DNA of 64,000 nt. Source: an uncultured Oscillospiraceae bacterium (GTDB taxonomy: Bacteria > Bacillota > Clostridia > Oscillospirales > Oscillospiraceae). Of the stretch, positions 1-64,000 are shown in pieces. A model generated the notes under the pieces. It saw nothing but the letters and a program-made list of their open reading frames with translations. It ran no database searches and had not been told where the DNA came from. Every line of letters begins with the position of its first letter. Position 1 is the first letter of the stretch. The stretch is taken from the NCBI GenBank assembly GCA_947589745.1, contig CANQCS010000005.1, positions 34,067 to 98,066 of the forward strand, written 5' to 3'. Made by a program: the position numbers and the translations under genes.

Positions 1-1
1 G

Positions 2-130
2 CCCGAGGAGGCGGAGGCGGTATCCCACGCCGCCTACCAGCAGCGGCAGTTCGACCTGCTGGCCGATGGCGTCCGCAGCGCGCTGGACATGCCCGCCATC
101 TACCGCATACTGGACCATTCTTTTTCTTGA
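2..130 (+). CDS. cobQ: C-terminal end of probable cobyric acid synthase (partial)
   Basis: Only the last 42 codons lie in the window, reading in from the left edge to a TGA at 128-130. The peptide contains FDLLADGVRSALDMPAIYRI, which resembles the C-terminal helix of CobQ/CbiP, the glutamine-dependent amidase that makes adenosylcobyric acid in cobalamin synthesis. The catalytic domains are outside the window, so the assignment rests on this tail alone. The last residues (HSFS) and the stop codon come from the palindrome of repeat A, so the native C-terminus may have been altered by the repeat. Confidence 0.45.
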   Translation, partial: PEEAEAVSHAAYQQRQFDLLADGVRSALDMPAIYRILDHSFS

Positions 131-228
131 AAGAAAAAGAATCAAAAAGAACTTTACCCTCGCTCTCAAAGCGCTGCGGCCCCCGGGTCTTCCGCCCGGT
201 GACGATACGCTCTTCTCAGGGAGAGAAC
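117..228 (+). repeat. Repeat family A, copy 1
   Basis: Begins with the palindrome ATTCTTTTTCTTGAAAGAAA and continues with AAAAAGAACTTTACCCTCGC, the tail shared by all copies. It lies directly 3' of the cobQ-like gene and contains its stop codon. The distal part has diverged (ccgggtcttccgcccgg replaces the usual sequence). Confidence 0.85.
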
Positions 229-245
229 CGCTTCACAGCAGAAAC

Positions 246-276
246 GTGGGGCAGACGAAACCTGTCTGCCCCGCGT
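246..276 (+). terminator. Hairpin after the cobQ-like gene
   Basis: GGGGCAGAC and GTCTGCCCC form a 9-bp stem followed by GCGTTT. It probably ends transcription from the left-edge gene. Confidence 0.5.
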
Positions 277-297
277 TTCCGCATCGACACCTGTATG

Positions 298-331
298 AAA
301 AAAGGACGTGCCTCCCGGCACGTCCTTTTAA
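298..331 (-). terminator. Terminator of the 263-aa membrane protein gene
   Basis: AAAAGGACGTGCC and GGCACGTCCTTTT form a strong stem with A and T tracts on either side, so it could work in both directions. It starts 8 bp after the minus-strand stop codon. Confidence 0.85.
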
Positions 332-339
332 TCAATTCC

Positions 340-1131
340 TTACATCAGCTTCGTGGTGTAGTACACCAGCTCCGCAAAGAGCAGGATACCAGCCACCCAC
401 ATCACGTAGTAGGTCAGGGTGGGCAGCGCCAGCGCCGCCAGCACACAGACAAGCCCAGCCCCCAGGGTGGCATAGACAATGCGGTAGTCGCACTCCACGG
501 AGAAGATCCGAATGTCCTTCAGCTTGCCCTCGTTCTGCTGGACCTTGCGCACCAGCGCGGCCGCGGCGACCAGGAGCACAGCGCCAACCACCGCGCCCAC
601 GATCACCGGCACCCCCCAGGTGACGGAGGCAGCCGAGGCGCCCCGGATCCACACGGTAAAGAGCACACAGGCCAGCGCCGTGGTGCACAGGAAGCACTCA
701 TGCTGATACAGCAGGTAGACCAGCGCCAGCACCGTGACCACGGGGACCAGGATGCACATGGCGGTGACGCCGGTGCCGTCCGTGAACTGGGTCATGACCC
801 AGCCGGACACCGCCAGGAACAGGCCGATGCCGAGGCACAGGGACCCGGCCATGGACATGGTTCTCGCCTTTTTGCCCGTCTTCTTTTTGGATAGGTAGAG
901 GATCACGCCGCCCACCACAGCGGCGATCAGTCCCGCCAGGGCGCCCCAGCGGAGGACGTGATACCACGTGAGCATGGTATCCACATAACCGGCCACGTAG
1001 CCGCGGTAGACGATCAGCAAATAACACTCTGCGGCGAGGCCCAGCAGGAATGCGTTAAACACCCGGCGCAGAGTCAGATTTTCCTTCTCTTCCCGCTCCG
1101 CCCGCTTCTGACTGATAGGTTTCTTCGACAT
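340..1131 (-). CDS. Polytopic membrane protein of unknown function
   Basis: This is a 263-aa protein with a charged cytoplasmic N-terminus (SKKPISQKRAEREEKENL) followed by about seven hydrophobic segments, near residues 23-48, 62-80, 91-113, 120-140, 145-160, 168-190 and 215-258. I recognise no catalytic motif or named family. It has a good ribosome binding site (GGAGGG), its own promoter upstream and its own terminator, so it looks monocistronic. Nothing in its neighbourhood points to a substrate. Confidence 0.8.
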   Translation of the reverse strand: MSKKPISQKRAEREEKENLTLRRVFNAFLLGLAAECYLLIVYRGYVAGYVDTMLTWYHVLRWGALAGLIAAVVGGVILYLSKKKTGKKARTMSMAGSLCLGIGLFLAVSGWVMTQFTDGTGVTAMCILVPVVTVLALVYLLYQHECFLCTTALACVLFTVWIRGASAASVTWGVPVIVGAVVGAVLLVAAAALVRKVQQNEGKLKDIRIFSVECDYRIVYATLGAGLVCVLAALALPTLTYYVMWVAGILLFAELVYYTTKLM

Positions 1132-1196
1132 ATATGGAACCCTCCAAATGGATTATCGTTACCGTAAAATCATCGCCTTATAGCGAACGCCTGATT

Positions 1197-1225
1197 ATTA
1201 TATCAGAGCCGTGCATATTTTGCAA
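1197..1225 (-). promoter_or_regulatory. Sigma-A promoter of the 263-aa membrane protein gene
   Basis: On the minus strand TTGCAA, a 17-bp spacer and TATAAT lie about 65 bp upstream of the start codon. Confidence 0.75.
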
Positions 1226-1303
1226 GAGAAAATATTTTTTTATCTGAAAAAGAGGATCGTTCCCCGGAGAGGGACTTATCCGTCCCTCCCACGAGAAGCC
1301 TCT

Positions 1304-1395
1304 TTCGTTACCGTGCGGGAAACGCCGGTATCGCAGCGTCTTGAGAGCGACAGTAAAGTTCTTTTTGATTCTTTTTCTTTCAGGAAAAAGAATCA
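1304..1395 (-). repeat. Repeat family A, copy 2
   Basis: Same element in minus orientation, with the palindrome next to mreB. The TGA of mreB (1393-1395) is the first triplet of the palindrome TGATTCTTTTTCCTGAAAGA. The far end matches the conserved TTCGTTACCGTG block. Confidence 0.85.
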
Positions 1396-2421
1396 GTTGA
1401 CCTGACGGCGGCGGGAGAGGTTGATGGTGCCCTCCTGGAGCTCGCCGATCATATCCAGGCTCTGGCCCGTGCCCTGGGCCACGCAGGCGATGGCGTTCTC
1501 CGCCACCATGGTGGCGATGCCGGTACGGGAGGTGATGAGCTTGTCGAAGCCGTACACCAGGCTGCCGCCGCCGGTCATGACGATGCCGTTGGTGGACACG
1601 TCCGCGATCAGCTCCGGGGGCGTCCGCTCCAGCACCGCGTGGATGCTCTCCAGGATGCGCTCGGTGGGCTCCTCAAAGGCCTCCATCATCTCCACGGAGG
1701 ACACGGTGATGGTCTTGGGCAGGCCGGTCAGCAGGCAGCGGCCCTTCACGTCCATGAAAGCCTCCTCCTCCCGGGGATAGACGCAGCCAATGGCCATCTT
1801 CATCCGCTCCGCCGTGCTCTCGCCCACCAGGATGTTGTGCTTGCGGCGCATATACTTGACCACGGACTCGTTGAACTGGTCCCCGGCCACCTTGATGGAG
1901 GCGGACTCCACCACGCCGCCCAGGGAGATGACCGCGATATCGGCGGTACCGCCGCCGATATCCACCACCATGTGGCCGTCGGGCTTCTGGATATCGATGC
2001 CCGCGCCGATGGCGGCGGCCACGGGCTCCTCGATGAGGTACACCCGGCGGCAGCCGGCCTGGATGCCCGCGTCCACCACGGCGCGCTCCTCTACCTCGGT
2101 GATGCCGGAGGGCACGCAGATGATGACCCGGGGTTTGAAGATCATAAACCCGGCCACCTTGCGGATGAACTCCTTCAGCATCCGCTCGGTCATGTCATAG
2201 TCGGAGATGACGCCCTCCCGCAGGGGACGGATGGCGACGATATTCCCCGGGGTACGGCCCAGCATCTGGCGGGCCTCCTCGCCCACCTTCAGCAGCTTGC
2301 CGGTGTTCTTGTCCATAGCGACCACGGAGGGCTCATTGAGGACGATGCCCTTCCCTTTTACATATACCAAAACGGATGCGGTACCCAGGTCGATACCGAT
2401 GTCTTTCGCAAATGCGCACAT
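1393..2421 (-). CDS. mreB: Rod shape-determining protein MreB/Mbl
   Basis: This 342-aa bacterial actin homologue is of typical length. It shows the phosphate-1 motif (DIGIDLGTASVLVYV), the phosphate-2 motif (VVDIGGGTADIAVIS) and the adenosine motif (MTGGGSLVYGFDKL) of the actin/Hsp70 ATPase fold. MreB proteins assemble on the inner membrane face and guide lateral wall synthesis. The gene stands apart from mreC/mreD, which suggests an Mbl or MreBH-like paralogue; sequence alone does not separate these. The ATG has GAGGTGG upstream. Its stop codon is supplied by repeat A. Confidence 0.95.
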   Translation of the reverse strand: MCAFAKDIGIDLGTASVLVYVKGKGIVLNEPSVVAMDKNTGKLLKVGEEARQMLGRTPGNIVAIRPLREGVISDYDMTERMLKEFIRKVAGFMIFKPRVIICVPSGITEVEERAVVDAGIQAGCRRVYLIEEPVAAAIGAGIDIQKPDGHMVVDIGGGTADIAVISLGGVVESASIKVAGDQFNESVVKYMRRKHNILVGESTAERMKMAIGCVYPREEEAFMDVKGRCLLTGLPKTITVSSVEMMEAFEEPTERILESIHAVLERTPPELIADVSTNGIVMTGGGSLVYGFDKLITSRTGIATMVAENAIACVAQGTGQSLDMIGELQEGTINLSRRRQVN

Positions 2422-2487
2422 ATACTTCCACCTCGTCCGTTGTTTTTCTATTGTGAGCAGAAACCGCTGCGGGTACTCTAAAAAACT

Positions 2488-2516
2488 ATTATACTAAGCC
2501 AACCCAATTTTTGCAA
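2488..2516 (-). promoter_or_regulatory. Sigma-A promoter of mreB
   Basis: TTGCAA, a 17-bp spacer and TATAAT on the minus strand, about 65 bp upstream of the mreB start. Confidence 0.8.
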
Positions 2517-2563
2517 GCCGTTGTGACAACTTTCTTCCTTGAATTTTCCACAAAAAGGTCCGC

Positions 2564-3241
2564 TCAGTCCTCTGTTTCTTTTTCCGGGTGTCCTCCGGCC
2601 AGCGACGCGCAGACCACCGAGGCGGCCCCCGCCTCCATCAGCGCCGCGGCGCAGGCGGAGAGGGTGCTGCCGGTGGTGGCCACGTCGTCGATGAGCAGGA
2701 ACCGCCTGCCCGCCGCCCGCTCCGGGTGGGGCACGGCGTAGACGCCCTTCACGTTTTCCCGCCGCCGGGCCGGGTCGTCCAGAGAGGACTGGGCGGGATT
2801 GTTGCGGACCTTCCGGGCGACCCGCTCCGCCTTCATGCCCATCTCCCGGGCCGCGGCCTTTGCCAGGAGCTGGGCCTGGTCGAAGCCCCGCTCGCAGCTG
2901 CGCCGGAAGCTCACCGGCACATAGGTCACGGCGTCGAACTGTCCCGCCAGCTGTCCGGCGGCCTGGGCCACATAGCGACCGAAGACCCGGGTGCGCCAGG
3001 ACTTCTTGCCGAACTTCAGGGCACGGATGCCGTCCCGCACCGGGCCCTCGTAGTAGAACGCCACGGCGCAGGGAAAGTCCCCCACCTGCCGGAGGATTTT
3101 ATCTTCCTCAATAAAGGGCAGGGCCGGCCTGCACGCTTCGCACACCCCGTCGCCGGAGCGGTCCATCAGCTGGCCGCAGAACGCACAGCGGGGAGGGAAT
3201 AAAATATCCAGCACGGCGGTGCTGAACATTTTTAGTGTCAT
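2564..3241 (-). CDS. comF: ComF family phosphoribosyltransferase-like protein
   Basis: This 225-aa protein has an N-terminal zinc ribbon (CAFCGQLMDRSGDGVCEAC) and a C-terminal phosphoribosyltransferase fold with the PRPP-binding loop FLLIDDVATTGSTLSACA. The family is needed for DNA uptake during transformation (B. subtilis ComFC, H. influenzae ComF) and in some bacteria for restart of stalled forks. Its ATG overlaps the stop of the upstream ribbon-helix-helix gene (ATGA), so translation is probably coupled. No comFA helicase gene is in view. Confidence 0.9.
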   Translation of the reverse strand: MTLKMFSTAVLDILFPPRCAFCGQLMDRSGDGVCEACRPALPFIEEDKILRQVGDFPCAVAFYYEGPVRDGIRALKFGKKSWRTRVFGRYVAQAAGQLAGQFDAVTYVPVSFRRSCERGFDQAQLLAKAAAREMGMKAERVARKVRNNPAQSSLDDPARRRENVKGVYAVPHPERAAGRRFLLIDDVATTGSTLSACAAALMEAGAASVVCASLAGGHPEKETED

Positions 3242-3420
3242 AGGTCGTCGCCCCCGATTTCGATTTCGCCGTGGCGATCCTCGAAACCTTCCACGTACTT
3301 TTCTAACGCATATTCGATCTCCTTGTTGGCCGACCGCTTGTTGCGAACGGCGATCACCTTTATTTTAGCAAGTAGCTCCTCGGATACCCTCAGGGAAAAG
3401 GGTGTGTAATAATTGCCCAT
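3238..3420 (-). CDS. Small ribbon-helix-helix (Arc-like) DNA-binding protein
   Basis: This 60-aa protein begins MGNYYTPFSLRVSEELLAKI and continues with an Arc/MetJ-like strand and two helices (VRNKRSANKEIEYALEKYV). The acidic tail is EIEIGGDDL. The ORF track starts four codons earlier at a GTG, but the ATG at 3420 is better placed behind GTGAGG. It probably acts as a dimeric repressor, of its own operon or as a toxin-antitoxin-type antitoxin; no toxin is adjacent. It overlaps comF by 4 bp. Confidence 0.75.
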   Translation of the reverse strand: MGNYYTPFSLRVSEELLAKIKVIAVRNKRSANKEIEYALEKYVEGFEDRHGEIEIGGDDL

Positions 3421-3428
3421 AACCAACC

Positions 3429-3503
3429 TCACATTGTTTGTTTTGATATCAGAGGGAGCACAACATCCAACACGGCGTCTCTGTCCATTTTGAGGCCGCT
3501 CAT
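3429..3503 (-). CDS. Possible 24-aa micro-ORF between XRE and RHH genes
   Basis: This ORF is too short for the track. The ATG (3501-3503) overlaps the TGA of the XRE gene as ATGA and has a perfect AGGAGG eight bases upstream. The peptide (MSGLKMDRDAVLDVVLPLIS and four more residues) ends 8 bp before the RHH start, and the RHH ribosome binding site overlaps its last codons. The arrangement suggests translational coupling along the operon; whether the peptide itself acts is unknown. Confidence 0.4.
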   Translation of the reverse strand: MSGLKMDRDAVLDVVLPLISKQTM

Positions 3504-3721
3504 AATAACCTCCTGGGATACGGGCGCTTCTCGTCGGTCAGCCCGGCCAGATAATCCATGCTGGTATCCAGCGCCAGCGCGATGCGGCGCAGCTGCTCAA
3601 AGGTATAATACCGCTTGCCGTTCTCCAGCTTGGAATAATCGCTCTGGTCGATGCCGGTCAGCATTTGCATTTTGATCTGCGTATAGCCCCGCTCTTTGCG
3701 GAGTTCCTGTAACCTGGTCAT
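3500..3721 (-). CDS. Small XRE-family HTH regulator
   Basis: This 73-aa protein is one Cro/C1-type helix-turn-helix domain: TRLQELRKERGYTQIKMQML, then GIDQSDYSKLENGKRYYTFEQ and DTSMDYLAGLTDEK. It is first in a coupled set of XRE, micro-ORF, RHH and comF. A short palindrome, GTCAATTTGAC (3742-3752), lies just upstream of its start and could be an autoregulatory operator. Confidence 0.85.
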   Translation of the reverse strand: MTRLQELRKERGYTQIKMQMLTGIDQSDYSKLENGKRYYTFEQLRRIALALDTSMDYLAGLTDEKRPYPRRLL

Positions 3722-3782
3722 ATCATCACCAACTCTATTATGTCAATTTGACCTATTCAAATTATGGTGATTCTGACCTATT

Positions 3783-4090
3783 GCGTGGGGCTCCGCCCCC
3801 TCGGAAATGATTTGCACCTTGCAGGTGCAGGCGCTCCCCTGGGTTACTTTTCCCTTGCCGGAAAAGTAACCAAAAGGGCCCTCAAGGGGCTGGCGCCCCC
3901 TGAGAACCCCTCATTTCTTTTTTTATTTTGCGCTCACCCTTTGGTTGGTTGGGTCTAAACTGTTCTTGCTCCCGTGTATGAGGCGAAGCGGCTACTTTAG
4001 TATGTTCACAAGAAATACCAGCAAAAATCCCTCGGCGCGTCCCACGTTTCGGGGTGCTACTTACCCTTCGTGCGTCCATGCTTACCTCGC
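3783..4090 (+). repeat. Repeat family B, copy 1 (hairpin string plus tail)
   Basis: It contains in order hairpin h1 (TGGGGCTCCGCCCC), h2 (GCACCTTGCAGGTGC), h3 (GGTTACTTTTCC with GGAAAAGTAACC), h4 (CTCAAGGGGCTGGCGCCCCC with TGAG), then a conserved tail with TTTTGCGCTC and CTGTTCTTGCTCCCGTGTAT. The same order occurs in reverse at 48180-48444, and the hairpin part alone at 47824-47949. It fills most of the 430-bp gap between the XRE operon and the small membrane gene; I see no gene in that gap. Confidence 0.75.
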
Positions 4091-4153
4091 AAGATGGAGG
4101 GGATTGGCGGAACTGGGTGGGAATGGTGGAGAGAGTGGAGCGGGGCGGATAGT

Positions 4154-4381
4154 TTAACCTTTCTGTTTCTTCTCACACAGCACCCACAGCCCCAGACACA
4201 CCAGCGCTCCCGCCGCGAACGGCACGGCGGGCAGCAGTCCTACCCAGGCCGGTGCGCTGCATCCCCCGTACTTTCCGCAGTAGTACATGGACACGTTGTT
4301 CCACGCCCCCACCCCCACCGCCAGATGGGACAGGATCAAAGTCACGGTCAGCAGGACCCGTGGCAGCCATTTGCTTTTCAT
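4154..4381 (-). CDS. Small two-helix membrane protein
   Basis: This 75-aa protein has hydrophobic segments at about residues 8-26 and 46-68 and a basic tail (CEKKQKG). The loop between them carries two cysteines (YYCGKYGGCSAPAW). It has a strong ribosome binding site (AAGGAGA) and lies 17 bp after an XRE regulator that itself ends in membrane helices, so the two probably form a membrane signalling pair. I do not recognise a named family. Confidence 0.6.
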   Translation of the reverse strand: MKSKWLPRVLLTVTLILSHLAVGVGAWNNVSMYYCGKYGGCSAPAWVGLLPAVPFAAGALVCLGLWVLCEKKQKG

Positions 4382-4398
4382 ATCGCCGTCTCCTTACA

Positions 4399-4854
4399 TT
4401 ACTTTTTTCGGAGAAGCAGCACGATCCCGCAAACCACCGCCGCGGCGCACAGTCCCAGCAGTATCCCGCCGCCGTCGATGGTCACCATCGACGACTCGCT
4501 CAAAACCTCCGCCGCCTCGGGCCGGAGCACCATGGCCAGCGCCCATGCCGCCAGACACACCAACCCGGCGGCGATCAGCCCCAGCCCCAGCGCGTTCCGC
4601 CGCCGGTCTGTCCCCTGTGTAGATTCCGGCGGTGTTTCACGTGAAACATCTGTTCTGATATCCTCCTTCAGCAGCGCGTCCAGGCTCACGCCGAAGTAGG
4701 TGCTGATGGCCAGCAGCTTGTCCGTGTCGGGGGTGGCCTGGCCGCCCTCCCACTTGGAGACGGCCTGCCGGCTGACGCCCAGGGCCTCGGCCAGCTTCTC
4801 CTGGCTCAGCCCCCTGGCCTTCCGCAGCTCGTAGAGTTTTTCGGGAAATCCCAT
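4399..4854 (-). CDS. XRE-family regulator with C-terminal membrane segments
   Basis: This 151-aa protein has an N-terminal HTH (LSQEKLAEALGVSRQAVSKW, then EGGQATPDTDKLL) and, after a hydrophilic linker, two hydrophobic helices at about residues 87-107 and 127-147. Such HTH-plus-membrane proteins are common in Clostridia and are thought to sense envelope state. The linker codons for VSRET form a perfect parS site (separate entry). The gene has its own promoter and appears to be co-transcribed with the downstream two-helix protein. Confidence 0.8.
   Translation of the reverse strand: MGFPEKLYELRKARGLSQEKLAEALGVSRQAVSKWEGGQATPDTDKLLAISTYFGVSLDALLKEDIRTDVSRETPPESTQGTDRRRNALGLGLIAAGLVCLAAWALAMVLRPEAAEVLSESSMVTIDGGGILLGLCAAAVVCGIVLLLRKK
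4633..4648. promoter_or_regulatory. parS chromosome segregation site
   Basis: TGTTTCACGTGAAACA is a perfect 16-bp palindrome and fits the consensus parS bound by ParB/Spo0J in Firmicutes. It lies inside the XRE regulator gene, encoding VSRET. parS sites normally cluster around the replication origin. Confidence 0.85.
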
Positions 4855-4945
4855 GTTGCTTCACCTGCCTCTAAGGATACCGGAAACGGCGGTGGAATGC
4901 GATACACGCGGGCTGACACTTCCGCAACCCACGGTAGCAGTTGTT

Positions 4946-4974
4946 ATCATACCCGTTTTCCCGCCAAAAAGCAA
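4946..4974 (-). promoter_or_regulatory. Promoter of the XRE-membrane regulator
   Basis: TTGCTT, a 17-bp spacer and TATGAT on the minus strand. The -35 box overlaps the T tract of the preceding terminator. Confidence 0.65.
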
Positions 4975-5004
4975 GGCCGCCGTGGCACCCCCGGCGGCCT
5001 TGCG
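4969..5004 (-). terminator. Terminator of the lipoprotein/HTH/DUF2975 operon
   Basis: GCAAGGCCGCCG pairs with CGGCGGCCTTGC, followed on the minus strand by TTTTTGG. It lies directly after the lipoprotein stop codon. Confidence 0.85.
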
Positions 5005-5006
5005 CG

Positions 5007-5948
5007 CTATTTCAGGATAGACAGGCTGGCATAGGACCCGCACCCCGCGTCGTCCAGGAGCACCACCCCGTGGGAGATATCCTCCTCCCCCAGGTCGTAG
5101 GCGGTGTGCTTCCTGCCACCGTTGGCGTAGCTCTCCTCCACCACCACCCAGGCGGTCCCCGCCGCGCAGCGGAACTCCGGCATCGGATCGGACAGCGCCA
5201 CATCCTCCGTCCCCAGCAGGGCGCCGTCCCCGCCGTACTGGTACACCGTCAGTTGTTCCAGCCGCTCCACCTGCCGGACCTCCACGGTGATGGACACGGT
5301 GGTCTCCTCCTCCGTCTCCCCGTTCCTGGTGCTCCGGTAGGTCTGGTCTTCGTTGACGGTCATGCCCCCGGCGCCGCCGTAGCTGTTGCCGCTGCCGTCC
5401 ATGTAGAACCGGCCGTCCCGGGTCTGGTACACCCGGTAGAGGGTCCAGATCGTGCCGGTGTCCTGCTCCGACCAGTCCGGCCCCGCGCCAAGGGGCGGGC
5501 CCACATAGATTACGCCGCTGGCGGACATGTACGCCCCCTCGTCGGTGTGTTTGATCTGGGTCCCCTCCTCGCCGGGCCCCATGTCGGACTGGACGGCGCT
5601 CACCGGATACCCGTTCTCGTTGTAGGTGTAGAGCAGCAGCCTATACCCTTTCTTCATCCCCGGGAAGGTCACGTTCCCCGCCTCGTCCGTCACGCCGAAG
5701 AGTACCTCCCGGTCGAAGGCCACATTCCCGATACCATCCAGCTTCATGCTCTCGGACCCGTAGACCTCCAGGGCCGGGTTGTCGTAGAAATCGCTCCTGA
5801 TCTGGCCCTCCGTATCCATCTGTTCGGCCACCGCGTAGAAGCCGCAGAAGACGTCCTCATAGTCCTCCTCCTTCTCCGGCCGCGCCAGGGAACAGCCGGA
5901 GAGGCACAGGCTCAGGACCAGCGCCAGGCAGAAAATTTTACTTTTCAT
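5007..5948 (-). CDS. Secreted lipoprotein of unknown function
   Basis: This 313-aa protein begins MKSKIFCLALVLSLCLSGCS, a lipoprotein signal with lipobox LSGC, so it is probably tethered to the outer membrane face. The rest is acidic and strand-rich, with no recognised domain. I moved the start nine codons down from the ORF track, because the ATG at 5948 has GGAGG at the right distance. It overlaps the upstream HTH gene by 11 bp and is last in a DUF2975-like/HTH/lipoprotein operon, so it may be an output of that module. Confidence 0.8.
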   Translation of the reverse strand: MKSKIFCLALVLSLCLSGCSLARPEKEEDYEDVFCGFYAVAEQMDTEGQIRSDFYDNPALEVYGSESMKLDGIGNVAFDREVLFGVTDEAGNVTFPGMKKGYRLLLYTYNENGYPVSAVQSDMGPGEEGTQIKHTDEGAYMSASGVIYVGPPLGAGPDWSEQDTGTIWTLYRVYQTRDGRFYMDGSGNSYGGAGGMTVNEDQTYRSTRNGETEEETTVSITVEVRQVERLEQLTVYQYGGDGALLGTEDVALSDPMPEFRCAAGTAWVVVEESYANGGRKHTAYDLGEEDISHGVVLLDDAGCGSYASLSILK

Positions 5949-6168
5949 CGTCCGTTTCCTCCAATCGTCCGTCAAAGCGGAGGATGTCCCCCACCTGACA
6001 GTCCAGATAGTAGCAGATTTTATTGATGGTGTGGAACCGCACGCCGCTGGCCTTCCCGGAGCGGAGAATGGACAGGTTGGCCTCGGTGATGCCCACCTTG
6101 GCGCACAGCTCCTTGCTGGTCATCCCCCGCTCCTTCAGCAGCTCGCTGAGATGCACCGTAATGGCCAT
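5938..6168 (-). CDS. YozG-like XRE regulator
   Basis: This 76-aa HTH protein (SKELCAKVGITEANLSILRS, then FHTINKICYYLDCQVGDILR) is typical of the short Cro/C1 regulators encoded beside DUF2975 membrane proteins in Firmicutes. The ATG at 6168 follows GAGGTGG and is preferred to the GTG nine bases earlier. It starts 10 bp after the DUF2975-like gene and probably represses the operon through the palindromes upstream. Confidence 0.85.
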   Translation of the reverse strand: MAITVHLSELLKERGMTSKELCAKVGITEANLSILRSGKASGVRFHTINKICYYLDCQVGDILRFDGRLEETDDEK

Positions 6169-6178
6169 GGCGTCCACC

Positions 6179-7057
6179 TCATATAATAGACGCGCTGTCG
6201 TCCTGGAGCTCCTTGCCCCGCTGGAGACATCGGCACAGCAGGTACAGCGCCGTGGACAGCACCAGGGGAAAGATGGGGAAGTCCACCCGGAAGTGGGAGC
6301 TGTACAGCGCCCCCAGCGCCGCCAGCTGGAGCACGTTGGCCGCCACCGCCAGCACCACCGTGGCCTGGGCGACGCCCTTGCAGCTCCGGGCCGTCTGTCC
6401 GCAGAGCGCCAGGGTGTCCTCCCCGAAGTCCAGGGCCCCCAGCCGTCCGGCCAGCCGCGCGCCCCACACCAGGGTCAATGCCGCCAGCAGGTTCGGCGCC
6501 AGCCGCAGCACCGCCACCGCCGCCATCACCGCCAGGGTGGGCCCCAGGTCCGGGCTGTTCGCCGCGATGGGCAGATCGCCGGTGACGGTGTTCCCGCTCT
6601 TCACCGCCTCCCAGTCCCGCAGCAGGCCGGACACGCACCCATACACCGCCGCCAGGGCCAGCAGGGCCGCGCACCCCAGCAGCAGGGGCTTCAGCGCCGC
6701 CGCCAGCCGGTCCGCCGGGGCGGCCTCCAGTCCCCGCAGCACGTCCAGGGCGAACCAGGCCACCAGCACGGACACCGCCGCCCCCGCCGACGCCATGGGG
6801 AAGAACTGCCCGCTGCCGCTCCCCAGCAGCGTGGGGTTGGCCCCGAACCAGCAGAACAGGAACAGCAGTCCCGACAGCAGCACCAGCAGACCGTCCCTGG
6901 GGTACAGCCGCTTTCGCCGCAGCCACAGCGCCAGCAGTCCCGCCAGCGGCAGCGCCGTCAGGACCAGCACCACCGCCCAGGCCGCCATATTCCCCGCCCC
7001 GCCGGACAGGGACAGCTCCCGGAGCCAGAGTCCGAATTTTCCAAACATCTCTTGCAC
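6179..7057 (-). CDS. DUF2975-like polytopic membrane protein
   Basis: This 292-aa protein has about seven hydrophobic segments. The last part (FPIFPLVLSTALYLLCRCLQ, then RGKELQDDSASII) resembles the conserved end of DUF2975 proteins, which usually occur with a YozG-like HTH gene as here. It is longer than typical DUF2975 members (about 150-200 aa), having extra N-terminal helices. The domain call is from pattern and context, not a profile search. Function is unknown. Confidence 0.65.
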   Translation of the reverse strand: MQEMFGKFGLWLRELSLSGGAGNMAAWAVVLVLTALPLAGLLALWLRRKRLYPRDGLLVLLSGLLFLFCWFGANPTLLGSGSGQFFPMASAGAAVSVLVAWFALDVLRGLEAAPADRLAAALKPLLLGCAALLALAAVYGCVSGLLRDWEAVKSGNTVTGDLPIAANSPDLGPTLAVMAAVAVLRLAPNLLAALTLVWGARLAGRLGALDFGEDTLALCGQTARSCKGVAQATVVLAVAANVLQLAALGALYSSHFRVDFPIFPLVLSTALYLLCRCLQRGKELQDDSASII

Positions 7058-7065
7058 CTCCCAAA

Positions 7066-7084
7066 ATTATCGTTCTACGATAAT
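7066..7084. promoter_or_regulatory. Operator-like palindrome before the DUF2975/HTH operon
   Basis: ATTATCGTTCTACGATAAT is a perfect palindrome with 8-bp arms. A half-site ATTATCGT recurs at 7110-7117 within the promoter spacer. The likely ligand is the YozG-like regulator of this operon. Confidence 0.6.
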
Positions 7085-7095
7085 CTGATGGTCCT

Positions 7096-7124
7096 ATGGT
7101 AGCACAGGAATTATCGTTTGTCAA
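7096..7124 (-). promoter_or_regulatory. Promoter of the DUF2975/HTH/lipoprotein operon
   Basis: TTGACA, a 17-bp spacer and TACCAT on the minus strand. The spacer contains the operator half-site ACGATAAT. Confidence 0.75.
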
Positions 7125-7193
7125 TAATTTTTAAAAGGAAATTTGTTCCTTTTTGAGGAAGTGTTAACTAACTGTAAATTTCCATGGAACGTC

Positions 7194-7223
7194 TTGACAA
7201 ATGACGACTTGTCATTGTATGAT
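7194..7223 (+). promoter_or_regulatory. Promoter and operator of the TetR/ABC operon
   Basis: TTGACA, an 18-bp spacer and TATGAT. The interrupted inverted repeat TGACAAATGACGACTTGTCA (7195-7214) overlaps the -35 box and is a plausible autoregulatory TetR site. Confidence 0.7.
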
Positions 7224-7256
7224 GTGTGCCGGATTTATACAATGGGAGGGACGATC

Positions 7257-7883
7257 ATGCCCACCAGCACATTTTTCAACCTGCCCGAGGAGAAGCGGCA
7301 GCGGCTCATGCGCTCCGCCATGGAGGAGTTCTCCAAGCGGCCCTACGGCGAGGTGCCCCTCAGCGGCATCATCCAGTCCGCCGGGATCCCCCGTGGCAGC
7401 TTTTACCAATATTTTGCCGACAAGACCGACCTGTTCCAGTACGTCCTGAGCCAGATCAGCCAGCGGATGCGGGGGCTCATCGGCGAGAGCCTGGACCGCT
7501 GCGGCGGGGACCTGCTGGACCTGCCGCTGGCCCTCTTCGACTGGGCGATGGAGTTCCTGCGGGAGGACGAGGAGGAGGCCCGGACCATCCTCTGCATCGT
7601 GCAGCACAACGCCGCCCTGGGCTCGGGGCAGATCTGGGACGTGGAGGCCACGGTGCGGCTGCTGCTGGAGCGGGTGGACCTGACGCCCCTTTGCCTGGAC
7701 GGCCGGGGCGAGGTCTGCGCCCTGCTGGATCTGCTGCTGTCCTCCGCCGGACAGGCGGTGGGCGCGGCCTGCTGCCATCCCGCCAAGGCGGAGCTCTGCC
7801 GCACCCACTTGCAGTATAAAATTGAAATTATCCGGGCCGGTGTGCTCAGCCGCCGGTCTGACAAGGAGGCATCCCCGTGCTGA
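7257..7883 (+). CDS. TetR/AcrR family transcriptional regulator
   Basis: This 208-aa protein has an N-terminal TetR HTH (SGIIQSAGIPRGSFYQYFAD, then KTDLFQYVLSQ) and a helical ligand-binding domain with little conservation. The ORF track begins 38 codons too early, in the promoter; the ATG at 7257 has GGGAGGG upstream. Its stop overlaps the GTG start of the ABC exporter by 7 bp, so it most likely controls that exporter in response to a toxic ligand. Confidence 0.9.
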   Translation: MPTSTFFNLPEEKRQRLMRSAMEEFSKRPYGEVPLSGIIQSAGIPRGSFYQYFADKTDLFQYVLSQISQRMRGLIGESLDRCGGDLLDLPLALFDWAMEFLREDEEEARTILCIVQHNAALGSGQIWDVEATVRLLLERVDLTPLCLDGRGEVCALLDLLLSSAGQAVGAACCHPAKAELCRTHLQYKIEIIRAGVLSRRSDKEASPC

Positions 7884-10800
7884 AATTACAGGACATTGTC
7901 AAGGTCTACGCCACCGCAGGCGAGACCGTCACCGCTCTCCGTGGCATTAATTTGGCATTCCGCGAGAGCGAATTTGTGGCCATCCTCGGCCACTCCGGCT
8001 GCGGCAAGACCACGCTGCTGAACATCATCGGCGGCCTGGACCAGTACACCAGCGGCGACCTCATCATCAACGGTCGCTCCACCAAGGAGTTCCGGGACAG
8101 CGACTGGGACACCTACCGGAACCACTCCATCGGCTTCGTGTTCCAGAGCTACAACCTGATCCCCCACCAGTCGGTGCTCTCCAACGTGGAGCTGGCCCTG
8201 ACCCTCTCCGGCGTGGGCAAGTCGGAGCGCCGCCGCCGGGCCAGAGAGGCCCTGGTGAAGGTGGGGCTGGGGGACCAGATGAAGAAGCGGCCCAACCAGC
8301 TCTCCGGCGGCCAGATGCAGCGGGTGGCCATCGCCCGGGCCCTGGTGAACGACCCGGACATTCTCCTGGCCGACGAGCCTACCGGCGCTCTGGACAGCGA
8401 GACCAGCGTCCAGGTCATGGACTTGCTGGCGGAGATCGCCAAGGATAAGCTGGTCATCATGGTGACCCACAACCCGGAGCTGGCGGAGAAATACGCCACC
8501 AGGACCATCCGCCTGCTGGACGGCCAGGTCACCGCCGACAGCGCCCCCTTCGACGGGGTCCAGGAGAGGCCCGCCGCCCTGGACGTGCGGCAGAAGAAGC
8601 CCTCCATGTCCTTCGCCACCGCCTTCTCCCTGTCCCTCAACAACCTGATGACCAAGAAGGGCCGCACCATCCTCACCAGCTTTGCCGGGTCCATCGGCAT
8701 CATCGGCATCGCGCTGATCCTGTCCCTCTCCGCCGGTATCAACTCCTACATCGAGGAGGTCCAGGAGGAGACGCTGTCCTCCTACCCCATCACCATCCAG
8801 GCGGAGACGGTGGATATGTCCTCCATGATGCTGTCCTTCATGGGGGCCCGGCAGGAGCGGGAGGAGAACGAGGTCCGTGAGGAGGACCGGGTCTATTCCG
8901 CCACCGTCATGTACGACATGCTCAACGCCATGGTCAACGCCGAGACCTCCAAGAACAATTTGAAGGCCTTCAAGTCGTATCTGGACGCGGGGGGCGGCGG
9001 GATCGCGGACCTGGCCAACATCCGCTACGGCTACAACCTCCGCTTTGATATCTACACCAACGACGAGGACGGCAACGTGGTCAAGAGCGATATCATGACC
9101 ATGATGCAGGAGGCCATGTCCTCCCTGTACGGCGGGGACTACTCCTCCTACTTCGGGTCCTCCATGGGCTCCATGTACACCGCCATGGACGTGTGGGAGG
9201 AGCTGATGCCCGGTGAGGACGGGCAGCTCATCTCCGACAGCGTGAAGGACCAGTATGAGCTGCTCTACGGCGCGTGGCCCCAGAACTACGACGAGGTGAT
9301 CCTCTTTGTGGACGGCCGCAACGAGGTGTCCGACCTGATGCTCTACGCCCTGGGCTACATCTCCTCCGACGCCATGACCGACACCCTGAAGGCCATCCAG
9401 AACGGGGAGACCGTGGACGTGGAGACCCGTAGCTGGAGCTACGAGGAGCTGTGCGAGAACAAGTTCAAGCTGATCCTCCCCGCCGAATACTTCCAGCACG
9501 ACCCGGTCACCGGCGGCTACGTGGACATGACCGAGACCGACAGCGGCATGGACTACCTCTACAACAGCGACGACGTGGGTGTGCCCCTGAAGATCGTGGG
9601 CATTGCCCGGCCCGGCGAGGATGCGAGCGGCAACGTCCGGGGCGCCATCGGCTACACCAGCGCCCTCACCACCTACGCCATCCAGGCCACGGCGGAGATG
9701 GATATTGTCAAGGAGCAGATGGACGACGAGACCACCGACGTCTTCCTGGCCCTGCCCTTCGCCACCGGCGACGAGGAGGAGCCCACCGATGAAGAGAAGG
9801 TGGAGGCCATCACCGAGTATCTGCAGGACCTCACCGCCCAGGAGAAGGCGGACGCCTATCTGGATGTGATGAGCCAGCCGTCCCAGGAGTATGTGGACGG
9901 CGTGGTGGAGCGCCAGATGGAGGGCATGACCCGGGAGTCCATCGAGGACATGATCATCCAGCAGTACGCCACCGAGATGGGCGTGGATGAGAGCACCATC
10001 ATGGGCTATATTCGGGACATGGACGACGATACCCTGTTCTCCCAGGTGGAGGAGGCCATCGCCTCCGGCGTCCGGGAGCAGTACGGACAGATGGTCAGCG
10101 CCCAGATGGGCGCCCTCACCGCGGACCAGCTGGCCGGGATGCTGGACGCCGCCCTGGAGGCCGGGCCCGTGGAGCCCTCTGAGAATGAGCCGGAGGAGGC
10201 AGAGACGCCCGATCCCTCCGCCGCGGGCATGGCTGGCATGACTGGCGCAGATATGTCCGGCATGGCCGGAATGACCGGCGCGGATATGAGCGGTATGGCC
10301 GGGATGACCGGCACGGATATGGCCGGGATGACTGGGGCCGGCATGGGCGGTATGACCGGGATGCCCGGGATGGGCATGGCCGCGGCCCAGCCCAGCGGCC
10401 TGGAGGACTGGCAGTTCGTGTACCTCTACGACAACTACATGCCCCCCACCCTCTCCGACGCCACCTATGACGAGAACATGGACCGGCTGGGGTATGTGGA
10501 CCTGGAGAGCCCCGACACCGTCAGCATCTACGCCGCCACCTTCGCGGACAAGGACGCCATCGCGGACCTCATCACCGAGTACAATGAGAACGTGGAGAAC
10601 GAGGACGACGAGATTGAGTACACCGACTATGTGGCCCTGCTGATGAGCTCCGTCACTGATATCATCAGCGGCATCAGCTACCTGCTGATCGCGTTCGTGT
10701 CCATCTCCCTGATTGTCTCCTCCATTATGATCGGCATTATCACCTATATCTCCGTGCTGGAGCGGACCAAGGAGATCGGTATTCTCCGGGCCGTGGGCGC

Positions 10801-11077
10801 GTCCAAGCGGGATATCAGCCGAGTGTTCAATGCGGAGACCTTCATCGTGGGCCTGGGGGCCGGTGTCATCGGCATCGCGGTGACGCTGATCCTGATCGTC
10901 CCCATCAACGCCATTCTGTTCCACTTCACCGGCATTGAGGGCCTCAAGGCCGCCCTGCCGGTCCAGGGGGCGGTGATCCTGGTGGTCATCAGCGCGCTGC
11001 TGACCATCATCGCGGGCCTGATCCCCTCCCGGGTGGCCGCCAAGAAGGACCCCGTGGTGGCGCTGCGCACCGAGTAA
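7877..11077 (+). CDS. MacB-like ABC exporter, ATPase fused to FtsX-type permease
   Basis: This 1066-aa protein begins at a GTG with AAGGAGG upstream. Residues 1-225 form an ABC ATPase with Walker A ([12 protein letters not shown]), signature ([12 protein letters not shown]) and Walker B ([12 protein letters not shown]). A first membrane helix follows at about 260-290, then about 650 extracytoplasmic residues, then three helices of the FtsX/MacB permease at about 930-1060. The ectodomain ends in a Met/Gly-rich repeat (units such as [11 protein letters not shown]) at about residues 784-834. MacB-type exporters move antimicrobials or peptides from the outer leaflet. It is much longer than usual for MacB (about 650 aa), because of the ectodomain. 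Confidence 0.9.
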
Positions 11078-11103
11078 CCGCACATTCGGCGGGACAGAAA
11101 AAG

Positions 11104-11146
11104 CAAAAAGCTTCGGATATCACAGGTTGATATCCGAAGCTTTTTT
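11104..11146. terminator. Bidirectional terminator between ABC exporter and ldcA-like gene
   Basis: AAAAAGCTTCGGATATC pairs with GATATCCGAAGCTTTTTT across a short loop. A and T tracts on both sides serve the two convergent genes. Confidence 0.95.
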
Positions 11147-11165
11147 ATGCAGAATTTTGTGGAGG

Positions 11166-12098
11166 CTATCTGCGGCAGACGAGCGTCCCCACGTCTGCGT
11201 CCACGGTGCAGACCGTGCCCAGGGGCAGGGTCACCATGGGGTCGCAGTAGTGGGCGGAGCGCACGTTCATCAGTACCGGCTTGGGATAGCCCCGAAAGAA
11301 CCATTCCACCAGCGCCTCCGGCCCCCACTCCGGCCTGCGCTCGTTGGGGCAGTCCGCGAAGGTCCCCAGCACCACCCCGGCGGCCTGGTCAAAAATCCCG
11401 GCATAGGCCAGCTGGGCCAGCATCCGCTCCAGGGCGTAGACCTCCTCCCCCACGTCCTCCAGGAAGAGAATTTTGCCCCGGGCGTCGATCTGCCAGGGGG
11501 TGCCCACTCCGGCGGCGATCAGGCTCAGGTTCCCGCCGGTGAGGATTCCCCGGGCTCTCCCAGGCCGCAGGCAGATCACAGACTCCCCCGGCGGGTTCTG
11601 GATAGGGAGGCAGTCCCCCATCTCCAGCGCCGCACGGAGGCTCCGCCAGGTGAAGTCCCCGGTGCCCTGGAGAAGGGTGGATGCCATGGGACCGTGGAAG
11701 GTGACGAAGCCGCAGCGCTGGCCGATGGCGGTGTGGAGGGTGGTCACGTCGCTGAAGCCGATGAAGGGCTTGGGGTGGGCGGCGATCAGATCCCAGTCCA
11801 AGTGGCCCAGAAGCCGCCAGGCGGTCTCGCCGCCACGGGTACACCAGACCGCCTTGATCTCCGGGTCCCCGAAGGCCCGGTGGATGTCCCGGACCCGGGC
11901 CTCCGTGGGGGCGGCGTAGCCGTCCGGATCCGCCCCATGGGTGGATTTGCCGGGCCACACCCGGTAGCCCGCCCGCTCCAGGGCGGCGGCAATGGCCTCC
12001 ACCGGCCGTTCCTCCGTCAGGGATGAGGACGGCGAAATCAGGGCGATAGTGTCCCCCGGCCGGGGGCAGGGCGGGAAGATCATATCAGGCATCTCCAT
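11166..12098 (-). CDS. ldcA: LD-carboxypeptidase (peptidase S66)
   Basis: This 310-aa protein matches S66 LD-carboxypeptidases. It has the N-terminal PRPGDTIALISPSS, the segment AVWCTRGGETAWRLL and the nucleophile motif IGFSDVTTLHTA (Ser in GFSD). A C-terminal region with PVLMNVRSAHYCDPMVTLPL should carry the catalytic His. Known members cut the L-Lys/D-Ala bond of muropeptides, or cleave microcin C-like peptides (MccF). It overlaps the M20 gene by 14 bp at the end of the ATP-grasp cluster, so here it may trim the product of that cluster rather than act in wall recycling. The exact start (12098 or 12092) is uncertain. Confidence 0.9.
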   Translation of the reverse strand: MEMPDMIFPPCPRPGDTIALISPSSSLTEERPVEAIAAALERAGYRVWPGKSTHGADPDGYAAPTEARVRDIHRAFGDPEIKAVWCTRGGETAWRLLGHLDWDLIAAHPKPFIGFSDVTTLHTAIGQRCGFVTFHGPMASTLLQGTGDFTWRSLRAALEMGDCLPIQNPPGESVICLRPGRARGILTGGNLSLIAAGVGTPWQIDARGKILFLEDVGEEVYALERMLAQLAYAGIFDQAAGVVLGTFADCPNERRPEWGPEALVEWFFRGYPKPVLMNVRSAHYCDPMVTLPLGTVCTVDADVGTLVCRR

Positions 12099-13269
12099 TC
12101 AGATAGTCCAGCACCGTCTGGACGTGGAGGGCCGCCGCCAGGGGCAGGGCCTCCGGGTCCACGGCGAAGTGGGGGTTGTGGTTGGGGCAGGTGAAGCCCT
12201 TGCTCTCATTCCCCACGCCCACGTAGTAGTAGCACCCCGGCGCGGCGTCGGAGAAGTAGCCGAAGTCGTCGGTGCCCAGGCTGGGCTCCGCCAGCTCCAG
12301 AACGTGCTCCGGGCCCAGTACCTTGGCCGCCGCCCGGCGGACCAGGTCCGTCATGGCCGGGTCGTTGCGGCAGCCGGGGTAGCTCTCGAAGATGGTGACC
12401 TCCGCCTCCACCCCCATCCCGGCGGCGATGCCGGTGACGATGGCACGGAAGTCGTCCTTCACCCGCTGCCGGGCCGGGCCGCCCATGGTGCGGAGGATGC
12501 CGGTGAACACCGCCTCCTCCGGCAGGACGTTCCCGGCGGTGCCGGCGTGGAAGCTGCCCACCGTCACCACCACCGGCTCGGTGGGGGAGGTGCGGCGGGA
12601 GGAGATGGTCTGGAGGGCGGTGATGATCTGGGCCCCGGCCACGATCACGTCGGCGCCCAGGTGGGGTTTGGCCCCGTGGGTGCCCCGGCCCTTGATGGTG
12701 ACAGAGAAGGGGTTGGACGCCGCGCAGATGGGGCCGGAGCGGACGGAGACGGTGCCCGTGGGGATGCCGCTCTCCACGTGGCAGCAGAGCATGGCGTCCA
12801 CGTGGGGATTTTCCATGCACCCGGCGGCGATCATCCGGGCCGCGCCGCCGTCGCCCTCCTCGTCGGGCTGGAAGAAGAGCTTCACATTGCCCCGCAGCTC
12901 CTCCCGGCGCGCCATCAGCAGCTCTGCCGCGCCCAGGAGGGCGGCGGTGTGGAAGTCGTGGCCGCAGGCGTGCATGACGCCGGGGACCTGGGAGGCGTAG
13001 GGCAGGCCCGTGTCCTCCAGGATGGGCAGGGCGTCGATATCCGCCCGGAAGCCGATGGTCTTTCCCGGCCGGCCGCCCCGGATCACGGCCACGGTGCCGG
13101 TGTCCAGCACCGGCGTGTACTCGACGCCCAGCCGGTCCAGGCGCTGCCGGATAAGGGCGGCGGTGTGGTGCTCCCGGTTGCCCAGCTCCGGGGTGCGGTG
13201 GATGGTCTGAAAAACGGTCTCCAGGTCCCCGGCAATGGCCCGGGCGCCGCAAAGAATCTGTTCCGTCAT
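12085..13269 (-). CDS. M20 family metallo-amidohydrolase
   Basis: This 394-aa protein belongs to the M20 aminoacylase/IAA-amino acid hydrolase group. Metal ligands lie in MHACGHDFHTAALLG, FFQPDEEGDGGAARMI and CCHVESGIPTGTV, with a further His in PNHNPHFAVD. These enzymes hydrolyse N-acyl or peptide amides. The start at 13269 follows AAAGGAG; the ORF track runs 24 codons further. It lies in the same minus-strand cluster as the amidoligase-like genes, separated by repeat A copy 3. Confidence 0.9.
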   Translation of the reverse strand: MTEQILCGARAIAGDLETVFQTIHRTPELGNREHHTAALIRQRLDRLGVEYTPVLDTGTVAVIRGGRPGKTIGFRADIDALPILEDTGLPYASQVPGVMHACGHDFHTAALLGAAELLMARREELRGNVKLFFQPDEEGDGGAARMIAAGCMENPHVDAMLCCHVESGIPTGTVSVRSGPICAASNPFSVTIKGRGTHGAKPHLGADVIVAGAQIITALQTISSRRTSPTEPVVVTVGSFHAGTAGNVLPEEAVFTGILRTMGGPARQRVKDDFRAIVTGIAAGMGVEAEVTIFESYPGCRNDPAMTDLVRRAAAKVLGPEHVLELAEPSLGTDDFGYFSDAAPGCYYYVGVGNESKGFTCPNHNPHFAVDPEALPLAAALHVQTVLDYLNGDA

Positions 13270-13348
13270 CGTGAACGGCTCCTTTTTGCATTGAGTTAGT
13301 GGTAAACATATACAGGAAAGATCGGTCACACTATTTTCCAATCAGAAC

Positions 13349-13445
13349 AAGGTATCGTTACCGTGCGAGAAATGTAGAGATTGCAACGCTTTGGTAGCGG
13401 TATTAAAGTTCTTTTTGATACTTTTTCTTTCAAGAAAAAGTATCA
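13349..13445 (-). repeat. Repeat family A, copy 3
   Basis: Minus orientation. The palindrome TGATACTTTTTCTTGAAAGA starts with the TGA of the AspA/AstE-like gene, and the tail runs to the TATCGTTACCGTG block. It splits the cluster between that gene and the M20 gene. Confidence 0.9.
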
Positions 13446-14375
13446 GTCCGGCAGGATGCGAAAAGCCGCCTCGTGGCCGTTGATGAGCTGGGCCCGGTGG
13501 GCGAAGAAAATTCTGCCGGAGCAGTCCGCCCGGAGCTGTTCCAGCACCGCGCCGGTGCAGGGCTCCAATATCTCCCCCAGCACGTCCCCCGGCCGGACCC
13601 GGTCCCCCGGGCGGCACTCCTGCTGGAGCAGCCCTCCCGCGGTGGTCAGGAGGCTGTGTAGGGCCTCCTCCCGGAGCAGCGACGGCTCCTCCTGGGGCGC
13701 GGGGACCGCCCGGCGGCTGAGGCCCTTGGCAAACAGGAACCGCTCCACCGCCTCCACCGCCTGCCGGGCGGCGGACTGGTCGATGCAGTCCGTGGCGCGG
13801 GTGTAGAGGGAGTAGGCCTGGGTATCCCAAATTTGCCAGTTGTAGTTGAGGGTCGTGGTATCGTAGGGGTGGGGCCGCCGGAGAATGACGTAGGGCAGGC
13901 CGAAGTCCAGGGCCTCCTCCGCCCGCTCGTAGCCCGTCTCCGTGATGCGCACGTGGGGCAGCAGGTCTCCTGGCAGGTGGAAGCTGGTGAACTGGACGCC
14001 GTAGCTGCAGCCCTGGAGGGCGGAAAAGATGTGGGCGGCGATGCGCTGGGTGGTCTCGCCCTGGTCGTAGCCCGGGAACATGCGGTTGATATCCGTGTTG
14101 TCCGCCGCCCAGAAACGGCGGCCCACGTTCATGGAGAACTGGTTGGCGCAGGGGACCACCAGGATGCCGCAGTCCTCCGCCAGCTCACCGTTCTCCTCCA
14201 TGGCCGCCAGGGCCCGGATAAGCTGGGAGCAGATATACATCTGCTGGACCTCGTTGCCCCGCAGCGCACCCAGCACCGCCAGGCTCCGCCGCTCCGGGTT
14301 CCCGAAGTACCAGCCCCGCACCGCCAGAGGGCGGCGGTAGGGGGTCTCCATGGTGAACAGAATCTCTTCTCTCAC
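13443..14375 (-). CDS. AspA/AstE-like (M14-fold) protein with altered zinc site
   Basis: This 310-aa protein is a paralogue of the next gene upstream. It keeps the fold pattern (AVLGALRGNEVQQMYICSQL, then NQFSMNVGRRFWAADNTDIN), but the first zinc ligand His of the usual H-G-D-E motif is Arg (LRGNE), and the second motif region reads VQFTSFHLPG. A C-terminal biotinyl-like domain (CRPGDRVRPGDVLGEILEP) is shared with the paralogue. It may be a non-catalytic partner or have a changed metal site. Its ATG overlaps the paralogue's stop by 4 bp. Confidence 0.8.
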   Translation of the reverse strand: MREEILFTMETPYRRPLAVRGWYFGNPERRSLAVLGALRGNEVQQMYICSQLIRALAAMEENGELAEDCGILVVPCANQFSMNVGRRFWAADNTDINRMFPGYDQGETTQRIAAHIFSALQGCSYGVQFTSFHLPGDLLPHVRITETGYERAEEALDFGLPYVILRRPHPYDTTTLNYNWQIWDTQAYSLYTRATDCIDQSAARQAVEAVERFLFAKGLSRRAVPAPQEEPSLLREEALHSLLTTAGGLLQQECRPGDRVRPGDVLGEILEPCTGAVLEQLRADCSGRIFFAHRAQLINGHEAAFRILPD

Positions 14376-15292
14376 AGCGCACCTCCCAGGATACGGGCGA
14401 TGAGGGAGCCCTCATACACCACAGGATATTCCCGCAGAGTGAACAGCAACCCGGAGGCCGGGCATATAAGCGTCTCGCACACGTCACCGGTGAGGGGGTC
14501 CACCACCTGCCCCAGCTCCTGCCCCTGCTCCACGTAGGCGGCATGGGCCACCGAGGGGACGAAGATGCCGGGCCGGGACGCGTTGACGAAGGACACGTGG
14601 CCGTCGCTGCTGACGATGGGCGGCGCCACCGGCATCACCGGCGCGTCCCACATCCCCAGGTAGTGCATGAGGGACAGGATGCCGGTCAGCAGCTGGTCGC
14701 CGTAGGCCCGGGTCAGGCGCATCCCCACGCCCATCTCCACCACCAGGGTGGGGGTGTCCAGGGCGTTGAGGCTGTGGGCCAGGGTGGACTCCAGCACCGT
14801 GGCGGCGGCGTGGATCCAGATGAAGCCCAGGTTCATCCGCTTGGCCAGGGGGACCAGCCGCTCGGCGGTGTTGACGTTGATGCGGACCTGGGGGATCTCC
14901 CGGAGGAAGATGTTGCTGGCGTGGATGTCGATGCACACGTCCGCTCCCACCATGTCCCGGATGAGGGTGTGGGCCAGAAACTCCGACATGGCCCCGTCCG
15001 GGCTGCCAGGGAAGGTGCGGTTCATGTCCAGGTCGCACAGGGGGTTGCTGCGGGTCATGGTGCTGACCCCCAGGGGGTTGAGGGCCGGGTAGATATCCAC
15101 CGTGCCCTTCAGGTGCTCCGGGTGGGCCTTCAGCCACCGGGCCAGCCGCCAGGCCACATACTGGCCCTCCAGCTCATCGCCGTGGGTACCGGTGACCACG
15201 CACAGCCGCTTGCCGCCGCTGCCGATCCGGTTCTTCTGGATCACCAGGTCCTCCCCCACGGCCAGGGGGACCCGTACCACTTGCTCGATCAT
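14372..15292 (-). CDS. Succinylglutamate desuccinylase/aspartoacylase family zinc hydrolase
   Basis: This 306-aa protein of the AstE/AspA branch of the M14 carboxypeptidase fold has the zinc motif VVTGTHGDELEGQYVAW and the second ligand in CIDIHASNIF. DLDMNRTFPG fits the substrate-binding segment. The C-terminal half ends in a barrel-sandwich-like domain (YVEQGQELGQVVDPLTG). The family releases acyl or aminoacyl groups from amino acids. In this cluster it probably trims or releases an amide-linked product. Confidence 0.88.
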   Translation of the reverse strand: MIEQVVRVPLAVGEDLVIQKNRIGSGGKRLCVVTGTHGDELEGQYVAWRLARWLKAHPEHLKGTVDIYPALNPLGVSTMTRSNPLCDLDMNRTFPGSPDGAMSEFLAHTLIRDMVGADVCIDIHASNIFLREIPQVRINVNTAERLVPLAKRMNLGFIWIHAAATVLESTLAHSLNALDTPTLVVEMGVGMRLTRAYGDQLLTGILSLMHYLGMWDAPVMPVAPPIVSSDGHVSFVNASRPGIFVPSVAHAAYVEQGQELGQVVDPLTGDVCETLICPASGLLFTLREYPVVYEGSLIARILGGAL

Positions 15293-15320
15293 GGTTGAAA
15301 GTTTTTCCTCGATTCCATCG

Positions 15321-16094
15321 TTATCGTGCCCGGACGGACACCGTCACGGTCTGCCGCTGTCCCGTCCTGCCCAGAAAGACGCCCCGCTCGATGGGGCAGT
15401 CCCCGAAGTCCCGGCCCACGGCCAGGCGGATCACGTCCTCGCCGGTCCAGCAGCCCCGGGTGGGGTCGATGCCGGTCCACACGCCGTCCAGCCACACCTC
15501 GCACCAGGCGTGGCTGGCCCCCTCCCCCTCGGGGAGGCCGCTGGCGTACCGGGCGGCGAGGCCCGCGCGCCGGGCCAGGGCCAGGAAGATGTGGGCGAAA
15601 TCCTGGCACACGCCGCTGCCGGAGGCGAAGGCCTGGGCGGCGGTGGTGGACACCCCGGTGGTGCCGGGGCGGTAGTTCATATGCGCATGGACCGCCTGGG
15701 CCAGGTCCCAGGCCCGCTCCGCCGGCGCCTCCGGCAGGGCGAGGCCCGCCAGAAAGTCCTCCATCTCCCCGCTCACCGCCGTGTAGGCGGAGGGGAAACG
15801 GTACACCGGGTGGCCCGGCGACTGCCGCCGCCGGGTCAGGTCCAGGCGGGCAGAGCCACGGACGGTGTAGCGGAACCGGTCGTGGGGCGCCTCGATGCGG
15901 CCGATCTGGAGCAGGTTGCCGAAGCCGTCCCGCTGCCGGGCGTAGGGCGCCTGGGGCTCCAGCGACAGGGACACGTCCAAAATCTCCTGCCCCGGGAAGG
16001 AGGGCGGCACGCACCGCAGGGCAAAGGCGTGGCCGGACACCGGCCCGTCGAAGGTCAGGAGCACGTCATAGAAGAAGGTCAGCTGCCGGCTCAT
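15321..16094 (-). CDS. Transglutaminase-like cysteine protease
   Basis: This 257-aa protein has an N-terminal beta domain (FFYDVLLTFDGPVSGHAF) and a transglutaminase core with Cys in SGSGVCQDFAHIFLALARR, His in GASHAWCEVWL and Asp in TGIDPTRGC. The ORF track start is about 100 codons too early; the ATG at 16094 overlaps the stop of the alpha-E gene (ATGA). This type regularly co-occurs with alpha-E and circularly permuted ATP-grasp proteins in bacterial clusters, where it is thought to cleave or cross-link the product. Confidence 0.92.
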   Translation of the reverse strand: MSRQLTFFYDVLLTFDGPVSGHAFALRCVPPSFPGQEILDVSLSLEPQAPYARQRDGFGNLLQIGRIEAPHDRFRYTVRGSARLDLTRRRQSPGHPVYRFPSAYTAVSGEMEDFLAGLALPEAPAERAWDLAQAVHAHMNYRPGTTGVSTTAAQAFASGSGVCQDFAHIFLALARRAGLAARYASGLPEGEGASHAWCEVWLDGVWTGIDPTRGCWTGEDVIRLAVGRDFGDCPIERGVFLGRTGQRQTVTVSVRAR

Positions 16095-16762
16095 ACCAGG
16101 AACAGTCCCTCCACAGCGCCCAGCAGGTCCCGGCGCTGGATGGCCTCGCCGCCCACGGCGCAGCGCTCCACCAGGTCCAGGGCCGCGGGATTGACGGTGA
16201 GCCCGGTCTTGTAGAGGCGGTTCAGCATCTTCTGCACCTCCCGCTCCAGCCGCTCGGTCTGCCAGTTCAGGCGGAGGATCAGGCTGATGCGCTCCACGCA
16301 GATGCCGGACTTGGTGACGTTCCGGGTGGCCTCGTCCTCTACGGAGTCGTCGAAGCTGCCCCGGAAGGCCATGATATCGTCCAGCACCCACTGGAGGGCC
16401 ACGGCGGGGCCGTCGCTGCGCTCGGCAATGTCCAGGGCGTACTGGGCCATCTGGAGGTAGGCCAGGGTGGGGGTGGTGATGGTCTCCCGCAGCACCATGC
16501 CGTTGCCCAGCATAGCGTCCAGGCTGGAGCGGACGGAGCTGGGGTCGCCGCCGTCAAAGAGGTAGCGGCGGCAGAAGTCCTCGTCGCTGGTGTAGGTGCA
16601 GGGGATGCCCATGTTCCGGCAGAACGCCTCCCGGCCGATATCCTCGCCGTCGATCAGGCGGTCGTACTGCTGGAGCATGTACTGGACCGTGGTGTACACC
16701 CGCTCGGCGTACCGCCCCAGCCAGAACAGGTGGTTCTGCTTGCTCAGTGTGACAATACCCAT
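16091..16762 (-). CDS. Alpha-E domain protein (DUF403)
   Basis: This 223-aa all-helical protein starts MGIVTLSKQNHLFWLGRYAE, the hallmark of alpha-E proteins. The ORF track's 533-aa reading is an upstream extension in a wrong frame. Alpha-E proteins have no known enzyme activity; they are nearly always encoded between a circularly permuted ATP-grasp and a transglutaminase-like protein, as here. The start overlaps the ATP-grasp gene by 19 bp and the stop overlaps the transglutaminase start by 4 bp, so three proteins are likely made in fixed ratio. Confidence 0.92.
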   Translation of the reverse strand: MGIVTLSKQNHLFWLGRYAERVYTTVQYMLQQYDRLIDGEDIGREAFCRNMGIPCTYTSDEDFCRRYLFDGGDPSSVRSSLDAMLGNGMVLRETITTPTLAYLQMAQYALDIAERSDGPAVALQWVLDDIMAFRGSFDDSVEDEATRNVTKSGICVERISLILRLNWQTERLEREVQKMLNRLYKTGLTVNPAALDLVERCAVGGEAIQRRDLLGAVEGLFLV

Positions 16763-18057
16763 GTGTCCTTGAAGCCTCCTCCCTGAGAAGAATTGACGAT
16801 AAAGCTGTCCGGGTTCCGGGAGAACCGGGTCAGGCCGCTGGGCCATACCACGGTGTCCTCCGCGCCGGAGAGGACAAACGCCCGCAGGTCCGCTTTCCGC
16901 TCCACCTGCCGCCCCTCGTCCATGATGGGCAGGTCCTGGAAGTCGATGACCTCCTGGGCGATGAACCGCCGGGGCTGGGCCAGGATGGTGGCCTTCAGGT
17001 CCTCCAGCTGCTGGCTCGTCAGCTTGCTGCCGAACACCACGCCGTAGCCGCCGGCCTCCGCCACGTCCTTCACTACCAGGGAGCCGATGTGCTCCAGCAC
17101 GTACTTCCGGTCCTCCTCGTAGAAAGGCAGGTAGGTGGGGGCGTTGGAGAGGATGGGCTCCTCCCCCAGGTAGTAGCGGATCATTTTGGGGACAAAGTAG
17201 TAGATGCCCTTGTCGTCGGCCACGCCGTTGCCGAAGGCGTTCATCACCGCCACGTTCCCCGCCCGGTAGGCGGCCATCAGGTTGGGGATGCCGATGAGGG
17301 ACGAGGGCTCGAAGGTCAGGGGGTCCATGTACTCGTCGGACACCCGGCGGTAGACGGCGCCCACCCGCTGGTCCCCGCCGGTGGAGCGGTAGTAGAGGGC
17401 GCTGTCCCGGACGTACAGGTCCCCGGCCTCCGCCAGCACCGAGCCAGACTGCTCCGCCAGATAGGAGTGCTCGAAGTAGGCCGCGTTGTACCGGCCGGGG
17501 GTGAAGACCACGTTGATGCCGCCGGTGTTCACACTGTCCATGGTATGCCGCAGGAGCTGTCCGTAATTCCGGTTGTCCACCACGCTGTTCTGCCGGAAGG
17601 TCTCCGGGGAGCACCGGCGGCACAGGCCCCGGGCGATGTAGGGGTAGGACGCGCCGGAGGGGATGCGCAGGTTGTCCTCCAGGATGTACCACACGCCGTC
17701 CTTGCCCTTCACCAGGTCGATGCCGGAGATGTGGCTGTATACGCCCTTCACCGGCGCGATGCCCTCACACTGGGGCAGATAGCCGGGGGAGCGGTAGACG
17801 AAGTCCTCCGGCACCACGCCCTCCGCGATGATGCGCTTCTCTCCGTACACGTCCCGCAGGAACAGGTTCAGGGCCCGCACCCGCTGGATCAGCCCCCGCT
17901 CCAGCGGGGCCCACTCCTGGGCAGTGATGATGCGGGGGATCGTGTCAAAGGGGAAGAGCCGCTCATGGAATTCGCCGTTCTTATAAATGCCGAACTTGAC
18001 GCCGTAGCGCGCCAGCTGCTGGTTGATCTGTCTCTCATGCTGGATCAATGCGTTCAT
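16744..18057 (-). CDS. Circularly permuted ATP-grasp amidoligase-like protein
   Basis: This 437-aa protein of the CP-ATP-grasp type 1 family (DUF404/DUF407) has N-terminal RLFPFDTIPRIITAQEWAPL, then VYSHISGIDLVKGKDGVWYI, LEDNLRIPSGASYPY and the late ATP-grasp elements SLVVKDVAEAGGYGVVFG and RADLRAF-like KADLRAFVLSG. Comparative genomics links the family to ATP-dependent amide bond formation on small molecules or peptides, but no substrate is established. The ATG at 18057 follows GGGAGG. It heads the cluster and is preceded by a promoter and a terminator-like leader hairpin. Confidence 0.93.
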   Translation of the reverse strand: MNALIQHERQINQQLARYGVKFGIYKNGEFHERLFPFDTIPRIITAQEWAPLERGLIQRVRALNLFLRDVYGEKRIIAEGVVPEDFVYRSPGYLPQCEGIAPVKGVYSHISGIDLVKGKDGVWYILEDNLRIPSGASYPYIARGLCRRCSPETFRQNSVVDNRNYGQLLRHTMDSVNTGGINVVFTPGRYNAAYFEHSYLAEQSGSVLAEAGDLYVRDSALYYRSTGGDQRVGAVYRRVSDEYMDPLTFEPSSLIGIPNLMAAYRAGNVAVMNAFGNGVADDKGIYYFVPKMIRYYLGEEPILSNAPTYLPFYEEDRKYVLEHIGSLVVKDVAEAGGYGVVFGSKLTSQQLEDLKATILAQPRRFIAQEVIDFQDLPIMDEGRQVERKADLRAFVLSGAEDTVVWPSGLTRFSRNPDSFIVNSSQGGGFKDTWVLSH

Positions 18058-18076
18058 GACTTCCACCCTCCCTTGT

Positions 18077-18126
18077 AAAAAAGCATGGCAACAGCACCTT
18101 TTCCGGCGCCGTTGCCCCGCTTTTTG
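18077..18126 (-). terminator. Leader hairpin with terminator form before the ATP-grasp cluster
   Basis: On the minus strand GGCAACGGCGCC pairs over 12 bp (with G-U) with GGTGCTGTTGCC, flanked by AAAAAGC and GCTTTTTT. It fills almost the whole 5' leader between the predicted transcription start (about 18128) and the ribosome binding site, so it is either an attenuator or a 5' stabilising stem. Confidence 0.75.
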
Positions 18127-18134
18127 ATAAAATT

Positions 18135-18163
18135 ATTATAAGCTTGCCCGGGAAACGCGTCAA
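18135..18163 (-). promoter_or_regulatory. Promoter of the ATP-grasp cluster
   Basis: TTGACG, a 17-bp spacer and TATAAT on the minus strand, about 77 bp upstream of the ATP-grasp start codon. Confidence 0.85.
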
Positions 18164-18367
18164 GAAAAAACGAACCGGACGGGGAAGAATATCTCTAATG
18201 ACGAACATCCGCAGAATCTGTCCCTCTCTTTTTGTGCGCTATCACCGGCCTTTTCCCTATATCCGGTATGGTTACATGACAGCGTCTCATAGCATGTTCC
18301 GTCTCTCCCGCCCTGCCGCCGAACCGGGCGGGGAAACAATAAATTGGCAGGAACCCCACAAAAACTG

Positions 18368-18396
18368 TTGCTTTCCTCGCCCGTTTGCAATATAAT
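18368..18396 (+). promoter_or_regulatory. Promoter of the araD/transketolase operon
   Basis: TTGCTT, a 17-bp spacer and TATAAT, leaving a leader of about 110 nt. The rest of the 458-bp gap between the divergent operons (18164-18367) shows no gene I can support. Confidence 0.75.
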
Positions 18397-18515
18397 GAAA
18401 GTCAGAGTTTGGAACTGCACCGTGCATCAAGGATCGAAACATTCCGGCCCGGACCGTATGGCAGAGACCGGCGGGTCCGTTGCACAGGCGGTCATGGGAG
18501 AAGGGAGACGCAAGC

Positions 18516-19217
18516 ATGCTGGAAGAACTGAAGCAGAAGGTCTACGAGGCGAACATGGAGCTGCCCCGGCGAAACCTGGTGACCTACACCTGGGGCAACG
18601 TCAGCGGCATTGACCGGGAGAAAGGGCTCTTCGTCATCAAGCCCTCCGGGGTGGAGTACGAGGAGCTGAAGCCGGAGGACCTGGTGGTCATGGACCTGGC
18701 GGGCAACAAAGTGGAGGGCGACATGAACCCCTCCTCCGACACAAAGACCCACCTGATCCTCTACAACGCCTTTCCGGCAATCGGCGGCATCGTCCACACC
18801 CACAGCCCCTACGCCGTGGCCTGGGCCCAGGGCGGCCGGGACATCCCCGCTTACGGCACCACCCACGCCGACTACTTCTACGGCCCCGTCCCCTGCGCCC
18901 GCAACCTGACGCCGGAGGAGATCGAGGCGGACTATGAGACCAACACCGGCCATGTGATCGTGGAGACCTTCCGCGGGCGGGGCATCGACCCCATGCACGT
19001 GCCCGCCGTGATTTGCCGGAACCACGGGCCCTTCACCTGGGGCAAGGACGCCGCCCAGGCGGTGTACCACTCCGTGGTGCTGGAGGAGGTGGCCAAAATG
19101 TCCATCTTCACCGAGCTGGTGAACCCCAAGGCCGGTCCCGCCCCCCAGTGCATCCAGGACAAGCACTTTATGCGCAAGCACGGTCCCAACGCCTACTACG
19201 GCCAAGCAAAAAAATAA
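18516..19217 (+). CDS. araD: L-ribulose-5-phosphate 4-epimerase / class II aldolase
   Basis: This 233-aa protein matches AraD: TYTWGNVSGIDREKGLFVIK, KPSGVEYEELKPEDLVV, zinc ligands in GIVHTHSPYAVAWAQ and ICRNHGPFTWG, and the acid pair in TTHADYFYGPVPC. It interconverts L-ribulose-5-phosphate and D-xylulose-5-phosphate; a relative acting on another sugar phosphate cannot be excluded. It is followed 12 bp later by the split transketolase, a sensible partner because transketolase consumes xylulose-5-phosphate. The true start (18516) follows GGGAGA; the track begins 12 codons early. Confidence 0.9.
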   Translation: MLEELKQKVYEANMELPRRNLVTYTWGNVSGIDREKGLFVIKPSGVEYEELKPEDLVVMDLAGNKVEGDMNPSSDTKTHLILYNAFPAIGGIVHTHSPYAVAWAQGGRDIPAYGTTHADYFYGPVPCARNLTPEEIEADYETNTGHVIVETFRGRGIDPMHVPAVICRNHGPFTWGKDAAQAVYHSVVLEEVAKMSIFTELVNPKAGPAPQCIQDKHFMRKHGPNAYYGQAKK

Positions 19218-19229
19218 GGAGGAATCCGG

Positions 19230-20081
19230 ATGACTTCTGCGGAAAAGAAACAACTCGCCCTCACCGCCGTCGCCGTGCGGGAAGGTATTCTGACCAGCAC
19301 CCACGGCGCCAAGGCGGGACACCCCGGCGGCAGCCTCTCCGCCGCCGACATGTTCACGTACCTGTACTTCAAAGAGATGCGCATTGACCCCAAGAACCCC
19401 AAGTGGGAGGACCGGGACCGCTTCGTCCTCTCCAAGGGGCATACCGCCCCCGGCCTGTACTCCGTGCTGGCCCAGCGGGGCTTCTTCCCCGTGGAGGATC
19501 TGCCCACCCTGCGGCACATCGACTCCTATCTCCAGGGCCACCCCAACATGAACCTGGTCCCCGGCGTGGACATGTCCACCGGCTCCCTGGGCCAGGGCGT
19601 GTCCGTGGCCGCCGGCATGGCCAAGGGCGCCAAGTACCTGGGCAAGGACATCAACGTCTACACCCTGCTGGGCGACGGCGAGCTGGCCGAGGGCCAGGTG
19701 TGGGAGGCGGCTATGTTCTCCGCCCACTACAAGCTGGACAACCTGTGCATGATCATCGACCTCAACGGCCTGCAGATCGACGGCCCCACCAAGGAGGTCA
19801 TGAACTCCGCCCCGGTGGACGCCAAGTATGAGGCCTTCAACTGCAACGTCATCCAGATCGACGGCCACGACTTTGACCAGATGGAGGCCGCCTTTGCCCA
19901 GTTCCACGCCAACAAGGGCTCCGGCAAGCCCACGGTGATCATTATGCACACCCTGAAGGGCAAGGGCGTGTCCTACATGGAGGGCCAGGTAGGCTGGCAC
20001 GGCAAGGCGCCCAACGATGAGGAATACGCCCGGGGGATGGCTGACCTGGCCGCCATCCGCGCGGCACTGGAGGTGCAATGA
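19230..20081 (+). CDS. Transketolase, N-terminal (TPP-binding) subunit
   Basis: This 283-aa half-transketolase has AKAGHPGGSLSAADMFTYLY and the TPP/metal motif LLGDGELAEGQVWEAAMFS with the later NLCMIIDLNGLQIDG. Together with the next gene it forms a split transketolase of the pentose phosphate pathway, common in Clostridia and archaea. The ribosome binding site is AAGGAGG. The stop overlaps the next start by 3 bp, giving coupled translation of the two subunits. Confidence 0.95.
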   Translation: MTSAEKKQLALTAVAVREGILTSTHGAKAGHPGGSLSAADMFTYLYFKEMRIDPKNPKWEDRDRFVLSKGHTAPGLYSVLAQRGFFPVEDLPTLRHIDSYLQGHPNMNLVPGVDMSTGSLGQGVSVAAGMAKGAKYLGKDINVYTLLGDGELAEGQVWEAAMFSAHYKLDNLCMIIDLNGLQIDGPTKEVMNSAPVDAKYEAFNCNVIQIDGHDFDQMEAAFAQFHANKGSGKPTVIIMHTLKGKGVSYMEGQVGWHGKAPNDEEYARGMADLAAIRAALEVQ

Positions 20082-21022
20082 TGAGCGAGATCAAGAAAGT
20101 CGCCACCCGCGAGAGCTACGGCAAGGCCCTGGCGGAACTGGGCGCCCGCGTGGACAACCTGGTGGTCCTGGACGCGGACCTGGCCAACGCCACCAAGACC
20201 GATATCTTCAAGAAGGCGTTTCCCGAGCGCCACTTCGACTGCGGCATCGCCGAGGCCAACATGATGTGCGTGGCCGGGGGCCTGTCCACCATGGGCATCG
20301 TGCCCTTCGTGTCCAGCTTCGCCATGTTTGCGGCGGGGCGGGCCTTTGAGCAGGTGCGGAACACCATCGGCTACCCTCATCTGAACGTGAAGATCGGCGC
20401 CACCCACGGCGGTATCTCCGTGGGCGAGGACGGCGCGTCCCACCAGTGCTGCGAGGACTTCGCCCTGATGCGGAGCATCCCCGGCATGACCATCATGTCA
20501 CCCGCCGACGGCGTGGAGGCCCGGGCCATGGTGATGGCGGCCTATGAGATGCAGGGCCCCGTGTACCTGCGGTTCAGCCGGTTCGCCACCCCGGTGTTCC
20601 ACAGCGAGGACTTCCAGTTCCAGATCGGCAAGGGTGAGCTGGTCCAGGACGGCGGCGACGTGGCCATCATCGCCAACGGCATCCTGGTCCCCGAGGCCAT
20701 CGAGGCCGGGAAGGCCCTGGCGGCGGAGGGCATCTCCGCCCGGGTCATCAACATGGCCACCATCAAGCCCCTGGACGGGGAGATCGTGCTGAAGGCCGCC
20801 AAGGAGTGCGGCAGGATCGTCACCGTGGAAGAGCACAGCATCATCGGCGGCCTGGGCGAGGCGGTGTGCAGCTTCCTGGCGGAGAACTGCCCGGTGCCCG
20901 TGAAGCGCATCGGCGTCAACGACGAGTTCGGCCACTCCGGCCCCGCCGGCGCGCTGCTGAAAGCCTTTGGGCTCTGCGCGGACAATATCGCCGCTCAGGC
21001 GAAGGCGCTGCTGAACAAGTGA
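20078..21022 (+). CDS. Transketolase, C-terminal subunit
   Basis: This 314-aa protein has the pyrimidine-binding domain (FDCGIAEANMMCVAGGLSTM, with the catalytic Glu in the GIAEANM segment; ATHGGISVGEDGASHQCCED) and the C-terminal transketolase domain (IVTVEEHSIIGGLGEAVCSF). It pairs with the preceding N-terminal subunit to give one active enzyme. The two ATG codons at 20078 and 20081 are both possible starts; GGAGGTG lies just before. Confidence 0.95.
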   Translation: MMSEIKKVATRESYGKALAELGARVDNLVVLDADLANATKTDIFKKAFPERHFDCGIAEANMMCVAGGLSTMGIVPFVSSFAMFAAGRAFEQVRNTIGYPHLNVKIGATHGGISVGEDGASHQCCEDFALMRSIPGMTIMSPADGVEARAMVMAAYEMQGPVYLRFSRFATPVFHSEDFQFQIGKGELVQDGGDVAIIANGILVPEAIEAGKALAAEGISARVINMATIKPLDGEIVLKAAKECGRIVTVEEHSIIGGLGEAVCSFLAENCPVPVKRIGVNDEFGHSGPAGALLKAFGLCADNIAAQAKALLNK

Positions 21023-21046
21023 TTTTGACCGCATATCTGTGCGGAC

Positions 21047-21084
21047 GGAGGAGAGGCGCCTGTGAGGCGTCTCTCCTCTTTTTG
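21047..21084 (+). terminator. Terminator of the araD/transketolase operon
   Basis: GGAGGAGAGGCGCC pairs with AGGCGTCTCTCCTC and is followed by TTTTT. Confidence 0.9.
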
Positions 21085-21100
21085 CGCTGAGCGCAACAAA

Positions 21101-21142
21101 AGGACCTGTATCCAAAACCATTCGTTTTCGGATACAGGTCCT
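21101..21142 (-). terminator. Terminator of the opp operon
   Basis: AGGACCTGTATCC pairs with GGATACAGGTCCT; on the minus strand the stem is followed by TTTTGTT. Confidence 0.85.
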
Positions 21143-21165
21143 AATTTGCTTTTTGCGGGTTCTCT

Positions 21166-22422
21166 CTATGGTCTGAGCGCTACGGTGTAGCCGCTGGCGA
21201 CGTCTGTCAGGACCAGCTCCGGGTCCGTGTGGCAGATCGTACTGCCCTCCGGCCAGACCGCGTAGATCCCGCCGTCCGCCAGAGCGGACAGCGTTTCTGT
21301 CTCCAGCGTGTCCGCGATGTAGAGGGGGATCATCCGCAGCAGCGTCTCAGCGCAGCCCGCCGAATCGGAATAGCACACCAGGCTGTCCGCCGCGCTCCGG
21401 CACAGGCCGTCCGCAGTGTCCAGATAGGGGGTGCGGACCTCGCCGCTGGCGAGCTGGTAGTAGTACCGCCGGTCCTGGCCGCTCAGGGGATAGCTCCGCA
21501 GAGAGACGATGCTCCTGGGGCCGCCATACTGCATCACCGCGGCGGAGATGGTTCCGCTGTCCGTCCGGCCGTAGAGGTTCAGTCCGTAGGACACCTCCCG
21601 GCTGTCCAGGTTTCGGATGAAGCCGTCCACGCTGGAGAGAGAGCCGCGGGTGTAGCCCTGCTCCGTCAGGACCTCCGCCAGATAGTCCACGATGAAGGCG
21701 TTGGTCAGCCAGTAGAAGTCCACGAAGCGGTCGAACTCGTTGGCCTCCGCGTAGGCCAGGTACTCCTCCGACACCTTCAGCCGCACCTGCCCCTCCCCCA
21801 GCAGCTCCACGTCCACGCTGGCCGGGTCCCGGGCAAAGGCGGCCACCTCGGCGTGGAACGCCGCCGCCTGGGGGTTCACAAAGGGGTCGAAGTCCTGGGT
21901 CTGCCAGTCCTCCTCACAGAGGAACAGGTCGTCGTAGATCTCGTACACCGGCCCCAGGTACACGGACCGGTCGCCGTAGCGCCCGATCAGCTCGAACGCC
22001 TCGTAGAGCGGCTCGTCCACTGTCAGCACCTCATTGGGGTGCTGATTCAGCGTCCAGACGTTGGTGACGCCCTCAAAGCCCTCGCTGCTGTTGAACAGCC
22101 GGTAGGCGGTCTCCGCGGCCTGGGTGTAGATTGGCGTCAGGGCCCGGCTCTCCGCCGTGGCGGATGCCTCACCCGCCCCCAGCTCATAGAGGAACTGGAA
22201 GTCCCCGGCGCAACTGGGCGTCTGACTGTTGGCCTGGATGGTCTGCCACCCTGCCTCCTGGCCCAGGAAGGTGGTGAAAGCGTAGGTCAGCGCCGCCGCG
22301 CCCACGATCAGAAATACCACAGCCGCAACGATCCTGAGTTTATAGTTCTCCCAGGACAGCTCGATCCGCTCTACCGGCGGCAGATGGGGCAGGTCGCGGT
22401 TGTCTCTCGCAGTCCGGCCCAA
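21166..22422 (-). CDS. Membrane-anchored protein at the end of the opp operon, possibly ApbE-like
   Basis: This 418-aa protein has one membrane helix (about residues 29-53) and a large extracytoplasmic domain. Segments such as FIVDYLAEVLTEQGYTRGSL and the late LLRMIPLYIADTLETETLSA recall the ApbE fold (FAD:protein FMN transferase), but the usual catalytic and flavin-binding residues are not evident. I treat the resemblance as weak. The apparent start is TTG, one base after the oppF stop, implying coupling to the transporter; it may be an accessory subunit. Confidence 0.6.
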   Translation of the reverse strand: MGRTARDNRDLPHLPPVERIELSWENYKLRIVAAVVFLIVGAAALTYAFTTFLGQEAGWQTIQANSQTPSCAGDFQFLYELGAGEASATAESRALTPIYTQAAETAYRLFNSSEGFEGVTNVWTLNQHPNEVLTVDEPLYEAFELIGRYGDRSVYLGPVYEIYDDLFLCEEDWQTQDFDPFVNPQAAAFHAEVAAFARDPASVDVELLGEGQVRLKVSEEYLAYAEANEFDRFVDFYWLTNAFIVDYLAEVLTEQGYTRGSLSSVDGFIRNLDSREVSYGLNLYGRTDSGTISAAVMQYGGPRSIVSLRSYPLSGQDRRYYYQLASGEVRTPYLDTADGLCRSAADSLVCYSDSAGCAETLLRMIPLYIADTLETETLSALADGGIYAVWPEGSTICHTDPELVLTDVASGYTVALRP

Positions 22423-22423
22423 G

Positions 22424-23710
22424 CTACACCACTGCCAGTATCAGCAGCAACAGGAAGATGACCAGGATCACGCCGATGGCAATGAATCCGGCGATGGCTC
22501 CCTTCTTGCAGGCCTTGTAGTTTCGGTAGTGCAGGTGCTTCTTGAAGAGCATCGCGGCGATGATGCCGATGATGGGCAGGAAGAAGGACAGCACAGAGTA
22601 CCAGATGCTGCCGGTGTCGTGGACCGGGGCGGCCAGGAACTGGGACTCGGCGTTGACATCCTCCGCCGCCTCCGGGGTCTCGGGGATCTCGCCCTGGGTG
22701 ATGGTGATGGCCTTGACGGGGATGCCCCGCTCGCGGAGGGCCTTGTACTCCTCAATCTCCTTCTTGTTGCCGTAGACCCAGTGGTCGTGGCCGATGTTGA
22801 CGAACTCCGGCTTGTCCACGCTGTAGTCGTGGATGGAGGGGTCGTAGGTGTACAGGATCTTGTGCTTCTCCAGCTTGGGGTCGGGGATGGGGATGGCGGA
22901 AATCAGCGAGTGGGTATAGGGGTGCAGGGGGAAGTCGAACAGCTCCTGGGAGCTGGCCACCTCCACGATGCGGCCCTTGTAGATGACGCCGATGCGGTCG
23001 GAGATGAACCGGACCACGCTCAGGTCGTGGGCGATGAAGAGATAGGTCAGGTGCTTCTCCTGCTGGAACTTCTTCATCAGGTTCAGCACCTGGGCGCGGA
23101 CAGATACGTCCAGAGCGGAGATGGGCTCGTCGGCCACCACCAACTCCGGCTCCATGACCATGGCCCGGGCGATGCCGATACGCTGGCGCTGGCCGCCGGA
23201 GAACTCGTGGGGATAACGGGTCAGGTGCTCCGGCAGCAGGCCCACGGCGTTGATCATGTTCTCCACCTTCTGGACGCGGTCAGCCTCGTTCTCAAAGAGA
23301 TGGAAGTTGTACAGGCCCTCGGAGATGATGTAGTCCACCGTGGCGCGCTCGTTCAGGGAGGCGGCAGGGTCCTGGAAGACCATCTGCACATTGCGGATGA
23401 CCTCCCGGTCCAGGGCGTGGGAGATCTTGCCGGAGATGCGTTCGCCCTTGTAGTCGATCTCGCCGGCGGCCAGGGGGTTGACGCGGATGACGGCGCGGCC
23501 GATGGTGGTCTTGCCGGAGCCGGACTCACCCACCAGGGAGAAGGTCTCGCCCCGGTAGATGTCGAAGGACGCGTCGGTGACGGCGCGGACGGCGTTGTCG
23601 CCCTTGCCGAAGGTGATGTCGATATGTTTGATGGACAGCAGCACTTCCCTGCCGTTCTCATCCACCGGGCACGGCGCGGCGGCCAAGCCCTTCTTCAGAT
23701 CAATAGCCAT
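22424..23710 (-). CDS. oppF: Oligopeptide ABC transporter ATPase OppF with membrane tail
   Basis: This 428-aa protein has Walker A ([14 protein letters not shown]), Q-loop ([10 protein letters not shown]), signature ([14 protein letters not shown]) and Walker B ([14 protein letters not shown]). The oligopeptide-transporter C-terminal domain follows at about 260-340. Unlike standard OppF (about 310-330 aa), it continues with two hydrophobic helices (about residues 368-388 and 403-428) that should anchor it in the membrane. It energises peptide import with OppD. It lies 5 bp after oppD. Confidence 0.9.
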
Positions 23711-23715
23711 GCCCT

Positions 23716-25473
23716 TTACACCTCCTCAATATTGAACGCACGGACCAGCTTCTCATGGATATCGTGGATCCCCTCGGGTTTGTCGATCTTGGGGGCACGG
23801 GGGTCCAGCAGCCAGGTCTTGGCGAAGTGGGTCTCGCTGACCTGGAACATGGGGGGCTCCTCCATGGTGTCGATCTTCAGGCAGAACGGGTTACGGGGGG
23901 CAAAGGGATCGCCCACGATCTTGTTGTAGAGGGAGGGCGGCGTACCGGTGATGGAGTACAGCTTATCGCCCGCCTGGGCCAGCTGGGGCAGAGAGGACAG
24001 CAGCGCCCAGGTGTAGGGGTGCCGGGGATCGTAGAACACGTCCTCCACGGTGCCCAGCTCGATGATCTGGCCGGCGTACAGCACGGCCACGCGGTCGGCG
24101 ATGTTGGCCACCACGCCCAGGTCGTGGGTGATGAAGACGATGGTGTAGTTGAACTCCTTCTGCAGGTCCTTGATGAGCTTGAGGATCTGGGCCTGGATGG
24201 TCACGTCCAGGGCCGTGGTGGGCTCGTCGCAGATCAGGATCTTGGGCTGGCAGCTCAGGGCGATGGCGATGACGATGCGCTGGCGCATACCGCCGGAGTA
24301 CTGGAACGGGTAGTCGTCGAAGCGCTGCTCCGCCTTGGGGATGCCCACCTTGTGCATCAGCTCCAGCGCGCGGCGCCGGGCCTCCACCTCGGAGCAGCCC
24401 TGGTGCTTGATGATGATGGAGGTGATCTGCTTGCCGATGGTGATGATGGGGTTCAGGCTCGTCATGGGGTCCTGGAACACGGTGGCGATGCGGCGGCCGC
24501 GAATCTTGGTCCAGTCCTTGGGGTCCGTCACCTTGGTCAGATCCAGGACGCAGGTGCCGTGGAGCTTCTCCGCCGTCTCGTCCAGATAGCGGACGCGGAA
24601 GGTCACATCGCCAAACACCAGGTTACGCTGCTGGTCGTCGTCCAGGTCCACGCCCATCTGCATGGCCTTCTTCAGGGCGGCCAGCAGGCCGCGGGTCAGC
24701 TTCTCCTGCTTGCGCGGGCTGTGGCGGCCCACGGACAGGCAGATCTCCTTGGCCAGGATCTCGTTGCGGGCCCGGTCCTTGGCGGTGGCCTCGCCGGCGA
24801 TCTCCTTCTCATAGCGGGACTTGAGGATGGCCATCTTCTCGTCCCACTGCTTGTTGTAGGCGGTGTCGGCGGCGGCGGCGGCCTTGCGGGCCTTGGCCTC
24901 GGCCTCGTTGCGCTTCTCCAGGTCCTTAATCTGGGCGTCCAGCTGCTTGATCTGGTCGCCGGCGGCCTTGATCTTGTCCTTCTCCTTCTTGGGGTCGTAG
25001 GTCTGCTTGGCGTTGAAGAGGTCGGTGCGCTGGGCGGTCAGCTCCTTCACCGCCTTCTCGGCCTTCTCCTTCTCCTCCTCGCTGAGGCCGCCCCGCTCCC
25101 GCTTCTCGCTCTCCAGCTCCAGCATCTGCCGGTAGGTGGCGGCGCCGGGGATCAGCTTGGCGGACTCGTCCAGATCCTTCTTGGCCCAGTCCATGATCTT
25201 ATGGGCCTGGGCGTTGATGGCCACGGTGGTGTCCGCCAGCTCCTCGTCGTCAAAGACCAGGGAGCCCTCGCTGATGAAGCCGTTGGAATCCAGCATTCCG
25301 GCGAAGGTCTTGGTGAATACGGACTTGCCGGAGCCGGACTCGCCCACGATGGCGATGGACTCGCCCTCATAGATGTCCAGGGAGATGCCCCGGATGGCGG
25401 TCAGGATACGTCCGCGGACGCGGAATTTTACGTGCAGGTCCTTAACGGACAGCAGTACTTTTTTCTCTTCCAT
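23716..25473 (-). CDS. oppD: Oligopeptide ABC transporter ATPase OppD with coiled-coil insertion
   Basis: This 585-aa protein has Walker A ([11 protein letters not shown]) at about residue 44 but the Q-loop ([13 protein letters not shown]) only at about 332; in ordinary OppD the Q-loop is near residue 100. The extra 230 or so residues are Lys/Glu/Ala-rich and predicted coiled coil ([40 protein letters not shown]). Signature ([14 protein letters not shown]), Walker B ([12 protein letters not shown]) and the C-terminal domain are intact, so the ATPase should work. The insertion replaces the usual helical-domain entry and may contact the membrane subunits or a regulator. Confidence 0.92.
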
Positions 25474-25485
25474 GGCTGCCCCTCC

Positions 25486-26454
25486 TTACATATGGGTCCG
25501 CGGGTCGGACGCGTCGCCCAGGTTCTGGCCGACCACGTACAGCACCACGGTGATGATGGAGGCGATAGCCACGGGACTCCAGAACTCCATCTCCCAGCCG
25601 GGGGTGACCATGGCGCCCTCAGCCGCGTAGATCAGGCGGCCCAGGGACATCTCGCTCATGCCCATGCCGATGTAGCTCAGGAACACCTCGTAGGAGATGT
25701 AGCTGGGGATCTCGGTGGCCAGGAGGGTCACGATGACGGAGGTCATGAAGGGCAGGATGTTCTTCATGGCGATCTTGAAGGTGGAGGTACCCAGGCACCG
25801 GCTGGCCAGGTTGTACTCCCGGTCGCGGATGATGACCACCTGCGTTCGGATGAAGTAGGCGATGCCCAGCCAGCCGATGACGGTCATGGCCAGGACCATG
25901 GTCCAGAAGGTGGGGGAGAAGAGCATGGCCATGACGGAGATGATCAGGATCGTCGGCACGTTGCCGATGATGTTGTAGACCTCCATCATGATGATATCCA
26001 CCTTCTTGGAGAAGCCCCACACCGCGCCCAGCAGCACGCCGATGGTCATGTTGATGGCGGCGCAGATGAAGGCCAAGGAGATGGAGATGCGGGAGCCGTT
26101 CCAGATGGCGTCAAAGGTGGGCTCGCCGGAGGCGCCGGCGCCCAGGATCCACTTCAGGTCGACCCCGAAGTACTGCATGGCGGCCGCGGGACTCAGGTGC
26201 TTGGAGTTGGCGTCCATCAGGTTGGCGAAGGGATCGTAGTGGGTCACGCTGGGATAGATATAGGCGAAAGCGACCACGAACACCAGCAGGGACAGGATCA
26301 CGATGTTCACCTTGTTCCGGAAAAAGACCCGGAACACGCTCTTCCAGTAGGAGTACCGGGGAGCGGTGATCTTCTCGGACTCCAGGTCGTTGTGGTCAAT
26401 GGGAGCAAAGAGCTCCTCGTCGGTCATCTGATATTTCTTGTTGAAATCTTCCAT
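25486..26454 (-). CDS. oppC: Oligopeptide ABC transporter permease OppC
   Basis: This permease of about 322 aa has an N-terminal cytoplasmic segment, a first helix at about 45-65, and a C-terminal permease core with the EAA-type loop (NLASRCLGTSTFKIAMKNIL). About 55 residues between helix 1 and helix 2 face outward (MDANSKHLSPAAAMQYFGVD). The ATG at 26454 behind GAGGTGAG is preferred to the GTG three bases earlier. It forms the import channel with OppB. Confidence 0.92.
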   Translation of the reverse strand: MEDFNKKYQMTDEELFAPIDHNDLESEKITAPRYSYWKSVFRVFFRNKVNIVILSLLVFVVAFAYIYPSVTHYDPFANLMDANSKHLSPAAAMQYFGVDLKWILGAGASGEPTFDAIWNGSRISISLAFICAAINMTIGVLLGAVWGFSKKVDIIMMEVYNIIGNVPTILIISVMAMLFSPTFWTMVLAMTVIGWLGIAYFIRTQVVIIRDREYNLASRCLGTSTFKIAMKNILPFMTSVIVTLLATEIPSYISYEVFLSYIGMGMSEMSLGRLIYAAEGAMVTPGWEMEFWSPVAIASIITVVLYVVGQNLGDASDPRTHM

Positions 26455-26460
26455 CACTGC

Positions 26461-28050
26461 TCACCTCGCTTTGTCGGTAAAGGAGATCCGCGGGTCCACG
26501 GTAGCCATCAGCACATCGCCCAGGATGATCGCCACCACCGACAGCACCGCGTAGAACAGGGTCACGCCCACGATGACGGCGTTGTCGTAGGTATTGATGG
26601 CGTTGGTCAGCAGGTTGCCGGCGCCGGGGACCACGTACACACGCTCGGTGATGATGGCGCCCGTCATGGCAAAGATGATGCTGCCGGGGATGCCGTGGGT
26701 AATGGGGATGGCGGCGTTCTTCCAGATGTGCTTGGTGAAGATCTCCGTCTCGCTGAGGCCGCCGCTGCGGGCGAACTTCACGTAGTCGGAGTTCATCTGG
26801 TCGATCATGTACCGGCGCATCCACTTCATCAGGTTGGCGATGGAGGGCAGCGCCAGGGACACGACGGGCAGCACGTACATGAGTGCGCTGCCCTGATCCA
26901 TGTCGAACAGCGTGGGCAGGCCCAGCTTGCCGCCCACCGCCTTGAACAGGAAGATGTAGGCCAGGGACGGCACGGCGATGATGAACATGATGTAGAAGGT
27001 GCCGATCTTATCCAGGATGCCGCCCTTGTACCGGCTCATCAGCAGGCCGATGGGCAGGCCCAGCACGTAGGCCATGATGGTGGAGAAGATGCCGATGACG
27101 AAAGAGTAGCCCAGGCGGCTCATGCCGCCCTTGTAGGTGGTCACGTTGGTGTAGTCATCGGTGAAGCGGGCGGCGTTGGCCTCGCTGGCGGCCAGAGACC
27201 CGGCCACATAGGTGGCGGTGTGCAGGTCGTCGGCGCTGTCCTCCTGGAGGCCCGTGGGGAAGGTCATGTTCTTCAGGATGTAGGAGCCCTGACTCAGCAC
27301 CATGGTGTCGAACACGTCAATGCCGCGGTTGACGGCGAAAGAGGTGCCCAGGCGGATGCTGGCAAAATTCTGGTGGATAAAGGGGAATTCCCCGTCAAAG
27401 TAGAGCAGATACCGGTGCTGCGTGCCGTTGCCCATGATGGCCGGGGAAAACACATTCTCCGTCCCCGTGGGGTTATACACCGGGTCGCGGGTGGTAAAGG
27501 TCAGTCCCCGCTCTCCGATGTCGTTCTCCTCGGGCACGTAGTGGATGTTGTCGATGAACAGCATCCCCGTGAAATAGGTCCAGATGCGGTTGAGCAGCGG
27601 TTTGTCCCGGGTGGCGTACAGCGCCTGGGCGCCGCCGTCCTTCAGCTGGCCGCTACGCTTGGTTTCCGCATCCAGGCGGACGATCTCATAGCCCTGGGAC
27701 TTGTAGTAGTCCGTGAACTTCTGGATGTACTCGGTGACGACCTCAGAGTCCTTCTCCGCCGTGCGGCCGAAAGCCACGGCGTCGGCACGGGTCTCCTCGT
27801 CGATCTCCCCGTTGCGGGCCAGCTCATTGATGTAGTCCGCATAGGGGACATAGTCCAGATATCCGTAGGACTCCCATCTGGACTGAGCGTAGGTGATCTT
27901 GGCGTTGCTCATCAGCTTGCTGTAGTTGCCGTCGCTGGCGAAGATCTTGTTCCGGTCCATCAGGGAGTAGACCAGGATCATCACCAGAAGCACCACGCAA
28001 ACCACCGAGAACAAGCCGTGCAGGAGTCGTTTTATGACATATTTTCCCAT
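26461..28050 (-). CDS. oppB: Oligopeptide ABC transporter permease OppB with large ectodomain
   Basis: This 529-aa protein has helix 1 (HGLFSVVCVVLLVMILVYSL) at the N-terminus and the permease core in the last 220 residues (YSFVIGIFSTIMAYVLGLPI; EAA loop DYVKFARSGGLSETEIFTKH). Canonical OppB is about 306 aa; here some 250 extra residues lie between helix 1 and helix 2, outside the membrane (for example YADYINELARNGEIDEETRA). The insertion could help dock the substrate-binding lipoprotein. Confidence 0.92.
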   Translation of the reverse strand: MGKYVIKRLLHGLFSVVCVVLLVMILVYSLMDRNKIFASDGNYSKLMSNAKITYAQSRWESYGYLDYVPYADYINELARNGEIDEETRADAVAFGRTAEKDSEVVTEYIQKFTDYYKSQGYEIVRLDAETKRSGQLKDGGAQALYATRDKPLLNRIWTYFTGMLFIDNIHYVPEENDIGERGLTFTTRDPVYNPTGTENVFSPAIMGNGTQHRYLLYFDGEFPFIHQNFASIRLGTSFAVNRGIDVFDTMVLSQGSYILKNMTFPTGLQEDSADDLHTATYVAGSLAASEANAARFTDDYTNVTTYKGGMSRLGYSFVIGIFSTIMAYVLGLPIGLLMSRYKGGILDKIGTFYIMFIIAVPSLAYIFLFKAVGGKLGLPTLFDMDQGSALMYVLPVVSLALPSIANLMKWMRRYMIDQMNSDYVKFARSGGLSETEIFTKHIWKNAAIPITHGIPGSIIFAMTGAIITERVYVVPGAGNLLTNAINTYDNAVIVGVTLFYAVLSVVAIILGDVLMATVDPRISFTDKAR

Positions 28051-28085
28051 ATTCCCTCACTCACTCTGTCTCGTATTGATGCGCG

Positions 28086-28115
28086 AAGGGGGGTGGGGAA
28101 CCCCCACCCCCCTTT
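28086..28115 (-). terminator. Intercistronic hairpin between oppA and oppB
   Basis: AAGGGGGGTGGG pairs with CCCACCCCCCTT. There is no long T tract, so partial termination or protection of the oppA mRNA 3' end is likely, giving more OppA than permease. Confidence 0.7.
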
Positions 28116-28155
28116 CACATTGGTTGGTTACTGATTCAGGATCCGGCTGCGGATA

Positions 28156-30435
28156 TTACCACAGGCCGAGGCACTTGGTCATGTAGGACTCGGGCTGGAG
28201 CGTATCCAGGAAGGTCTGGGCGTCGCCGTAGTCGGGGCCCCAGCCGGAGTTGAGGGCGATGTCGTAGTTGGCCTGGTCGCCGGTGCTCATGTAGTAGGTG
28301 GCATAGTTGTAGCCGTTGATGTCGCCGGCGTCGGTCAGCATGACCTGCACCAGACCATCCAGGTTGGTCTCGATGGACTGCTTATACACGTTGGCCAGGT
28401 TCACCGTGACCTCGCTGTCGGAGCGGTAAGGATACTCCACAACGATGGGATTCTCGGCGGAGATGTCCACGCCGATCTGGGCCAACTCCTCAATGGCAAT
28501 CTCCATCTCGGCCTTGGCGGCGTCCACATTGAACCAGCCGTCGAAGCCGTCGCTGGAGCCCGCGCCGTCGTTACCGGCGGGATCGAAGCACTGGATGGGG
28601 CTGCCGTCGGCCTCCAGCTGGGCCTGGGTGATGGCGCCGAAAGCGGTACCGGCGGGGAAGGTGGTGGGAGTGCCGTTCATGTCCACGGTCACATCGGTAT
28701 CCAGGTACTGGAAGTCGCCGGGCACGTAGGAGTTACGCACGCTGACGTACTTCAGGTCCTCGCCCACGCTGGGCACGCGGTAAGCGGCGCGGTCCAGGGC
28801 GAAGTTGACGGCGTTGCGGAAGTGGACGTTGTTGATGGCCTTGCGGTAGCGGTCGATCTGCTCATCGGTCTTGCCGGAGACGGCCTTGGTCTCATCGTTG
28901 AAGTTGGCGAACGCGGAGCGGTTCAGGTTCCACCAGCCGCTGTAGCTGTACACGCCGGCGATGGAGACGTAGCTGTAGGCGTCGAAGTAGGTCTTGCCGG
29001 TGACGGGGTCGATGTCCTGCTGGGACTGGACCAGGGCGTTGGCGTTGAAGCCGCAGCCGGTGATGGTGCCGGCCTTCGCCTCGTTATAGGCGCGCAGGGT
29101 ATCGGTGCCGTCGTTCCAGGTCACGTTGATATTGTTGACGCTGACGGCGTCCTTGTTCCAGTAAGTGGGGTTGACGGCATACTTGATCTGGGCCTTCGCG
29201 GTGAAGTCGGTGATCAGATAGGGGCCGCAGTAAGCGATGTTGGCGGGCGTCTTGCCGTAGGTGTAGTCAGCGGCGGCGGCGTCGAACTCAGCGCCGAACT
29301 TACCGCCCTGGGACTCGTAGAAGCTGCGGCACAGAGGCGCGAAGCAACCGTAGCACATCATGGTGAGGAACGGGGTGAAGGGCTGCTCCAGGGTGTACTC
29401 CAGGGTGTACTGGTCAACGGCCTTCACGCCGACCTCGGCGAAGTCGGTGATCTCGCCGGCCAGATAGGCGTCAAAGTTCTTGATGCCGCAGCCGTCGCCG
29501 CTCTGGAGCAGGTAGCCCAGGGCGTCGGGGTTATCGGCCAGGTGCTGCGCGCCGGCAACCCAGTCGTCGGCCTGGACGTCAGCGATCTCACGGCCCTGCT
29601 GGTCCACCCACTTCACACCCTGGCGGATGTGGAAGGTGTAGGTCAGGCCGTCGTCGGAGACCTCATAGCTCTCGGCCAGAGCGGGCTGCAGCACGTTCTT
29701 GGCGTCGTAGGCCAGCAGGCCGTCGGTGGTCAGGCAGATGTAGTCGGTATCCGTGGCGCTGGAGGTGACAAAGATGTCCCAGGTCTGGATATCCTCAGAG
29801 AAAGAGAAGTTGTACGTATCGGTGAGGGTGTAGCCGTGCTCATCCAGGAACGCCCGGGCGGCGGTGAAGTAATCCTCCGCGGTGGCAGCCTGGTTCCAGA
29901 GCTCCACCAGGGCGGTACGGTCCTCAGCCTTGATGAGCTCATTGGCGATCAGGTACGTGTGGAAACGGCCGTCATCCAGGCCCCACTTGACCTGAGTGAT
30001 GGTACGGGGCACGATGCGGCTCATGGCGTAGTTGCCGCCGTTGGTGCTGTAGGGCAGGAACGTGCCGCTCTCCAGCAGCTTGGCCTGGGCGATAGCCATG
30101 AGGGCCTTGCGCATCTCCAGGTCCTCGGTCTCGTCCTTGGCGGTCATGTAGTAGTCGTAGAACTCGCCCAGGGCCGCGTCATAGACGGCCTGAGAGGCGT
30201 CGTCCCAGTCCATGGCGTCGATGGCTTCCCAATCGAGGCCGGTGTAGCCGCCCTCGTCGGAGCCGGAGTCATCGGGGGTGTCGGTATCATCGGGGGTGTT
30301 GTCAGTGTTGCCGGTGCCAGAGTTGTTGGTCTGGTTGCCGCTCTGGCCGCCCTGGTTGCTCTGACCGCCGCCGCCGCAGGCGACGAGGCTGAGGGTCATG
30401 GCGAGGACAAGCAGCAAGCTCAAGATCTTCTTCAT
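28156..30435 (-). CDS. oppA: Oligopeptide-binding lipoprotein OppA, apparently rearranged
   Basis: This 759-aa lipoprotein has the signal MKKILSLLLVLAMTLSLVAC (lipobox LVAC) and a Gly/Asn/Thr/Asp-rich linker. The start at 30435 follows AAGGAGG; the track extends 76 codons into the leader. The core is SBP family 5 (LQPALAESYEVSDDGLTYTF; HIRQGVKWVDQQG). The C-terminus stops at GWGPDYGDAQTFLDTLQPES plus eight residues, where typical members continue for about 80 more. A segment resembling that missing end (EMRKALMAIAQAKLLESGTF, LPYSTNGGNYAMSRIVPRTI) lies near the N-terminus, suggesting circular permutation. Confidence 0.9.
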   Translation of the reverse strand: MKKILSLLLVLAMTLSLVACGGGGQSNQGGQSGNQTNNSGTGNTDNTPDDTDTPDDSGSDEGGYTGLDWEAIDAMDWDDASQAVYDAALGEFYDYYMTAKDETEDLEMRKALMAIAQAKLLESGTFLPYSTNGGNYAMSRIVPRTITQVKWGLDDGRFHTYLIANELIKAEDRTALVELWNQAATAEDYFTAARAFLDEHGYTLTDTYNFSFSEDIQTWDIFVTSSATDTDYICLTTDGLLAYDAKNVLQPALAESYEVSDDGLTYTFHIRQGVKWVDQQGREIADVQADDWVAGAQHLADNPDALGYLLQSGDGCGIKNFDAYLAGEITDFAEVGVKAVDQYTLEYTLEQPFTPFLTMMCYGCFAPLCRSFYESQGGKFGAEFDAAAADYTYGKTPANIAYCGPYLITDFTAKAQIKYAVNPTYWNKDAVSVNNINVTWNDGTDTLRAYNEAKAGTITGCGFNANALVQSQQDIDPVTGKTYFDAYSYVSIAGVYSYSGWWNLNRSAFANFNDETKAVSGKTDEQIDRYRKAINNVHFRNAVNFALDRAAYRVPSVGEDLKYVSVRNSYVPGDFQYLDTDVTVDMNGTPTTFPAGTAFGAITQAQLEADGSPIQCFDPAGNDGAGSSDGFDGWFNVDAAKAEMEIAIEELAQIGVDISAENPIVVEYPYRSDSEVTVNLANVYKQSIETNLDGLVQVMLTDAGDINGYNYATYYMSTGDQANYDIALNSGWGPDYGDAQTFLDTLQPESYMTKCLGLW

Positions 30436-30582
30436 GTGTGTTGTTTTCCTCCTTGTATAATTTTTTGTTGGTTGGTACGCCTGGATATCTTTAGACCTCT
30501 CTGCCGCTCCGCCCTCCGCCCCGAATACGGCCGGCGGAACAGCCGGGAGAACTAAATTCACACAAACACGCCGCGAAAACGC

Positions 30583-30628
30583 ATTGCAAGCCGTTCCGGC
30601 TTGCAAAAAGAGGCCTAGGCCTCTTTCA
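30583..30628 (-). promoter_or_regulatory. Two hairpins in the long oppA leader
   Basis: The palindrome AGAGGCCTAGGCCTCT is followed on the minus strand by TTTTTGC, then GCAAGCCGGAACGGCTTGC. The leader is about 245 nt. The first stem looks like a weak intrinsic terminator, so attenuation is possible; no known riboswitch class is recognised. Confidence 0.45.
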
Positions 30629-30685
30629 AGTCTTTCTCGCAGTAAACAGAAAAAAGCTGGCAATTCCCTCTATGCCGCTGTTGTT

Positions 30686-30714
30686 ATTTTAGCACATTCT
30701 CCGCCGGAACACAA
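30686..30714 (-). promoter_or_regulatory. Promoter of the opp operon
   Basis: TTGTGT, a 17-bp spacer and TAAAAT preceded by TGC (extended -10) on the minus strand. Confidence 0.6.
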
Positions 30715-30782
30715 GTGTTAGTTTAAGCGGGACGACATATTTTTACAGCGCCCCTCCGGCGGGGCGGCGGGTATACCGGTTC

Positions 30783-30895
30783 CCGATGCTTTTTTCTGAA
30801 AGAAAAAGGATGGGAAAAACCTTTCATCCCGCCGCCAAGGCGTTGCAATTTCTACATTTTCAGCAAGGCAATGATGCGGTTTTGTCATGGAAGGC
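30783..30895 (+). repeat. Repeat family A, copy 4 (diverged)
   Basis: Plus orientation: CTTTTTTCTGAAAGAAAAAG, then the tail with AAGGCGTTGCAATTTCTACA. It lies between the opp promoter and the tatD terminator, not beside a plus-strand gene end. The rest of the 508-bp gap is the oppA leader and terminator. Confidence 0.7.
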
Positions 30896-30902
30896 GGGTA
30901 TG

Positions 30903-30933
30903 AAAAAAGCGCCGCCGGATGGCAGCGCTTTTC
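30903..30933 (-). terminator. Terminator of the metG/lipoprotein/tatD operon
   Basis: AAAAAGCGCC and GGCAGCGCTTTT form a stem-loop directly after the tatD stop. Confidence 0.75.
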
Positions 30934-30944
30934 GCAAAAATATA

Positions 30945-31709
30945 TCAGGGGATCTGGAAAAACCGCTTTCCGTTCTCCCAGGTCGTTCTCTCGCACGCCT
31001 CACAGGAGATGCCCTTGATCTCCGCCAGCCGCCGGCAGATCAGGGACACGTTCCCGGAGTCGTTCCGGGTCCCCCGGCGGGGGACCGGCGCCATGTAGGG
31101 GCTGTCCGTCTCGATCATCAGCCGCTCCAGGGGCACGGCCTGGGCGGCCTCCACCGCCCGCCGGGCGTTCTTGTAGGTGATCACCCCGGTGAAGGAGATC
31201 ATCCACCCCAGCTTCACCAGCTCCCGGGCCATCTCGGCGCTGCCGGAGAAGCAGTGGAACACCCCCCGGACCCGGGGGAACTCCCTCACGATGGCCAGGC
31301 TGTCGGCGTGGGCCTCCCGGTCGTGGACGATCACCGGCAGGTCCAGCTCCTCCGCCAGGGCCATCTGGGCCCGGAAGACCTGCCGCTGGAGCTCCCTGGG
31401 CGGATTCTCCTCCCAGTAGTAGTCCAGGCCGATCTCCCCGACGGCCACCGCCTTGGGGTGGGATGCCAGCTCCCGGAGGACGTCCAGGTCCGCCGGGACA
31501 TAGGGGGCGCAGTTCTCCGGGTGGTAGCCAACGGCGGCGTAGACAAAGGGGTACCTCTCCGCCAGGGCCAGCGCCGCCCGGGAGCTGGGGAGGTCGCAGC
31601 CGGGGTCCACCACCAGGCCGACGCCCCGCTCCGGCAGGGCGGAGAGGACCTGGTCCCGGTCCGCCTCGAACTGCTCGGCGTCGTAGTGGGCATGGGTATC
31701 AAACAGCAT
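30945..31709 (-). CDS. tatD: TatD family metal-dependent deoxyribonuclease
   Basis: This 254-aa TIM-barrel hydrolase has the metal motifs MLFDTHAHYDAEQF, AVGEIGLDYYWEE, LPVIVHDREAHAD, GVFHCFSGSAEMAR and LMIETDSPYMAP. TatD proteins are 3'-exonucleases linked to DNA repair; the metG-tatD neighbourhood is the same as metS-yabD near the B. subtilis origin. It is last in a metG, lipoprotein, tatD operon. Confidence 0.95.
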   Translation of the reverse strand: MLFDTHAHYDAEQFEADRDQVLSALPERGVGLVVDPGCDLPSSRAALALAERYPFVYAAVGYHPENCAPYVPADLDVLRELASHPKAVAVGEIGLDYYWEENPPRELQRQVFRAQMALAEELDLPVIVHDREAHADSLAIVREFPRVRGVFHCFSGSAEMARELVKLGWMISFTGVITYKNARRAVEAAQAVPLERLMIETDSPYMAPVPRRGTRNDSGNVSLICRRLAEIKGISCEACERTTWENGKRFFQIP

Positions 31710-31723
31710 GGCCGGTCCTCCCG

Positions 31724-32353
31724 TTACGCCGCCGGGCTCTGCTTGGCGGCCATGAAGGGGACCACGAAGGTGTCCCCTTCCCTGCTGCCGGACTCACCGG
31801 CGAACACCTCCACGAAGGTGAGGTAGTAGTCCAGGGACTCGGCGCTGGGGACCTCGTAGACCAGGACCCCTTCCTTGGTCTTCCCCGCGCCCAGGGCGTA
31901 CAGGTCGGAGAACACTGTCTTGTCCTTGAAGGAGGAGGCGGAGACGGCGGTGGTGTACTTGGCCCCGTCCTCGCTGTCCCACTCCAGCCGGAAGTCGGAC
32001 TGGTACATATCCACGGGGAAGTCGCAGGTGCTCGTCACCGTCAGCCCGGCCACCAGCAGCCGCTTGCCCTCCCCGGCGGTGTAGCCGCTGAACTCCTGGC
32101 AGACATAGGCGCTGGTGAGGGTGAAGTCAAACCAGTAGGTGTGCATGGCCTGCCCGATGGCGCCCTCGCTGTAGCCGTCCCCGGAGGGGCTGTCCTCCGT
32201 GCTGCCGGAGGCGCCGGTATCCTCTGTTCCGCCGGAGGCGCTGGTGTCCTCGCCGCCGGCGGAGGAGCCGTCGTCCTTGTCCTTCTTGCCGCAGGCGGCC
32301 AGGGAGAGGACCAGGGCAAGGGCCAGAAGCAGGGCAAAAATTCTCTTCTTCAT
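31724..32353 (-). CDS. Small secreted lipoprotein
   Basis: This protein of about 209 aa begins MKKRIFALLLALALVLSLAA followed by the lipobox Cys, then a Ser/Gly/Asp-rich linker and a compact strand-rich domain (FDFTLTSAYVCQEFSGYTAG; GKRLLVAGLTVTSTCDFPVD) reminiscent of DUF4352-type immunoglobulin-like lipoproteins. The ATG lies one base after the metG stop (TGATATG), so translation is coupled. I know no reason for a functional link to metG or tatD, between which it is inserted. Confidence 0.75.
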   Translation of the reverse strand: MKKRIFALLLALALVLSLAACGKKDKDDGSSAGGEDTSASGGTEDTGASGSTEDSPSGDGYSEGAIGQAMHTYWFDFTLTSAYVCQEFSGYTAGEGKRLLVAGLTVTSTCDFPVDMYQSDFRLEWDSEDGAKYTTAVSASSFKDKTVFSDLYALGAGKTKEGVLVYEVPSAESLDYYLTFVEVFAGESGSREGDTFVVPFMAAKQSPAA

Positions 32354-32354
32354 A

Positions 32355-34313
32355 TCAGCACAGCTTGGCCCCCGCAGGGATGGCATCGTCCACCATGATG
32401 AGGTGCAGCTTCTCCTCGCCGCGCTCGGTGTGGACGGCAGAGATCAGCATGCCGTTGGACTCCAGGCCCATCATCTTCCGGGGCGGCAGGTTCACGATGG
32501 CGACGAGGGTCTTGCCCACCAGCTCCTCCGGCTTGTAATATTTGGCGATGCCGGAGAGGATCTGGCGGTCCGTGCCGCTGCCGTCGTCCAGGGTGAAGCG
32601 CAGCAGCTTCTCGGACTTCTTCACGTTGGTGCAGGCCTTCACCTTCACCGCCCGGAAGTCGGACTTGCAGAAGGTGTCGAAGTCCACCTTGTCCTCCACG
32701 AAGGGCTCGATCTCCAGGGGGGGCAGGGCCGCCTTGGCCTTGGCGGCGTAGAAGGCGTCGATCTCCTCCGCCTTCTTGGCGGCGTCGATGCGGGCAAACA
32801 GGATCTCCGGCTGGCCCAGCACGTGGCCCTCCGGGATGGCGCCGAAGGTGGACAGGCTGTCCCACCCGGCGTTCTCCAGGTCCAGCTGCTGGAAGATCCG
32901 CTCGCCGGTCTCCGGCAGGAAGGGGGCCAGCATCACGGCGGCGAAGCGGATGGCCTCCAGCAGGTTATAGAGCACCGCCGCCAGCCGGGGCGCCTTGGCC
33001 GGGTCCTTGCCCAGGATCCAGGGCTGGGTCTCGTCCACGTACTTGTTGGCCCGGCGCAGGAGGGTGAAGATCTCGTCGATGGCGTCGGCCACGTGGAGGG
33101 TGTCCATCTTGGCCGCCACCTTGCCGGGGGTGGCAAGGGCCAGGTCGATGAGCTCCTGATCGACAGGCTCGGAGACGGCGTTGTTCCCCACCACGCCGCC
33201 GCAGTACTTCCGGCTCATGGACACGGTGCGGTTCACCAGATTGCCCAGGATGTTGGCCAGGTCGGAGTTGATGCGCTCGATGATGAGGTCGTGGGTCATG
33301 GTGCCGTCGGAGGCGAAGGGCATCTCGTGGAGGACGTAGTAGCGCACCGCGTCCACCCCGTAGAGGTCCACCAGGTCGTCGGCGTAGAGGACGTTGCCCT
33401 TGCTCTTGGACATCTTGCCGTCGCTCATGAGCAGCCAGGGGTGGCCGAAGACCTGTTTGGGCAGGGGCTCGCCCAGGGCCATGAGGAAGGCAGGCCAGTA
33501 GATGGTGTGGAAGCGGATGATGTCCTTGCCGATGAGGTGGACGTCGGCGGGCCAGTACTTCTTGTAGCCCTCGCCGCTCTCGCCCAGGGGCTCATAGCCC
33601 AGGAAGGTGGCGTAGTTGGTCAGGGCGTCCATCCACACGTAGATCACGTGCTTGGGGTCGGTGCGGACGGGGATGCCCCAGGTGAAGGAGGTGCGGGAGA
33701 CGCACAGGTCCTGGAGGCCGGGCTTCAGGAAGTTGTTGATCATCTCGTTCTTCCGGGCCTCGGGCTGGATGAACTCCGGGTGGGCCTCGATGTGCTTCAT
33801 GATGGCGTCGCCGTACTTGGACAGCCGGAAGAAGTATGCCTCCTCCTCCGCCCACTTGACCTCGCGGCCGCAGTCGGGGCACTTGCCGTCCACCAGCTGG
33901 CTCTCGGTCCAGAAGGACTCGCAGGGGGTGCAGTACCAGCCCTCGTACTTGCTCTTGTAGATGTCGCCCTGGTCGTAGAGCCGCTGGAACATGTCCTGGA
34001 TCTTCCGCTCGTGGTCCGGGTCGGTGGTGCGGACGAAGCGGTCGTAGCTGGTGTTCATGATGTCCCAGATGCGCTTGATCTCCCCGGACGTGCTGTCCAC
34101 GAACTGCTGGGGGGTGACGCCGGCGGCCTCGGCCTTCTCCTGGATCTTCTGGCCGTGCTCGTCGGTGCCGGTCTGGAAGTACACGTCGTAGCCCAGGGCC
34201 CGCTTGAACCGGCAGATGGCGTCGGCCAGCACGATCTCGTAGGTGTTGCCGATGTGTGGCTTGCCGGAGGCGTAGGCGATGGCGGTGGAGAGATAGAACT
34301 TTTTCTTTTCCAT
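32355..34313 (-). CDS. metG: Methionyl-tRNA synthetase
   Basis: This 652-aa class I synthetase has the HIGH-type motif YASGKPHIGNTYE, a zinc-binding pair (CTPCESFWTESQLVDGKCPD), the MSDGKMSKSKGNVLYADD KMSKS loop and a C-terminal tRNA-binding (EMAP II-like) domain starting FDTFCKSDFRAVKVKA. The ATG at 34313 follows AGGAGG; the track starts 14 codons early. No T-box is visible in the 60-nt leader. Confidence 0.97.
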   Translation of the reverse strand: MEKKKFYLSTAIAYASGKPHIGNTYEIVLADAICRFKRALGYDVYFQTGTDEHGQKIQEKAEAAGVTPQQFVDSTSGEIKRIWDIMNTSYDRFVRTTDPDHERKIQDMFQRLYDQGDIYKSKYEGWYCTPCESFWTESQLVDGKCPDCGREVKWAEEEAYFFRLSKYGDAIMKHIEAHPEFIQPEARKNEMINNFLKPGLQDLCVSRTSFTWGIPVRTDPKHVIYVWMDALTNYATFLGYEPLGESGEGYKKYWPADVHLIGKDIIRFHTIYWPAFLMALGEPLPKQVFGHPWLLMSDGKMSKSKGNVLYADDLVDLYGVDAVRYYVLHEMPFASDGTMTHDLIIERINSDLANILGNLVNRTVSMSRKYCGGVVGNNAVSEPVDQELIDLALATPGKVAAKMDTLHVADAIDEIFTLLRRANKYVDETQPWILGKDPAKAPRLAAVLYNLLEAIRFAAVMLAPFLPETGERIFQQLDLENAGWDSLSTFGAIPEGHVLGQPEILFARIDAAKKAEEIDAFYAAKAKAALPPLEIEPFVEDKVDFDTFCKSDFRAVKVKACTNVKKSEKLLRFTLDDGSGTDRQILSGIAKYYKPEELVGKTLVAIVNLPPRKMMGLESNGMLISAVHTERGEEKLHLIMVDDAIPAGAKLC

Positions 34314-34370
34314 GGAAAACCTCCTGTATCTGTGGCGGCGGCAGGGCCGCCGCATAACATATCATTTTAC

Positions 34371-34398
34371 AGTTTACCATATTTTCCGGAAAAATCAA
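34371..34398 (-). promoter_or_regulatory. Promoter of metG
   Basis: TTGATT, a 16-bp spacer and TAAACT on the minus strand, about 60 bp before the metG start. A small GC hairpin (GCGGCGG with CCGCCGC) lies in the leader. Confidence 0.55.
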
Positions 34399-34420
34399 CT
34401 GTGATTTCCGGCTTTGAAGA

Positions 34421-34462
34421 CAAAAGGACACAGCCGCCTTGCTATTGAGGCAGCTGTGTCCG
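34421..34462 (-). terminator. Terminator of the MATE gene
   Basis: GGACACAGCTGCCT pairs with AAGGCGGCTGTGTCC, followed by TTTTGT on the minus strand. Confidence 0.85.
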
Positions 34463-34489
34463 AAAGATGGCTTTGGGGGGCGGGAGCCG

Positions 34490-35881
34490 TCAATGTTCGC
34501 TCTCCATCTTCGCCATCTCGGCGCGGAAGACGAAGAAGAACACGATGGCGGAGACGGTGACGGAGATCAGGTCGCTGACCGGCTCGGCCAGGAACACCGC
34601 GAACACCTTGTTCTCAAAGAAGTTGGGCAGGACGAAGATCAGTGGGATCAGCAGGATGACCTTCCGCAGGCAGGCGATGAAGAGGGACGCCTTGGCCTTG
34701 CCGATGGCCATGAAGGTCTGCTGGACGGCCATCTGGATGCCGAACACGCCCATGCCCGCCGTATAGAGCCGCAGCGTCCACACGGCGGTGTCCAGCAGCT
34801 CCGGGTCGCTGTTGAAGATGCGGATAAAGAAAGCCGGGAAGAGCTGCACCAGCAGGCAGAACACCATCGTCACCGCCAGGCTCACCCGCAGCAGGCACCA
34901 GAACGCCTGCCGCACCCGCTGGGGATTTTTCGCGCCGTAGTTGTAGCTGATGATGGGCTGGGAGCCCTGGCCGATGCCCTGGGTGGGGATCCAGACGATC
35001 TGCATGATGGTGCTGGCTACGGTCATGGCCCCCACGGCGGGGTCACCGCCGTAGCGCTGGAGGGAGCTGTTGAAGGAGATGTTCAGCAGCGCCTCGGTGG
35101 ACTGCATGATGAAGGGCGAGATGCCCAGGGCCAGCACCGGCAGCATCACCTTCCGCTCCGGCTTCATCCACCGGCGGCTCAGCCGCAGCCGCGTCTGCGT
35201 GCCGGTGAGGAAGTGCAGGACCCAGACGCCGGAGACGGCCTGGGAAATGACGGTGGCCAGGGCCGCGCCCCGGACGCCCATGCCCAGGGCGTAGATGAAG
35301 ATGGGGTCCAGGATGATGTTGCAGATTGCGCCGATCAGCACGGAGCGCATACTGAACTGGGTGAAGCCCTGGGTGCTGATGAAGAGGTTCAGGCCCAGGG
35401 CGATCATCACGAAGATGGACCCGCTGACGTAGATGCGCAGATAGGGCAGGGCGTACTGGATGGTGTCCTCGCTGCACCCGAAGGCCCACAGCAGCGGCTC
35501 TCCCCAGATCCAGAAGGCCGCCGTCAGCACCACCGCCGCGGCCAGGAGGCAGGTAAAGCAGTTGCCCAGCAGCTGCTCCGCCCGGTCGAAATTGCCCTCG
35601 CCCATGGCGATGGCGGCCTTGGGCGCGCCGCCCTGGGCGATGAGCATGGTGAAAGCGGTGATCAGCGTGATCACCGGCAGGCAGACGCCCACGCCGGTGA
35701 GGGCGATACGGCCCACGCCGGGCATCCGTCCGATATAGATCCGGTCCACCAGGTTGTAGAGCAGATTGACCATCTGCGCCACCACCGTGGGGACGGCCAG
35801 CTTCAACAGCAGACGGCCTACCGGCGCCGTGCCCAGCTGGCTGACGGTATCCTGCTGGCTGCTTTCATGATGGGATCGCAT
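34490..35881 (-). CDS. MATE family efflux transporter
   Basis: This 463-aa protein has twelve predicted helices and the MATE pattern: LLLKLAVPTVVAQMVNLLYN, VDRIYIGRMPGVGRIALTGV in the first half and ALLNISFNSSLQRYGGDPAV in the second. It resembles the DinF/NorM-like clade common in Clostridia, which exports cationic drugs against sodium or protons. The ribosome binding site is AGGAGG. It has its own promoter, divergent from the methyltransferase gene. Confidence 0.93.
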   Translation of the reverse strand: MRSHHESSQQDTVSQLGTAPVGRLLLKLAVPTVVAQMVNLLYNLVDRIYIGRMPGVGRIALTGVGVCLPVITLITAFTMLIAQGGAPKAAIAMGEGNFDRAEQLLGNCFTCLLAAAVVLTAAFWIWGEPLLWAFGCSEDTIQYALPYLRIYVSGSIFVMIALGLNLFISTQGFTQFSMRSVLIGAICNIILDPIFIYALGMGVRGAALATVISQAVSGVWVLHFLTGTQTRLRLSRRWMKPERKVMLPVLALGISPFIMQSTEALLNISFNSSLQRYGGDPAVGAMTVASTIMQIVWIPTQGIGQGSQPIISYNYGAKNPQRVRQAFWCLLRVSLAVTMVFCLLVQLFPAFFIRIFNSDPELLDTAVWTLRLYTAGMGVFGIQMAVQQTFMAIGKAKASLFIACLRKVILLIPLIFVLPNFFENKVFAVFLAEPVSDLISVTVSAIVFFFVFRAEMAKMESEH

Positions 35882-35973
35882 GGGGAAACGCCTCCTGATC
35901 GTGTGGTCTGCGGCGGTCTGCCGCCGAAAGGATCCCGCCCTCCCAGAGGGAAAGGGATATCCGAACAGACGGA

Positions 35974-36002
35974 ATTATATAGGAAAAGCGGCTGGCCGTC
36001 AA
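35974..36002 (-). promoter_or_regulatory. Promoter of the MATE gene
   Basis: TTGACG, a 17-bp spacer and TATAAT on the minus strand. Its -35 box is about 22 bp from the -35 box of the divergent methyltransferase promoter, so the two may compete. Confidence 0.8.
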
Positions 36003-36024
36003 GTTCTCCCGCGGCCTTTCAAAG

Positions 36025-36053
36025 TTGAAACAGGCGGGGTGATATGGTATAGT
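36025..36053 (+). promoter_or_regulatory. Promoter of the methyltransferase gene
   Basis: TTGAAA, a 17-bp spacer and TATAGT. Confidence 0.75.
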
Positions 36054-36096
36054 GGTATTACCTGTCCGAAACTGAAAAGATATCCAAGGAGGGCAC

Positions 36097-36567
36097 ATGA
36101 TGAAACGAGTGGAAATGGCCGTGAAACATCTGCGCCATGCGCTGGAGTCCAAGGACATATTGGAGGTGGCCTGCGGGTACGCAGAATTTTCCATCTGCGC
36201 CAGCAAGATAGCGGCGGCGGTACACTGCATCGATATTGATGAGAAGCGTTTGCTCCCGGAGGCGCGGGATTGCAGCAACCTCGTCTTTTCCAAAATGGAT
36301 GCTACGGCAATGGCCTACGGGAACGAGTCTTTTGACACCGTCATCCTCTATAATGCCGTCGGTCATCTTGAGGCGGTGCTGAATGAGACGCTGGAGGAGT
36401 GCCTGCGTGTCTTGCGTTCAGGCGGAAGCATCTATGTGATCAGCTCCTTCAAGATGGACAAGCAGGTGATTTTCCAGCGGCTATTGCCGCTGCTGGAGCA
36501 TAAAAATATTCTATATACATCGACAGAGAATCAAATTTTTCTCTATCTGCAAATTGAGAAGAACTGA
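36097..36567 (+). CDS. Class I SAM-dependent methyltransferase
   Basis: This short (156 aa) methyltransferase has motif I as DILEVACGYAEFSICASKIA, motif II acidic residue in VHCIDIDEKRL, and the later FDTVILYNAVGHL. The motif I glycine pattern (E-V-A-C-G-Y-A-E) is slightly unusual but matches UbiE/Methyltransf_11 proteins. The substrate is unknown. It is monocistronic, with AAGGAGG upstream, and its base composition is less GC-rich than its neighbours, which hints at acquisition. Confidence 0.85.
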   Translation: MMKRVEMAVKHLRHALESKDILEVACGYAEFSICASKIAAAVHCIDIDEKRLLPEARDCSNLVFSKMDATAMAYGNESFDTVILYNAVGHLEAVLNETLEECLRVLRSGGSIYVISSFKMDKQVIFQRLLPLLEHKNILYTSTENQIFLYLQIEKN

Positions 36568-36596
36568 CCTATCAGAAATGTCCCCGCAGCAAGCAA

Positions 36597-36631
36597 GAGG
36601 ACCCACGGCCGTGGCCGTGGGTCCTTTGACG
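36597..36631. terminator. Bidirectional hairpin between convergent genes
   Basis: AGGACCCACGGCC pairs perfectly with GGCCGTGGGTCCT with a 2-nt centre. It sits between the methyltransferase and the small multidrug export family gene. Confidence 0.85.
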
Positions 36632-36642
36632 ATGTACCTATT

Positions 36643-37092
36643 CTATATGATCGACAATATTTTATGGAACAGCGCCACGATCCCGGACAGACAGCCGGTC
36701 ATCAGCAGCACCGCGATCATATTGCCGATAAAGATGGACACGGCGGACTTGTGCTTATCCAGGTGCATCATCCTGGCCAGGATGGCCCCCAGCCAGCAGC
36801 CCAGTCCCGTGAAGGGCACCGCGATCATCACCAGCAGCGCCCAGCAGCCGTACCGCTCCACATACTTCTGGAACGTGGACGGCAGCTTTTTCTTCTTGGG
36901 GTCCCTCAGCCGCGCCCCCTGCTTGGTATACAGCAGGAACGGCACCGGCGTGTAGGACCCGGCGATGGAGAGCACGCTGGACAGCGGACGGGGCAGATGG
37001 AGCAGCTTTGCCAGCAGCACTGCCCCCTTGCCCTCCACGAAGGGCACGGCCGCAGTGAAATAGACCGCCACCGGACGCCATATATCCTTCAC
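36643..37092 (-). CDS. Small multi-drug export family membrane protein
   Basis: This protein of about 149 aa has four hydrophobic segments and the family pattern VYFTAAVPFVEGKGAVLLAK near the N-terminus and VPFTGLGCWLGAILARMM in the second half (COG2426/Sm_multidrug_ex). Actual transport function is unproven for the family. I place the start at the GTG at 37092 behind GGGGGAGG, because the upstream codons of the track ORF contain the -10 box of the promoter. Confidence 0.8.
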   Translation of the reverse strand: MKDIWRPVAVYFTAAVPFVEGKGAVLLAKLLHLPRPLSSVLSIAGSYTPVPFLLYTKQGARLRDPKKKKLPSTFQKYVERYGCWALLVMIAVPFTGLGCWLGAILARMMHLDKHKSAVSIFIGNMIAVLLMTGCLSGIVALFHKILSII

Positions 37093-37125
37093 CGGACCTC
37101 CCCCCTTCCTGATCGTTGTACCGAT

Positions 37126-37154
37126 ATTATAGCTCACTGCGCCCCGTGATGCAA
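37126..37154 (-). promoter_or_regulatory. Promoter of the small multi-drug export family gene
   Basis: TTGCAT, a 17-bp spacer and TATAAT on the minus strand. It rules out the track's upstream start at 37137. Confidence 0.75.
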
Positions 37155-37212
37155 GATTTTTTTGTCGGTTCGACGCGGCGTCTTCGGAGCTAGGGGGATG
37201 CAGGCCGCCTGG

Positions 37213-37251
37213 ACAAAGGGCGCGGCGGGTGATACCCGCCGCGCCCTTTGT
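37213..37251 (-). terminator. Terminator of trxA
   Basis: ACAAAGGGCGCGGCGGGT pairs with ACCCGCCGCGCCCTTTGT. Confidence 0.9.
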
Positions 37252-37264
37252 TCAGTGTGTCTCG

Positions 37265-37594
37265 TTATGCCTGGGCCGTCTCGGTGGCGCCGGCCATCTC
37301 CAGGATCTCCTCCTTGGACTTGCCGCCCACCTCCCGGCGGACCAGCTCGCCGTTCTTGAAGACCATCAGCGTGGGGATGCTCATGACGCGGAACTGCCGC
37401 GCCAGCTCGCCCTCGTCGTCCACATTGACCTTGCCCACCTTGATCTCGCTCTGCTCCTGGGCGATCTCGTCGATGGTGGGGGCCAGCGCCATGCAGGGGC
37501 CGCACCAGGATGCCCAGAAGTCCACCAGCACCGGCTTATCGGCCTTCAGCACCTCCTGGTCAAAATTGTCCTTGGTCAGCGTTACATAACCCAT
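37265..37594 (-). CDS. trxA: Thioredoxin
   Basis: This 109-aa protein has the active site FWASWCGPCMALAPTIDEIA and the cis-Pro loop MSIPTLMVFKNGE. It reduces cytoplasmic disulfides, recharged by thioredoxin reductase (not in the window). The true start (37594) follows GGGAGA; the track begins 18 codons early. It appears monocistronic, with its own terminator. Confidence 0.97.
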   Translation of the reverse strand: MGYVTLTKDNFDQEVLKADKPVLVDFWASWCGPCMALAPTIDEIAQEQSEIKVGKVNVDDEGELARQFRVMSIPTLMVFKNGELVRREVGGKSKEEILEMAGATETAQA

Positions 37595-37708
37595 ATGTCT
37601 TCTCCCTTTCGTATCATTTATTGTTCCGCCCGGACGGGCAGCAGTCACACGATGGGTCTAGTATACCCCTTTTTTCGGAAAAGCTCAATACCTTCTTTTC
37701 ACGCGGCG

Positions 37709-38659
37709 CTACGCCCGCTTCACGGCGTCCACGGCGGCCAGCACCTTTGCCTTCACCTCCGCCAGGGTGCCCTGGATGGTGGCGCCGGCGGCCATGGCGT
37801 GGCCTCCGCCGCCCAGCAGGCGGCAGGCCTCCGTGGCGTTGACCCGGCCGTTGGCCCCGGTGCGGAGGGACAGCTTCCACACGTCCGGCTTCAGCTCCCG
37901 CAGCACCGCGCCGCAGTCCACGCCCTCCACCATGCCCGCCAGGGCGGACAGGTCCTCGGCGTCGCTCTCCGTGGCCCCCACCCGCTCCATGAGGGAGATG
38001 GGCACGGTCATAAACACCCCGCGGCCCCCGTGGAAAAACTCCATGTTCCCCAGCAGGTCCGCCTCCAGGGCGATGCGCTTCCGACTCTTGGTGCGGAAGT
38101 GGCGCTTGTTGACGGCGAACCAGTCGATGCCTGTCTCCATCAGGGCCGCCGCCACCCGGTGGGTGTTGGGGGTGGTGTTGGCGTAGACGAAGCAGCCGGT
38201 GTCCGTGGACACGGCGGCGTACAGCGGCAGGGCCACTGACTGGGTGATCTCCCCCAGCGCCCGGCAGATCTCGTACACGATCTCCCCGCAGGCCGCCCGG
38301 GAGGCGTCCACGCACTGCTCCGCGCCGAAGCCCTCAAAGGAGGGGTGGTGGTCCACTGCCAGCCCGATCCGGTCAAAGTACGCCTCCGCCGCCGGGAAGA
38401 ACAGGTTCCGGGAGGCGATGTCCACCGACACCACGAACGCCGGTGTGAACCCCTCCGGGGCCCAGTAGGGCGCGGCGTAGCCTTCGTTGGCGGCCGTGAT
38501 CTCCGGATTATAGAGCAGATACGCCGTCTTGCCCAGCTGCCGGAGCGCGGCGCAGAGCCCGGCGGCGCAGCCGATGGTGTCCCCGTCGGGGCGCAGGTGG
38601 GTCAGAATCAAAATGTTGTCCTGCCGCCGCAGCAGGGCGGCGGCTTCCTGGGTGGTCAT
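37709..38659 (-). CDS. nrnA: Bifunctional oligoribonuclease/PAP phosphatase (DHH-DHHA1)
   Basis: This 316-aa protein has the DHH family motifs LTHLRPDGDTIGCAAGL, VVSVDIASRN, GLAVDHHPSFEGFG and STDTGCFVYANT, and the DHHA1 end CRLLGGGGHAMAAGATIQG. NrnA degrades nanoRNAs and 3'-phosphoadenosine 5'-phosphate. It is downstream of rbfA, as in many Firmicutes. Its ribosome binding site (GGAAGG) lies within the distal end of repeat A copy 5, so the repeat forms the whole intercistronic spacer. Confidence 0.95.
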   Translation of the reverse strand: MTTQEAAALLRRQDNILILTHLRPDGDTIGCAAGLCAALRQLGKTAYLLYNPEITAANEGYAAPYWAPEGFTPAFVVSVDIASRNLFFPAAEAYFDRIGLAVDHHPSFEGFGAEQCVDASRAACGEIVYEICRALGEITQSVALPLYAAVSTDTGCFVYANTTPNTHRVAAALMETGIDWFAVNKRHFRTKSRKRIALEADLLGNMEFFHGGRGVFMTVPISLMERVGATESDAEDLSALAGMVEGVDCGAVLRELKPDVWKLSLRTGANGRVNATEACRLLGGGGHAMAAGATIQGTLAEVKAKVLAAVDAVKRA

Positions 38660-38662
38660 AGT

Positions 38663-38783
38663 CTTATACTATCCTTCCATTAGAGGTATACTTTGTTGCC
38701 GTGGGGGAAATGTAGGCATTGCAGCGCTTTGGGAGCGATGTGGAAGTTCTTTTTGATCCTTTTCCTTTCAGGAAAAAGGATCA
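38663..38783 (-). repeat. Repeat family A, copy 5 (rbfA-nrnA spacer)
   Basis: Minus orientation. The palindrome TGATCCTTTTTCCTGAAAGG starts with the TGA of rbfA. The distal end (ACCTCTAATGGAAGGATAGT) supplies the nrnA ribosome binding site. Confidence 0.88.
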
Positions 38784-39170
38784 TTCCTCATCTAAAATAA
38801 TGTGCTCGTTGGCCGGGTTGGCGGGCTTGACTACCGTGGGGTCCCGCAGCATCTCCAGGATGTGGGCCCCCTGGGCGATGGAGTCGTCCGCCACGAATTG
38901 CAGCTCCGGGGTGTACCGCAGCTTCAGCGCGGCCCCCAGCTCCCGGCGGAGATAGCCCGACGCGGAGCGGAGGCCCCGCATCATGTCCTTCTCCTGGCTC
39001 TTGTCCAGGGCGCTGATATACACCTTCGCGTACCGCAGGTCGCTGGTGGTGTCCACGTGGGTGACGGTGAACAGCCCGCCCTGGAGGCGGGGGTCCTTCA
39101 CCGTCCGCAGCAGGGCGCTCAGCTCCCGCTGGATCTCCTCGTTGATGCGTCCAATGCGATTACTTGCCAT
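38781..39170 (-). CDS. rbfA: Ribosome-binding factor A
   Basis: This 129-aa KH-fold protein (RIGRINEEIQRELSALLRTV; KVYISALDKSQEKDMMRGLR; LRYTPELQFVADDSIAQGAH) acts in late 30S maturation and cold adaptation. It has AGGAGG upstream. It belongs downstream of infB, as is usual, but a 514-bp gap with a terminator, repeats and an infB remnant separates the two here. Its stop codon is part of repeat A. Confidence 0.96.
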   Translation of the reverse strand: MASNRIGRINEEIQRELSALLRTVKDPRLQGGLFTVTHVDTTSDLRYAKVYISALDKSQEKDMMRGLRSASGYLRRELGAALKLRYTPELQFVADDSIAQGAHILEMLRDPTVVKPANPANEHIILDEE

Positions 39171-39208
39171 CGTAAAAACCTCCTTTTGGGAGAATCATAG
39201 GGTTGCAT

Positions 39209-39275
39209 TCATGCTTTTTTTGAAAGAAAAGATATCAAAAAGAACTTTACACTCGCTGGGAGCCTCCCCGGCTGG
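39209..39275 (+). repeat. Repeat family A, copy 6 (partial)
   Basis: Plus orientation: TTTTTTTGAAAGAAAAGATA, then TCAAAAAGAACTTTACACTC. The copy ends after about 65 bp. It lies between infB and rbfA, facing against their transcription. Confidence 0.65.
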
Positions 39276-39421
39276 ATCAGACTCATTCTGGGACTCTGTC
39301 AGCATTCCCAGAGTGCCCAGATCAAATTCGGACAATTTTCCCCTGGACCGAAGGAGACCCCTTCCGCCGCGATAAAGCACGCATGGCTCACGGCAATCCC
39401 TCCAGATCGGACCGATATGGA

Positions 39422-39451
39422 GACGGGGCGGGCGAAGCCGCCCGCCCCGGT
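39422..39451 (-). terminator. Terminator behind the infB 3'-end remnant
   Basis: On the minus strand GGGGCGGGCGG pairs with CCGCCCGCCCC around CTTCG. It follows the remnant stop codon directly, so it was probably the original infB terminator. Confidence 0.75.
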
Positions 39452-39460
39452 TAATTTTGT

Positions 39461-39507
39461 TTATACTTCAATCTGCTCCATGACAAAACATTCAATGATA
39501 TCGCCCG
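39461..39507 (-). pseudogene. Duplicated infB 3' end (last 14 codons and stop)
   Basis: Read on the minus strand it encodes [14 protein letters not shown] followed by TAA, identical in protein to the end of infB at 39685-39729, but with about eight base differences nearly all at third codon positions. There is no start codon or upstream IF2 sequence. It looks like the displaced end of an older infB allele. Confidence 0.85.
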
Positions 39508-39660
39508 CCCCACAAAGGCTCCGCTTTTGCGGGGACCCCCTTTATTTCACTTGTTCAGGCCGGAATGAATCCGGCCTGAACCAAGGTTTTGCTTCGCAAA
39601 ACGCTTGTACGCGCTGACGCGCGCCCCGCTTTGCGGGGCCCCAAGAAGGCGACCCGACGA
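39508..39660. repeat. Hairpin-rich segment between infB and its duplicated end
   Basis: Consecutive inverted repeats are visible: GTTCAGGCCGG with CCGGCCTGAAC, GTTTTGC with GCAAAAC, and GCCCCGC with GCGGGGC. No reading frame is convincing. It resembles the hairpin strings of family B in style but not in sequence. Confidence 0.6.
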
Positions 39661-39684
39661 TATTGCGGTCCCGATAATGTGGCT

Positions 39685-42141
39685 TTAGACTTCAATTTGC
39701 TCCATCACGAAGCATTCGATAATGTCGCCCTCTTTGATATCATTGAACTTCTCCACGGTCATGCCGCACTCATAGCCGGAGGCGACCTCCTTGACGGCGT
39801 CCTTGAACCGCTGGAGGGAGGCCAGCTGGCCCTCGTGGATGACCACGCCGTCCCGGACCACGCGGGCCTGGCAGCTCCGCTGGATCTTGCCGTCCTGGAC
39901 GTAGCAGCCAGCCACCGTGCCCACGCCGGAGACCTTGTAGGTCTGGCGCACCTCGGCGTGGCCGATGAGGGCTTCCCGGAATTTCGGGGCCAGCATGCCC
40001 TTCATGGCGGCCTCCACCTCGTTGATGGCGTCGTAGATGACCCGGTACATCCGCATATCCACGTTGCTGCGGGCGGCGTTGTCCCGGGCGGCGGCGTCGG
40101 GGCGGACATTGAAGCCCACGATGATGGCCTTGGAGGTGGCGGCCAGCATCACGTCGCTCTCGCTGATGGCGCCCACGCCGGAGTGGATGACCTTGACCCG
40201 GACCTCGTCGTTGGAGAGCTTCTCCAAACTGGACTTGACCGCCTCGGCGGAGCCCTGGACGTCGGCCTTGACAATGATGTTGAGCTCCTTCATCTCGCCG
40301 GCCTGGATCTGGCTGAAGAGGTCCTCCAGGCTGACCTTCTGGATGGGGGCGTTGGCCTTGGCCCGCTCCTCGGCCTTGCGCTGCTCCACCAGCTCACGGG
40401 CCAGGCGCTCGTCCGCCACGGCGTTGAAGGTGCTGCCCGCGCCGGGCACGTCGCCCAGGCCGGTGATCTCCACGGGCACGGAGGGGCCGGCCTTCGTCAG
40501 GCGGCTGCCCTTGTCGTCCACCATGGCCCTGACACGGCCCACGGAGGTGCCGGCGATGATGATGTCGCCCTGCTTGAGGGTGCCGTTCTGGACCAGGAGG
40601 GTGGCCACGGGGCCCCGGCCCTTGTCCAGGCGGGCCTCGATGACGGTGCCCTGGGCGGCCCGGTTGGGGTTGGCCTTCAGCTCCTTCACCTCGGCCAGCA
40701 GCACCAGGTTCTCCAGCAGGTCGTCCACGCCCATGCCGGTCTTGGCGGAGATGGGGCAGACAATGGTCTCGCCGCCCCACTCCTCGGGCACCAGGTCGTG
40801 CTCGGTGAGCTGCTGCTTGATGCGCTCCGGGTTGGCGTCCGGCTTATCCATCTTGTTGATGGCCACGATCACCGGGATCCCGGCGGCCTTGGCGTGGTTG
40901 ATGGACTCCACGGTCTGGGGCATGATGCCGTCCTCGGCGGCCACCACCAGGATGGCGATATCCGTCACCATGGCGCCGCGGGCGCGCATGGAGGTAAAGG
41001 CCTCGTGGCCGGGGGTATCCAGGAAGGTGACGGCCTTGCCGTTGACCTGCACCTGGTAGGCGCCGATGTGCTGGGTGATGCCGCCGGCCTCGCCCTTGGC
41101 CACGTGGGCGTTGCGGATATAGTCCAGCAGAGAGGTCTTGCCGTGGTCCACGTGGCCCATGACCACCACCACGGGGGCCCGGCTCACCAGGTCCTCGGCC
41201 TTGTCCTCGGCGGTGTCGATGAGCTTCTCTTCGATGGTGACGACCACTTCCCGCTCCACCTTGCAGCCCATGTCCTCGGCGATGATGGCGGCGGTGTCGA
41301 AGTCGATAAGCTGGCTGAGGGAGGCCATGACGCCGTTCTTCATCAGGCACTTGACCACCTCGGCGCCGGTCTTCTTCATCCGGCTGGCCAGCTCGCCCAC
41401 GCTGATCTCGTCGGGGATCTTGACGGTGAGGGGGGTCTTCTTGGCGATCTCCAGCTGGAGGCGGCGCATCCGGTCCTGCTCCTCCTGCTTGCGCTTGTTG
41501 GAGAAAGTCATCTGGTTCTTCTTCTTGTTGCCGCCCCGGATCTTCTCCTTGCCCTGGCTCTGGCCGCCCCGGCGGTTGCTGCCCCGGTCGCTGCGCTCCG
41601 CCAGGTCCTGGAGCTTCTCGTCGTACTTGTCCAGGTTGACGTTGGTGGCCTTGCGGGTGTCCACCACCTTGGTCTTGGGCACCCGGGAGACGGGCTGCTG
41701 GGGCTGCTGCTCCTGGGGCTTCTGGGCGGGCTGCTGAGGCTGCGCCTTGACCTGCTGGGGCTGGCTCTGGCCCTGCTGCTGGCCCCTCTGGCCGCCCTGC
41801 TGGGAGCGCTGCTGCCGTCCCTGGCCGCCCCGGCCGGACTGGTTCTGATTACCCCTGGGCTGCTGGGCCTGGGCGGGCTTCTCCTGCTGGGCAGGCTTCT
41901 CCTGGACGGGAGGCTTGGGCTTCTCCGCCGGAGCCGCCTCGGCATAGATGGCCTGAATGGTGCTCTGGTGATTCTGGGTGAGATGCTCAAAGACCACGGT
42001 CAGCTCCTCGTCGTTGAGGTTCTGGCCGGACTTCTTCGGCGTGGAAAAATACTTGCCAAGGATCTCGATGATCTGCTTGGTCTGCATCCCAAAATCCTTT
42101 GCCAGCTCGTTTACCTTGTATTTGTTGATGATATTACCCAA
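39685..42141 (-). CDS. infB: Translation initiation factor IF-2
   Basis: This protein of about 818 aa has the N1 domain ([20 protein letters not shown]), a long Gln/Pro/Lys-rich linker (about 60-200), the N2 domain ([20 protein letters not shown]), the GTPase core (G1 [15 protein letters not shown]3 [12 protein letters not shown]4 NKMDKPDA, G5 SAKTGMGVD) and domains II-IV. It delivers fMet-tRNA to the 30S subunit. The start is a TTG with GGAGG nine bases before (42141); the track's TTG five codons upstream lacks a good site. The 3' end is duplicated downstream. Confidence 0.97.
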
Positions 42142-42238
42142 TCGGGCCACCTCCAATAGTGTTTCCAGTCTTCCGCACCATCACACGCGCCCAGCGGCTC
42201 ACCGGGGGCGGGTCCCCAGGCGCGCATGATGGTGGTCG

Positions 42239-42676
42239 CTACTTCTTGCCGGGGCGGCGCTTCCCGCCCCGCTCCTTGTCCCGGGCCTTCTGCTCCTCCC
42301 GGCGCCGGGCGGCCCGCTCCGCCTTGACGCTGAGCCGCTCCGCCGTTTGGCCGTACCGCTCCGGGTCCGCCGCCGCAAGCTTTCCGGCGATGGACCGGGC
42401 GAACCCCAGGTCCGTCACCGCCGCCAGCGCGCAGGAGGCCCGGCCCACGGCCTGCCCCAACTCCGCCTTGGAGCAGGGCACCGTGACGCTGAGGCACTGG
42501 CCCGCCTCCGCGAACCGCTCCGCCCGGCGGAGGGTCCCCTCGGCGGCGTCGCCGGCGATCAGGAGCAGGCGGCAGTCGTGGGCGTGGCAGGCGTCCCCCG
42601 CCGGGTCCTCGCCCACCGCCAGACGGCCCGCCCGCAGGGCCAGGCCGATGGTGCGCAGGGTGTTGTCAAGCTCCAT
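42239..42676 (-). CDS. ylxQ: L7Ae/L30e/S12e/Gadd45 family protein YlxQ
   Basis: This 145-aa protein has a kink-turn RNA-binding fold (LRTIGLALRAGRLAVGEDPA; ALAAVTDLGFARSIAGKLAA) and a long basic tail (REEQKARDKERGGKRRPGKK). YlxQ is a ribosome- or RNA-associated protein encoded between nusA and infB in Firmicutes. It overlaps rnpM by 11 bp. Confidence 0.88.
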   Translation of the reverse strand: MELDNTLRTIGLALRAGRLAVGEDPAGDACHAHDCRLLLIAGDAAEGTLRRAERFAEAGQCLSVTVPCSKAELGQAVGRASCALAAVTDLGFARSIAGKLAAADPERYGQTAERLSVKAERAARRREEQKARDKERGGKRRPGKK

Positions 42677-42950
42677 CGCTCTCTCCGTCCCTCATCTGCG
42701 CCTCCAGGGCCTCGTAGACCTCCGCCGGGATGGCGGTGTCGAAGGCCCGCTCCAGGGCCCGGCTCTTCCGGGCCTTTTTGAGGCACTCCCCGTCGGGACA
42801 CACGTAGGCCCCCCGGCCGGGCTTTTTGCCCTTGAAATCCAGGCTGATCTCCCCCTCCGGGGAGCGGACCACCCGGATGAGGTCCCTCTTGTTCTTCATC
42901 TCCCGGCAGCCCAGGCACTGGCGCTGGGGGATCTTTCTCGGCTTCTGCAC
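42666..42950 (-). CDS. rnpM: RNase P modulator RnpM (YlxR)
   Basis: This 94-aa protein has the YlxR signature PQRQCLGCREMKNKRDLIRV and GRGAYVCPDGECLKKARKSR. YlxR in B. subtilis binds RNase P RNA and inhibits its activity. It sits in the standard nusA-ylxR-ylxQ-infB order. Confidence 0.93.
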   Translation of the reverse strand: MQKPRKIPQRQCLGCREMKNKRDLIRVVRSPEGEISLDFKGKKPGRGAYVCPDGECLKKARKSRALERAFDTAIPAEVYEALEAQMRDGESDGA

Positions 42951-42975
42951 GGCGCTTCTCCTTTGTCCGGGAGGC

Positions 42976-44037
42976 TCAGGCCTCCTCCTTGTAGGACTTG
43001 GGCTTGATGTCGATTTTATAGCCGGTGAGCCGGGCGGCCAGGCGGGCGTTCTGGCCCTCCTTGCCGATGGCCAGGCTCAGCTGGTCGTCGGGTACGATGA
43101 CCCGGCAGCCCTTGCCCTCGTCGGCCAGCCACACGTCCAGCACGTCGGCGGGCGCCAGGGCGGCGGCGATGAACTTGGCCGGGTCCTCGCTGTACTTGAT
43201 GATGTCGATCTTCTCGCCCCGGAGCTCATTGACGATGTTGCCCACCCGCTGTCCGGCAGGGCCCACGCAGGCGCCGATGGGATTGACCGCCTCGTCGTTG
43301 CTCCACACGGCCATCTTGGTGCGGCTGCCGGCCTCCCGGGCGATGGACTTGACCTCCACCACGCCGTCGAAGATCTCCGGCACCTCCAGCTCAAAGAGCC
43401 GCTTCACCAGCCCCGGATGGGTCCGGGAGATGAGAACCTGGGGCCCGCGGGTGCTGCGGCGGACCTCCACCACGTACACCTTCACATGCTGGCCCTCGGC
43501 CAGCTTCTCGGTCTTGATCTGCTCACTGGCGGACAGCATGGCCTCGGTGGACTCGCTGCCGTTGCCGATGCGGAGGGACACGCCGCCGTTGCGGGGGTCG
43601 ATGCGGGTGACCACGCCGGTGAGGATCTCGTGCTGCTTGGAGTTGAACTCGTCGTAGACCATGCCTCGCTCGGCCTCCCGCAGGCCCTGGATGATGACCT
43701 GCTTGCCGTTGCCGGCGGCGATGCGGCCGAACTCCACGTTGCTCACGGGGATGTTCACGATGCCGCCCACGTCGATGCGGCCGAACTTGGCCCGGGCCTC
43801 CTCCCGGGAGATCTGGGTGCCGGGGTTCTCCACCTCCTCCACGATCTCCTTCTGGACGTACATCCGCAGGTCCTTCTTGGCCTCGTCCACGTCCACCACC
43901 ACGTTCTCCACGCCCTCGTGGTCCTTCTTGTAGGCGGTGGTAATGGCCTGGATGATCTTATCCATCATAAACGTCTGGGAGATGCCGCGCTCCTTCTCCA
44001 GAAGAGCCAGCGCGGTAAAGATTTCATCGCATTTCAT
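42976..44037 (-). CDS. nusA: Transcription termination/antitermination factor NusA
   Basis: This 353-aa protein has the RNAP-binding N-terminal domain (FTALALLEKERGISQTFMMD), an S1 domain (about 130-200) and two KH domains (GACVGPAGQRVGNIVNELRG; DDQLSLAIGKEGQNARLAAR). It stimulates pausing and intrinsic termination. The short form lacks C-terminal acidic repeats, as in other Firmicutes. The ATG at 44037 has GGAG upstream. NusA levels may feed back on the operon through the leader terminator. Confidence 0.97.
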   Translation of the reverse strand: MKCDEIFTALALLEKERGISQTFMMDKIIQAITTAYKKDHEGVENVVVDVDEAKKDLRMYVQKEIVEEVENPGTQISREEARAKFGRIDVGGIVNIPVSNVEFGRIAAGNGKQVIIQGLREAERGMVYDEFNSKQHEILTGVVTRIDPRNGGVSLRIGNGSESTEAMLSASEQIKTEKLAEGQHVKVYVVEVRRSTRGPQVLISRTHPGLVKRLFELEVPEIFDGVVEVKSIAREAGSRTKMAVWSNDEAVNPIGACVGPAGQRVGNIVNELRGEKIDIIKYSEDPAKFIAAALAPADVLDVWLADEGKGCRVIVPDDQLSLAIGKEGQNARLAARLTGYKIDIKPKSYKEEA

Positions 44038-44084
44038 GTCGTTACTCCTATTCGCATGGGCACGTCCCGCTTGCCGGGGGCCCG

Positions 44085-44540
44085 TCAAAATTCCACGCGG
44101 AGGCGGCAGAGCGCCACCTCTTCCTTGGCAAAGGTCATGGGCGCGCCGCCCATTGTGATGGTGACGGCCCCGTTGTCATAGCCCGCCAGCACCCCGGCGA
44201 ACTCCTTCCGTCCGTCCCTGGCCCTGTAGAGCTTCACGGCCACGGGGCTGCCCATGAACCGCTCATAGTCGCCTGGCCGCTTCAGGGGCCGCTCAGCCCC
44301 GGCGGAGGACACCTCGAAGACGTAGCTGCCCTCAATGGGGTCCGCCTCGTCCAGCAGCGGCTCCACCGCCCGGCTGATCCTCTCGCAGTCCAGGATGTCC
44401 ACGCCGCCGTCCTTGTCGATATAGAGCCGCAGATACCAGGTCCCGGCCTCCCGGACGTACTCCACGTCCCACAGCTCGCACCCGGCCTCCTCCACCGCCG
44501 GCCTCGCCAGGCCGGCCACCAGCTCCGTCACCTTTGCCAT
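44085..44540 (-). CDS. rimP: Ribosome maturation factor RimP
   Basis: This 151-aa protein (EEAGCELWDVEYVREAGTWY; RLYIDKDGGVDILDCERISR; YVFEVSSAGAERPLKRPGDY) is first in the rimP-nusA-rnpM-ylxQ-infB-rbfA-nrnA operon. It binds the 30S precursor during assembly. The ATG at 44540 has GAGGAG upstream; the track starts 10 codons early. Confidence 0.95.
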   Translation of the reverse strand: MAKVTELVAGLARPAVEEAGCELWDVEYVREAGTWYLRLYIDKDGGVDILDCERISRAVEPLLDEADPIEGSYVFEVSSAGAERPLKRPGDYERFMGSPVAVKLYRARDGRKEFAGVLAGYDNGAVTITMGGAPMTFAKEEVALCRLRVEF

Positions 44541-44605
44541 CGTGTCTCCTCGCTTTTCTCCGTTTGTCACAGGGTCTCCGGCCGTTTGTCCAAGGCAAAC
44601 AGGCT

Positions 44606-44639
44606 AATAAAAAGAGCGGACTTTCAAAAGCCCACTCCG
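44606..44639 (-). terminator. Attenuator-like terminator in the rimP-nusA-infB leader
   Basis: On the minus strand GAGTGGGCTTT pairs with AAAGTCCGCTC (with G-U pairs) and is followed by TTTTTATT. It lies between the promoter and rimP, about 65 bp before the start codon. Confidence 0.8.
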
Positions 44640-44662
44640 GTGTAACCCATACTGACAAACAG

Positions 44663-44691
44663 AGTATAGCACACGGGAGCGGGGATTGCAA
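44663..44691 (-). promoter_or_regulatory. Promoter of the rimP-nusA-infB operon
   Basis: TTGCAA, a 17-bp spacer and TATACT with TGC before the -10 box, on the minus strand. Confidence 0.85.
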
Positions 44692-44742
44692 GGGTTTTCT
44701 TGGAGATACCGGCCGATTTTCCGGAATTTTTTCCCTGAAAGG

Positions 44743-44777
44743 CCGTCCGGCGGGAGCGTTCCCGCCGCCGGACAGGC
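44743..44777 (-). terminator. Terminator of the YfbR-like gene
   Basis: CCGTCCGGCGGG pairs with CCCGCCGCCGGACAGG with one bulge; the minus-strand side runs into TTTCAGGG, so the T tract is weak. Confidence 0.6.
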
Positions 44778-44779
44778 GG

Positions 44780-45358
44780 TCACTGCCGCTGCAGGCCGTC
44801 CAGGGTCAGGCCGAAGGCCTCCCCGAAGTGCTCCAGGAACCAGTCCGCCTCCGGCAGCTCCATGGCCCGGATGGAGTCCAGGGTCTCCTCCGCCGCGTCA
44901 GCGAACTCCCGGTTCCCCGTGCCCAGCTCCTCCAGGCACTTGATGTACGCGCACAGCCGGTCCGCCGCCTTCACCAGCTGCCGGACCTCCGGGTCCTCCT
45001 CCCGCAGCAGGGGCTCGTAGGCCGGGCGCAGCTCCTCCGGCAGCAGGCCCAGCAGCTTCCCCGCCGCCACGTCCTCCACCTGGTGGTAGGCCTCCCGGAT
45101 GGCGGGGTTGTAGTATTTGATGGGGGTGGGCAGGTCGCCAGTGAAGATCTCCGTGGCGTCGTGGAAGAGGGCGGCGGCGGCGCACTTGTCCGGGTCGCAG
45201 GGCCGGTGGAACACGTCCCGGCGGATCACCGCCAGGGCGTGGGCCAGGACGGCAGCCATGTGGCTGTGCTCCTGGATGTTCTCGGTCATGCTGTTGCGCA
45301 TCAGGGACCAGCGGGTGATGTACTTCATCCGGCTGATGTAGGCAAAAAACTTGTACAT
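44780..45358 (-). CDS. YfbR-like HD-domain 5'-deoxynucleotidase
   Basis: This 192-aa HD hydrolase has metal-binding motifs ENIQEHSHMAAVLAHALAVI, ALFHDATEIFTGDLPTPIKY and VKAADRLCAYIKC, in the YfbR arrangement including TGDLPTPIKY. YfbR dephosphorylates deoxynucleoside 5'-monophosphates. The start (45358) has GAGAGGA upstream. Confidence 0.92.
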   Translation of the reverse strand: MYKFFAYISRMKYITRWSLMRNSMTENIQEHSHMAAVLAHALAVIRRDVFHRPCDPDKCAAAALFHDATEIFTGDLPTPIKYYNPAIREAYHQVEDVAAGKLLGLLPEELRPAYEPLLREEDPEVRQLVKAADRLCAYIKCLEELGTGNREFADAAEETLDSIRAMELPEADWFLEHFGEAFGLTLDGLQRQ

Positions 45359-45562
45359 GTCGGCTATCCTCTCGCAGATTCCCGGCCCCGGTTTTCCAAC
45401 AAAACGGCGCGGTTCAGGGCCGGTGTGCCCCTATGATACCACAGGCGGGTGGCGGGTTGTGGAAACAAAGTCAACTTTTTTTCCCGCTCCGCCGTGAAAT
45501 GTCCCGTTCCGCCGTCCTTCCGCCCCCCTGGCGCGGATTCCCTAACTTTTTCATTTCCACAG

Positions 45563-45598
45563 CTGTTAACATAACGATGTGGATAACTGTGTGGATAA
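45563..45598. promoter_or_regulatory. Cluster of DnaA boxes
   Basis: Two perfect DnaA boxes, TGTGGATAA at 45578-45586 and 45590-45598 (reverse of TTATCCACA), lie 12 bp apart in the same orientation. A weaker ATTTCCACA lies at 45563-45571. They are in the 456-bp gap upstream of the topoisomerase gene; apart from its promoter I see no gene in that gap. Confidence 0.75.
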
Positions 45599-45748
45599 TG
45601 TGCAAAACTCCAGGAACACCGTGTATTTCCGGGGTTCCATAACGGTTATGTCCACCGCCGGGGCCGTCACTTTTTCCGGAGTTTGCCGGTTTTTTGTCAA
45701 GCCGGACGGGGCGGGCGGCTTTTCCGGCGGAAATCCCGTCATACCCTC

Positions 45749-45777
45749 TTGCCATTCCTCCGCAAATTTGGTACACT
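45749..45777 (+). promoter_or_regulatory. Promoter of the GyrB/ParE-type gene
   Basis: TTGCCA, a 17-bp spacer and TACACT, about 38 bp before the start codon. Confidence 0.6.
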
Positions 45778-45814
45778 ATAGGGCAGAATGCGATTTTTGA
45801 TCCGGAGGAACTAC

Positions 45815-47815
45815 ATGTCGGCACAGCGGAAAAAGGATTACGGCAACGAGTCCATCAGCGCCCTGAAGGGAGCGGACCGGGTGCGGAAGCGCCCCGGCGT
45901 CATCTTCGGCTCCGACGGGCTGGAGGGCTGCGAGCACGCGGTCTTTGAGATATTGTCCAACTCCATCGACGAGGCCAGGGAGGGCCACGGGCGGCTCATC
46001 ACCGTCACCGCCTTTCTGGACCACAGTGTGGAGGTGGAGGACCAGGGCCGGGGCTGCCCGGTGGACTGGAACGAGAAGGAACAGCGCTGGAACTGGGAGC
46101 TGGTGTTCTGCGAGCTCTATGCCGGCGGCAAGTACGGCAACAACGAGGGGGAGAACTACGAGTACTCCCTGGGCCTCAACGGCCTGGGCTCCTGCGCCAC
46201 CCAGTACGCGTCCGCGTACATGGACGTGACGGTCTGGCGGGACGGCTTCGAGTACCGGCTCCACTTTGAGAAGGGCCAGGTCACCGGCAAGAAGGGCCAG
46301 GAGCTCCAGAAGACGCCGCTGACCCGGAAGAAGACCGGCACCAGGACCCGGTGGCTGCCGGACCTGGAGGTGTTCACCGACATCAACATCCCGCCGGAGT
46401 ACTTCGCGGACGTGATGAAGCGGCAGGCGGTGGTGAACGCGGGCATCACATTCCGCCTTCGGGTGGAGACCGCGCCCAACAAGTTCGAGACCACGGAGTT
46501 CCTCTATGAGAACGGCATCGCGGACTATGTGCGGGAGCTGGCGGGGGAGGACACGCTGACCCTGCCGGTGTTCTGGGAGGCGGAGCGCCGGGGCCGCGAC
46601 CGGGCGGACAAGGACGAGTACAAGGTCAAGCTCTCCACCTCCTTCTGCTTCTCCAACAAGGCGGCGGTCATCGAGCATTACCACAACTCCTCCTGGCTGG
46701 AGCACGGCGGCAGCCCGGAAAAGGCCACCAAGTCCGCCTTTATCAGCGCCATCGACGGCTGGCTGAAGCAGAACAGCAAGTACCAGAAGAACGAGGGCAA
46801 GATCACCTGGGCGGATGTGGAGGACTGCCTGGTGCTGGTGAGCAACAACTTCTCCACCCAGACCAGCTACGAGAACCAGACCAAGAAGGCCATCACCAAC
46901 AAATTCATCCAGGAGGCCATGACGGATTTCCTGAAGGACCGCCTCCACATCTACTTCATCGAGAACCCCAACGACGCCACCCGCATCGCCGAGCAGGTGA
47001 TGATCAACAAGCGGAGCCGGGAGAAGGCGGAGAGCGCACGCCTGGACGTGAAGAAGAAGCTGTCCGGCAGCATCGACATCGCCAACCGGGTGCAGAAGTT
47101 CGTGGACTGCCGGACCAAGGACGTGTCCCGCCGGGAAATCTACATCGTGGAGGGCGACAGCGCCCTGGGCAGCGTGAAGCTGAGCCGGGACGCGGAGTTC
47201 CAGGGGATCATGCCCGTCCGGGGCAAGATCCTCAACTGCCTGAAGGCGGACTATGCCCGCATCTTCAAGAGCGAGATCATCACGGACCTGATGAAAGTCC
47301 TGGGCTGCGGGGTGGAGGTCAAGGACAAGCACGTGAAGGACCTGAGCGCCTTCGACCTGGACAACCTCCGCTGGAGCAAGGTGGTCATCTGCACGGATGC
47401 GGACGAGGACGGGTTCCAGATCCGGACGCTGATCCTGACCATGATCTACCGGCTGTGTCCCACGCTCATTGAAAAAGGATATGTGTATATCGCGGAGTCG
47501 CCGCTCTTTGAGATCAACTGCGGGGAGAAGACGTGGTTCGCCTACTCGGAGAAGGAGAAGAACGAGATCGTCAAGGAGCTGGAGGGGAAGAAGTACAAGA
47601 TCGACCGCTCCAAGGGCCTGGGCGAAAACGACCCGGAGATGATGTGGCTGACCACCATGAACCCGGAGACCCGGCGGCTCATTAAGGTGATGCCTCGGGA
47701 CGCCGAGGCAACCGACCGGATGTTTGATTTGTTGCTGGGCAACAATCTACAGGGGAGAAAGGATTATATCGCCAACGAGGGGTATAAATATCTCGATTTG
47801 GCGGATATCTCCTGA
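45815..47815 (+). CDS. Type IIA topoisomerase B subunit (ParE/GyrB-like)
   Basis: This 666-aa protein has GHKL ATPase motifs (AVFEILSNSIDEAREG, VEVEDQGRGCPVDW, LNGLGSCATQYASA), a transducer domain, and a TOPRIM domain (YIVEGDSALGSVKLSRDAEF; VICTDADEDGFQIRTLIL). The TOPRIM Glu and DxD are present, but VEGDSALGS and DADEDG depart from the usual VEGDSAGGS and DADVDG. These may mark a divergent paralogue. The A subunit (GyrA/ParC) normally encoded next is absent: repeats and rimO follow. The ATG at 45815 follows GGAGGA. Confidence 0.9.
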   Translation: MSAQRKKDYGNESISALKGADRVRKRPGVIFGSDGLEGCEHAVFEILSNSIDEAREGHGRLITVTAFLDHSVEVEDQGRGCPVDWNEKEQRWNWELVFCELYAGGKYGNNEGENYEYSLGLNGLGSCATQYASAYMDVTVWRDGFEYRLHFEKGQVTGKKGQELQKTPLTRKKTGTRTRWLPDLEVFTDINIPPEYFADVMKRQAVVNAGITFRLRVETAPNKFETTEFLYENGIADYVRELAGEDTLTLPVFWEAERRGRDRADKDEYKVKLSTSFCFSNKAAVIEHYHNSSWLEHGGSPEKATKSAFISAIDGWLKQNSKYQKNEGKITWADVEDCLVLVSNNFSTQTSYENQTKKAITNKFIQEAMTDFLKDRLHIYFIENPNDATRIAEQVMINKRSREKAESARLDVKKKLSGSIDIANRVQKFVDCRTKDVSRREIYIVEGDSALGSVKLSRDAEFQGIMPVRGKILNCLKADYARIFKSEIITDLMKVLGCGVEVKDKHVKDLSAFDLDNLRWSKVVICTDADEDGFQIRTLILTMIYRLCPTLIEKGYVYIAESPLFEINCGEKTWFAYSEKEKNEIVKELEGKKYKIDRSKGLGENDPEMMWLTTMNPETRRLIKVMPRDAEATDRMFDLLLGNNLQGRKDYIANEGYKYLDLADIS

Positions 47816-47823
47816 CTACCGTG

Positions 47824-47949
47824 GGGGTGTGGGGGCTCCGCCCCCACCGGGATTGATTCGCCCCCCAGTGGGGCGCCCCCTGGGTGACTTTTCCCTCGCA
47901 GGAAAAGTCACCAAAAGTGCGCTTAAGGGGGCTCGCGCCCCCTTAAGAA
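47824..47949 (+). repeat. Repeat family B, copy 2 (hairpin string only)
   Basis: h1 is GTGGGGGCTCCGCCCCCAC; h2 is a GCCCCCC/GGGGCGCC stem; h3 is GGTGACTTTTCC with GGAAAAGTCACC; h4 is CTTAAGGGGG with CCCCCTTAAG. h3 differs from the other copies by a compensated base pair. Confidence 0.75.
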
Positions 47950-48056
47950 TCCCTGCCGTTTGGAAGAACGTTAAGGGCAGATTTGTGTTGGATAGGACCC
48001 AGAGAATGCTTTCATCGGTACTGCGGTGTTGGTTTTTCCGTATTTTTACTGCTGGT

Positions 48057-48139
48057 TGCTCCGTTCCACTACGCAATTGGTAGATATTTCTTGTCGGGCC
48101 GTATACGGAAATCTGTCCTGTGCGTAGTGGAACGGAGCA
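48057..48139. repeat. Perfect 19-bp inverted repeat
   Basis: TGCTCCGTTCCACTACGCA at 48057-48075 and TGCGTAGTGGAACGGAGCA at 48121-48139 flank 45 bp containing CCGTATACGG. The structure lies between family B copies 2 and 3. Nothing coding is evident in 47950-48180. Confidence 0.8.
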
Positions 48140-48179
48140 GAAAGCAGTCGGACAAGCACAAAACGACCAACGCATCCAA

Positions 48180-48444
48180 TGGGCCCCTGCACCAGCGCTT
48201 CAATCCCCTTGGGGACATACTGAAACAGCCGCTTCGCCCCATACACGGGAGCAAGAACAGTTTAGACAAAACCATCCAAAGGTCGAGCGCAAAACCAAAC
48301 CAAAAAATTCAGGAAAGATTTTTAAGAAAACCTTCGGTTTTCTTAAATGCACTTTTGGTTACTTTTCCTGCAAGGGAAAAGTAACCAGGGGACGGCAGGC
48401 ACCCCCAGGGTGCCTATCAATCCCGTTGGGGGCGGAGCCCCCTT
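48180..48444 (-). repeat. Repeat family B, copy 3 (complete, reversed)
   Basis: Read on the minus strand: h1 GGGGGCTCCGCCCCC, h2 GGCACCCTGGGGGTGCC, h3 GGTTACTTTTCC with GGAAAAGTAACC, h4 TTTAAGAAAACC with GGTTTTCTTAAA, then the tail TTTTGCGCTCGACCTTTGG and CTGTTCTTGCTCCCGTGTAT shared with copy 1. Its end abuts the rimO ribosome binding site. Confidence 0.75.
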
Positions 48445-48460
48445 AAAAAGGAGCGTTTCT

Positions 48461-49786
48461 ATGCCATATAAACTGCATTTTATTTCTTTGGGCTGTGCCA
48501 AAAACACCGTCAACTGTGAGCAGATGATGTCCCTCTGCGAGGCTGCGGGCCACGTGCTCCAGCCGGAGCCGGAGGGCGCCGACGTGGTGGTCGTCAACAC
48601 CTGCGGGTTCCTGGCCTCCGCCAACGAGGAGGCCATTGAGTACATCCTCCGGATGGCGGAGCTGAAGCGGGCCGGACAGGTCAAAAAGATCCTGGTCACC
48701 GGCTGCATGACCCAGCGGTATCAGGACGAAGTCCTGAAGGAGCTGCCGGAGGTGGACGGCATCATGGGCACCGGCAGCTACAAGGATATCGTCTCCGCCG
48801 TGGAGACAGTCATGGCCGGGGAGCGGGCTAGCCGCTTCGCCTCCATCGACGCCCCGGTGGACGAGTTCGGACGGGTGCTCACCACGCCCTCCTGGTACGC
48901 CTATCTGCGCATCGCCGAGGGCTGCGACAACTGGTGCGCCTTCTGCATCATCCCCAAGCTGCGGGGCAAGTACCGCAGCAGGCCCATGGACAAGGTGTTG
49001 GAGGAGGCCCGTGGTCTGGCGGAACAGGGCGTGAAGGAGCTTATCGTCATCGCCCAGGATATCACCCGCTACGGAACCGACTGGGACGGACAGCACCATC
49101 TGGCCGATCTGCTGGAGGAGCTGAGCAGGCTGGACTTCCACTGGATCCGGCTGCACTACCTGTACCCTGACCAGATGGACGACCGTTTGATCGACGTGAT
49201 TGCCAGGGAGCCCAAGATCCTCAAATACCTGGACATCCCCCTCCAGCACTGCAACGACGGTATCCTCCGCCGCATGAACCGGCGGGGCGACAAGGCGTAC
49301 ATCGAGGGCCTGCTGGACAAGCTGCGGGACCGCATCCCCGGCCTGGTGCTGCGGACCAGCATCATCACCGGCCTGCCGGGTGAGGACGAGGCCGCCTTCG
49401 AGGAGCTGTGCCAGTTTTTGTGGGACCAGCGGATGCCCCGGGCCGGGGTGTTCCCCTACTCCCCCGAGGACGGCACCCCCGCCGCCAAAATGGAGCGGGT
49501 CCCCACCGAGGAGGCCGAGCGCCGGGCGGAGCTGGTGGTGGACCTCCAGTCCCGCATCATGGACGAGTGGAACGAGGAGCGGCTGGGTGAGACGGTGGAG
49601 GTCCTCTGCGAGGGCTTCGACAGCCAGTCCATGAGCTATGTGGGCCGCAGCTACGCCGAGAGCCCGGACATCGACGGAAAGATCTACTTCACCGCTGAGT
49701 CGGAACCCGCCGCCGGGACTTTCGTCCCCGTGCGCATCACCGGGACCATGGACGGCGAGCTCACCGGCGAGCTGGCGGAGGAATAG
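48461..49786 (+). CDS. rimO: Ribosomal protein S12 methylthiotransferase
   Basis: This 441-aa radical SAM protein has an N-terminal UPF0004 domain (FISLGCAKNTVNCEQMM; VVVNTCGFLASANEEA; LVTGCMTQRY), the radical SAM cluster motif EGCDNWCAFCIIPKLRGKYR and a C-terminal TRAM domain. It adds the methylthio group to Asp88 of S12. The start at 48461 follows AAGGAG; the track runs 38 codons upstream through repeat B. pgsA follows after 15 bp. Confidence 0.96.
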   Translation: MPYKLHFISLGCAKNTVNCEQMMSLCEAAGHVLQPEPEGADVVVVNTCGFLASANEEAIEYILRMAELKRAGQVKKILVTGCMTQRYQDEVLKELPEVDGIMGTGSYKDIVSAVETVMAGERASRFASIDAPVDEFGRVLTTPSWYAYLRIAEGCDNWCAFCIIPKLRGKYRSRPMDKVLEEARGLAEQGVKELIVIAQDITRYGTDWDGQHHLADLLEELSRLDFHWIRLHYLYPDQMDDRLIDVIAREPKILKYLDIPLQHCNDGILRRMNRRGDKAYIEGLLDKLRDRIPGLVLRTSIITGLPGEDEAAFEELCQFLWDQRMPRAGVFPYSPEDGTPAAKMERVPTEEAERRAELVVDLQSRIMDEWNEERLGETVEVLCEGFDSQSMSYVGRSYAESPDIDGKIYFTAESEPAAGTFVPVRITGTMDGELTGELAEE

Positions 49787-49801
49787 AAGGAGGAACGGAC
49801 C

Positions 49802-50323
49802 ATGAATCTGCCCAATAAACTGACGCTGCTGCGCATCATCCTGATACTGCCCTTCCTGCTGGTGCTGTATCTGGACGTGCCCTATGCGTCCATCATCGCC
49901 CTGGTGATCTTCATTGTCGCCAGCCTGACGGATATGCTGGACGGCAAGATCGCCCGGAAGTACAACCTCATCACCGACTTCGGCAAGTTCGCCGACCCGC
50001 TGGCGGACAAGATGCTGGTCATGGCCGCCATGGTCTGGTTCGTGGACAAGGGCCAGATGGCGGGCTGGGCGCTGCTCATCGTGCTGGTGCGGGAGTTTGC
50101 CGTCAGCGGCCTCCGCATGGTGGCCAGCGACAAGGGCCGGGTCATCGCCGCCGGATGGTCCGGCAAGGTCAAGACCGCCTCCACCATGGTGTGCATCGTC
50201 CTCATGTTCCTGCCTATCCCAGAGATCCTCAACACCGTCTGCGTGGCGGTGATCGTGGTCACCACCATCTACTCCGGCGTGGAGTATTTCGTGAAAAACA
50301 AGGACTGTCTCAGCGATATGTGA
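49802..50323 (+). CDS. pgsA: CDP-diacylglycerol-glycerol-3-phosphate 3-phosphatidyltransferase
   Basis: This 173-aa integral membrane enzyme has the CDP-alcohol phosphotransferase signature DMLDGKIARKYNLITDFGKF followed by ADPLADK. It makes phosphatidylglycerophosphate, the committed step to phosphatidylglycerol and cardiolipin. It starts behind AAGGAGG in an operon with rimO, an arrangement common in Firmicutes. Confidence 0.95.
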   Translation: MNLPNKLTLLRIILILPFLLVLYLDVPYASIIALVIFIVASLTDMLDGKIARKYNLITDFGKFADPLADKMLVMAAMVWFVDKGQMAGWALLIVLVREFAVSGLRMVASDKGRVIAAGWSGKVKTASTMVCIVLMFLPIPEILNTVCVAVIVVTTIYSGVEYFVKNKDCLSDM

Positions 50324-50339
50324 TGCTTTTGACAGGTGA

Positions 50340-50377
50340 ACGAGGGCGTCCGGCCGGTGGCCGGACGCCCTCGCTTG
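50340..50377 (+). terminator. Terminator of rimO-pgsA
   Basis: GAGGGCGTCCGGCC pairs with GGCCGGACGCCCTC, followed by GCTTGCC. Confidence 0.8.
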
Positions 50378-50514
50378 CCTGTCAGGGGCCCCCCATCTTC
50401 TGTGAGCTTGATACAGGGTGCAAGCAATTTCCATTTGGAGAAAAGTCGTCACGCTTCAGGCGGATACCGGGAGTTCTTCCCGAACGGCCGCATATATCGG
50501 TCACTCCCATAATG

Positions 50515-50549
50515 AGCACAGCCTCCGGCCTAGGCCGAAGGCTGTGCTG
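50515..50549 (-). terminator. Terminator of the SLH-protein gene
   Basis: AGCACAGCCTTCGGCC pairs with GGCCGGAGGCTGTGCT (one mismatch), directly after the stop codon on the minus strand. Confidence 0.75.
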
Positions 50550-50553
50550 AAAG

Positions 50554-51657
50554 TCAGTTGGGATATCTTGTGTACATATAGTCGGCGCTTTCCACGGCCT
50601 CGCGGGAGAGCTCGCGGCCCCAGTGGATGGAGCTGTTATAGTTGCCCTCGGCGATGATGACGGAGTTTTCGTGCTTCTCCAGGACGATGACGCTGTGGGT
50701 GTCGTTTTCCATCCGCAGGATATCGCCCACGCGGACATCCTCGAAGCGGACGGGGGAAACCTCCCGGGCGGGGAGGTCCCCAAAGGCGGCGTCGGAGAGA
50801 ATGAAAGCAAAGGCGACACAGCCCCCGCCGGTGTAGATGGTGTTGGGGATCGCGTACCAGACGTATTCGTTGGCGTTGGTCCAGGGCATACCCTCGGGGT
50901 ACTGGGCCTTCATGGCGATCATCGCGCTGTACAGGCTCTCCGGCGTCAGGGACTGCTGCTCGGTGTCTGGCTCATCCGGCACATCGGGTGTATCCGGCAT
51001 CTCCGGAGTGCCGGGAGCAGCCGTTTTATCAAGGCGGCTCATCATGATAAGGACCTTGGCCGCCTGGGCGCGGGTCATGGTAGCGTCCCCGGCAAAGCTC
51101 CCGTCCCCGGTGCCGTTGATGATGCCCAGCGCGTACACGCTCCTGATATCGTCCAGGTCGTACATGAGCATCTCCCCCAGGTCCGGGAACCACACGGAGT
51201 TGATCTGTTCCTGCGTGGGGAGCTGATAGGACGCAGCGGAGAGGGCGTTGATGATGAAAGAGGCCATCTCCGCCCGGCACATCACTTCTCCGGGGGACTC
51301 AAAGCCGTTGTAGTAGTAGAAGCCGCCCATCAGGTCCACCCTGTCGGAGACGCCCTTCTCCCGCAGCAGATCGAAGGGTCCCTCATACCAGGGAACCGTA
51401 GCGGGCAGAGTGGCGGTTTCTTCCGGGTACAGGAGCCGCGCCGTCATCGTGGCGAACTCAGCCCAGGTGACCTCACCCGTCGGGTCAAAGGTGCCGTCGC
51501 CCCGGCCCTTGATAAGCCCCAGCGCCACGGCCTCCTCCACATACGCATAGCTCCAGTCATCCTCGGGCACGTCGGGGAAGGTGGCGGCCAGGGCAGGTTC
51601 CGCCATGCACAATATCATGGTCAGGGCCAGCAGGAAAGAAATCAGTTGCTTTTTCAT
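50554..51657 (-). CDS. Secreted SLH-domain protein with C-terminal peptidase-like domain
   Basis: This 367-aa protein has a signal peptide (LISFLLALTMILCMAEPALA), SLH-type units (FPDVPEDDWSYAYVEEAVAL; GLIKGRGDGTFDPTGEVTWA; YALGIINGTGDGSFAGDATM) and a Pro/Asp linker (TPEMPDTPDVPDEPDTEQ). The C-terminal domain (IYTGGGCVAFAFILSDAAFG; DTHSVIVLEKHENSVIIAEG) has a Cys and a His placed as in NlpC/P60 or CHAP amidases. SLH domains bind secondary cell-wall polymers. The catalytic assignment is tentative. AAGGAGA precedes the start. Confidence 0.82.
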   Translation of the reverse strand: MKKQLISFLLALTMILCMAEPALAATFPDVPEDDWSYAYVEEAVALGLIKGRGDGTFDPTGEVTWAEFATMTARLLYPEETATLPATVPWYEGPFDLLREKGVSDRVDLMGGFYYYNGFESPGEVMCRAEMASFIINALSAASYQLPTQEQINSVWFPDLGEMLMYDLDDIRSVYALGIINGTGDGSFAGDATMTRAQAAKVLIMMSRLDKTAAPGTPEMPDTPDVPDEPDTEQQSLTPESLYSAMIAMKAQYPEGMPWTNANEYVWYAIPNTIYTGGGCVAFAFILSDAAFGDLPAREVSPVRFEDVRVGDILRMENDTHSVIVLEKHENSVIIAEGNYNSSIHWGRELSREAVESADYMYTRYPN

Positions 51658-51736
51658 GGGAAGCTCTCCTTTCTTTTTACTATACTGTTTTGATAGGCGC
51701 TGCGACCGTGCTGGCGAAAGCGATGAACTGGAGAAC

Positions 51737-54010
51737 CTATCCGATGTCGCTCATCTCATACCAGGTAAAGCGGCCGTCCTCATCAAATCTCATCTCCACT
51801 GCAAGCAGGCCGTCACGGGACTGGGCGAATACGTTTTGGGAGAGGTCCGCTCTCACCCAGTTGACCGGAGGTATACGCATCAACACCTCCGTGCTTCCGA
51901 TCATCACGTTATCTGTGACCTCGATGTATTTTGAGAACTGTATATCGGACCCAAGATCAATGGCCGCCGGGATCTCAGAGCAGCCGCTGTTCATGCAGTC
52001 ACCGGTATTCAAAACGATGTTGTCCCGCAATACCAGCGACTCAAACTGTTCCGCGTAGGGCTCTATGAGGTATGTCCTGATGCCTTGCGCGCAATTTTCC
52101 AGCAGGTTTCCGCAGGCCTCATAAGTGCCGCAGCTGGCGGGCATTTCCGGGCAATTCTCAAAGGTGAATCCGTTTGAGCATTGGCGCATATAGCAGTTTC
52201 GGATCACCGTGTCGGAACCGACGCAGTAGATCCCGTCTCCGATTTGAAAGAACTCCACCGTCGGTTCCTCTGATAACGCGTTATGGTACCTGCTGCCTCC
52301 CCACTCCACCGTGCAGTTCTGTATGACCGCGCCGAAGTTTTCGGAAAGCCACCCGGAGAGCGCGTTGTCCGCAAAATATTTGATGGAGATGTTGTCCAGT
52401 ACGAACCTGTCCGCCGAAGTCTCCAAAGCCATGAGGACATTCACGGATAAGCCCTTTGTGGACCTCGGCTGTGACAGAGCGATGACCTCCACGTCACCGA
52501 ACAGCTCGCCGGGATTGCCTGCGTCACAACGGAGCCATATATCACCGGCGCCAACGCCCCCGTCAAAGTTGATGGGGTAGGCCGACACATCGGTGTCCGG
52601 GCGGAATATGAAGGACATATCCTCCGTGAGCGCCTGCTCGGGCGTGGGGTATTCCCCGGTGCCGGTCAACTCATATCGTGCGCAGGGGTCGTCCCTGTTG
52701 AATTCCCCGTGGACCGGGTCAAGCGCGGGATATTCAATAGTCATCCATCCCTGAGGCGTTGGCCACTCGAATATGTGCTTCGCGTAGGAGGAATCGTCAA
52801 ATACGATCCCGGCGGCGCTGTACATCTGCTTGTAAAACCGCCAGATCTTCTCCCCGCCGGGTCCCTCATAGGTCAGCTTCCAGCACTCCGGCCTCGCGCT
52901 GTTCTCCTCGCATACCGTGAACACCGGCTTGCTGCCCTCCCCGTAGGCGGAGTAGGTGACGCCCGTAAAGAGCGGCAGGCCGTCGGGCACGCGGTACACC
53001 GCCCCGCGCTGGAAGAACACTGCGTCCCCCTCGTTGAGTGATACCTTCAGCGTCCGCTCCAGCGTGCGCCAGGCGGTCTCGGGGGTCAGGCCGTCGTTCG
53101 CGTCGTCCCCGGATGGGGATACATAGTAAGCGGTGCTGGAGTAGGTTTCCCCAGGGATAAACTCATCCGCTTTTACGATCCCGGTGGGGGAGTTCAGTAT
53201 CCGCTCCTTCCGCTCAGCCGCCTTTTGCAGATACGGGGCGATCTCCTGATCGTCCTCGCCCAGGATGTAAAATTTAGAATTCGGGAAGATGAAGTCGATC
53301 TTCGCCCGCTTTACACTGGGAAGCTCCTTCGCGTCGGCGGGCACCTTGCCGCGCTTGATCAGGTCGTCCAGAAGTGTGTAATCTGTATGTTTCGACCATT
53401 TGGATTCCAAAAACAGCGCACGGAGCGAAATCTTCGCCATATCTCCGCGGGTGAAGCGCACGGTCTCTTCATTGTACTCCCCGTTTGTCAGGCCGATCTC
53501 GTCGGACAGCTCCCACGCCCTGTTCCACTGGAAGTCATCACCGCTCTTGTAACCTAAGGTCCTCAGTACAAGGGTCAAATACTGCGTTGCGCTGGTGGTT
53601 TGATTCCCACCGAAGGTGGTGGCGGAGGTACCCGTGACCCAGTTGTTGGCGTAGGAGATGCCCACATAGGGCGCGGCCCAGGAGACCAGGTCTGTGAAGG
53701 GGGTGGGCAGATTTCCCTCCTCGGACTCACCGGCGAGACGGACGAGCATCACGACGCTCTCGTACCGGTTGACCTCCCGGTCCAGCGCGAAGTCCGGACT
53801 TCCGTCGGGGTTCTGGCCGGTCCCCCGAAAGAGTCCCAATTCGTAGAGGGTCTGCGCCGCCAAAAGTTCATCGCTCTTCGCCTTGCTCGCGGCCGCCGCC
53901 GGAGACATCAGGCTCAGGCAGACAGTAACCGCGAGCATCGCCGTGAAAAGCCGCCTCACGACTGGCGGACAGGCATCTCTCCTTGGACGATAGTGCTGTG
54001 ACGTTTTCAT
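51737..54010 (-). CDS. Secreted SLH-like protein with right-handed beta-helix
   Basis: This 757-aa protein has a signal peptide (VRRLFTAMLAVTVCLSLMSP, then AAAAS). Residues about 40-240 look like SLH-type repeats (YELGLFRGTGQNPDGSPDFA). The rest begins TAYYVSPSGDDANDGLTPET, the usual entry to pectate-lyase-like parallel beta-helices, and continues with coils such as FVLDNISIKYFADNALSGWL. This architecture suits polysaccharide binding or cleavage at the cell surface. The start at 54010 follows AAGGAGA; the track begins 11 codons early. It lies 79 bp upstream of the other SLH gene. Confidence 0.82.
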   Translation of the reverse strand: MKTSQHYRPRRDACPPVVRRLFTAMLAVTVCLSLMSPAAAASKAKSDELLAAQTLYELGLFRGTGQNPDGSPDFALDREVNRYESVVMLVRLAGESEEGNLPTPFTDLVSWAAPYVGISYANNWVTGTSATTFGGNQTTSATQYLTLVLRTLGYKSGDDFQWNRAWELSDEIGLTNGEYNEETVRFTRGDMAKISLRALFLESKWSKHTDYTLLDDLIKRGKVPADAKELPSVKRAKIDFIFPNSKFYILGEDDQEIAPYLQKAAERKERILNSPTGIVKADEFIPGETYSSTAYYVSPSGDDANDGLTPETAWRTLERTLKVSLNEGDAVFFQRGAVYRVPDGLPLFTGVTYSAYGEGSKPVFTVCEENSARPECWKLTYEGPGGEKIWRFYKQMYSAAGIVFDDSSYAKHIFEWPTPQGWMTIEYPALDPVHGEFNRDDPCARYELTGTGEYPTPEQALTEDMSFIFRPDTDVSAYPINFDGGVGAGDIWLRCDAGNPGELFGDVEVIALSQPRSTKGLSVNVLMALETSADRFVLDNISIKYFADNALSGWLSENFGAVIQNCTVEWGGSRYHNALSEEPTVEFFQIGDGIYCVGSDTVIRNCYMRQCSNGFTFENCPEMPASCGTYEACGNLLENCAQGIRTYLIEPYAEQFESLVLRDNIVLNTGDCMNSGCSEIPAAIDLGSDIQFSKYIEVTDNVMIGSTEVLMRIPPVNWVRADLSQNVFAQSRDGLLAVEMRFDEDGRFTWYEMSDIG

Positions 54011-54163
54011 TTCGATTTTCTCCTTTCTTTCCTGATAATTCAAAAAATGATCCCCTTGGGATATGATGACCTTCTATACTGGCATTCCTGTGTGACGGCC
54101 CCGTCCGACGCTCCCATGGAGAGTACGTCTCCGCGAACCAGAAGGATGGTACGCTCGCTTCAG

Positions 54164-56017
54164 TTACCGGATCGTCACTGCCTTCAGATGCCGCGGCAGT
54201 GACCCGACCACGATGCGCTTCTTCCCATCGTCGTGCAAGAAGTAGATCCTTACCAGATTCTCCGCGTCGTTCCCCACCCGCAGATGGAAGTCCAGCGGGC
54301 TGTCCGTAATTTCTCCCATGGGTCCCGGAAAATACTTCACCTTGTACTGCTCCGGGAAGGCCTCTATCGTCACATTCCCCACCGGGGTCACCTCGAAGGG
54401 CCTCCCATACTTCTCCGCGCACCGGCTGAGCATCTCTTCCGTGGACAGGTTTTCATACCGGCGCGCCCAGTAGTCGGTTGCCAAAAAGTCCAGCGCGTCG
54501 CAGAGCAGACCAATGTCCGTGGTCCTGGCGGACTTATCCGAGAGCAGACTGACCGCCCTGGGATGCAGGATCAGCCGCCCGGCAAAGGTCCGCTCCACCC
54601 ATCCGGCGATCTCGGTGTGGTCCTTCGGTTGACTCAGCTTCCGGCGGAGGTAGGCGATGTCCTCGTCCTTCTTTCCCAGAAGGGCGTCGAGCCGCTGCCG
54701 CTCCCGGACCTGCTCCTCTCGGAGGGCCTGCTTTTCCTGCTCCAGCCGGACCGCGTACTGCCTCTGCCGCTCCAGCTGCTCCGTGAGCGCCTGCCGCTCC
54801 GCTTCCTGCCGGCCGAGCTCGGTCCTCCACTGGGCCTGGAGCAGCGCCAGGCGCTGTTCATGGTCCAGCGACACGTCCCGCGCTTCACGGACCAGGTCCG
54901 CCGTGCTGCGCAGCAGATTCTCTCTTGCCGCGGACAGAAAGGCGATATGGCCGAAAGACACATTCCGGCCCCGGCAGTAGGTGTACATCTCCTGCTGCAG
55001 CCGGTCCATGGTCTCCCGGCGGCGGGTAGCGTTCTGTTGATAGGGCAGGCGGTACGCCCCGCCCCCAAAGCGCTGGGGTTCCAGGACCGCGATGTCCCCG
55101 GGCGCAATGTCCAGTTTCACTTGCCTGCCGAACCGCTCCAGCAGGGCGTCGGCCAGCAGCCAGGTCCGGCAGAAGGTGACGCCGTATTTGGCAAAACCGG
55201 CCATGTCATAGGGCGGCTCCTCCACCTGGACAACCGGAACAGCCGGCGCGGGAGAGGGCATGGACGGGGCGGACTTGGCGGGGAATAGCACGGCGCCCGG
55301 ATTGAGCCGCAGGGAAAAGCCAGTTGCAAGTCCGCTTGGCGGCTCCGGCAAAACAGATTTCCGCCGCAGATGCGTGAAGACAACGCAGGGAAGCTGGTTT
55401 TCCGGGTCCCTCCACAGATTCAGCAGGGTGTTCAGCTGGGAAGCGGTGTCTGCCCTGGCCACATCGTGAGTCAGAGGGAGTACCTGCGTCAGGCCGAAAT
55501 CCGGGTGCTCCACGAGCCGTCGGACAAAGGCCAGCCGGTACACCTCCGCCGGCTGCTCCGTCCCCTCCGGGTCGGATACGGCGGTCTGAAATCCGCACTC
55601 CAACTGCTTGCCGCAGATCCGGAACGCCACGTTGGTCTCAATGACCCGGCCGGGCACAGCCCCGCGTTTTTGCTCCGGATTGCCCGGGTCAGAGCCCAGA
55701 TCCGGCTCCGTGATCTGTAAATTCCAGGTGCCCTGCTCCGGCAGGGACACCACATCCACCACATAGCCCTGGCTGATGTGCAGAGAGGGGAGGCAGGCGT
55801 CATCTGTCTCCCGGTACCTCTCCGGGCCGGGGGCCTGGGACAGCGCCGGGGGCGCCTCGTCCCCCAAGCGGCGGGCCAGCCACTCCATGGCGGTCAGGGC
55901 CCCAAGGCGCAAACCGTCATGGGGATCGGTCTTCCGGTTCCCCATGACGGCAAAAAGCTGGTAGGTGGGATAGATGCGGTTTTTCAGTAGTTTTACGGTG
56001 CGGCCTGCCTGTTCCAT
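54164..56017 (-). CDS. Large coiled-coil protein of unknown function
   Basis: This protein of about 617 aa has no signal peptide. The N-terminal 370 residues are globular and unrecognised (LLKNRIYPTYQLFAVMGNRK). Residues about 385-480 are a Gln/Glu/Arg-rich coiled coil (QEAERQALTEQLERQRQYAV; LEQEKQALREEQVRERQRLD). The last 130 residues form a compact domain ending SPLDFHLRVGNDAENLVRIY and DDGKKRIVVGSLPRHLKA, a pattern like RelE/HigB-type toxins. A defence or stress role is only a guess. It has its own promoter; the start at 56017 follows GGGGGG. Confidence 0.75.
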   Translation of the reverse strand: MEQAGRTVKLLKNRIYPTYQLFAVMGNRKTDPHDGLRLGALTAMEWLARRLGDEAPPALSQAPGPERYRETDDACLPSLHISQGYVVDVVSLPEQGTWNLQITEPDLGSDPGNPEQKRGAVPGRVIETNVAFRICGKQLECGFQTAVSDPEGTEQPAEVYRLAFVRRLVEHPDFGLTQVLPLTHDVARADTASQLNTLLNLWRDPENQLPCVVFTHLRRKSVLPEPPSGLATGFSLRLNPGAVLFPAKSAPSMPSPAPAVPVVQVEEPPYDMAGFAKYGVTFCRTWLLADALLERFGRQVKLDIAPGDIAVLEPQRFGGGAYRLPYQQNATRRRETMDRLQQEMYTYCRGRNVSFGHIAFLSAARENLLRSTADLVREARDVSLDHEQRLALLQAQWRTELGRQEAERQALTEQLERQRQYAVRLEQEKQALREEQVRERQRLDALLGKKDEDIAYLRRKLSQPKDHTEIAGWVERTFAGRLILHPRAVSLLSDKSARTTDIGLLCDALDFLATDYWARRYENLSTEEMLSRCAEKYGRPFEVTPVGNVTIEAFPEQYKVKYFPGPMGEITDSPLDFHLRVGNDAENLVRIYFLHDDGKKRIVVGSLPRHLKAVTIR

Positions 56018-56070
56018 CGGAGCATCCCCCCTGCGGCGATTCAGCAATATTCGACAAAATCGGTATGGCT

Positions 56071-56099
56071 AGTATATCCTATTGCCCGTTGTTTTTCAA
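56071..56099 (-). promoter_or_regulatory. Promoter of the coiled-coil protein gene
   Basis: TTGAAA, a 17-bp spacer and TATACT on the minus strand. Confidence 0.75.
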
Positions 56100-56236
56100 T
56101 AAGGGGGGTGGTAATTTTTTGCCAAAAGCGCAGTCCTTCAGAGCATGCTCTCTATCCTCCCCTGCCTTGAATTGGAGTAGGACTTGAATATTTCGGAGAT
56201 GACGACGGCCGCAACGCAGGAAAAAGAAACACAAAA

Positions 56237-56554
56237 TCAAGACACGCTTTTCATAATCATCTTGAGAAATCCGGGAGGAGCGAAAGGCATTTTGCGCCGC
56301 AGCTCGCCGATGCTGGTCTCCGCAGTGACAGGCGCATTGAAAAAGAATCTGGAGACATAATTATCCGCGTAGACCATATTGCGGTAAACGGCGATGTCCC
56401 CGGATACGAGCGTGAATGCTCTGTTGTCAGGGGCGGCAAGGACCAAGCCGGTATCCTCATACAGCGCTGCCCTGCACACGGCCTGTTCCATCCTGTCCCC
56501 AACAACAACTCCGCCGTATGTCCTGCCGATGACGACGGGCCTGCCAAACAGCAT
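56237..56554 (-). CDS. Hypothetical 105-aa protein
   Basis: An open frame (MLFGRPVVIGRTYGGVVVGD; DIAVYRNMVYADNYVSRFFF) with even composition and a weak AGGA upstream. I recognise no domain. It may be a remnant in an AT-richer stretch between the coiled-coil gene and repeat A copy 7. Confidence 0.35.
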   Translation of the reverse strand: MLFGRPVVIGRTYGGVVVGDRMEQAVCRAALYEDTGLVLAAPDNRAFTLVSGDIAVYRNMVYADNYVSRFFFNAPVTAETSIGELRRKMPFAPPGFLKMIMKSVS

Positions 56555-56599
56555 GATGAACCGATTCCTGACCCTATTGAGAAAGTTGGACGTTACTTT

Positions 56600-56729
56600 G
56601 ATTTTATACTATTCTCCCATTAGAAGTATATTTCGTTACCGTGTCGAGAATGTAGGTTTTGCAACGCTTTGAGAGCGATGTTAAAGTTCTTTTTGATACT
56701 TTTTCTTTCAAGAAAAAGTATTAGACATG
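56600..56729 (-). repeat. Repeat family A, copy 7 (near full length)
   Basis: Minus orientation. The distal end is TATACTATTCTCCCATTAGA, the middle TTCGTTACCGTG and TTGCAACGCTTTGAGAGCGA, and the gene-proximal palindrome ATACTTTTTCTTGAAAGAAA. The sequence next to the palindrome gives a TAA for the small peptide frame upstream. Confidence 0.9.
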
Positions 56730-56804
56730 GTGAAAGCCCTCCCTATAAGTATTCCCTACAAAGAGGGCAACAAAAAAGGCTCCCATCGTCAGATAGGCGC
56801 CCAC
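56721..56804 (-). CDS. Possible small hydrophobic peptide
   Basis: A 27-codon frame from a GTG (or 21 codons from an ATG at 56786) reads VGAYLTMGAFFVALFVGNTY and ends REGFHHV. It is hydrophobic in its first 18 residues, like type I toxin or holin-like peptides. It lies in the transcript expected from a perfect consensus promoter, behind a structured leader. No clear ribosome binding site is seen, and the stop lies at repeat A. The alternative is a non-coding RNA or a remnant. Confidence 0.3.
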   Translation of the reverse strand: MGAYLTMGAFFVALFVGNTYREGFHHV

Positions 56805-56829
56805 CGTTGTATCAGCACCTATCGTTCAG
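56790..56829 (-). promoter_or_regulatory. Stem-loop in the small transcript
   Basis: GATAGGTGC pairs over 9 bp (one G-U) with GCGCCTATC. A run of T (CCTTTTTTG) follows about 15 nt later, but without its own clear stem. Confidence 0.4.
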
Positions 56830-56909
56830 ACTTTACCACTACTCCATACGGAAAGTTGGTGGACGGTCATCGGGTCTGTCCCTCGCGCCGCTCTTTATAG
56901 GTTGAATAC

Positions 56910-56938
56910 ATTATAGTGAGTTCTTTCGCCAATGTCAA
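56910..56938 (-). promoter_or_regulatory. Perfect consensus sigma-A promoter of a small transcript
   Basis: TTGACA, a 17-bp spacer and TATAAT on the minus strand, with no annotated gene behind it. Transcription would run from about 56903 toward repeat A copy 7. Confidence 0.8.
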
Positions 56939-56989
56939 TACAGACATTTGGGCCAGGCAAATCGGCGGTACCAAATAAAGCAGCGAGCA

Positions 56990-57021
56990 GGGGGGACAGC
57001 CCGTATCGGGCTGTCCCCTGT
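56990..57021 (-). terminator. Terminator of the adhesin gene
   Basis: GGGGACAGCCCG pairs with CGGGCTGTCCCC, 13 bp after the stop codon on the minus strand. Confidence 0.8.
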
Positions 57022-57033
57022 GCTGTGTTTCAA

Positions 57034-60000
57034 TTACTGATCTCCGGCCTCGTTGTCCTTCTTGGAGGAGAAGGCCATACCGATCATGGAGAGAATGGCC
57101 ATCAGCATCCACAGGCCCTTCTTGCTCTTGTCGCCGGTCTGGGGCACATCGTCCATCGGGACGTCCTCGTCGGGGATCTCCGTCAGCGGGGGCTCCTCGT
57201 CCGGGATCTCTTCCAGCGGCGGTTCCTCGTCCGGGATATCCGTCGTCGGGGGCTCCTCATCGGGAATATCCGTATCGGGCGTATCCGTTGTCGGAGGCGT
57301 CACATCGGGAATGTCCGTGTCAGGCGTATCCGTCGTCGGAGGCGTCACGTCGGGGATATCCGTTGTCGGAATGTCCATGTCAGGAATGTCGGTGGTCGGA
57401 GGCGTGATGTCCGGGATATCAGTCTCAGGAGGAGTATCCGGCGGGTTGTCCGGGGGATTGTCCGGCGGATTCTCCGGAGGCGGGTTATCCGGTTCATCAG
57501 GCTCATCCGGGGTATCATAGGTGTTGGTGATGGCCAGCGCGCTGCTCTGTCCGGCTTCTACCGTCACAGCGCCTTGCCCGCTCGCCGACCAACTCCAGCC
57601 GATGATGCTGGCATCCAGTTCCTCCACGGTGTACTCACCGGGGAGCAGGTCCTCAAGGGTCACGGTGCCCGCACCGTTGATGGTCACGGTCTGGCTGTAG
57701 CCGTTCGGGCCGGTCACCAGGAAGGTGTAGGTCCGCACCGCAGCGGCCACGCCGCCGCCCACCACGCGCTTGGTGATGGTCAGGGAGCCGGTCTCGGGGG
57801 TGTAGGTGTTGGTCACGGCGGCCTGGGCGGTAGTGCCATCGTTGGTCACAACCGCGGTGGTGTCGCCGGTGACTTCCAGGGTGTAACCCTCAATGCTGGC
57901 GTCCTGCTCGGTAATGGTGTACTCGCCGGGAGCCAGGTCCTCCAGCGTCGCGGTGCCCGCGCCGGTGACCTCAACCGTGGTGCTGTAGCCGTCCGGCCCG
58001 GTCACGTCGAACACATAGGTCTTGTTGGCCACCTCATCGCCGCCGCCCACCACGTTCTTTGTGATCTGGAGGGAGCCCTTGATCTCGGTGTAGGTGTTGG
58101 TCACGGTGACCTCGGCCTTTTCCCCTGCCTCCACCGTGGCGCTGCCCTCGCTGGTGACGGCCAGGGTGTAGCCCGGGATCTCCGCGTCACGCTCGGTGAC
58201 GGTGTAGTCGCCGGGCTTCAGGTTGTTGAGGAGGGCGCTGCCGCCGCCGCTGACGGTCACGCTCTCGCTGTAGCCATCGGGGCCGGTGACGTCAAAGGTG
58301 TAGGTCTTGCCGTTGGTCTCGCTGCCGCCGCCCACGACCTGCTTGCTGATCTGGAGGGAGCCGAGATTCTTTTCGTAGGTGTTGGTGACGGTGACATTGG
58401 CGGTCTTGTCGGCCTCCACCGTGACGTCGCCCTCGCCGCTGACGGTCCACTTCCAGCCGTCAATGCTGGCGTCGGCCTCGGTGACGGTGTAGGTGCCGGG
58501 ATCCAGGTTCCGCAGGGTCTCGCTCTCACCGTCCTTGAGGGTCACGGTCTTGCTGTAGCCGTCCGGGCCGGTGACGGTGAAGGTGTACTCCTTCTCCGCC
58601 GCCTCGCCGCTGCCGCCCGAGACGGTCTTTGTGATGGTCAGCTTGCCCTTGCTGGGGGTGGGGATGCTCTTGCTGTTGCTGAATTCGGCTTTGGCGGTCT
58701 CACCCTCCTTGATGGTACCGGTCGCATCGGTGGAGGTGGTGGTGTAGCCGTCCTGATTGGCCTCGGTTTCGGCAACAGTGTAGGTGATATCCTTGGGCAG
58801 GCCGGTGGCGGTCTTGCTCTGGCCGTGCTTCAGGGTGAATGCAGCTACGCCATCTTTGAAGGACATACCGCCGTAGGTACCGTTAATAGCGGTATCAGAC
58901 AGCGTCACGGTGAAATGGAATTCTTTGTCGGTATCACCCGCGTTGCCGGTGACGGTCTTGCTGACGGTCAGGGAGGCAGTGGCCGGTTCCGTGCTGGGCG
59001 TACCAACCTCAACAGTACCGTTGGTGCCGATGCCGCCGCCGCTGGAGTGGGATGTGTTGCCGGTGATATGGGTGGAGATGAAGCCGCGGGCTGTAACCAC
59101 GCCATCGTTGTCGGAGGTAAGGTCGTTGTAGAGGGAGATCGCGCCATCCGACAGAATCCCAGTAAGCAGATCGTAGTCGATGCTATTGCCATCACTGTCC
59201 GTCCAGTTGTACGCGCCGCCGCCGACCATGAACGGAGAGAACTTTACTTCGGGGTGAGCAACACCGTCCCAATCGTGGGCAGTGATGTAGACCTCTTCAT
59301 GGGGCTTCGTAAGGTTCCCGGTACCAACGGTGCCATCGTTGTTGCCGTAAATCACCCCGCTCTCGTCGAAGTATACCTTCACCTCGGAGTAGGGGCACCC
59401 GGCCACGCCGCCGCCGTTATCAATGGCATTGTTGCCGGTGATCTCCACACCCATAATCTTCAGCACACCGGAGTAATCCTCGTCACCCTGGACGTAGATA
59501 CCGCCGCCGCCATAGAGGGCAGTGTGACCTCCGGTGGTGAACGACTTTTGCTCAGTAGCGCACTCGTTATCGGTGATATAGCCAGCCGTGACAATGGCGG
59601 TGACGCCCCAGCCGACGAAGATGCCGCCGCCGTTGGCCTTGGCTTCGTTGTTTGTGACATAGCAGTCTACGTCGTCCATGGTGAACTGCTCACCTGATAC
59701 GACTCCAGTCCGCATATACTCAAACTCTTGGCCGACGGAAATGCCGCCGCCGAAGCCAGCCTGGTTGTTCTTGATGGTACCTCCCTTATAAACCATGGAT
59801 CCGTAGCCGCCAACCATGACACCGCCGCCGCAGCCCACGTCAAAATCGTACCAAATTTCGCCGCTGACATTTCTCTGGGCATTCTTAAAGGAAGCGGTGT
59901 TGTTCTGAATGGTGCCGCCGTTCATGGTGAAAGTGCCGAACTCCACCAGGATGCCGCCACCGTTATGGGCCTGACAGTTCTGAATAAAAGCACCATTATT

Positions 60001-62988
60001 CATGGTCACGGCGCCGCCGTTCACATAGACACCGCCGCCGTTATAGATCTTATAAACGTCAGCATCCTCACTGCCTGTTATATACCCACCAAAGCCGTTA
60101 TTGTACGTCCCGTCATAGCGCAGCTTATTGTTTTGGACCGTCGCTCCGTTGTCCAGCGTCAGGCCGCCGTCCTTATTCACCCGGATGACCGCGCTGCGGG
60201 GGCTCAATCCATCTTCGCTGCCGCCATCCAGGGTGATATTCTCCAATTTCAGGGTACCGCTGTCCACAACGAACATATTGTCCTTACAGAAGGCTGTGGC
60301 GGATGTACCATGATCTACAAGGGCCGCGCCCCTGGTAATGGTATAGTTACCGCCAGCCGCAGAGGTCAGGGTGACGCTCGTGGTGACCTGGACAGTATCA
60401 TCGATGGTCAAATTACCCAGTACCTCAATAATGTCGCCGTCTTTGGCCTCGTTCATAGCCGCCTGGAGAGAGGTGTATTCGTTCTCACCAATCCTCGCCA
60501 CCGGGTCGCCTTTCTCTTCCATCTTGTAGGAGTAGGTGACAAACACCTGGGACGTCTTATTGGCGGTAATCGTAACATCTTTCTGGCTATCGACGGTATA
60601 AGTGTAACCATCGATCTTACCGTCAGGAGCCGTCAATGTGTACGATCCAGCGTCAAGCTGGGCAGTCGCGCTGCCAGCACCTGTGACTTCGAGCGTCTTC
60701 GTCGTTTTACCATTCGTAACGGTAAAGGTATAGGTTTTTTCAAACGCCTCAGGGCAATCGCCTTCGATTTTATTTGTGAGGCTGAGAGTACCGATGTTCT
60801 CAGAAGTATAGATATACTTCACTGTGACTGTGGTCGTCTCCCCGGCCTTTACCTCTACCGGCTCCAAGCCCTCGATGGCCAAAGTATAGCCCTTGATGCT
60901 GGAGTACGCGCTCGAATTATCGGTAAACCTATACGTTCCGGGCTTCAAATTCTCAATGGTTTGACTTGGTGCAGCTGGTTTGAACTCATACTGCTTAGAG
61001 TAATCTTCACCTGAAACAGTAATCCGATAGGTTTTAGTGCTGTTAGCGCCTTCAACAGCATAGTTGAGAATCAAAGTACCCATAGTGGGTTTGGGATCCT
61101 CCGGCTCCACGGGCTTATCAGGCCCCTCGGATTCCGATCCATCATCCACCGTGGCGTAGATGTTCCAGGAACCGCTTTCACCCTTGATTCCGTCCTTCCA
61201 TACCTTGCCGGTGCTCTCATCAATCGGATCAGCCTTCCAAATGAGAGTTCCCCCTATTCCATTGACCTCCATACTGGCTGCGGACATGAGCTTGCTGGAG
61301 CTGTTGCAGAAGTAGATGTCGCTGGGAGTATCCTCGCCCTTTGTGTTACCATAGAGTGTACCGGACTCATAAATGGTAGTGCCATAACCAATGCCGCCAG
61401 CGGCGGTTTTATCGTTGCTGGCCGCATAGTTGTTGGTAATGATCGTATCCGTGAGCGTGGCCTTTCCGTAATTATAGATCGCGCCGTACATACCCTCGGA
61501 TTGGTTGCCAGTAAATGTGGACCCGCTGATTGTAACATCAGCGTCATAATCGATGAAAAGCGCGCCAGCGCCGGAATCGCCCACTCCGCAAACAGTCTTG
61601 TTGTTGTCGAACTGGCTACCACTAACAGTGGTCTCTACGCCTCCGGCGATATACAGCGCACCGGCCTTTTGAGCGGTGTTCCGAGAAAACGTACAGTTAT
61701 AAAACTTAGCCGAAACATTGGCGCACACTGTTTTGGAAGTATAGGCGCTCCAAGCATCTTTCTCGGTATTATTGAGGAACTTGCAGTCTGTGAAACTTAC
61801 GGACCCCTCAGTTATATACTTTCCTCCAACATTACTTGTGACACCAGTGATAAAGACAGCGGAATCGCTGAACGTATTGTATTCAAATGTGCAGTTCGTG
61901 ACAGTTGTTTCGTTGGCTCCCACATACAGGGCCGCGCCGCCGTTTGAGTTCCACCGACCGCCGATATAGTTACAGCCACTAATCGACAGGCCGGTCAGCA
62001 CAACACTGGCGTTCGCGCCATTTAACGGGGTGCTGATATAAATGCCCCGGCCCTCGCTTCCGTTGCCCGCAATAGAGCCGTTCATGATCTTTACGCTATT
62101 GTTGCTCGCAAGGGTGACGTTGATGGCAGCCTTGTCCGCACCGACTGTCAGCGTGTGATTGTTCAGGTCAAGGGTAAAACTCTTGCCTTTCGCAGTAACG
62201 GACTCGGTAAGATCGCCATTCAAGGTGATGGTCTGACCGTCCTCGACAGCATCAAGCGCCTGTTGCAGGGTATCGTAGCCCACATCGCCAATAGAAACCG
62301 GCGTACCCTCGTCCTCGCCATTGGGGCTGTCCTCCCGCACGGCGTAGCACCCATCCGTGTGCGTATGCTCCTCCAACCCGCAGGTCAGTTCGGACTTGAA
62401 GCACTCCCCGGTGTGCTGGTGTCCCTCGCTCTCCTCCTGACCGCAGATCAGGCCGGTTTCGGTCTTGTAGCAGTCATCGGTGTGGGTATGGCCGCCCTCG
62501 CCCTCGGAGATCGGGCAGATCAGCTCGCGGCTGGTCTCCACGGCGTAGCACCCGTCGCTGTGTTTGTGACCGGGATCGACCACGACCGGCGCCAGGTCGG
62601 CGCTGGGCATCCCGTTCTCGTCGAGCTGCGCCCGGGTGACGGGGTCTCTCTCTTCCTCGCCGCAGATCAGAGTGCGGGTCTCGGTGACCTGATAGCACTC
62701 ATCGCCGTGGACATGGCCCCCGTTCTCCTCCTGCCCGCAGATCAGGGTCTTGACCTCCCCGTAGCACTCCTCCGTGTGGATGTGTCTGCCGGCGCCCTCC
62801 TCCAATCCGCAGATAATCTCCGGTTCGCCGTAGCAGGTCTCGTCGTGGGTGTGCTCCACTTTGCCGCACACCAGAATGCGTCCGGCGTCCTCATTCGCCG
62901 CCATGGCCGTGACGTTGACCAGGCTCAACGAGAGGTTCAGAGCCAGGACGATGGCCAGCAGCCTGTGGATGTTCTTCCGCAGTTTCAT
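57034..62988 (-). CDS. Giant sortase-anchored surface adhesin
   Basis: This 1984-aa protein has a signal peptide (HRLLAIVLALNLSLSLVNVT). Residues about 38-230 hold seven His/Cys units of the form HxHxxxCY followed by ICG. Two right-handed beta-helix regions follow (TVTNCTFEYNTFSDSAVFIT; NNGAFIQNCQAHNGGGILVE), with pilin/Cna-B-like beta domains, including about five tandem copies with TGPDGYS and PGxYTVTE motifs and one FctA-like domain. Then comes a Pro/Asp/Thr stalk (DIPDEEPP type repeats) and the sorting signal VPQTGDKSKKG with a helix and charged tail. The start at 62988 follows AGGAGG; the track begins 86 codons early, inside the riboswitch leader. Confidence 0.95.
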   Translation of the reverse strand: MKLRKNIHRLLAIVLALNLSLSLVNVTAMAANEDAGRILVCGKVEHTHDETCYGEPEIICGLEEGAGRHIHTEECYGEVKTLICGQEENGGHVHGDECYQVTETRTLICGEEERDPVTRAQLDENGMPSADLAPVVVDPGHKHSDGCYAVETSRELICPISEGEGGHTHTDDCYKTETGLICGQEESEGHQHTGECFKSELTCGLEEHTHTDGCYAVREDSPNGEDEGTPVSIGDVGYDTLQQALDAVEDGQTITLNGDLTESVTAKGKSFTLDLNNHTLTVGADKAAINVTLASNNSVKIMNGSIAGNGSEGRGIYISTPLNGANASVVLTGLSISGCNYIGGRWNSNGGAALYVGANETTVTNCTFEYNTFSDSAVFITGVTSNVGGKYITEGSVSFTDCKFLNNTEKDAWSAYTSKTVCANVSAKFYNCTFSRNTAQKAGALYIAGGVETTVSGSQFDNNKTVCGVGDSGAGALFIDYDADVTISGSTFTGNQSEGMYGAIYNYGKATLTDTIITNNYAASNDKTAAGGIGYGTTIYESGTLYGNTKGEDTPSDIYFCNSSSKLMSAASMEVNGIGGTLIWKADPIDESTGKVWKDGIKGESGSWNIYATVDDGSESEGPDKPVEPEDPKPTMGTLILNYAVEGANSTKTYRITVSGEDYSKQYEFKPAAPSQTIENLKPGTYRFTDNSSAYSSIKGYTLAIEGLEPVEVKAGETTTVTVKYIYTSENIGTLSLTNKIEGDCPEAFEKTYTFTVTNGKTTKTLEVTGAGSATAQLDAGSYTLTAPDGKIDGYTYTVDSQKDVTITANKTSQVFVTYSYKMEEKGDPVARIGENEYTSLQAAMNEAKDGDIIEVLGNLTIDDTVQVTTSVTLTSAAGGNYTITRGAALVDHGTSATAFCKDNMFVVDSGTLKLENITLDGGSEDGLSPRSAVIRVNKDGGLTLDNGATVQNNKLRYDGTYNNGFGGYITGSEDADVYKIYNGGGVYVNGGAVTMNNGAFIQNCQAHNGGGILVEFGTFTMNGGTIQNNTASFKNAQRNVSGEIWYDFDVGCGGGVMVGGYGSMVYKGGTIKNNQAGFGGGISVGQEFEYMRTGVVSGEQFTMDDVDCYVTNNEAKANGGGIFVGWGVTAIVTAGYITDNECATEQKSFTTGGHTALYGGGGIYVQGDEDYSGVLKIMGVEITGNNAIDNGGGVAGCPYSEVKVYFDESGVIYGNNDGTVGTGNLTKPHEEVYITAHDWDGVAHPEVKFSPFMVGGGAYNWTDSDGNSIDYDLLTGILSDGAISLYNDLTSDNDGVVTARGFISTHITGNTSHSSGGGIGTNGTVEVGTPSTEPATASLTVSKTVTGNAGDTDKEFHFTVTLSDTAINGTYGGMSFKDGVAAFTLKHGQSKTATGLPKDITYTVAETEANQDGYTTTSTDATGTIKEGETAKAEFSNSKSIPTPSKGKLTITKTVSGGSGEAAEKEYTFTVTGPDGYSKTVTLKDGESETLRNLDPGTYTVTEADASIDGWKWTVSGEGDVTVEADKTANVTVTNTYEKNLGSLQISKQVVGGGSETNGKTYTFDVTGPDGYSESVTVSGGGSALLNNLKPGDYTVTERDAEIPGYTLAVTSEGSATVEAGEKAEVTVTNTYTEIKGSLQITKNVVGGGDEVANKTYVFDVTGPDGYSTTVEVTGAGTATLEDLAPGEYTITEQDASIEGYTLEVTGDTTAVVTNDGTTAQAAVTNTYTPETGSLTITKRVVGGGVAAAVRTYTFLVTGPNGYSQTVTINGAGTVTLEDLLPGEYTVEELDASIIGWSWSASGQGAVTVEAGQSSALAITNTYDTPDEPDEPDNPPPENPPDNPPDNPPDTPPETDIPDITPPTTDIPDMDIPTTDIPDVTPPTTDTPDTDIPDVTPPTTDTPDTDIPDEEPPTTDIPDEEPPLEEIPDEEPPLTEIPDEDVPMDDVPQTGDKSKKGLWMLMAILSMIGMAFSSKKDNEAGDQ

Positions 62989-63174
62989 AAATGGTTCCTC
63001 CTTTGCTGGTATTTGCTGCATGATACTGCGCTCTCGCGCTTGGTACTCCACTGTGATCCCAGGGGAAACTGGCTTGGGTTCCTCACCCGTCTGCCCCGGC
63101 GAAATAAAACGAAACGTGCATTTTGCGGTCACCTTCGCCACACAGTCCGGTTTCCTGGAGATTCTGTTCAACAA

Positions 63175-63209
63175 CAAAAAAGACCACTGATGCCATCCAT
63201 CAGCGGTCG
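63175..63209 (-). terminator. Intrinsic terminator between riboswitch and adhesin gene
   Basis: On the minus strand GACCGCTGATG pairs with CATCAGTGGTC and is followed by TTTTTTGTTG. It lies about 190 bp before the start codon and directly downstream of the aptamer, as an expression platform would. Confidence 0.88.
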
Positions 63210-63239
63210 TCGATCTCCCCGCGGCAGATACGCGCAGGG

Positions 63240-63330
63240 GGAACACGGCAACCGGCTGTCATGGTCATGATGACTTTAGACCCTTGGTTTTGCGTCCCTG
63301 TCTTTCAACAGGTTTGCCCTTGTCAGTTCT
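63240..63330 (-). ncRNA. c-di-GMP-I (GEMM-I) riboswitch aptamer
   Basis: On the minus strand the conserved GEMM-I core is present in order: AGGGCAAACC, a GAAA tetraloop stem (TGTTGAAAGACA), GGGACGCAAAACC, GGTCTAAA, a P3 stem (GTCAT with ATGAC) and the closing CCGGTTGCCG. It lies 15-100 nt downstream of the promoter and is followed by a terminator. It should make adhesin expression depend on cyclic di-GMP. Confidence 0.92.
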
Positions 63331-63346
63331 CTTTTGGAGTGGGGAC

Positions 63347-63375
63347 AGTATAATCCATTTCCTGGGATATTGCAA
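63347..63375 (-). promoter_or_regulatory. Promoter of the riboswitch/adhesin transcript
   Basis: TTGCAA, a 17-bp spacer and TATACT on the minus strand, giving a leader of about 350 nt. Confidence 0.85.
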
Positions 63376-63474
63376 GAGGTATTTGGGAAAAATTTACGGC
63401 CGTTCAGTGTTAAAAATTTATGAACGACAGACTGTCGCGACACTTCGTAATACGATTGTCCAATGAAATCGAAC

Positions 63475-63600
63475 TATTCTTATACTATTCTCCCATTAGA
63501 AGCATACTTCGTTACCGTGCTGGAAATGTAGGTATTGCAACGCTTTGGAAGCGATGCTAAAGTTCTTTTTGATACTTTTTCTTTCAAGAAAAAGTATTAC
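63475..63600 (-). repeat. Repeat family A, copy 8 (near full length)
   Basis: Minus orientation, closely similar to copy 7 over its whole length (TATACTATTCTCCCATTAGA to ATACTTTTTCTTGAAAGAAA). No convincing gene ends at its palindrome; a stop TAA is present in the same place as in copy 7. Confidence 0.9.
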
Positions 63601-63660
63601 CTTGCGGAAATCCAAGTTTCACAATTTTGTATAGGAGAGCCAGTCAAGCCGACGAGAAAA

Positions 63661-63694
63661 GGCTGCTGTACCGCCTGATGCGGTACAGCAGCCT
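63661..63694 (-). terminator. Hairpin terminator without a clear gene
   Basis: GGCTGCTGTACCGC pairs with GCGGTACAGCAGCC; the minus-strand side continues TTTTCTC. The sequence upstream (63700-63820) carries only a short open frame, possibly the tail of a lost gene. Confidence 0.75.
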
Positions 63695-63821
63695 TCCTGC
63701 TATCATTAAATTCACGGCGTCCGGGACAGCGGCAGGAACCGGTTTTGCTGCGCCACTGGATACCGGTCCTTAGCTCCTTGCCCAAGCCCTCCGTTGTTCT
63801 TTCCCGCAGCGCTTATCCCAT

Positions 63822-63930
63822 TCTCCCATTAAAAGTATGTTTCGTTACCGTGTGGGAAATGTAGGTACCTCAACGCTTTGAGAGCGATGGTAAAGTTCTT
63901 TTTGATACTTTTTCTTTCAAGAAATATGGT
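63822..63930 (-). repeat. Repeat family A, copy 9
   Basis: Minus orientation, with ATTCTCCCATTAAAAGTATG, TTCGTTACCGTG and the tail. The palindrome is incomplete on the right (TTTCAAGAAATATGG). The remaining 70 bp to the window edge may be the 3' end of a minus-strand gene, but the frame cannot be decided. Confidence 0.8.
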
Positions 63931-64000
63931 TATCCCTTTGAATCAGCGGGAATAGAAAGAGCAAATAGCGACAAGGAGGCGCTCGGGGAGAGCGGCAGGG

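Follow-up and report, generated by a model that had tools for sequence, protein, structure and literature searches.

A predicted five-gene amidoligase cassette behind an ANTAR-type leader terminator in gut Oscillospiraceae and relatives

Introduction

The genes for a circularly permuted (CP) ATP-grasp protein, an alpha-E protein and a transglutaminase-like protein form a triad that has been known for more than 15 years, but to our knowledge neither a substrate nor a phenotype has been assigned to it, and we know of no member of the triad, or of the cassette described here, with an established enzyme activity or substrate. A stretch of 64,000 nucleotides from an uncultured Oscillospiraceae bacterium (hereafter the window) carries this triad at the head of seven minus-strand genes (11166-18057), raising the questions of which genes belong together, how they are switched on and what they are used for. 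In the Anbu operon the order is ATP-grasp, alpha-E, transglutaminase and Anbu (Iyer 2009, as described in PMC5666114 and PMC6376114). As to the fourth gene, no match to PF00227, the NTN-hydrolase family of Anbu, was detected in the window genome, and a pair of AspA/AstE-like genes is found instead.

Results

The conserved part of the gene cluster

All seven genes were found, with Pfam support for the families named in a previous sequence-only reading. The Alpha-E match covers only positions 7-164 of 294, AstE_AspA_cat is matched by two genes (E=2e-21 and 9e-11), and the last two genes belong to Peptidase_M20 and Peptidase_S66 (other matches in the table). The first three adjoin in the order of the Anbu operon and correspond, as had been recognized, to the published amidoligase triad (PMC5666114, PMC6376114). 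The overlaps of 4-19 bp described for most junctions were seen at four of the six: 19 bp between ATP-grasp and alpha-E, 4 bp between alpha-E and the transglutaminase-like gene, 4 bp between AspA1 and AspA2, and 14 bp between M20 and S66. The transglutaminase-like gene and AspA1 are separated by 28 bp, while a gap of 173 bp after AspA2 forms a clear break ahead of M20.

Table. Positions of the leader elements, cassette genes and downstream palindrome in the window
Feature	Position	Strand	Remarks
Sigma-70-type promoter TTGACG-17-TATAAT	18135..18163	-	Strong; 11/12 consensus matches
Intrinsic terminator with U-tract	18077..18124	-	Between promoter and ATP-grasp start; fold z-score -5.7
Hexaloop hairpin GGC[AACGGC]GCC	18105..18116	-	Inside 5' arm of terminator; loop carries A1 and G4; candidate target of ANTAR
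CP-ATP-grasp ligase (predicted), 437 aa	16744..18057	-	PF14403 (CP_ATPgrasp_2) E=1e-142; PDB 3n6x E=1e-137, full length
Alpha-E helical protein, short form, 223 aa	16091..16762	-	PF04168 (Alpha-E) E=1e-17
Transglutaminase-like Cys hydrolase/transferase (predicted)	15321..16094	-	PF01841, PF08379 (Transglut_core E=2e-19); C163, H195, D210
AspA1, AspA/AstE-like Zn deacylase (predicted)	14372..15292	-	PF24827; H37, E40, H124, E186 intact
AspA2, conserved AspA/AstE pseudoenzyme (predicted)	13443..14375	-	R39 in place of Zn His; lacks the third-ligand His and the catalytic Glu
Dispersed palindrome, 24 bp	13419..13442	.	In the 173-bp gap that separates AspA2 from M20; marks the break

Judged by gene order among relatives, the conserved unit is five genes, not seven: CP-ATP-grasp, short alpha-E, transglutaminase-like, AspA1 and pseudo-AspA2. 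Among 90 loci with a close relative of the ATP-grasp gene, spanning Bacillota, Actinomycetota and Spirochaetota, the AspA/AstE pair lies behind the triad in 77. Since 73 loci repeat exactly the same five-gene order, this order is not a matter of chance, although the loci are homologous and their counts not independent. AspA2 was detected in 12 of 13 genomes of the family sample with this type of ATP-grasp gene and in none of the 138 without it; in the phylum sample the corresponding figures were 3/3 and no strong match in 297. The triad or part of it stands without an adjoining AspA pair at eight loci with ample downstream sequence.

In contrast, no homologue of M20 or S66 was detected in 1.46 Mb of neighbourhood DNA from the relatives, in a search that included a positive control. 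By this neighbourhood evidence M20 and S66 are chance neighbours of the cassette. Of the seven-gene order proposed from the window, and of the four extra hydrolases thought to accompany the triad, the first five genes and the AspA pair are thus retained in relatives, while M20 and S66 drop out. The palindrome in the gap before them occurs in three exact copies in the window, where none is expected by chance. Among ORFs of at least 60 aa in the flanks of the relatives, no further conserved neighbour was detected; a conserved extra transporter or peptide precursor of this size was considered and rejected. In the protein tree families are intermingled, which suggests horizontal transfer, with long outgroup branches that make rooting unsafe. 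In the literature searched, which reached Iyer 2009 only through later papers, no mention was found of AspA/AstE neighbours of the triad.

Predicted proteins of the cassette

The PDB entry 3n6x, deposited as a putative glutathionylspermidine synthase, is a homologue of the ligase over the full length; its structure has been solved but its name is putative, and we know of no activity for it. The structure model of alpha-E is all-helical (pLDDT 94) and gave no significant match to PDB folds. The residues C163, H195 and D210 of the transglutaminase-like protein are conserved among relatives.

The two AspA proteins differ in their active sites. In AspA1 the metal site HxxE...H and the catalytic Glu form invariant columns among relatives, and the protein is predicted to be an active Zn deacylase with all metal-binding and catalytic residues. 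Its PDB relatives are 2qj8, 3cdx, DoeB (6twl/6twm) and the cyanophycin dipeptide hydrolase CphZ (8ein/8eip), and the Zn site and catalytic Glu are shared with CphZ, DoeB and other AspA/AstE deacylases. The model of AspA2 has the same fold (matches to CphZ 8eip and 3cdx), but the protein is only about 15-20% identical to these enzymes and the site is missing: R39 takes the place of the His in 79 of 80 sequences, and neither the third His nor the Glu is retained. AspA2 is, by its residues, a conserved pseudoenzyme, uniformly degenerate across relatives. The description of one active and one altered AspA/AstE protein was therefore correct, and it holds in the relatives too. Of the four hydrolases counted, however, only one Zn deacylase is left, alongside the triad's own Cys transglutaminase-like enzyme, because only one AspA protein keeps its catalytic residues and M20 and S66 fail the neighbourhood test. 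The proposal of a muropeptide-like product loses its support as well, since it was based on S66, which is not a conserved member.

A leader terminator with an ANTAR-type hexaloop

The sequence-only reading did not include the leader RNA upstream of 18057. Most relatives carry a similar promoter directly upstream of their leader, and in the terminator stem 12 of 14 pairs show compensatory change (26 loci). The hairpin within its 5' arm has the form defined for ANTAR targets (PMC3369931, PMC8934654), an A1/G4 hexaloop hairpin overlapping an intrinsic terminator. The pattern C[ANNGNN]G was found in 70 of 110 leader hairpins, compared with 82 of 3625 other terminator-like hairpins at the same loci. 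Pairing in the hexaloop stem reaches 100%, including 12 two-sided changes, and falls to 28-54% when the register is slid. Loop positions 1 and 4 hardly vary, and neither does the closing C-G pair, in contrast to their neighbours; the spacing of the arms differs between loci. Comparative sequence analysis shows the cassette to lie downstream of a leader terminator in which a hexaloop hairpin of the ANTAR type is nested.

The classical ANTAR target consists of two hexaloops, but the minimum has been redefined as one (PMC8934654). A single hexaloop, rather than a P1-P2 pair, was found in most leaders; at eight loci two hexaloop hairpins are present, and a separate terminator-like hairpin accompanies each of them. 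As in the EutV and NasR regulons (PMC3369931, PMC8934654), the element combines an A1/G4 hexaloop and short closing stem with overlap of an intrinsic terminator, and nitrogen genes lie downstream; a difference is that most leaders here have one hexaloop instead of two, beginning no farther than about 20 bases from the promoter. No credible Rfam family was found for the leader, and no report of an amidoligase cassette as an ANTAR target was found in the literature searched. LoaP, the processive antiterminator, was considered as a reader of the leader and rejected: among 151 genomes no match to NF033641 rose above the cut-off, and NusG-like matches were sub-threshold and mostly one per genome.

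The same element ahead of nitrogen genes

A covariance model (R1) built from the cassette leaders alone was searched against the relatives. Matches were found ahead of ammonium transporter (amt) genes (E=3e-5, twice), ahead of a carbon-nitrogen hydrolase gene (E=1e-3) and ahead of type III glutamine synthetase (GSIII) genes in three genomes (E=0.01-0.04). One match with a hexaloop (L141) precedes a kinase-like gene, while two without it (G026:C189 and G095:C106) look like plain terminators. In a Treponema locus (L113), glnA is followed by an ANTAR regulator gene and then by the triad. In proteobacteria, the triad of Burkholderia is under NtrC control (PMC5491218) and Anbu is induced by nitrogen limitation (PMC5666114, PMC6376114). 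Because the leader element is common to nitrogen genes, glnA, ANTAR gene and triad adjoin in Treponema, and NtrC controls the proteobacterial triad, the triad is probably a nitrogen-responsive pathway of amide synthesis and cleavage. Two papers on nitrogen regulators of other bacteria list an ATP-grasp gene in tables only, where it is not identifiable as that of the cassette.

In the window genome the sole good R1 match is the cassette itself. No ANTAR protein was detected there by Pfam or by a profile of nearby regulators, and no ammonium transporter was found in this genome or in two congeners. Since neither these nor Anbu was detected, the switch of the window species may be an orphan, the cassette and its leader being kept while the ANTAR regulator is undetected. 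ANTAR-protein genes were found in 9 of 13 cassette-bearing genomes of the family and in 90 of 151 overall, no clear enrichment.

Discussion

Mode of action and alternatives

This gut-bacterial cassette probably forms an amide bond and subsequently cleaves it. From the protein families, the ATP-grasp enzyme would join an amine to a carboxylate at the expense of ATP, with alpha-E as its probable partner; the transglutaminase-like enzyme and AspA1 would cleave amide bonds of the product, and AspA2 would be a non-catalytic subunit of AspA1. Under nitrogen shortage, in hosts with the regulator, a nitrogen-responsive ANTAR protein would permit polymerase read-through, coordinated with the genes for the ammonium transporter and type III glutamine synthetase. 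Since this co-regulation is expected under shortage, the most likely role would be to scavenge or recycle nitrogen held in amines, amides or isopeptides. We slightly favour this scheme as a whole, a five-gene amide-making and amide-cutting cassette under an ANTAR-type nitrogen switch, over its being wrong. An ATP-consuming ligase is unusual for a scavenging pathway, which counts against it.

The same enzymes could serve nitrogen storage, with the ligase building a storage dipeptide or polymer that the transglutaminase-like enzyme and AspA1 release, by analogy with cyanophycin synthetase, cyanophycinase and CphZ. CphZ (8ein/8eip) is indeed among the matches of the AspA1 profile and the AspA2 model, the leader appears nitrogen-regulated, and the isoaspartyl dipeptidases of Firmicutes have been reported as still undiscovered (PMC10206079). 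Cells, however, normally run storage synthesis when nitrogen is plentiful, and shared regulation with amt and GSIII implies the opposite, a shortage; AspA1 is at least as near to DoeB or 3cdx as to CphZ, and the ATP-grasp protein is assigned to CP_ATPgrasp families only, so we consider storage unlikely. To a similar degree we doubt protein tagging and untagging as proposed for the Anbu operon, in which the triad would add a peptide tag that the hydrolases strip: the triad is the same and the ATP-grasp protein of Yersinia liberates phosphate from ATP (PMC6376114), but neither Anbu nor any proteasome-fold gene was detected in the window genome, the known substrates of AspA/AstE enzymes are small N-acyl amino acids, and no conserved tag gene was found among ORFs of at least 60 aa in the flanks.

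That the leader hairpin is a mere conserved terminator or a DNA operator, with no link to ANTAR, would fit the lack of a detected regulator in the window genome, and palindromic arms could serve as a DNA site. This is equally improbable in our estimate, given the nearly fixed loop positions and closing pair amid variable neighbours, the variable arm spacing with a U-tract following, and the occurrence of the element ahead of nitrogen genes in relatives, one beside an ANTAR gene. Least probable by far is the original proposal that all seven genes form a complete pathway to make and trim a product of gamma-glutamyl or muropeptide type: the genes are contiguous in the window genome, but M20 and S66 are missing from all neighbourhoods of the relatives and are preceded by the 173-bp gap with its dispersed palindrome.

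Returning to the nitrogen-scavenging scheme, we see about equal chances for and against a wider generalization: a class of single-hexaloop ANTAR leaders would define a nitrogen regulon (ammonium transporter, type III glutamine synthetase, carbon-nitrogen hydrolase) in gut Oscillospiraceae and relatives, with the triad and its AspA/pseudo-AspA pair as one target, and the triad would serve nitrogen scavenging under unrelated regulators in different phyla, ANTAR here and NtrC in proteobacteria. An element common to ammonium uptake and glutamine synthesis provides a testable, sequence-based clue to the use of the triad in gut Firmicutes, in agreement with the independent nitrogen control of the proteobacterial triad. 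Single-hexaloop ANTAR sites have been predicted from the structure of EutV, and the leaders offer natural candidates for them.

Comparison with related clusters

The cassette shares with the Anbu operon its first three genes, their order and a link to nitrogen, reported for expression in proteobacteria and indicated here by the leader, but differs in the AspA/pseudo-AspA pair after the triad. Compared with CphZ and DoeB, AspA1 is distinct in its pairing with a conserved deacylase pseudoenzyme, a candidate subunit, and in its tie to the CP-ATP-grasp triad. Alpha-E measures about 223 aa in the cassette versus 310-355 aa in plasmid-borne proteobacterial triads. A distant sister cluster of ATP-grasp and transglutaminase-like genes holds a gene resembling C26 gamma-glutamyl hydrolases.

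Conservation of a five-gene cassette

The seven minus-strand genes described in the sequence-only reading were confirmed in both location and family assignment, with ATG as the most likely start codon of the ATP-grasp gene. Four of the six junctions are overlaps, and AspA2 and M20 are separated by 173 bp, a gap containing a 24-bp palindrome with exact repeats elsewhere in the window. The seven proteins were used as queries to annotate 15 family loci from whole genomes and the 80 best of 589 candidates from a genome collection, a sample skewed to the closest relatives because only the best 80 were included. In this sample, including the best 80 of 589, the exact order ATP-grasp, alpha-E, TG (transglutaminase-like), AspA1, AspA2 was detected in 73 loci, and the AspA pair accompanies 77 of the 90 loci having a close ATP-grasp relative, split or rearranged cases being counted. 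The hosts among these best loci include Oscillospiraceae, Lachnospiraceae, Selenomonadaceae, Acidaminococcaceae, Actinomycetota and Treponema. Of the seven-gene order, the triad (ATP-grasp, alpha-E and TG) and the AspA pair are kept in relatives, but M20 and S66 have no homologue near their loci: none was found across 1.46 Mb of neighbourhood DNA by a search that recovered the window's own copies. Clustering of all other ORFs of at least 60 aa in the collected loci revealed no further conserved neighbour. The synthesis-and-trimming pathway proposed for all seven genes shrinks to five, without M20 and S66, and gains an RNA leader outside the region originally claimed.

Among 151 family genomes, the cassette-type ATP-grasp is present in 13; AspA2 was found in 12 of these and, except for one weak general AstE-type match, in none of the other 138 (Fisher p=7e-17, uncorrected for relatedness). 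A strong AspA2 match occurs in three genomes of the phylum sample, and these are also the three that carry the cassette-type ATP-grasp. Two triad-only cases do have AspA2 at a separate site: in one it lies about 25 kb away, in the other on a different contig. AspA2 was not found in five whole genomes carrying the triad; the triad is able to exist alone.

Features of the window and of two related loci
Feature	Position	Strand	Remark
ABC transporter	7877-11077	+	neighbour of S66 gene
AspA2	13443-14375	-	degenerate
AspA1	14372-15292	-	intact
ATP-grasp/alpha-E overlap	16744-16762
ATP-grasp start codon	18057	-	ATG, most likely start
Strong promoter	18163-18135	-	upstream of leader hairpin
SAM riboswitch	56816-56903	-	Rfam, E=1e-7
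c-di-GMP-I riboswitch	63244-63328	-	Rfam, E=2e-14
Palindrome TACTTTTTCTTGAAAGAAAAAGTA	118-141, 1369-1392, 13419-13442, 56697-56720, 63573-63596		three exact, two near copies
L034, Oscillibacter valericigenes An890	8731-11912		in-frame stop splits ATP-grasp gene
L033, G125:C128	6681-7558		ATP-grasp fragment joined to AspA2 fragment

Active-site residues of the cassette proteins

The ligase aligns with 3n6x from end to end, and the TG-like enzyme retains Cys, His and Asp. Alpha-E is 220-239 aa long in almost all loci, shorter than that of plasmid-borne proteobacterial triads (310-355 aa); its predicted structure is a confident model, for which no match was found among solved folds. The overlap between the ATP-grasp and alpha-E genes is exactly 19 bp in most loci of three phyla, and this constancy suggests translational coupling.

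The distinction drawn earlier between one active and one altered AspA/AstE-like protein holds across loci. AspA1 is intact in essentially all loci: the two metal His, the Glu that binds metal and the catalytic Glu are all present. In AspA2, the first His is replaced by Arg in 79 of 80 cases and the second His and catalytic Glu are absent, yet AspA2 has strongly conserved motifs of its own, such as DNTDINRMFPGY and DTTTLNYNWQ, which marks it as a pseudoenzyme that has been retained. The 4-bp overlap of the two genes in most loci, together with the co-occurrence, points to AspA2 as a putative partner of AspA1. Among solved structures, the pair is closest to DoeB, 3cdx, 2qj8 and CphZ (cyanophycin dipeptide hydrolase).

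A hexaloop leader shared with nitrogen genes

Between the promoter and the ATP-grasp start codon lies a terminator-like hairpin followed by a U-tract. Such a hairpin was found by strict detection in 26 of 95 leaders, compared with 0.5% of shuffles. By folding, a less stringent criterion for which there was no separate control, 85 of 95 have a hairpin beside T-rich sequence. Within the 5' arm of the terminator is a small hairpin whose loop of six bases has A first and G at position 4 and is closed by a C-G pair (GGC[AACGGC]GCC in the window). These hexaloops occur in 70 of 110 leader hairpins versus 82 of 3625 hairpin-plus-T sites elsewhere in these loci; most leaders have one, and eight loci have two. 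A 26-leader alignment shows compensatory changes for 12 of the 14 pairs of the terminator. The three pairs of the alternative hexaloop stem form in every sequence, with 12 two-sided changes; pairing drops to 28-54% when the stem is slid. ANTAR targets have the same anatomy, a hexaloop hairpin overlapping the terminator, and there the regulator grips the hexaloop so that the terminator is prevented (PMC3369931, PMC8934654).

A covariance model trained on cassette leaders alone was run over eight cassette genomes. Its E-values are rough. Apart from cassette leaders, its matches comprise two at ammonium transporter genes, from two genomes and both with E=2.8e-5, three at type III glutamine synthetase genes, from three genomes (E=0.011, 0.012 and 0.044), and one at a carbon-nitrogen hydrolase gene (E=0.0013); Pfam confirmed the downstream proteins. 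One glutamine synthetase site adjoins type I glnA and has an ANTAR gene nearby, and another adjoins an ANTAR gene. The few matches without the hexaloop are probably ordinary terminators. In Treponema HAN028, the gene order is glnA, ANTAR response regulator, ATP-grasp, alpha-E, TG.

Role and origin of the cassette

At the sequence level, the gene set is conserved, some of its active sites are intact and one is degenerate, the switch-like leader covaries, and the same leader stands before nitrogen genes of relatives. The ligase would form an amide, the Cys enzyme (TG-like) and the Zn enzyme (AspA1) would cut amides, and the net role would be nitrogen scavenging or recycling; nitrogen storage and protein tagging are both live rivals. 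The Burkholderia cenocepacia triad is NtrC-dependent (PMC5491218), and nitrogen limitation raises Anbu (PMC5666114, PMC6376114). The cassette is a variant of a known amidoligase kind, and its regulatory link turns an old question into a testable one.

The window's genome has both leader and cassette, and the leader model detected nothing else convincing there. No ANTAR protein was detected in it with two profiles, nor was a proteasome-fold gene found, and an ammonium transporter was found neither there nor in two congeners; an assembly gap may lie behind these missing genes. The ATP-grasp gene is missing from the two sampled genus mates and the protein tree is intermingled, which suggests that cassette and switch were gained together by horizontal transfer. 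The switch may now be an orphan.

Other features

The L034 cassette, in which TG was not found, appears from its sequence to be decayed. In L033, the ATP-grasp fragment directly joins a C-terminal fragment of AspA2, a remnant resembling an internal deletion. Three distant sister clusters (L030, L031 and L032), with neither alpha-E nor the hexaloop leader detected, carry ATP-grasp and TG followed by a PuuD-like gene, a gamma-glutamyl hydrolase-like Peptidase_C26 (Pfam-checked in L030). In the window, the large ABC transporter is an ATPase-permease fusion with a repeated 11-letter protein stretch.

Follow-up and report, generated by a model that had tools for sequence, protein, structure and literature searches.

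The leader of a gene for a giant surface protein in an uncultured Oscillospiraceae bacterium is probably a transcriptional c-di-GMP-I riboswitch of the OFF type. We infer the direction of the response from predicted folding and from an alignment of related leaders; c-di-GMP is the likely ligand. The window, the whole stretch of 64,000 nucleotides that was analysed, ends where its contig ends. The relevant features are given below in the order of transcription.

63347..63375 (-), predicted promoter, about 20-45 nt 5′ of the aptamer, sigma-70-like consensus scan
63244..63328 (-), c-di-GMP-I (GEMM-I) riboswitch aptamer, full-length match to RF01051
63249..63258 (-), putative antiterminator 5′ strand, from step-wise folding and the seven-leader alignment
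63217..63239 (-), predicted spacer hairpin, from longer folds of the window leader
63201..63209 (-), putative antiterminator 3′ strand, from pairing with the 5′ strand across leaders
63182..63208 (-), predicted intrinsic terminator stem-loop, 11 pairs followed by six T
57034..62988 (-), ORF with ATG at 62988, encoding a predicted secreted surface protein of 1984 aa, sortase type

Aptamer and ligand

The Rfam scan aligned 63328-63244 (-) with the whole RF01051 (c-di-GMP-I) model, positions 1-87, at 81.1 bits (E 2.2e-14) against a cut-off of 35 bits. The class I aptamer named in the initial annotation is thereby confirmed, and the interval proposed there, 63175-63330, fits aptamer plus terminator. 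The aptamer contains GGCAAA, CGCAAA and GCC, which we take to be the counterparts of G20, A47 and C92 of Vc2, the bases that contact c-di-GMP. Judged by its sequence, the likely ligand is c-di-GMP, and because the aptamer is strong and complete it was counted in favour of a c-di-GMP OFF riboswitch. There are four RF01051 matches in the 4.05-Mb assembly, the other three lying on contigs C49, C79 and C29.

The host appears able to make c-di-GMP, judging by intact GGDEF motifs. Profile searches of the genome, whose listed completeness of 98.8% means that a missed gene is possible, recovered one GGDEF protein and no EAL or PilZ domain. The GGDEF protein is a REC-HD-GYP-GGDEF response regulator and holds the only HD-GYP match over the cut-off; a neighbouring gene gave one weak HD_5 match. 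Its HD-GYP, GGEEF, RxxD I-site and GHxxGD (Asp) motifs are intact, and this single regulator would both make and destroy the messenger. In 60 related genomes, a GGDEF gene was found in 22/22 with the aptamer versus 21/38 without it (Fisher 8e-5, a value that ignores relatedness). The gene lies on C49, about 9 kb from the riboswitch of that contig, where hybrid histidine kinases, an Hpt protein and the GGDEF protein are clustered (G000:C49, about 8.6-21.4 kb, L005/L083). One of these kinases has periplasmic-binding-type (SBP_bac_3) sensor domains, and the kinase/Hpt cluster is likely to be the sensory input to the c-di-GMP circuit.

GEMM-I variants that carry A20 recognise cGAMP, and the presence of A20 variants in the relatives G008 and G044 speaks for an aptamer that senses another cyclic dinucleotide, e.g. 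3′,3′-cGAMP. However, position 20 (Vc2 numbering) is G in all four aptamers of this genome, and the sole GGDEF protein carries the Asp typically seen in enzymes that make c-di-GMP; with its GGEEF, RxxD I-site and GHxxGD Asp, it does not belong to the cGAMP-making type. Base 20 and the GGDEF motif led us to reject a cGAMP riboswitch, which we regard as extremely unlikely.

Leader anatomy and predicted direction

The consensus scan found a single sigma-70-like site 5′ of the aptamer, TTGCAA-17-TATACT, and no further promoter-like site on the same strand from there to the surface-protein gene, including the stretch between terminator and gene; it supports, without proving, the earlier claim that riboswitch and gene are transcribed from one promoter. 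A nearly identical promoter sequence occupies the same location 5′ of the paralogous C79 leader, and the C49 leader is preceded by TTGACA-17-TATACT.

The terminator, GACCGCTGATG-GATGG-CATCAGTGGTC followed by TTTTTT (63181-63176), begins 36 nt 3′ of the aptamer and has no base in common with it. The terminator platform of the initial annotation was recovered here as the 11-pair stem and six T at 63208-63182 (-). In the 190-nt leader 3′ of the terminator, no second RNA element was matched by Rfam.

In the predicted antiterminator the aptamer 3′ strand, CAGC(C)GGUUG, pairs with CGACCGCUG, which overlaps the terminator 5′ arm. Its loop is closed by the spacer hairpin CCCCUGC...GCGGGG, a position that holds different hairpins in other leaders. 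In step-wise folding, the antiterminator arises spontaneously once its 3′ strand is made, and the aptamer 3′ strand leaves the aptamer. Just before the terminator is complete, the antiterminator (-44.7) is favoured over the ligand-free aptamer (-37.9) by about 7 kcal/mol. In the full-length leader both states are near-equal (-56.3 vs -55.1), which is what a switch needs.

Seven leaders from two genera share this platform and were aligned, namely those of the window, C49 and C79 and four from a second genus of the family (G328, G361, G462 and G461). Antiterminator pairing holds in 63/63 cells and in 7/7 leaders, and it falls to 11-73% when the partner is slid by 1-3 columns; the terminator is also conserved in all seven, with 97.4% of cells paired. 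Covariation was seen at one antiterminator pair (G-C, A-U, G-U), as was a U-A/U-G change. Most pairs are invariant, in part because the conserved aptamer core supplies one of the strands, and a letter-shuffling control is weak with seven sequences (57/500). Taken alone, the window duplex does not exceed shuffled G+C-rich sequence in strength (two versions, p 0.14 and 0.86); of the single duplexes, only those of G462 and G461 have p at or below about 0.05 in both versions. As the energy of the window duplex failed against shuffles, the argument rests on conservation across the leaders. Four further leaders from this family (G026, G084, G264 and G219) carry a copy of the antiterminator 3′ strand inside the terminator hairpin, and by their sequence they have the same switching logic as the window leader.

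Folding prediction and the seven leaders thus give a terminator together with an antiterminator that is incompatible with the aptamer as well as with the terminator. Aptamer and antiterminator both require the aptamer 3′ strand, so binding of c-di-GMP should shift the leader towards the terminator, i.e. the OFF state. At low c-di-GMP, the aptamer 3′ strand would pair with the sequence overlapping the terminator 5′ arm, and with the antiterminator formed RNA polymerase would read into the giant surface-protein gene. At high c-di-GMP, the ligand would keep the 3′ strand within the aptamer and the terminator hairpin would form, so that the terminated transcript would end about 190 nt 5′ of the start codon. 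The initial annotation held that ON or OFF cannot be read from the sequence; this was too cautious, as the conserved antiterminator predicts OFF.

A precedent for the opposite direction is Bc2 of Bacillus thuringiensis, a class I ON switch upstream of cap, which encodes an LPXTG-anchored collagen-adhesion protein (PMC4933901). Like the window leader, Bc2 places a class I aptamer and a terminator 5′ of an LPXTG-type wall protein, so the type of gene leaves the direction unsettled, and attachment usually accompanies high c-di-GMP. The window riboswitch could by this analogy be ON, with high c-di-GMP raising surface attachment. Such a switch needs a terminator that uses aptamer bases or a ligand-freed helix, but neither an overlap nor a third helix was seen, and the conserved alternative pairing employs the aptamer strand to break the terminator. 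An ON switch working through terminator/aptamer overlap was rejected, as the two do not overlap. While Bc2 is ON, the anatomy of the window leader predicts OFF, and we consider the ON reading unlikely.

Sibling and related leaders

Behind the C49 aptamer lies the gene for a paralogue of at least 1987 aa, truncated by the contig end, with 47-82% identity to the window protein in the best blocks and 82% over one block of 434 aligned residues. The C79 leader is 98% identical to the window leader, and its contig stops 77 nt later. The C29 aptamer precedes a 1770-aa SLH/MucBP/List_Bact protein; as the terminator is absent and the stretch to the ribosome site is short, this riboswitch is probably translational.

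These copies bear on whether the window aptamer matters at all. Several class I switches of C. difficile control no gene (PMC6200980), and in the same species a second promoter has been found 3′ of a class I riboswitch (PMC11477304), so the window aptamer might be a non-functional relic, or a promoter between the terminator and the ORF might bypass it. Yet aptamer, antiterminator and terminator are kept together in three copies within one genome, although the DNA around the C49 copy has diverged, and the consensus scan detected nothing promoter-like from which a bypass could start. We therefore judge a relic or bypass very unlikely and retain the OFF riboswitch as the preferred reading.

Many species of the same genus have class I aptamers, single or in 2-3 abutting copies, located 38-50 nt 5′ of giant secreted proteins. 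Double or triple c-di-GMP-I arrays with no linker were seen in genus relatives (L058, L059, L061, L064, L066, L067, L069, L070, L071 and L080); in these tandem arrays the ends of the Rfam model overlap by 8-12 nt and giant secreted proteins follow. The tandem class I arrays of two published accounts are described as separate complete switches (PMC4759541, PMC12452182). Between aptamer and start codon, 17 leaders, both single and tandem, have in common CCGGAY..CUUUGC-RUCCG..GCAAAG-AAAGGAAG, predicted to be a pseudoknot adjoining the ribosome site, with one covarying pair. At the equivalent of Vc2 G20, A replaces G in L058 (G008:C57:24480), L059 (G008:C60:930) and L050 (G044:C1:44570); the variant of G008 stands second in a pair whose first aptamer has G. 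The G20 to A change is linked to cGAMP recognition.

The surface protein

The 1984-aa ORF (62988-57034, -) lies on the same strand as the riboswitch and has a good ribosome site, AAAGGAGG, 5′ of its ATG. Inspection by eye shows a signal peptide and, at the C-terminus, a tail of the VPQTGD/hydrophobic/charged kind, and NCBIfam LPXTG_double scored 42.5 bits, just below the cut-off of 48; sortase genes are present in the genome. The sortase signal that had been assigned to this protein is a putative one, and by its sequence the protein is in all probability a giant surface protein of the sortase type.

From the N-terminus, the protein consists of Cys/His repeats, a glycine/asparagine repeat region that is probably beta-helical, DUF5979/DUF7601/SpaA pilin-like domains, a Pro-rich stalk and the VPQTGD anchor. 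Pfam recognised DUF5979 in seven stretches, DUF7601 in five and SpaA in four, and NCBIfam a pilus ancillary protein domain. Residues 1335-1435 resemble the solved Gram-positive pilin backbone (T-antigen) and ancillary pilin domains. The protein had been called an adhesin; the pilin-like domain content (SpaA/DUF7601) agrees with this and is its sole basis, so that a role in attachment is suggested by domains only.

The Cys/His-rich repeats, CGxEE-xHTHTxxCY, occur at the N-termini of both giant proteins (window 62988-~62000, -; L005 5961-5000, -). They are possibly metal-binding, and no Pfam family matched them over its cut-off. We also observed a repeat of about 120 bp with the palindromic end ACTTTTTCTTTCAAGAAAAAGT at window positions 63473-63605, 63805-63925, 56595-56735 and 38655-38790. 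The genome has at least 40 copies, most of them 87-93% identical, and by sequence the repeat looks like a MITE or REP-type element. Just 3′ of the surface-protein gene is a SAM riboswitch (56903-56816, -; 47.3 bits against a cut-off of 44.4) and, after it, a terminator; a copy of the repeat is nearby, and no obvious SAM-related gene lies behind it.

Comparison with known switches and significance

There are precedents for the aptamer, the type of platform and the type of target alike. The initial annotation drew a parallel with C. difficile, where c-di-GMP switches indeed operate. However, the functional class I switches of that species are reported to be OFF, and sortase-anchored adhesins and type IV pili are controlled there by class II ON switches (PMC6200980, PMC6366702). 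Among its class I switches are Cd1/Cdi-1-3, with flgB as target, and Cdi-1-2, whose target is a putative calcium-binding adhesin (PMC6200980, PMC6366702). The window leader resembles these switches in aptamer class, in transcription termination, in the direction (reported there, predicted here) and in one putative adhesin target; in contrast to the window leader, they act chiefly on flagella and the protease ZmpI. A class I aptamer with predicted OFF action before a giant wall-anchored protein is close to Cdi-1-2. The triple-tandem Bc3-5 of B. thuringiensis, which is ON, is likewise class I with terminators, but there the aptamer 3′ strand builds the terminator (PMC4759541), whereas in the window leader it is predicted to build the antiterminator.

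For the organism as a whole, we tentatively propose, with slightly less than an even chance of being right, a circuit whose outputs are RNA only. It would comprise the bifunctional regulator and, with PilZ and EAL absent, four class I riboswitches as the only receptors recognised; three or more of these riboswitches, and probably all four, would govern giant surface proteins, and at least three would be shut off by c-di-GMP. If true, a single enzyme and RNA receptors alone would make up a small but complete c-di-GMP circuit, testable from end to end. If the predicted direction holds, different Gram-positive bacteria would have wired the class I aptamer in opposite ways 5′ of similar wall-anchored proteins. 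In this bacterium, rising c-di-GMP would then lower the giant surface proteins, and the usual rule that c-di-GMP promotes attachment would be reversed.
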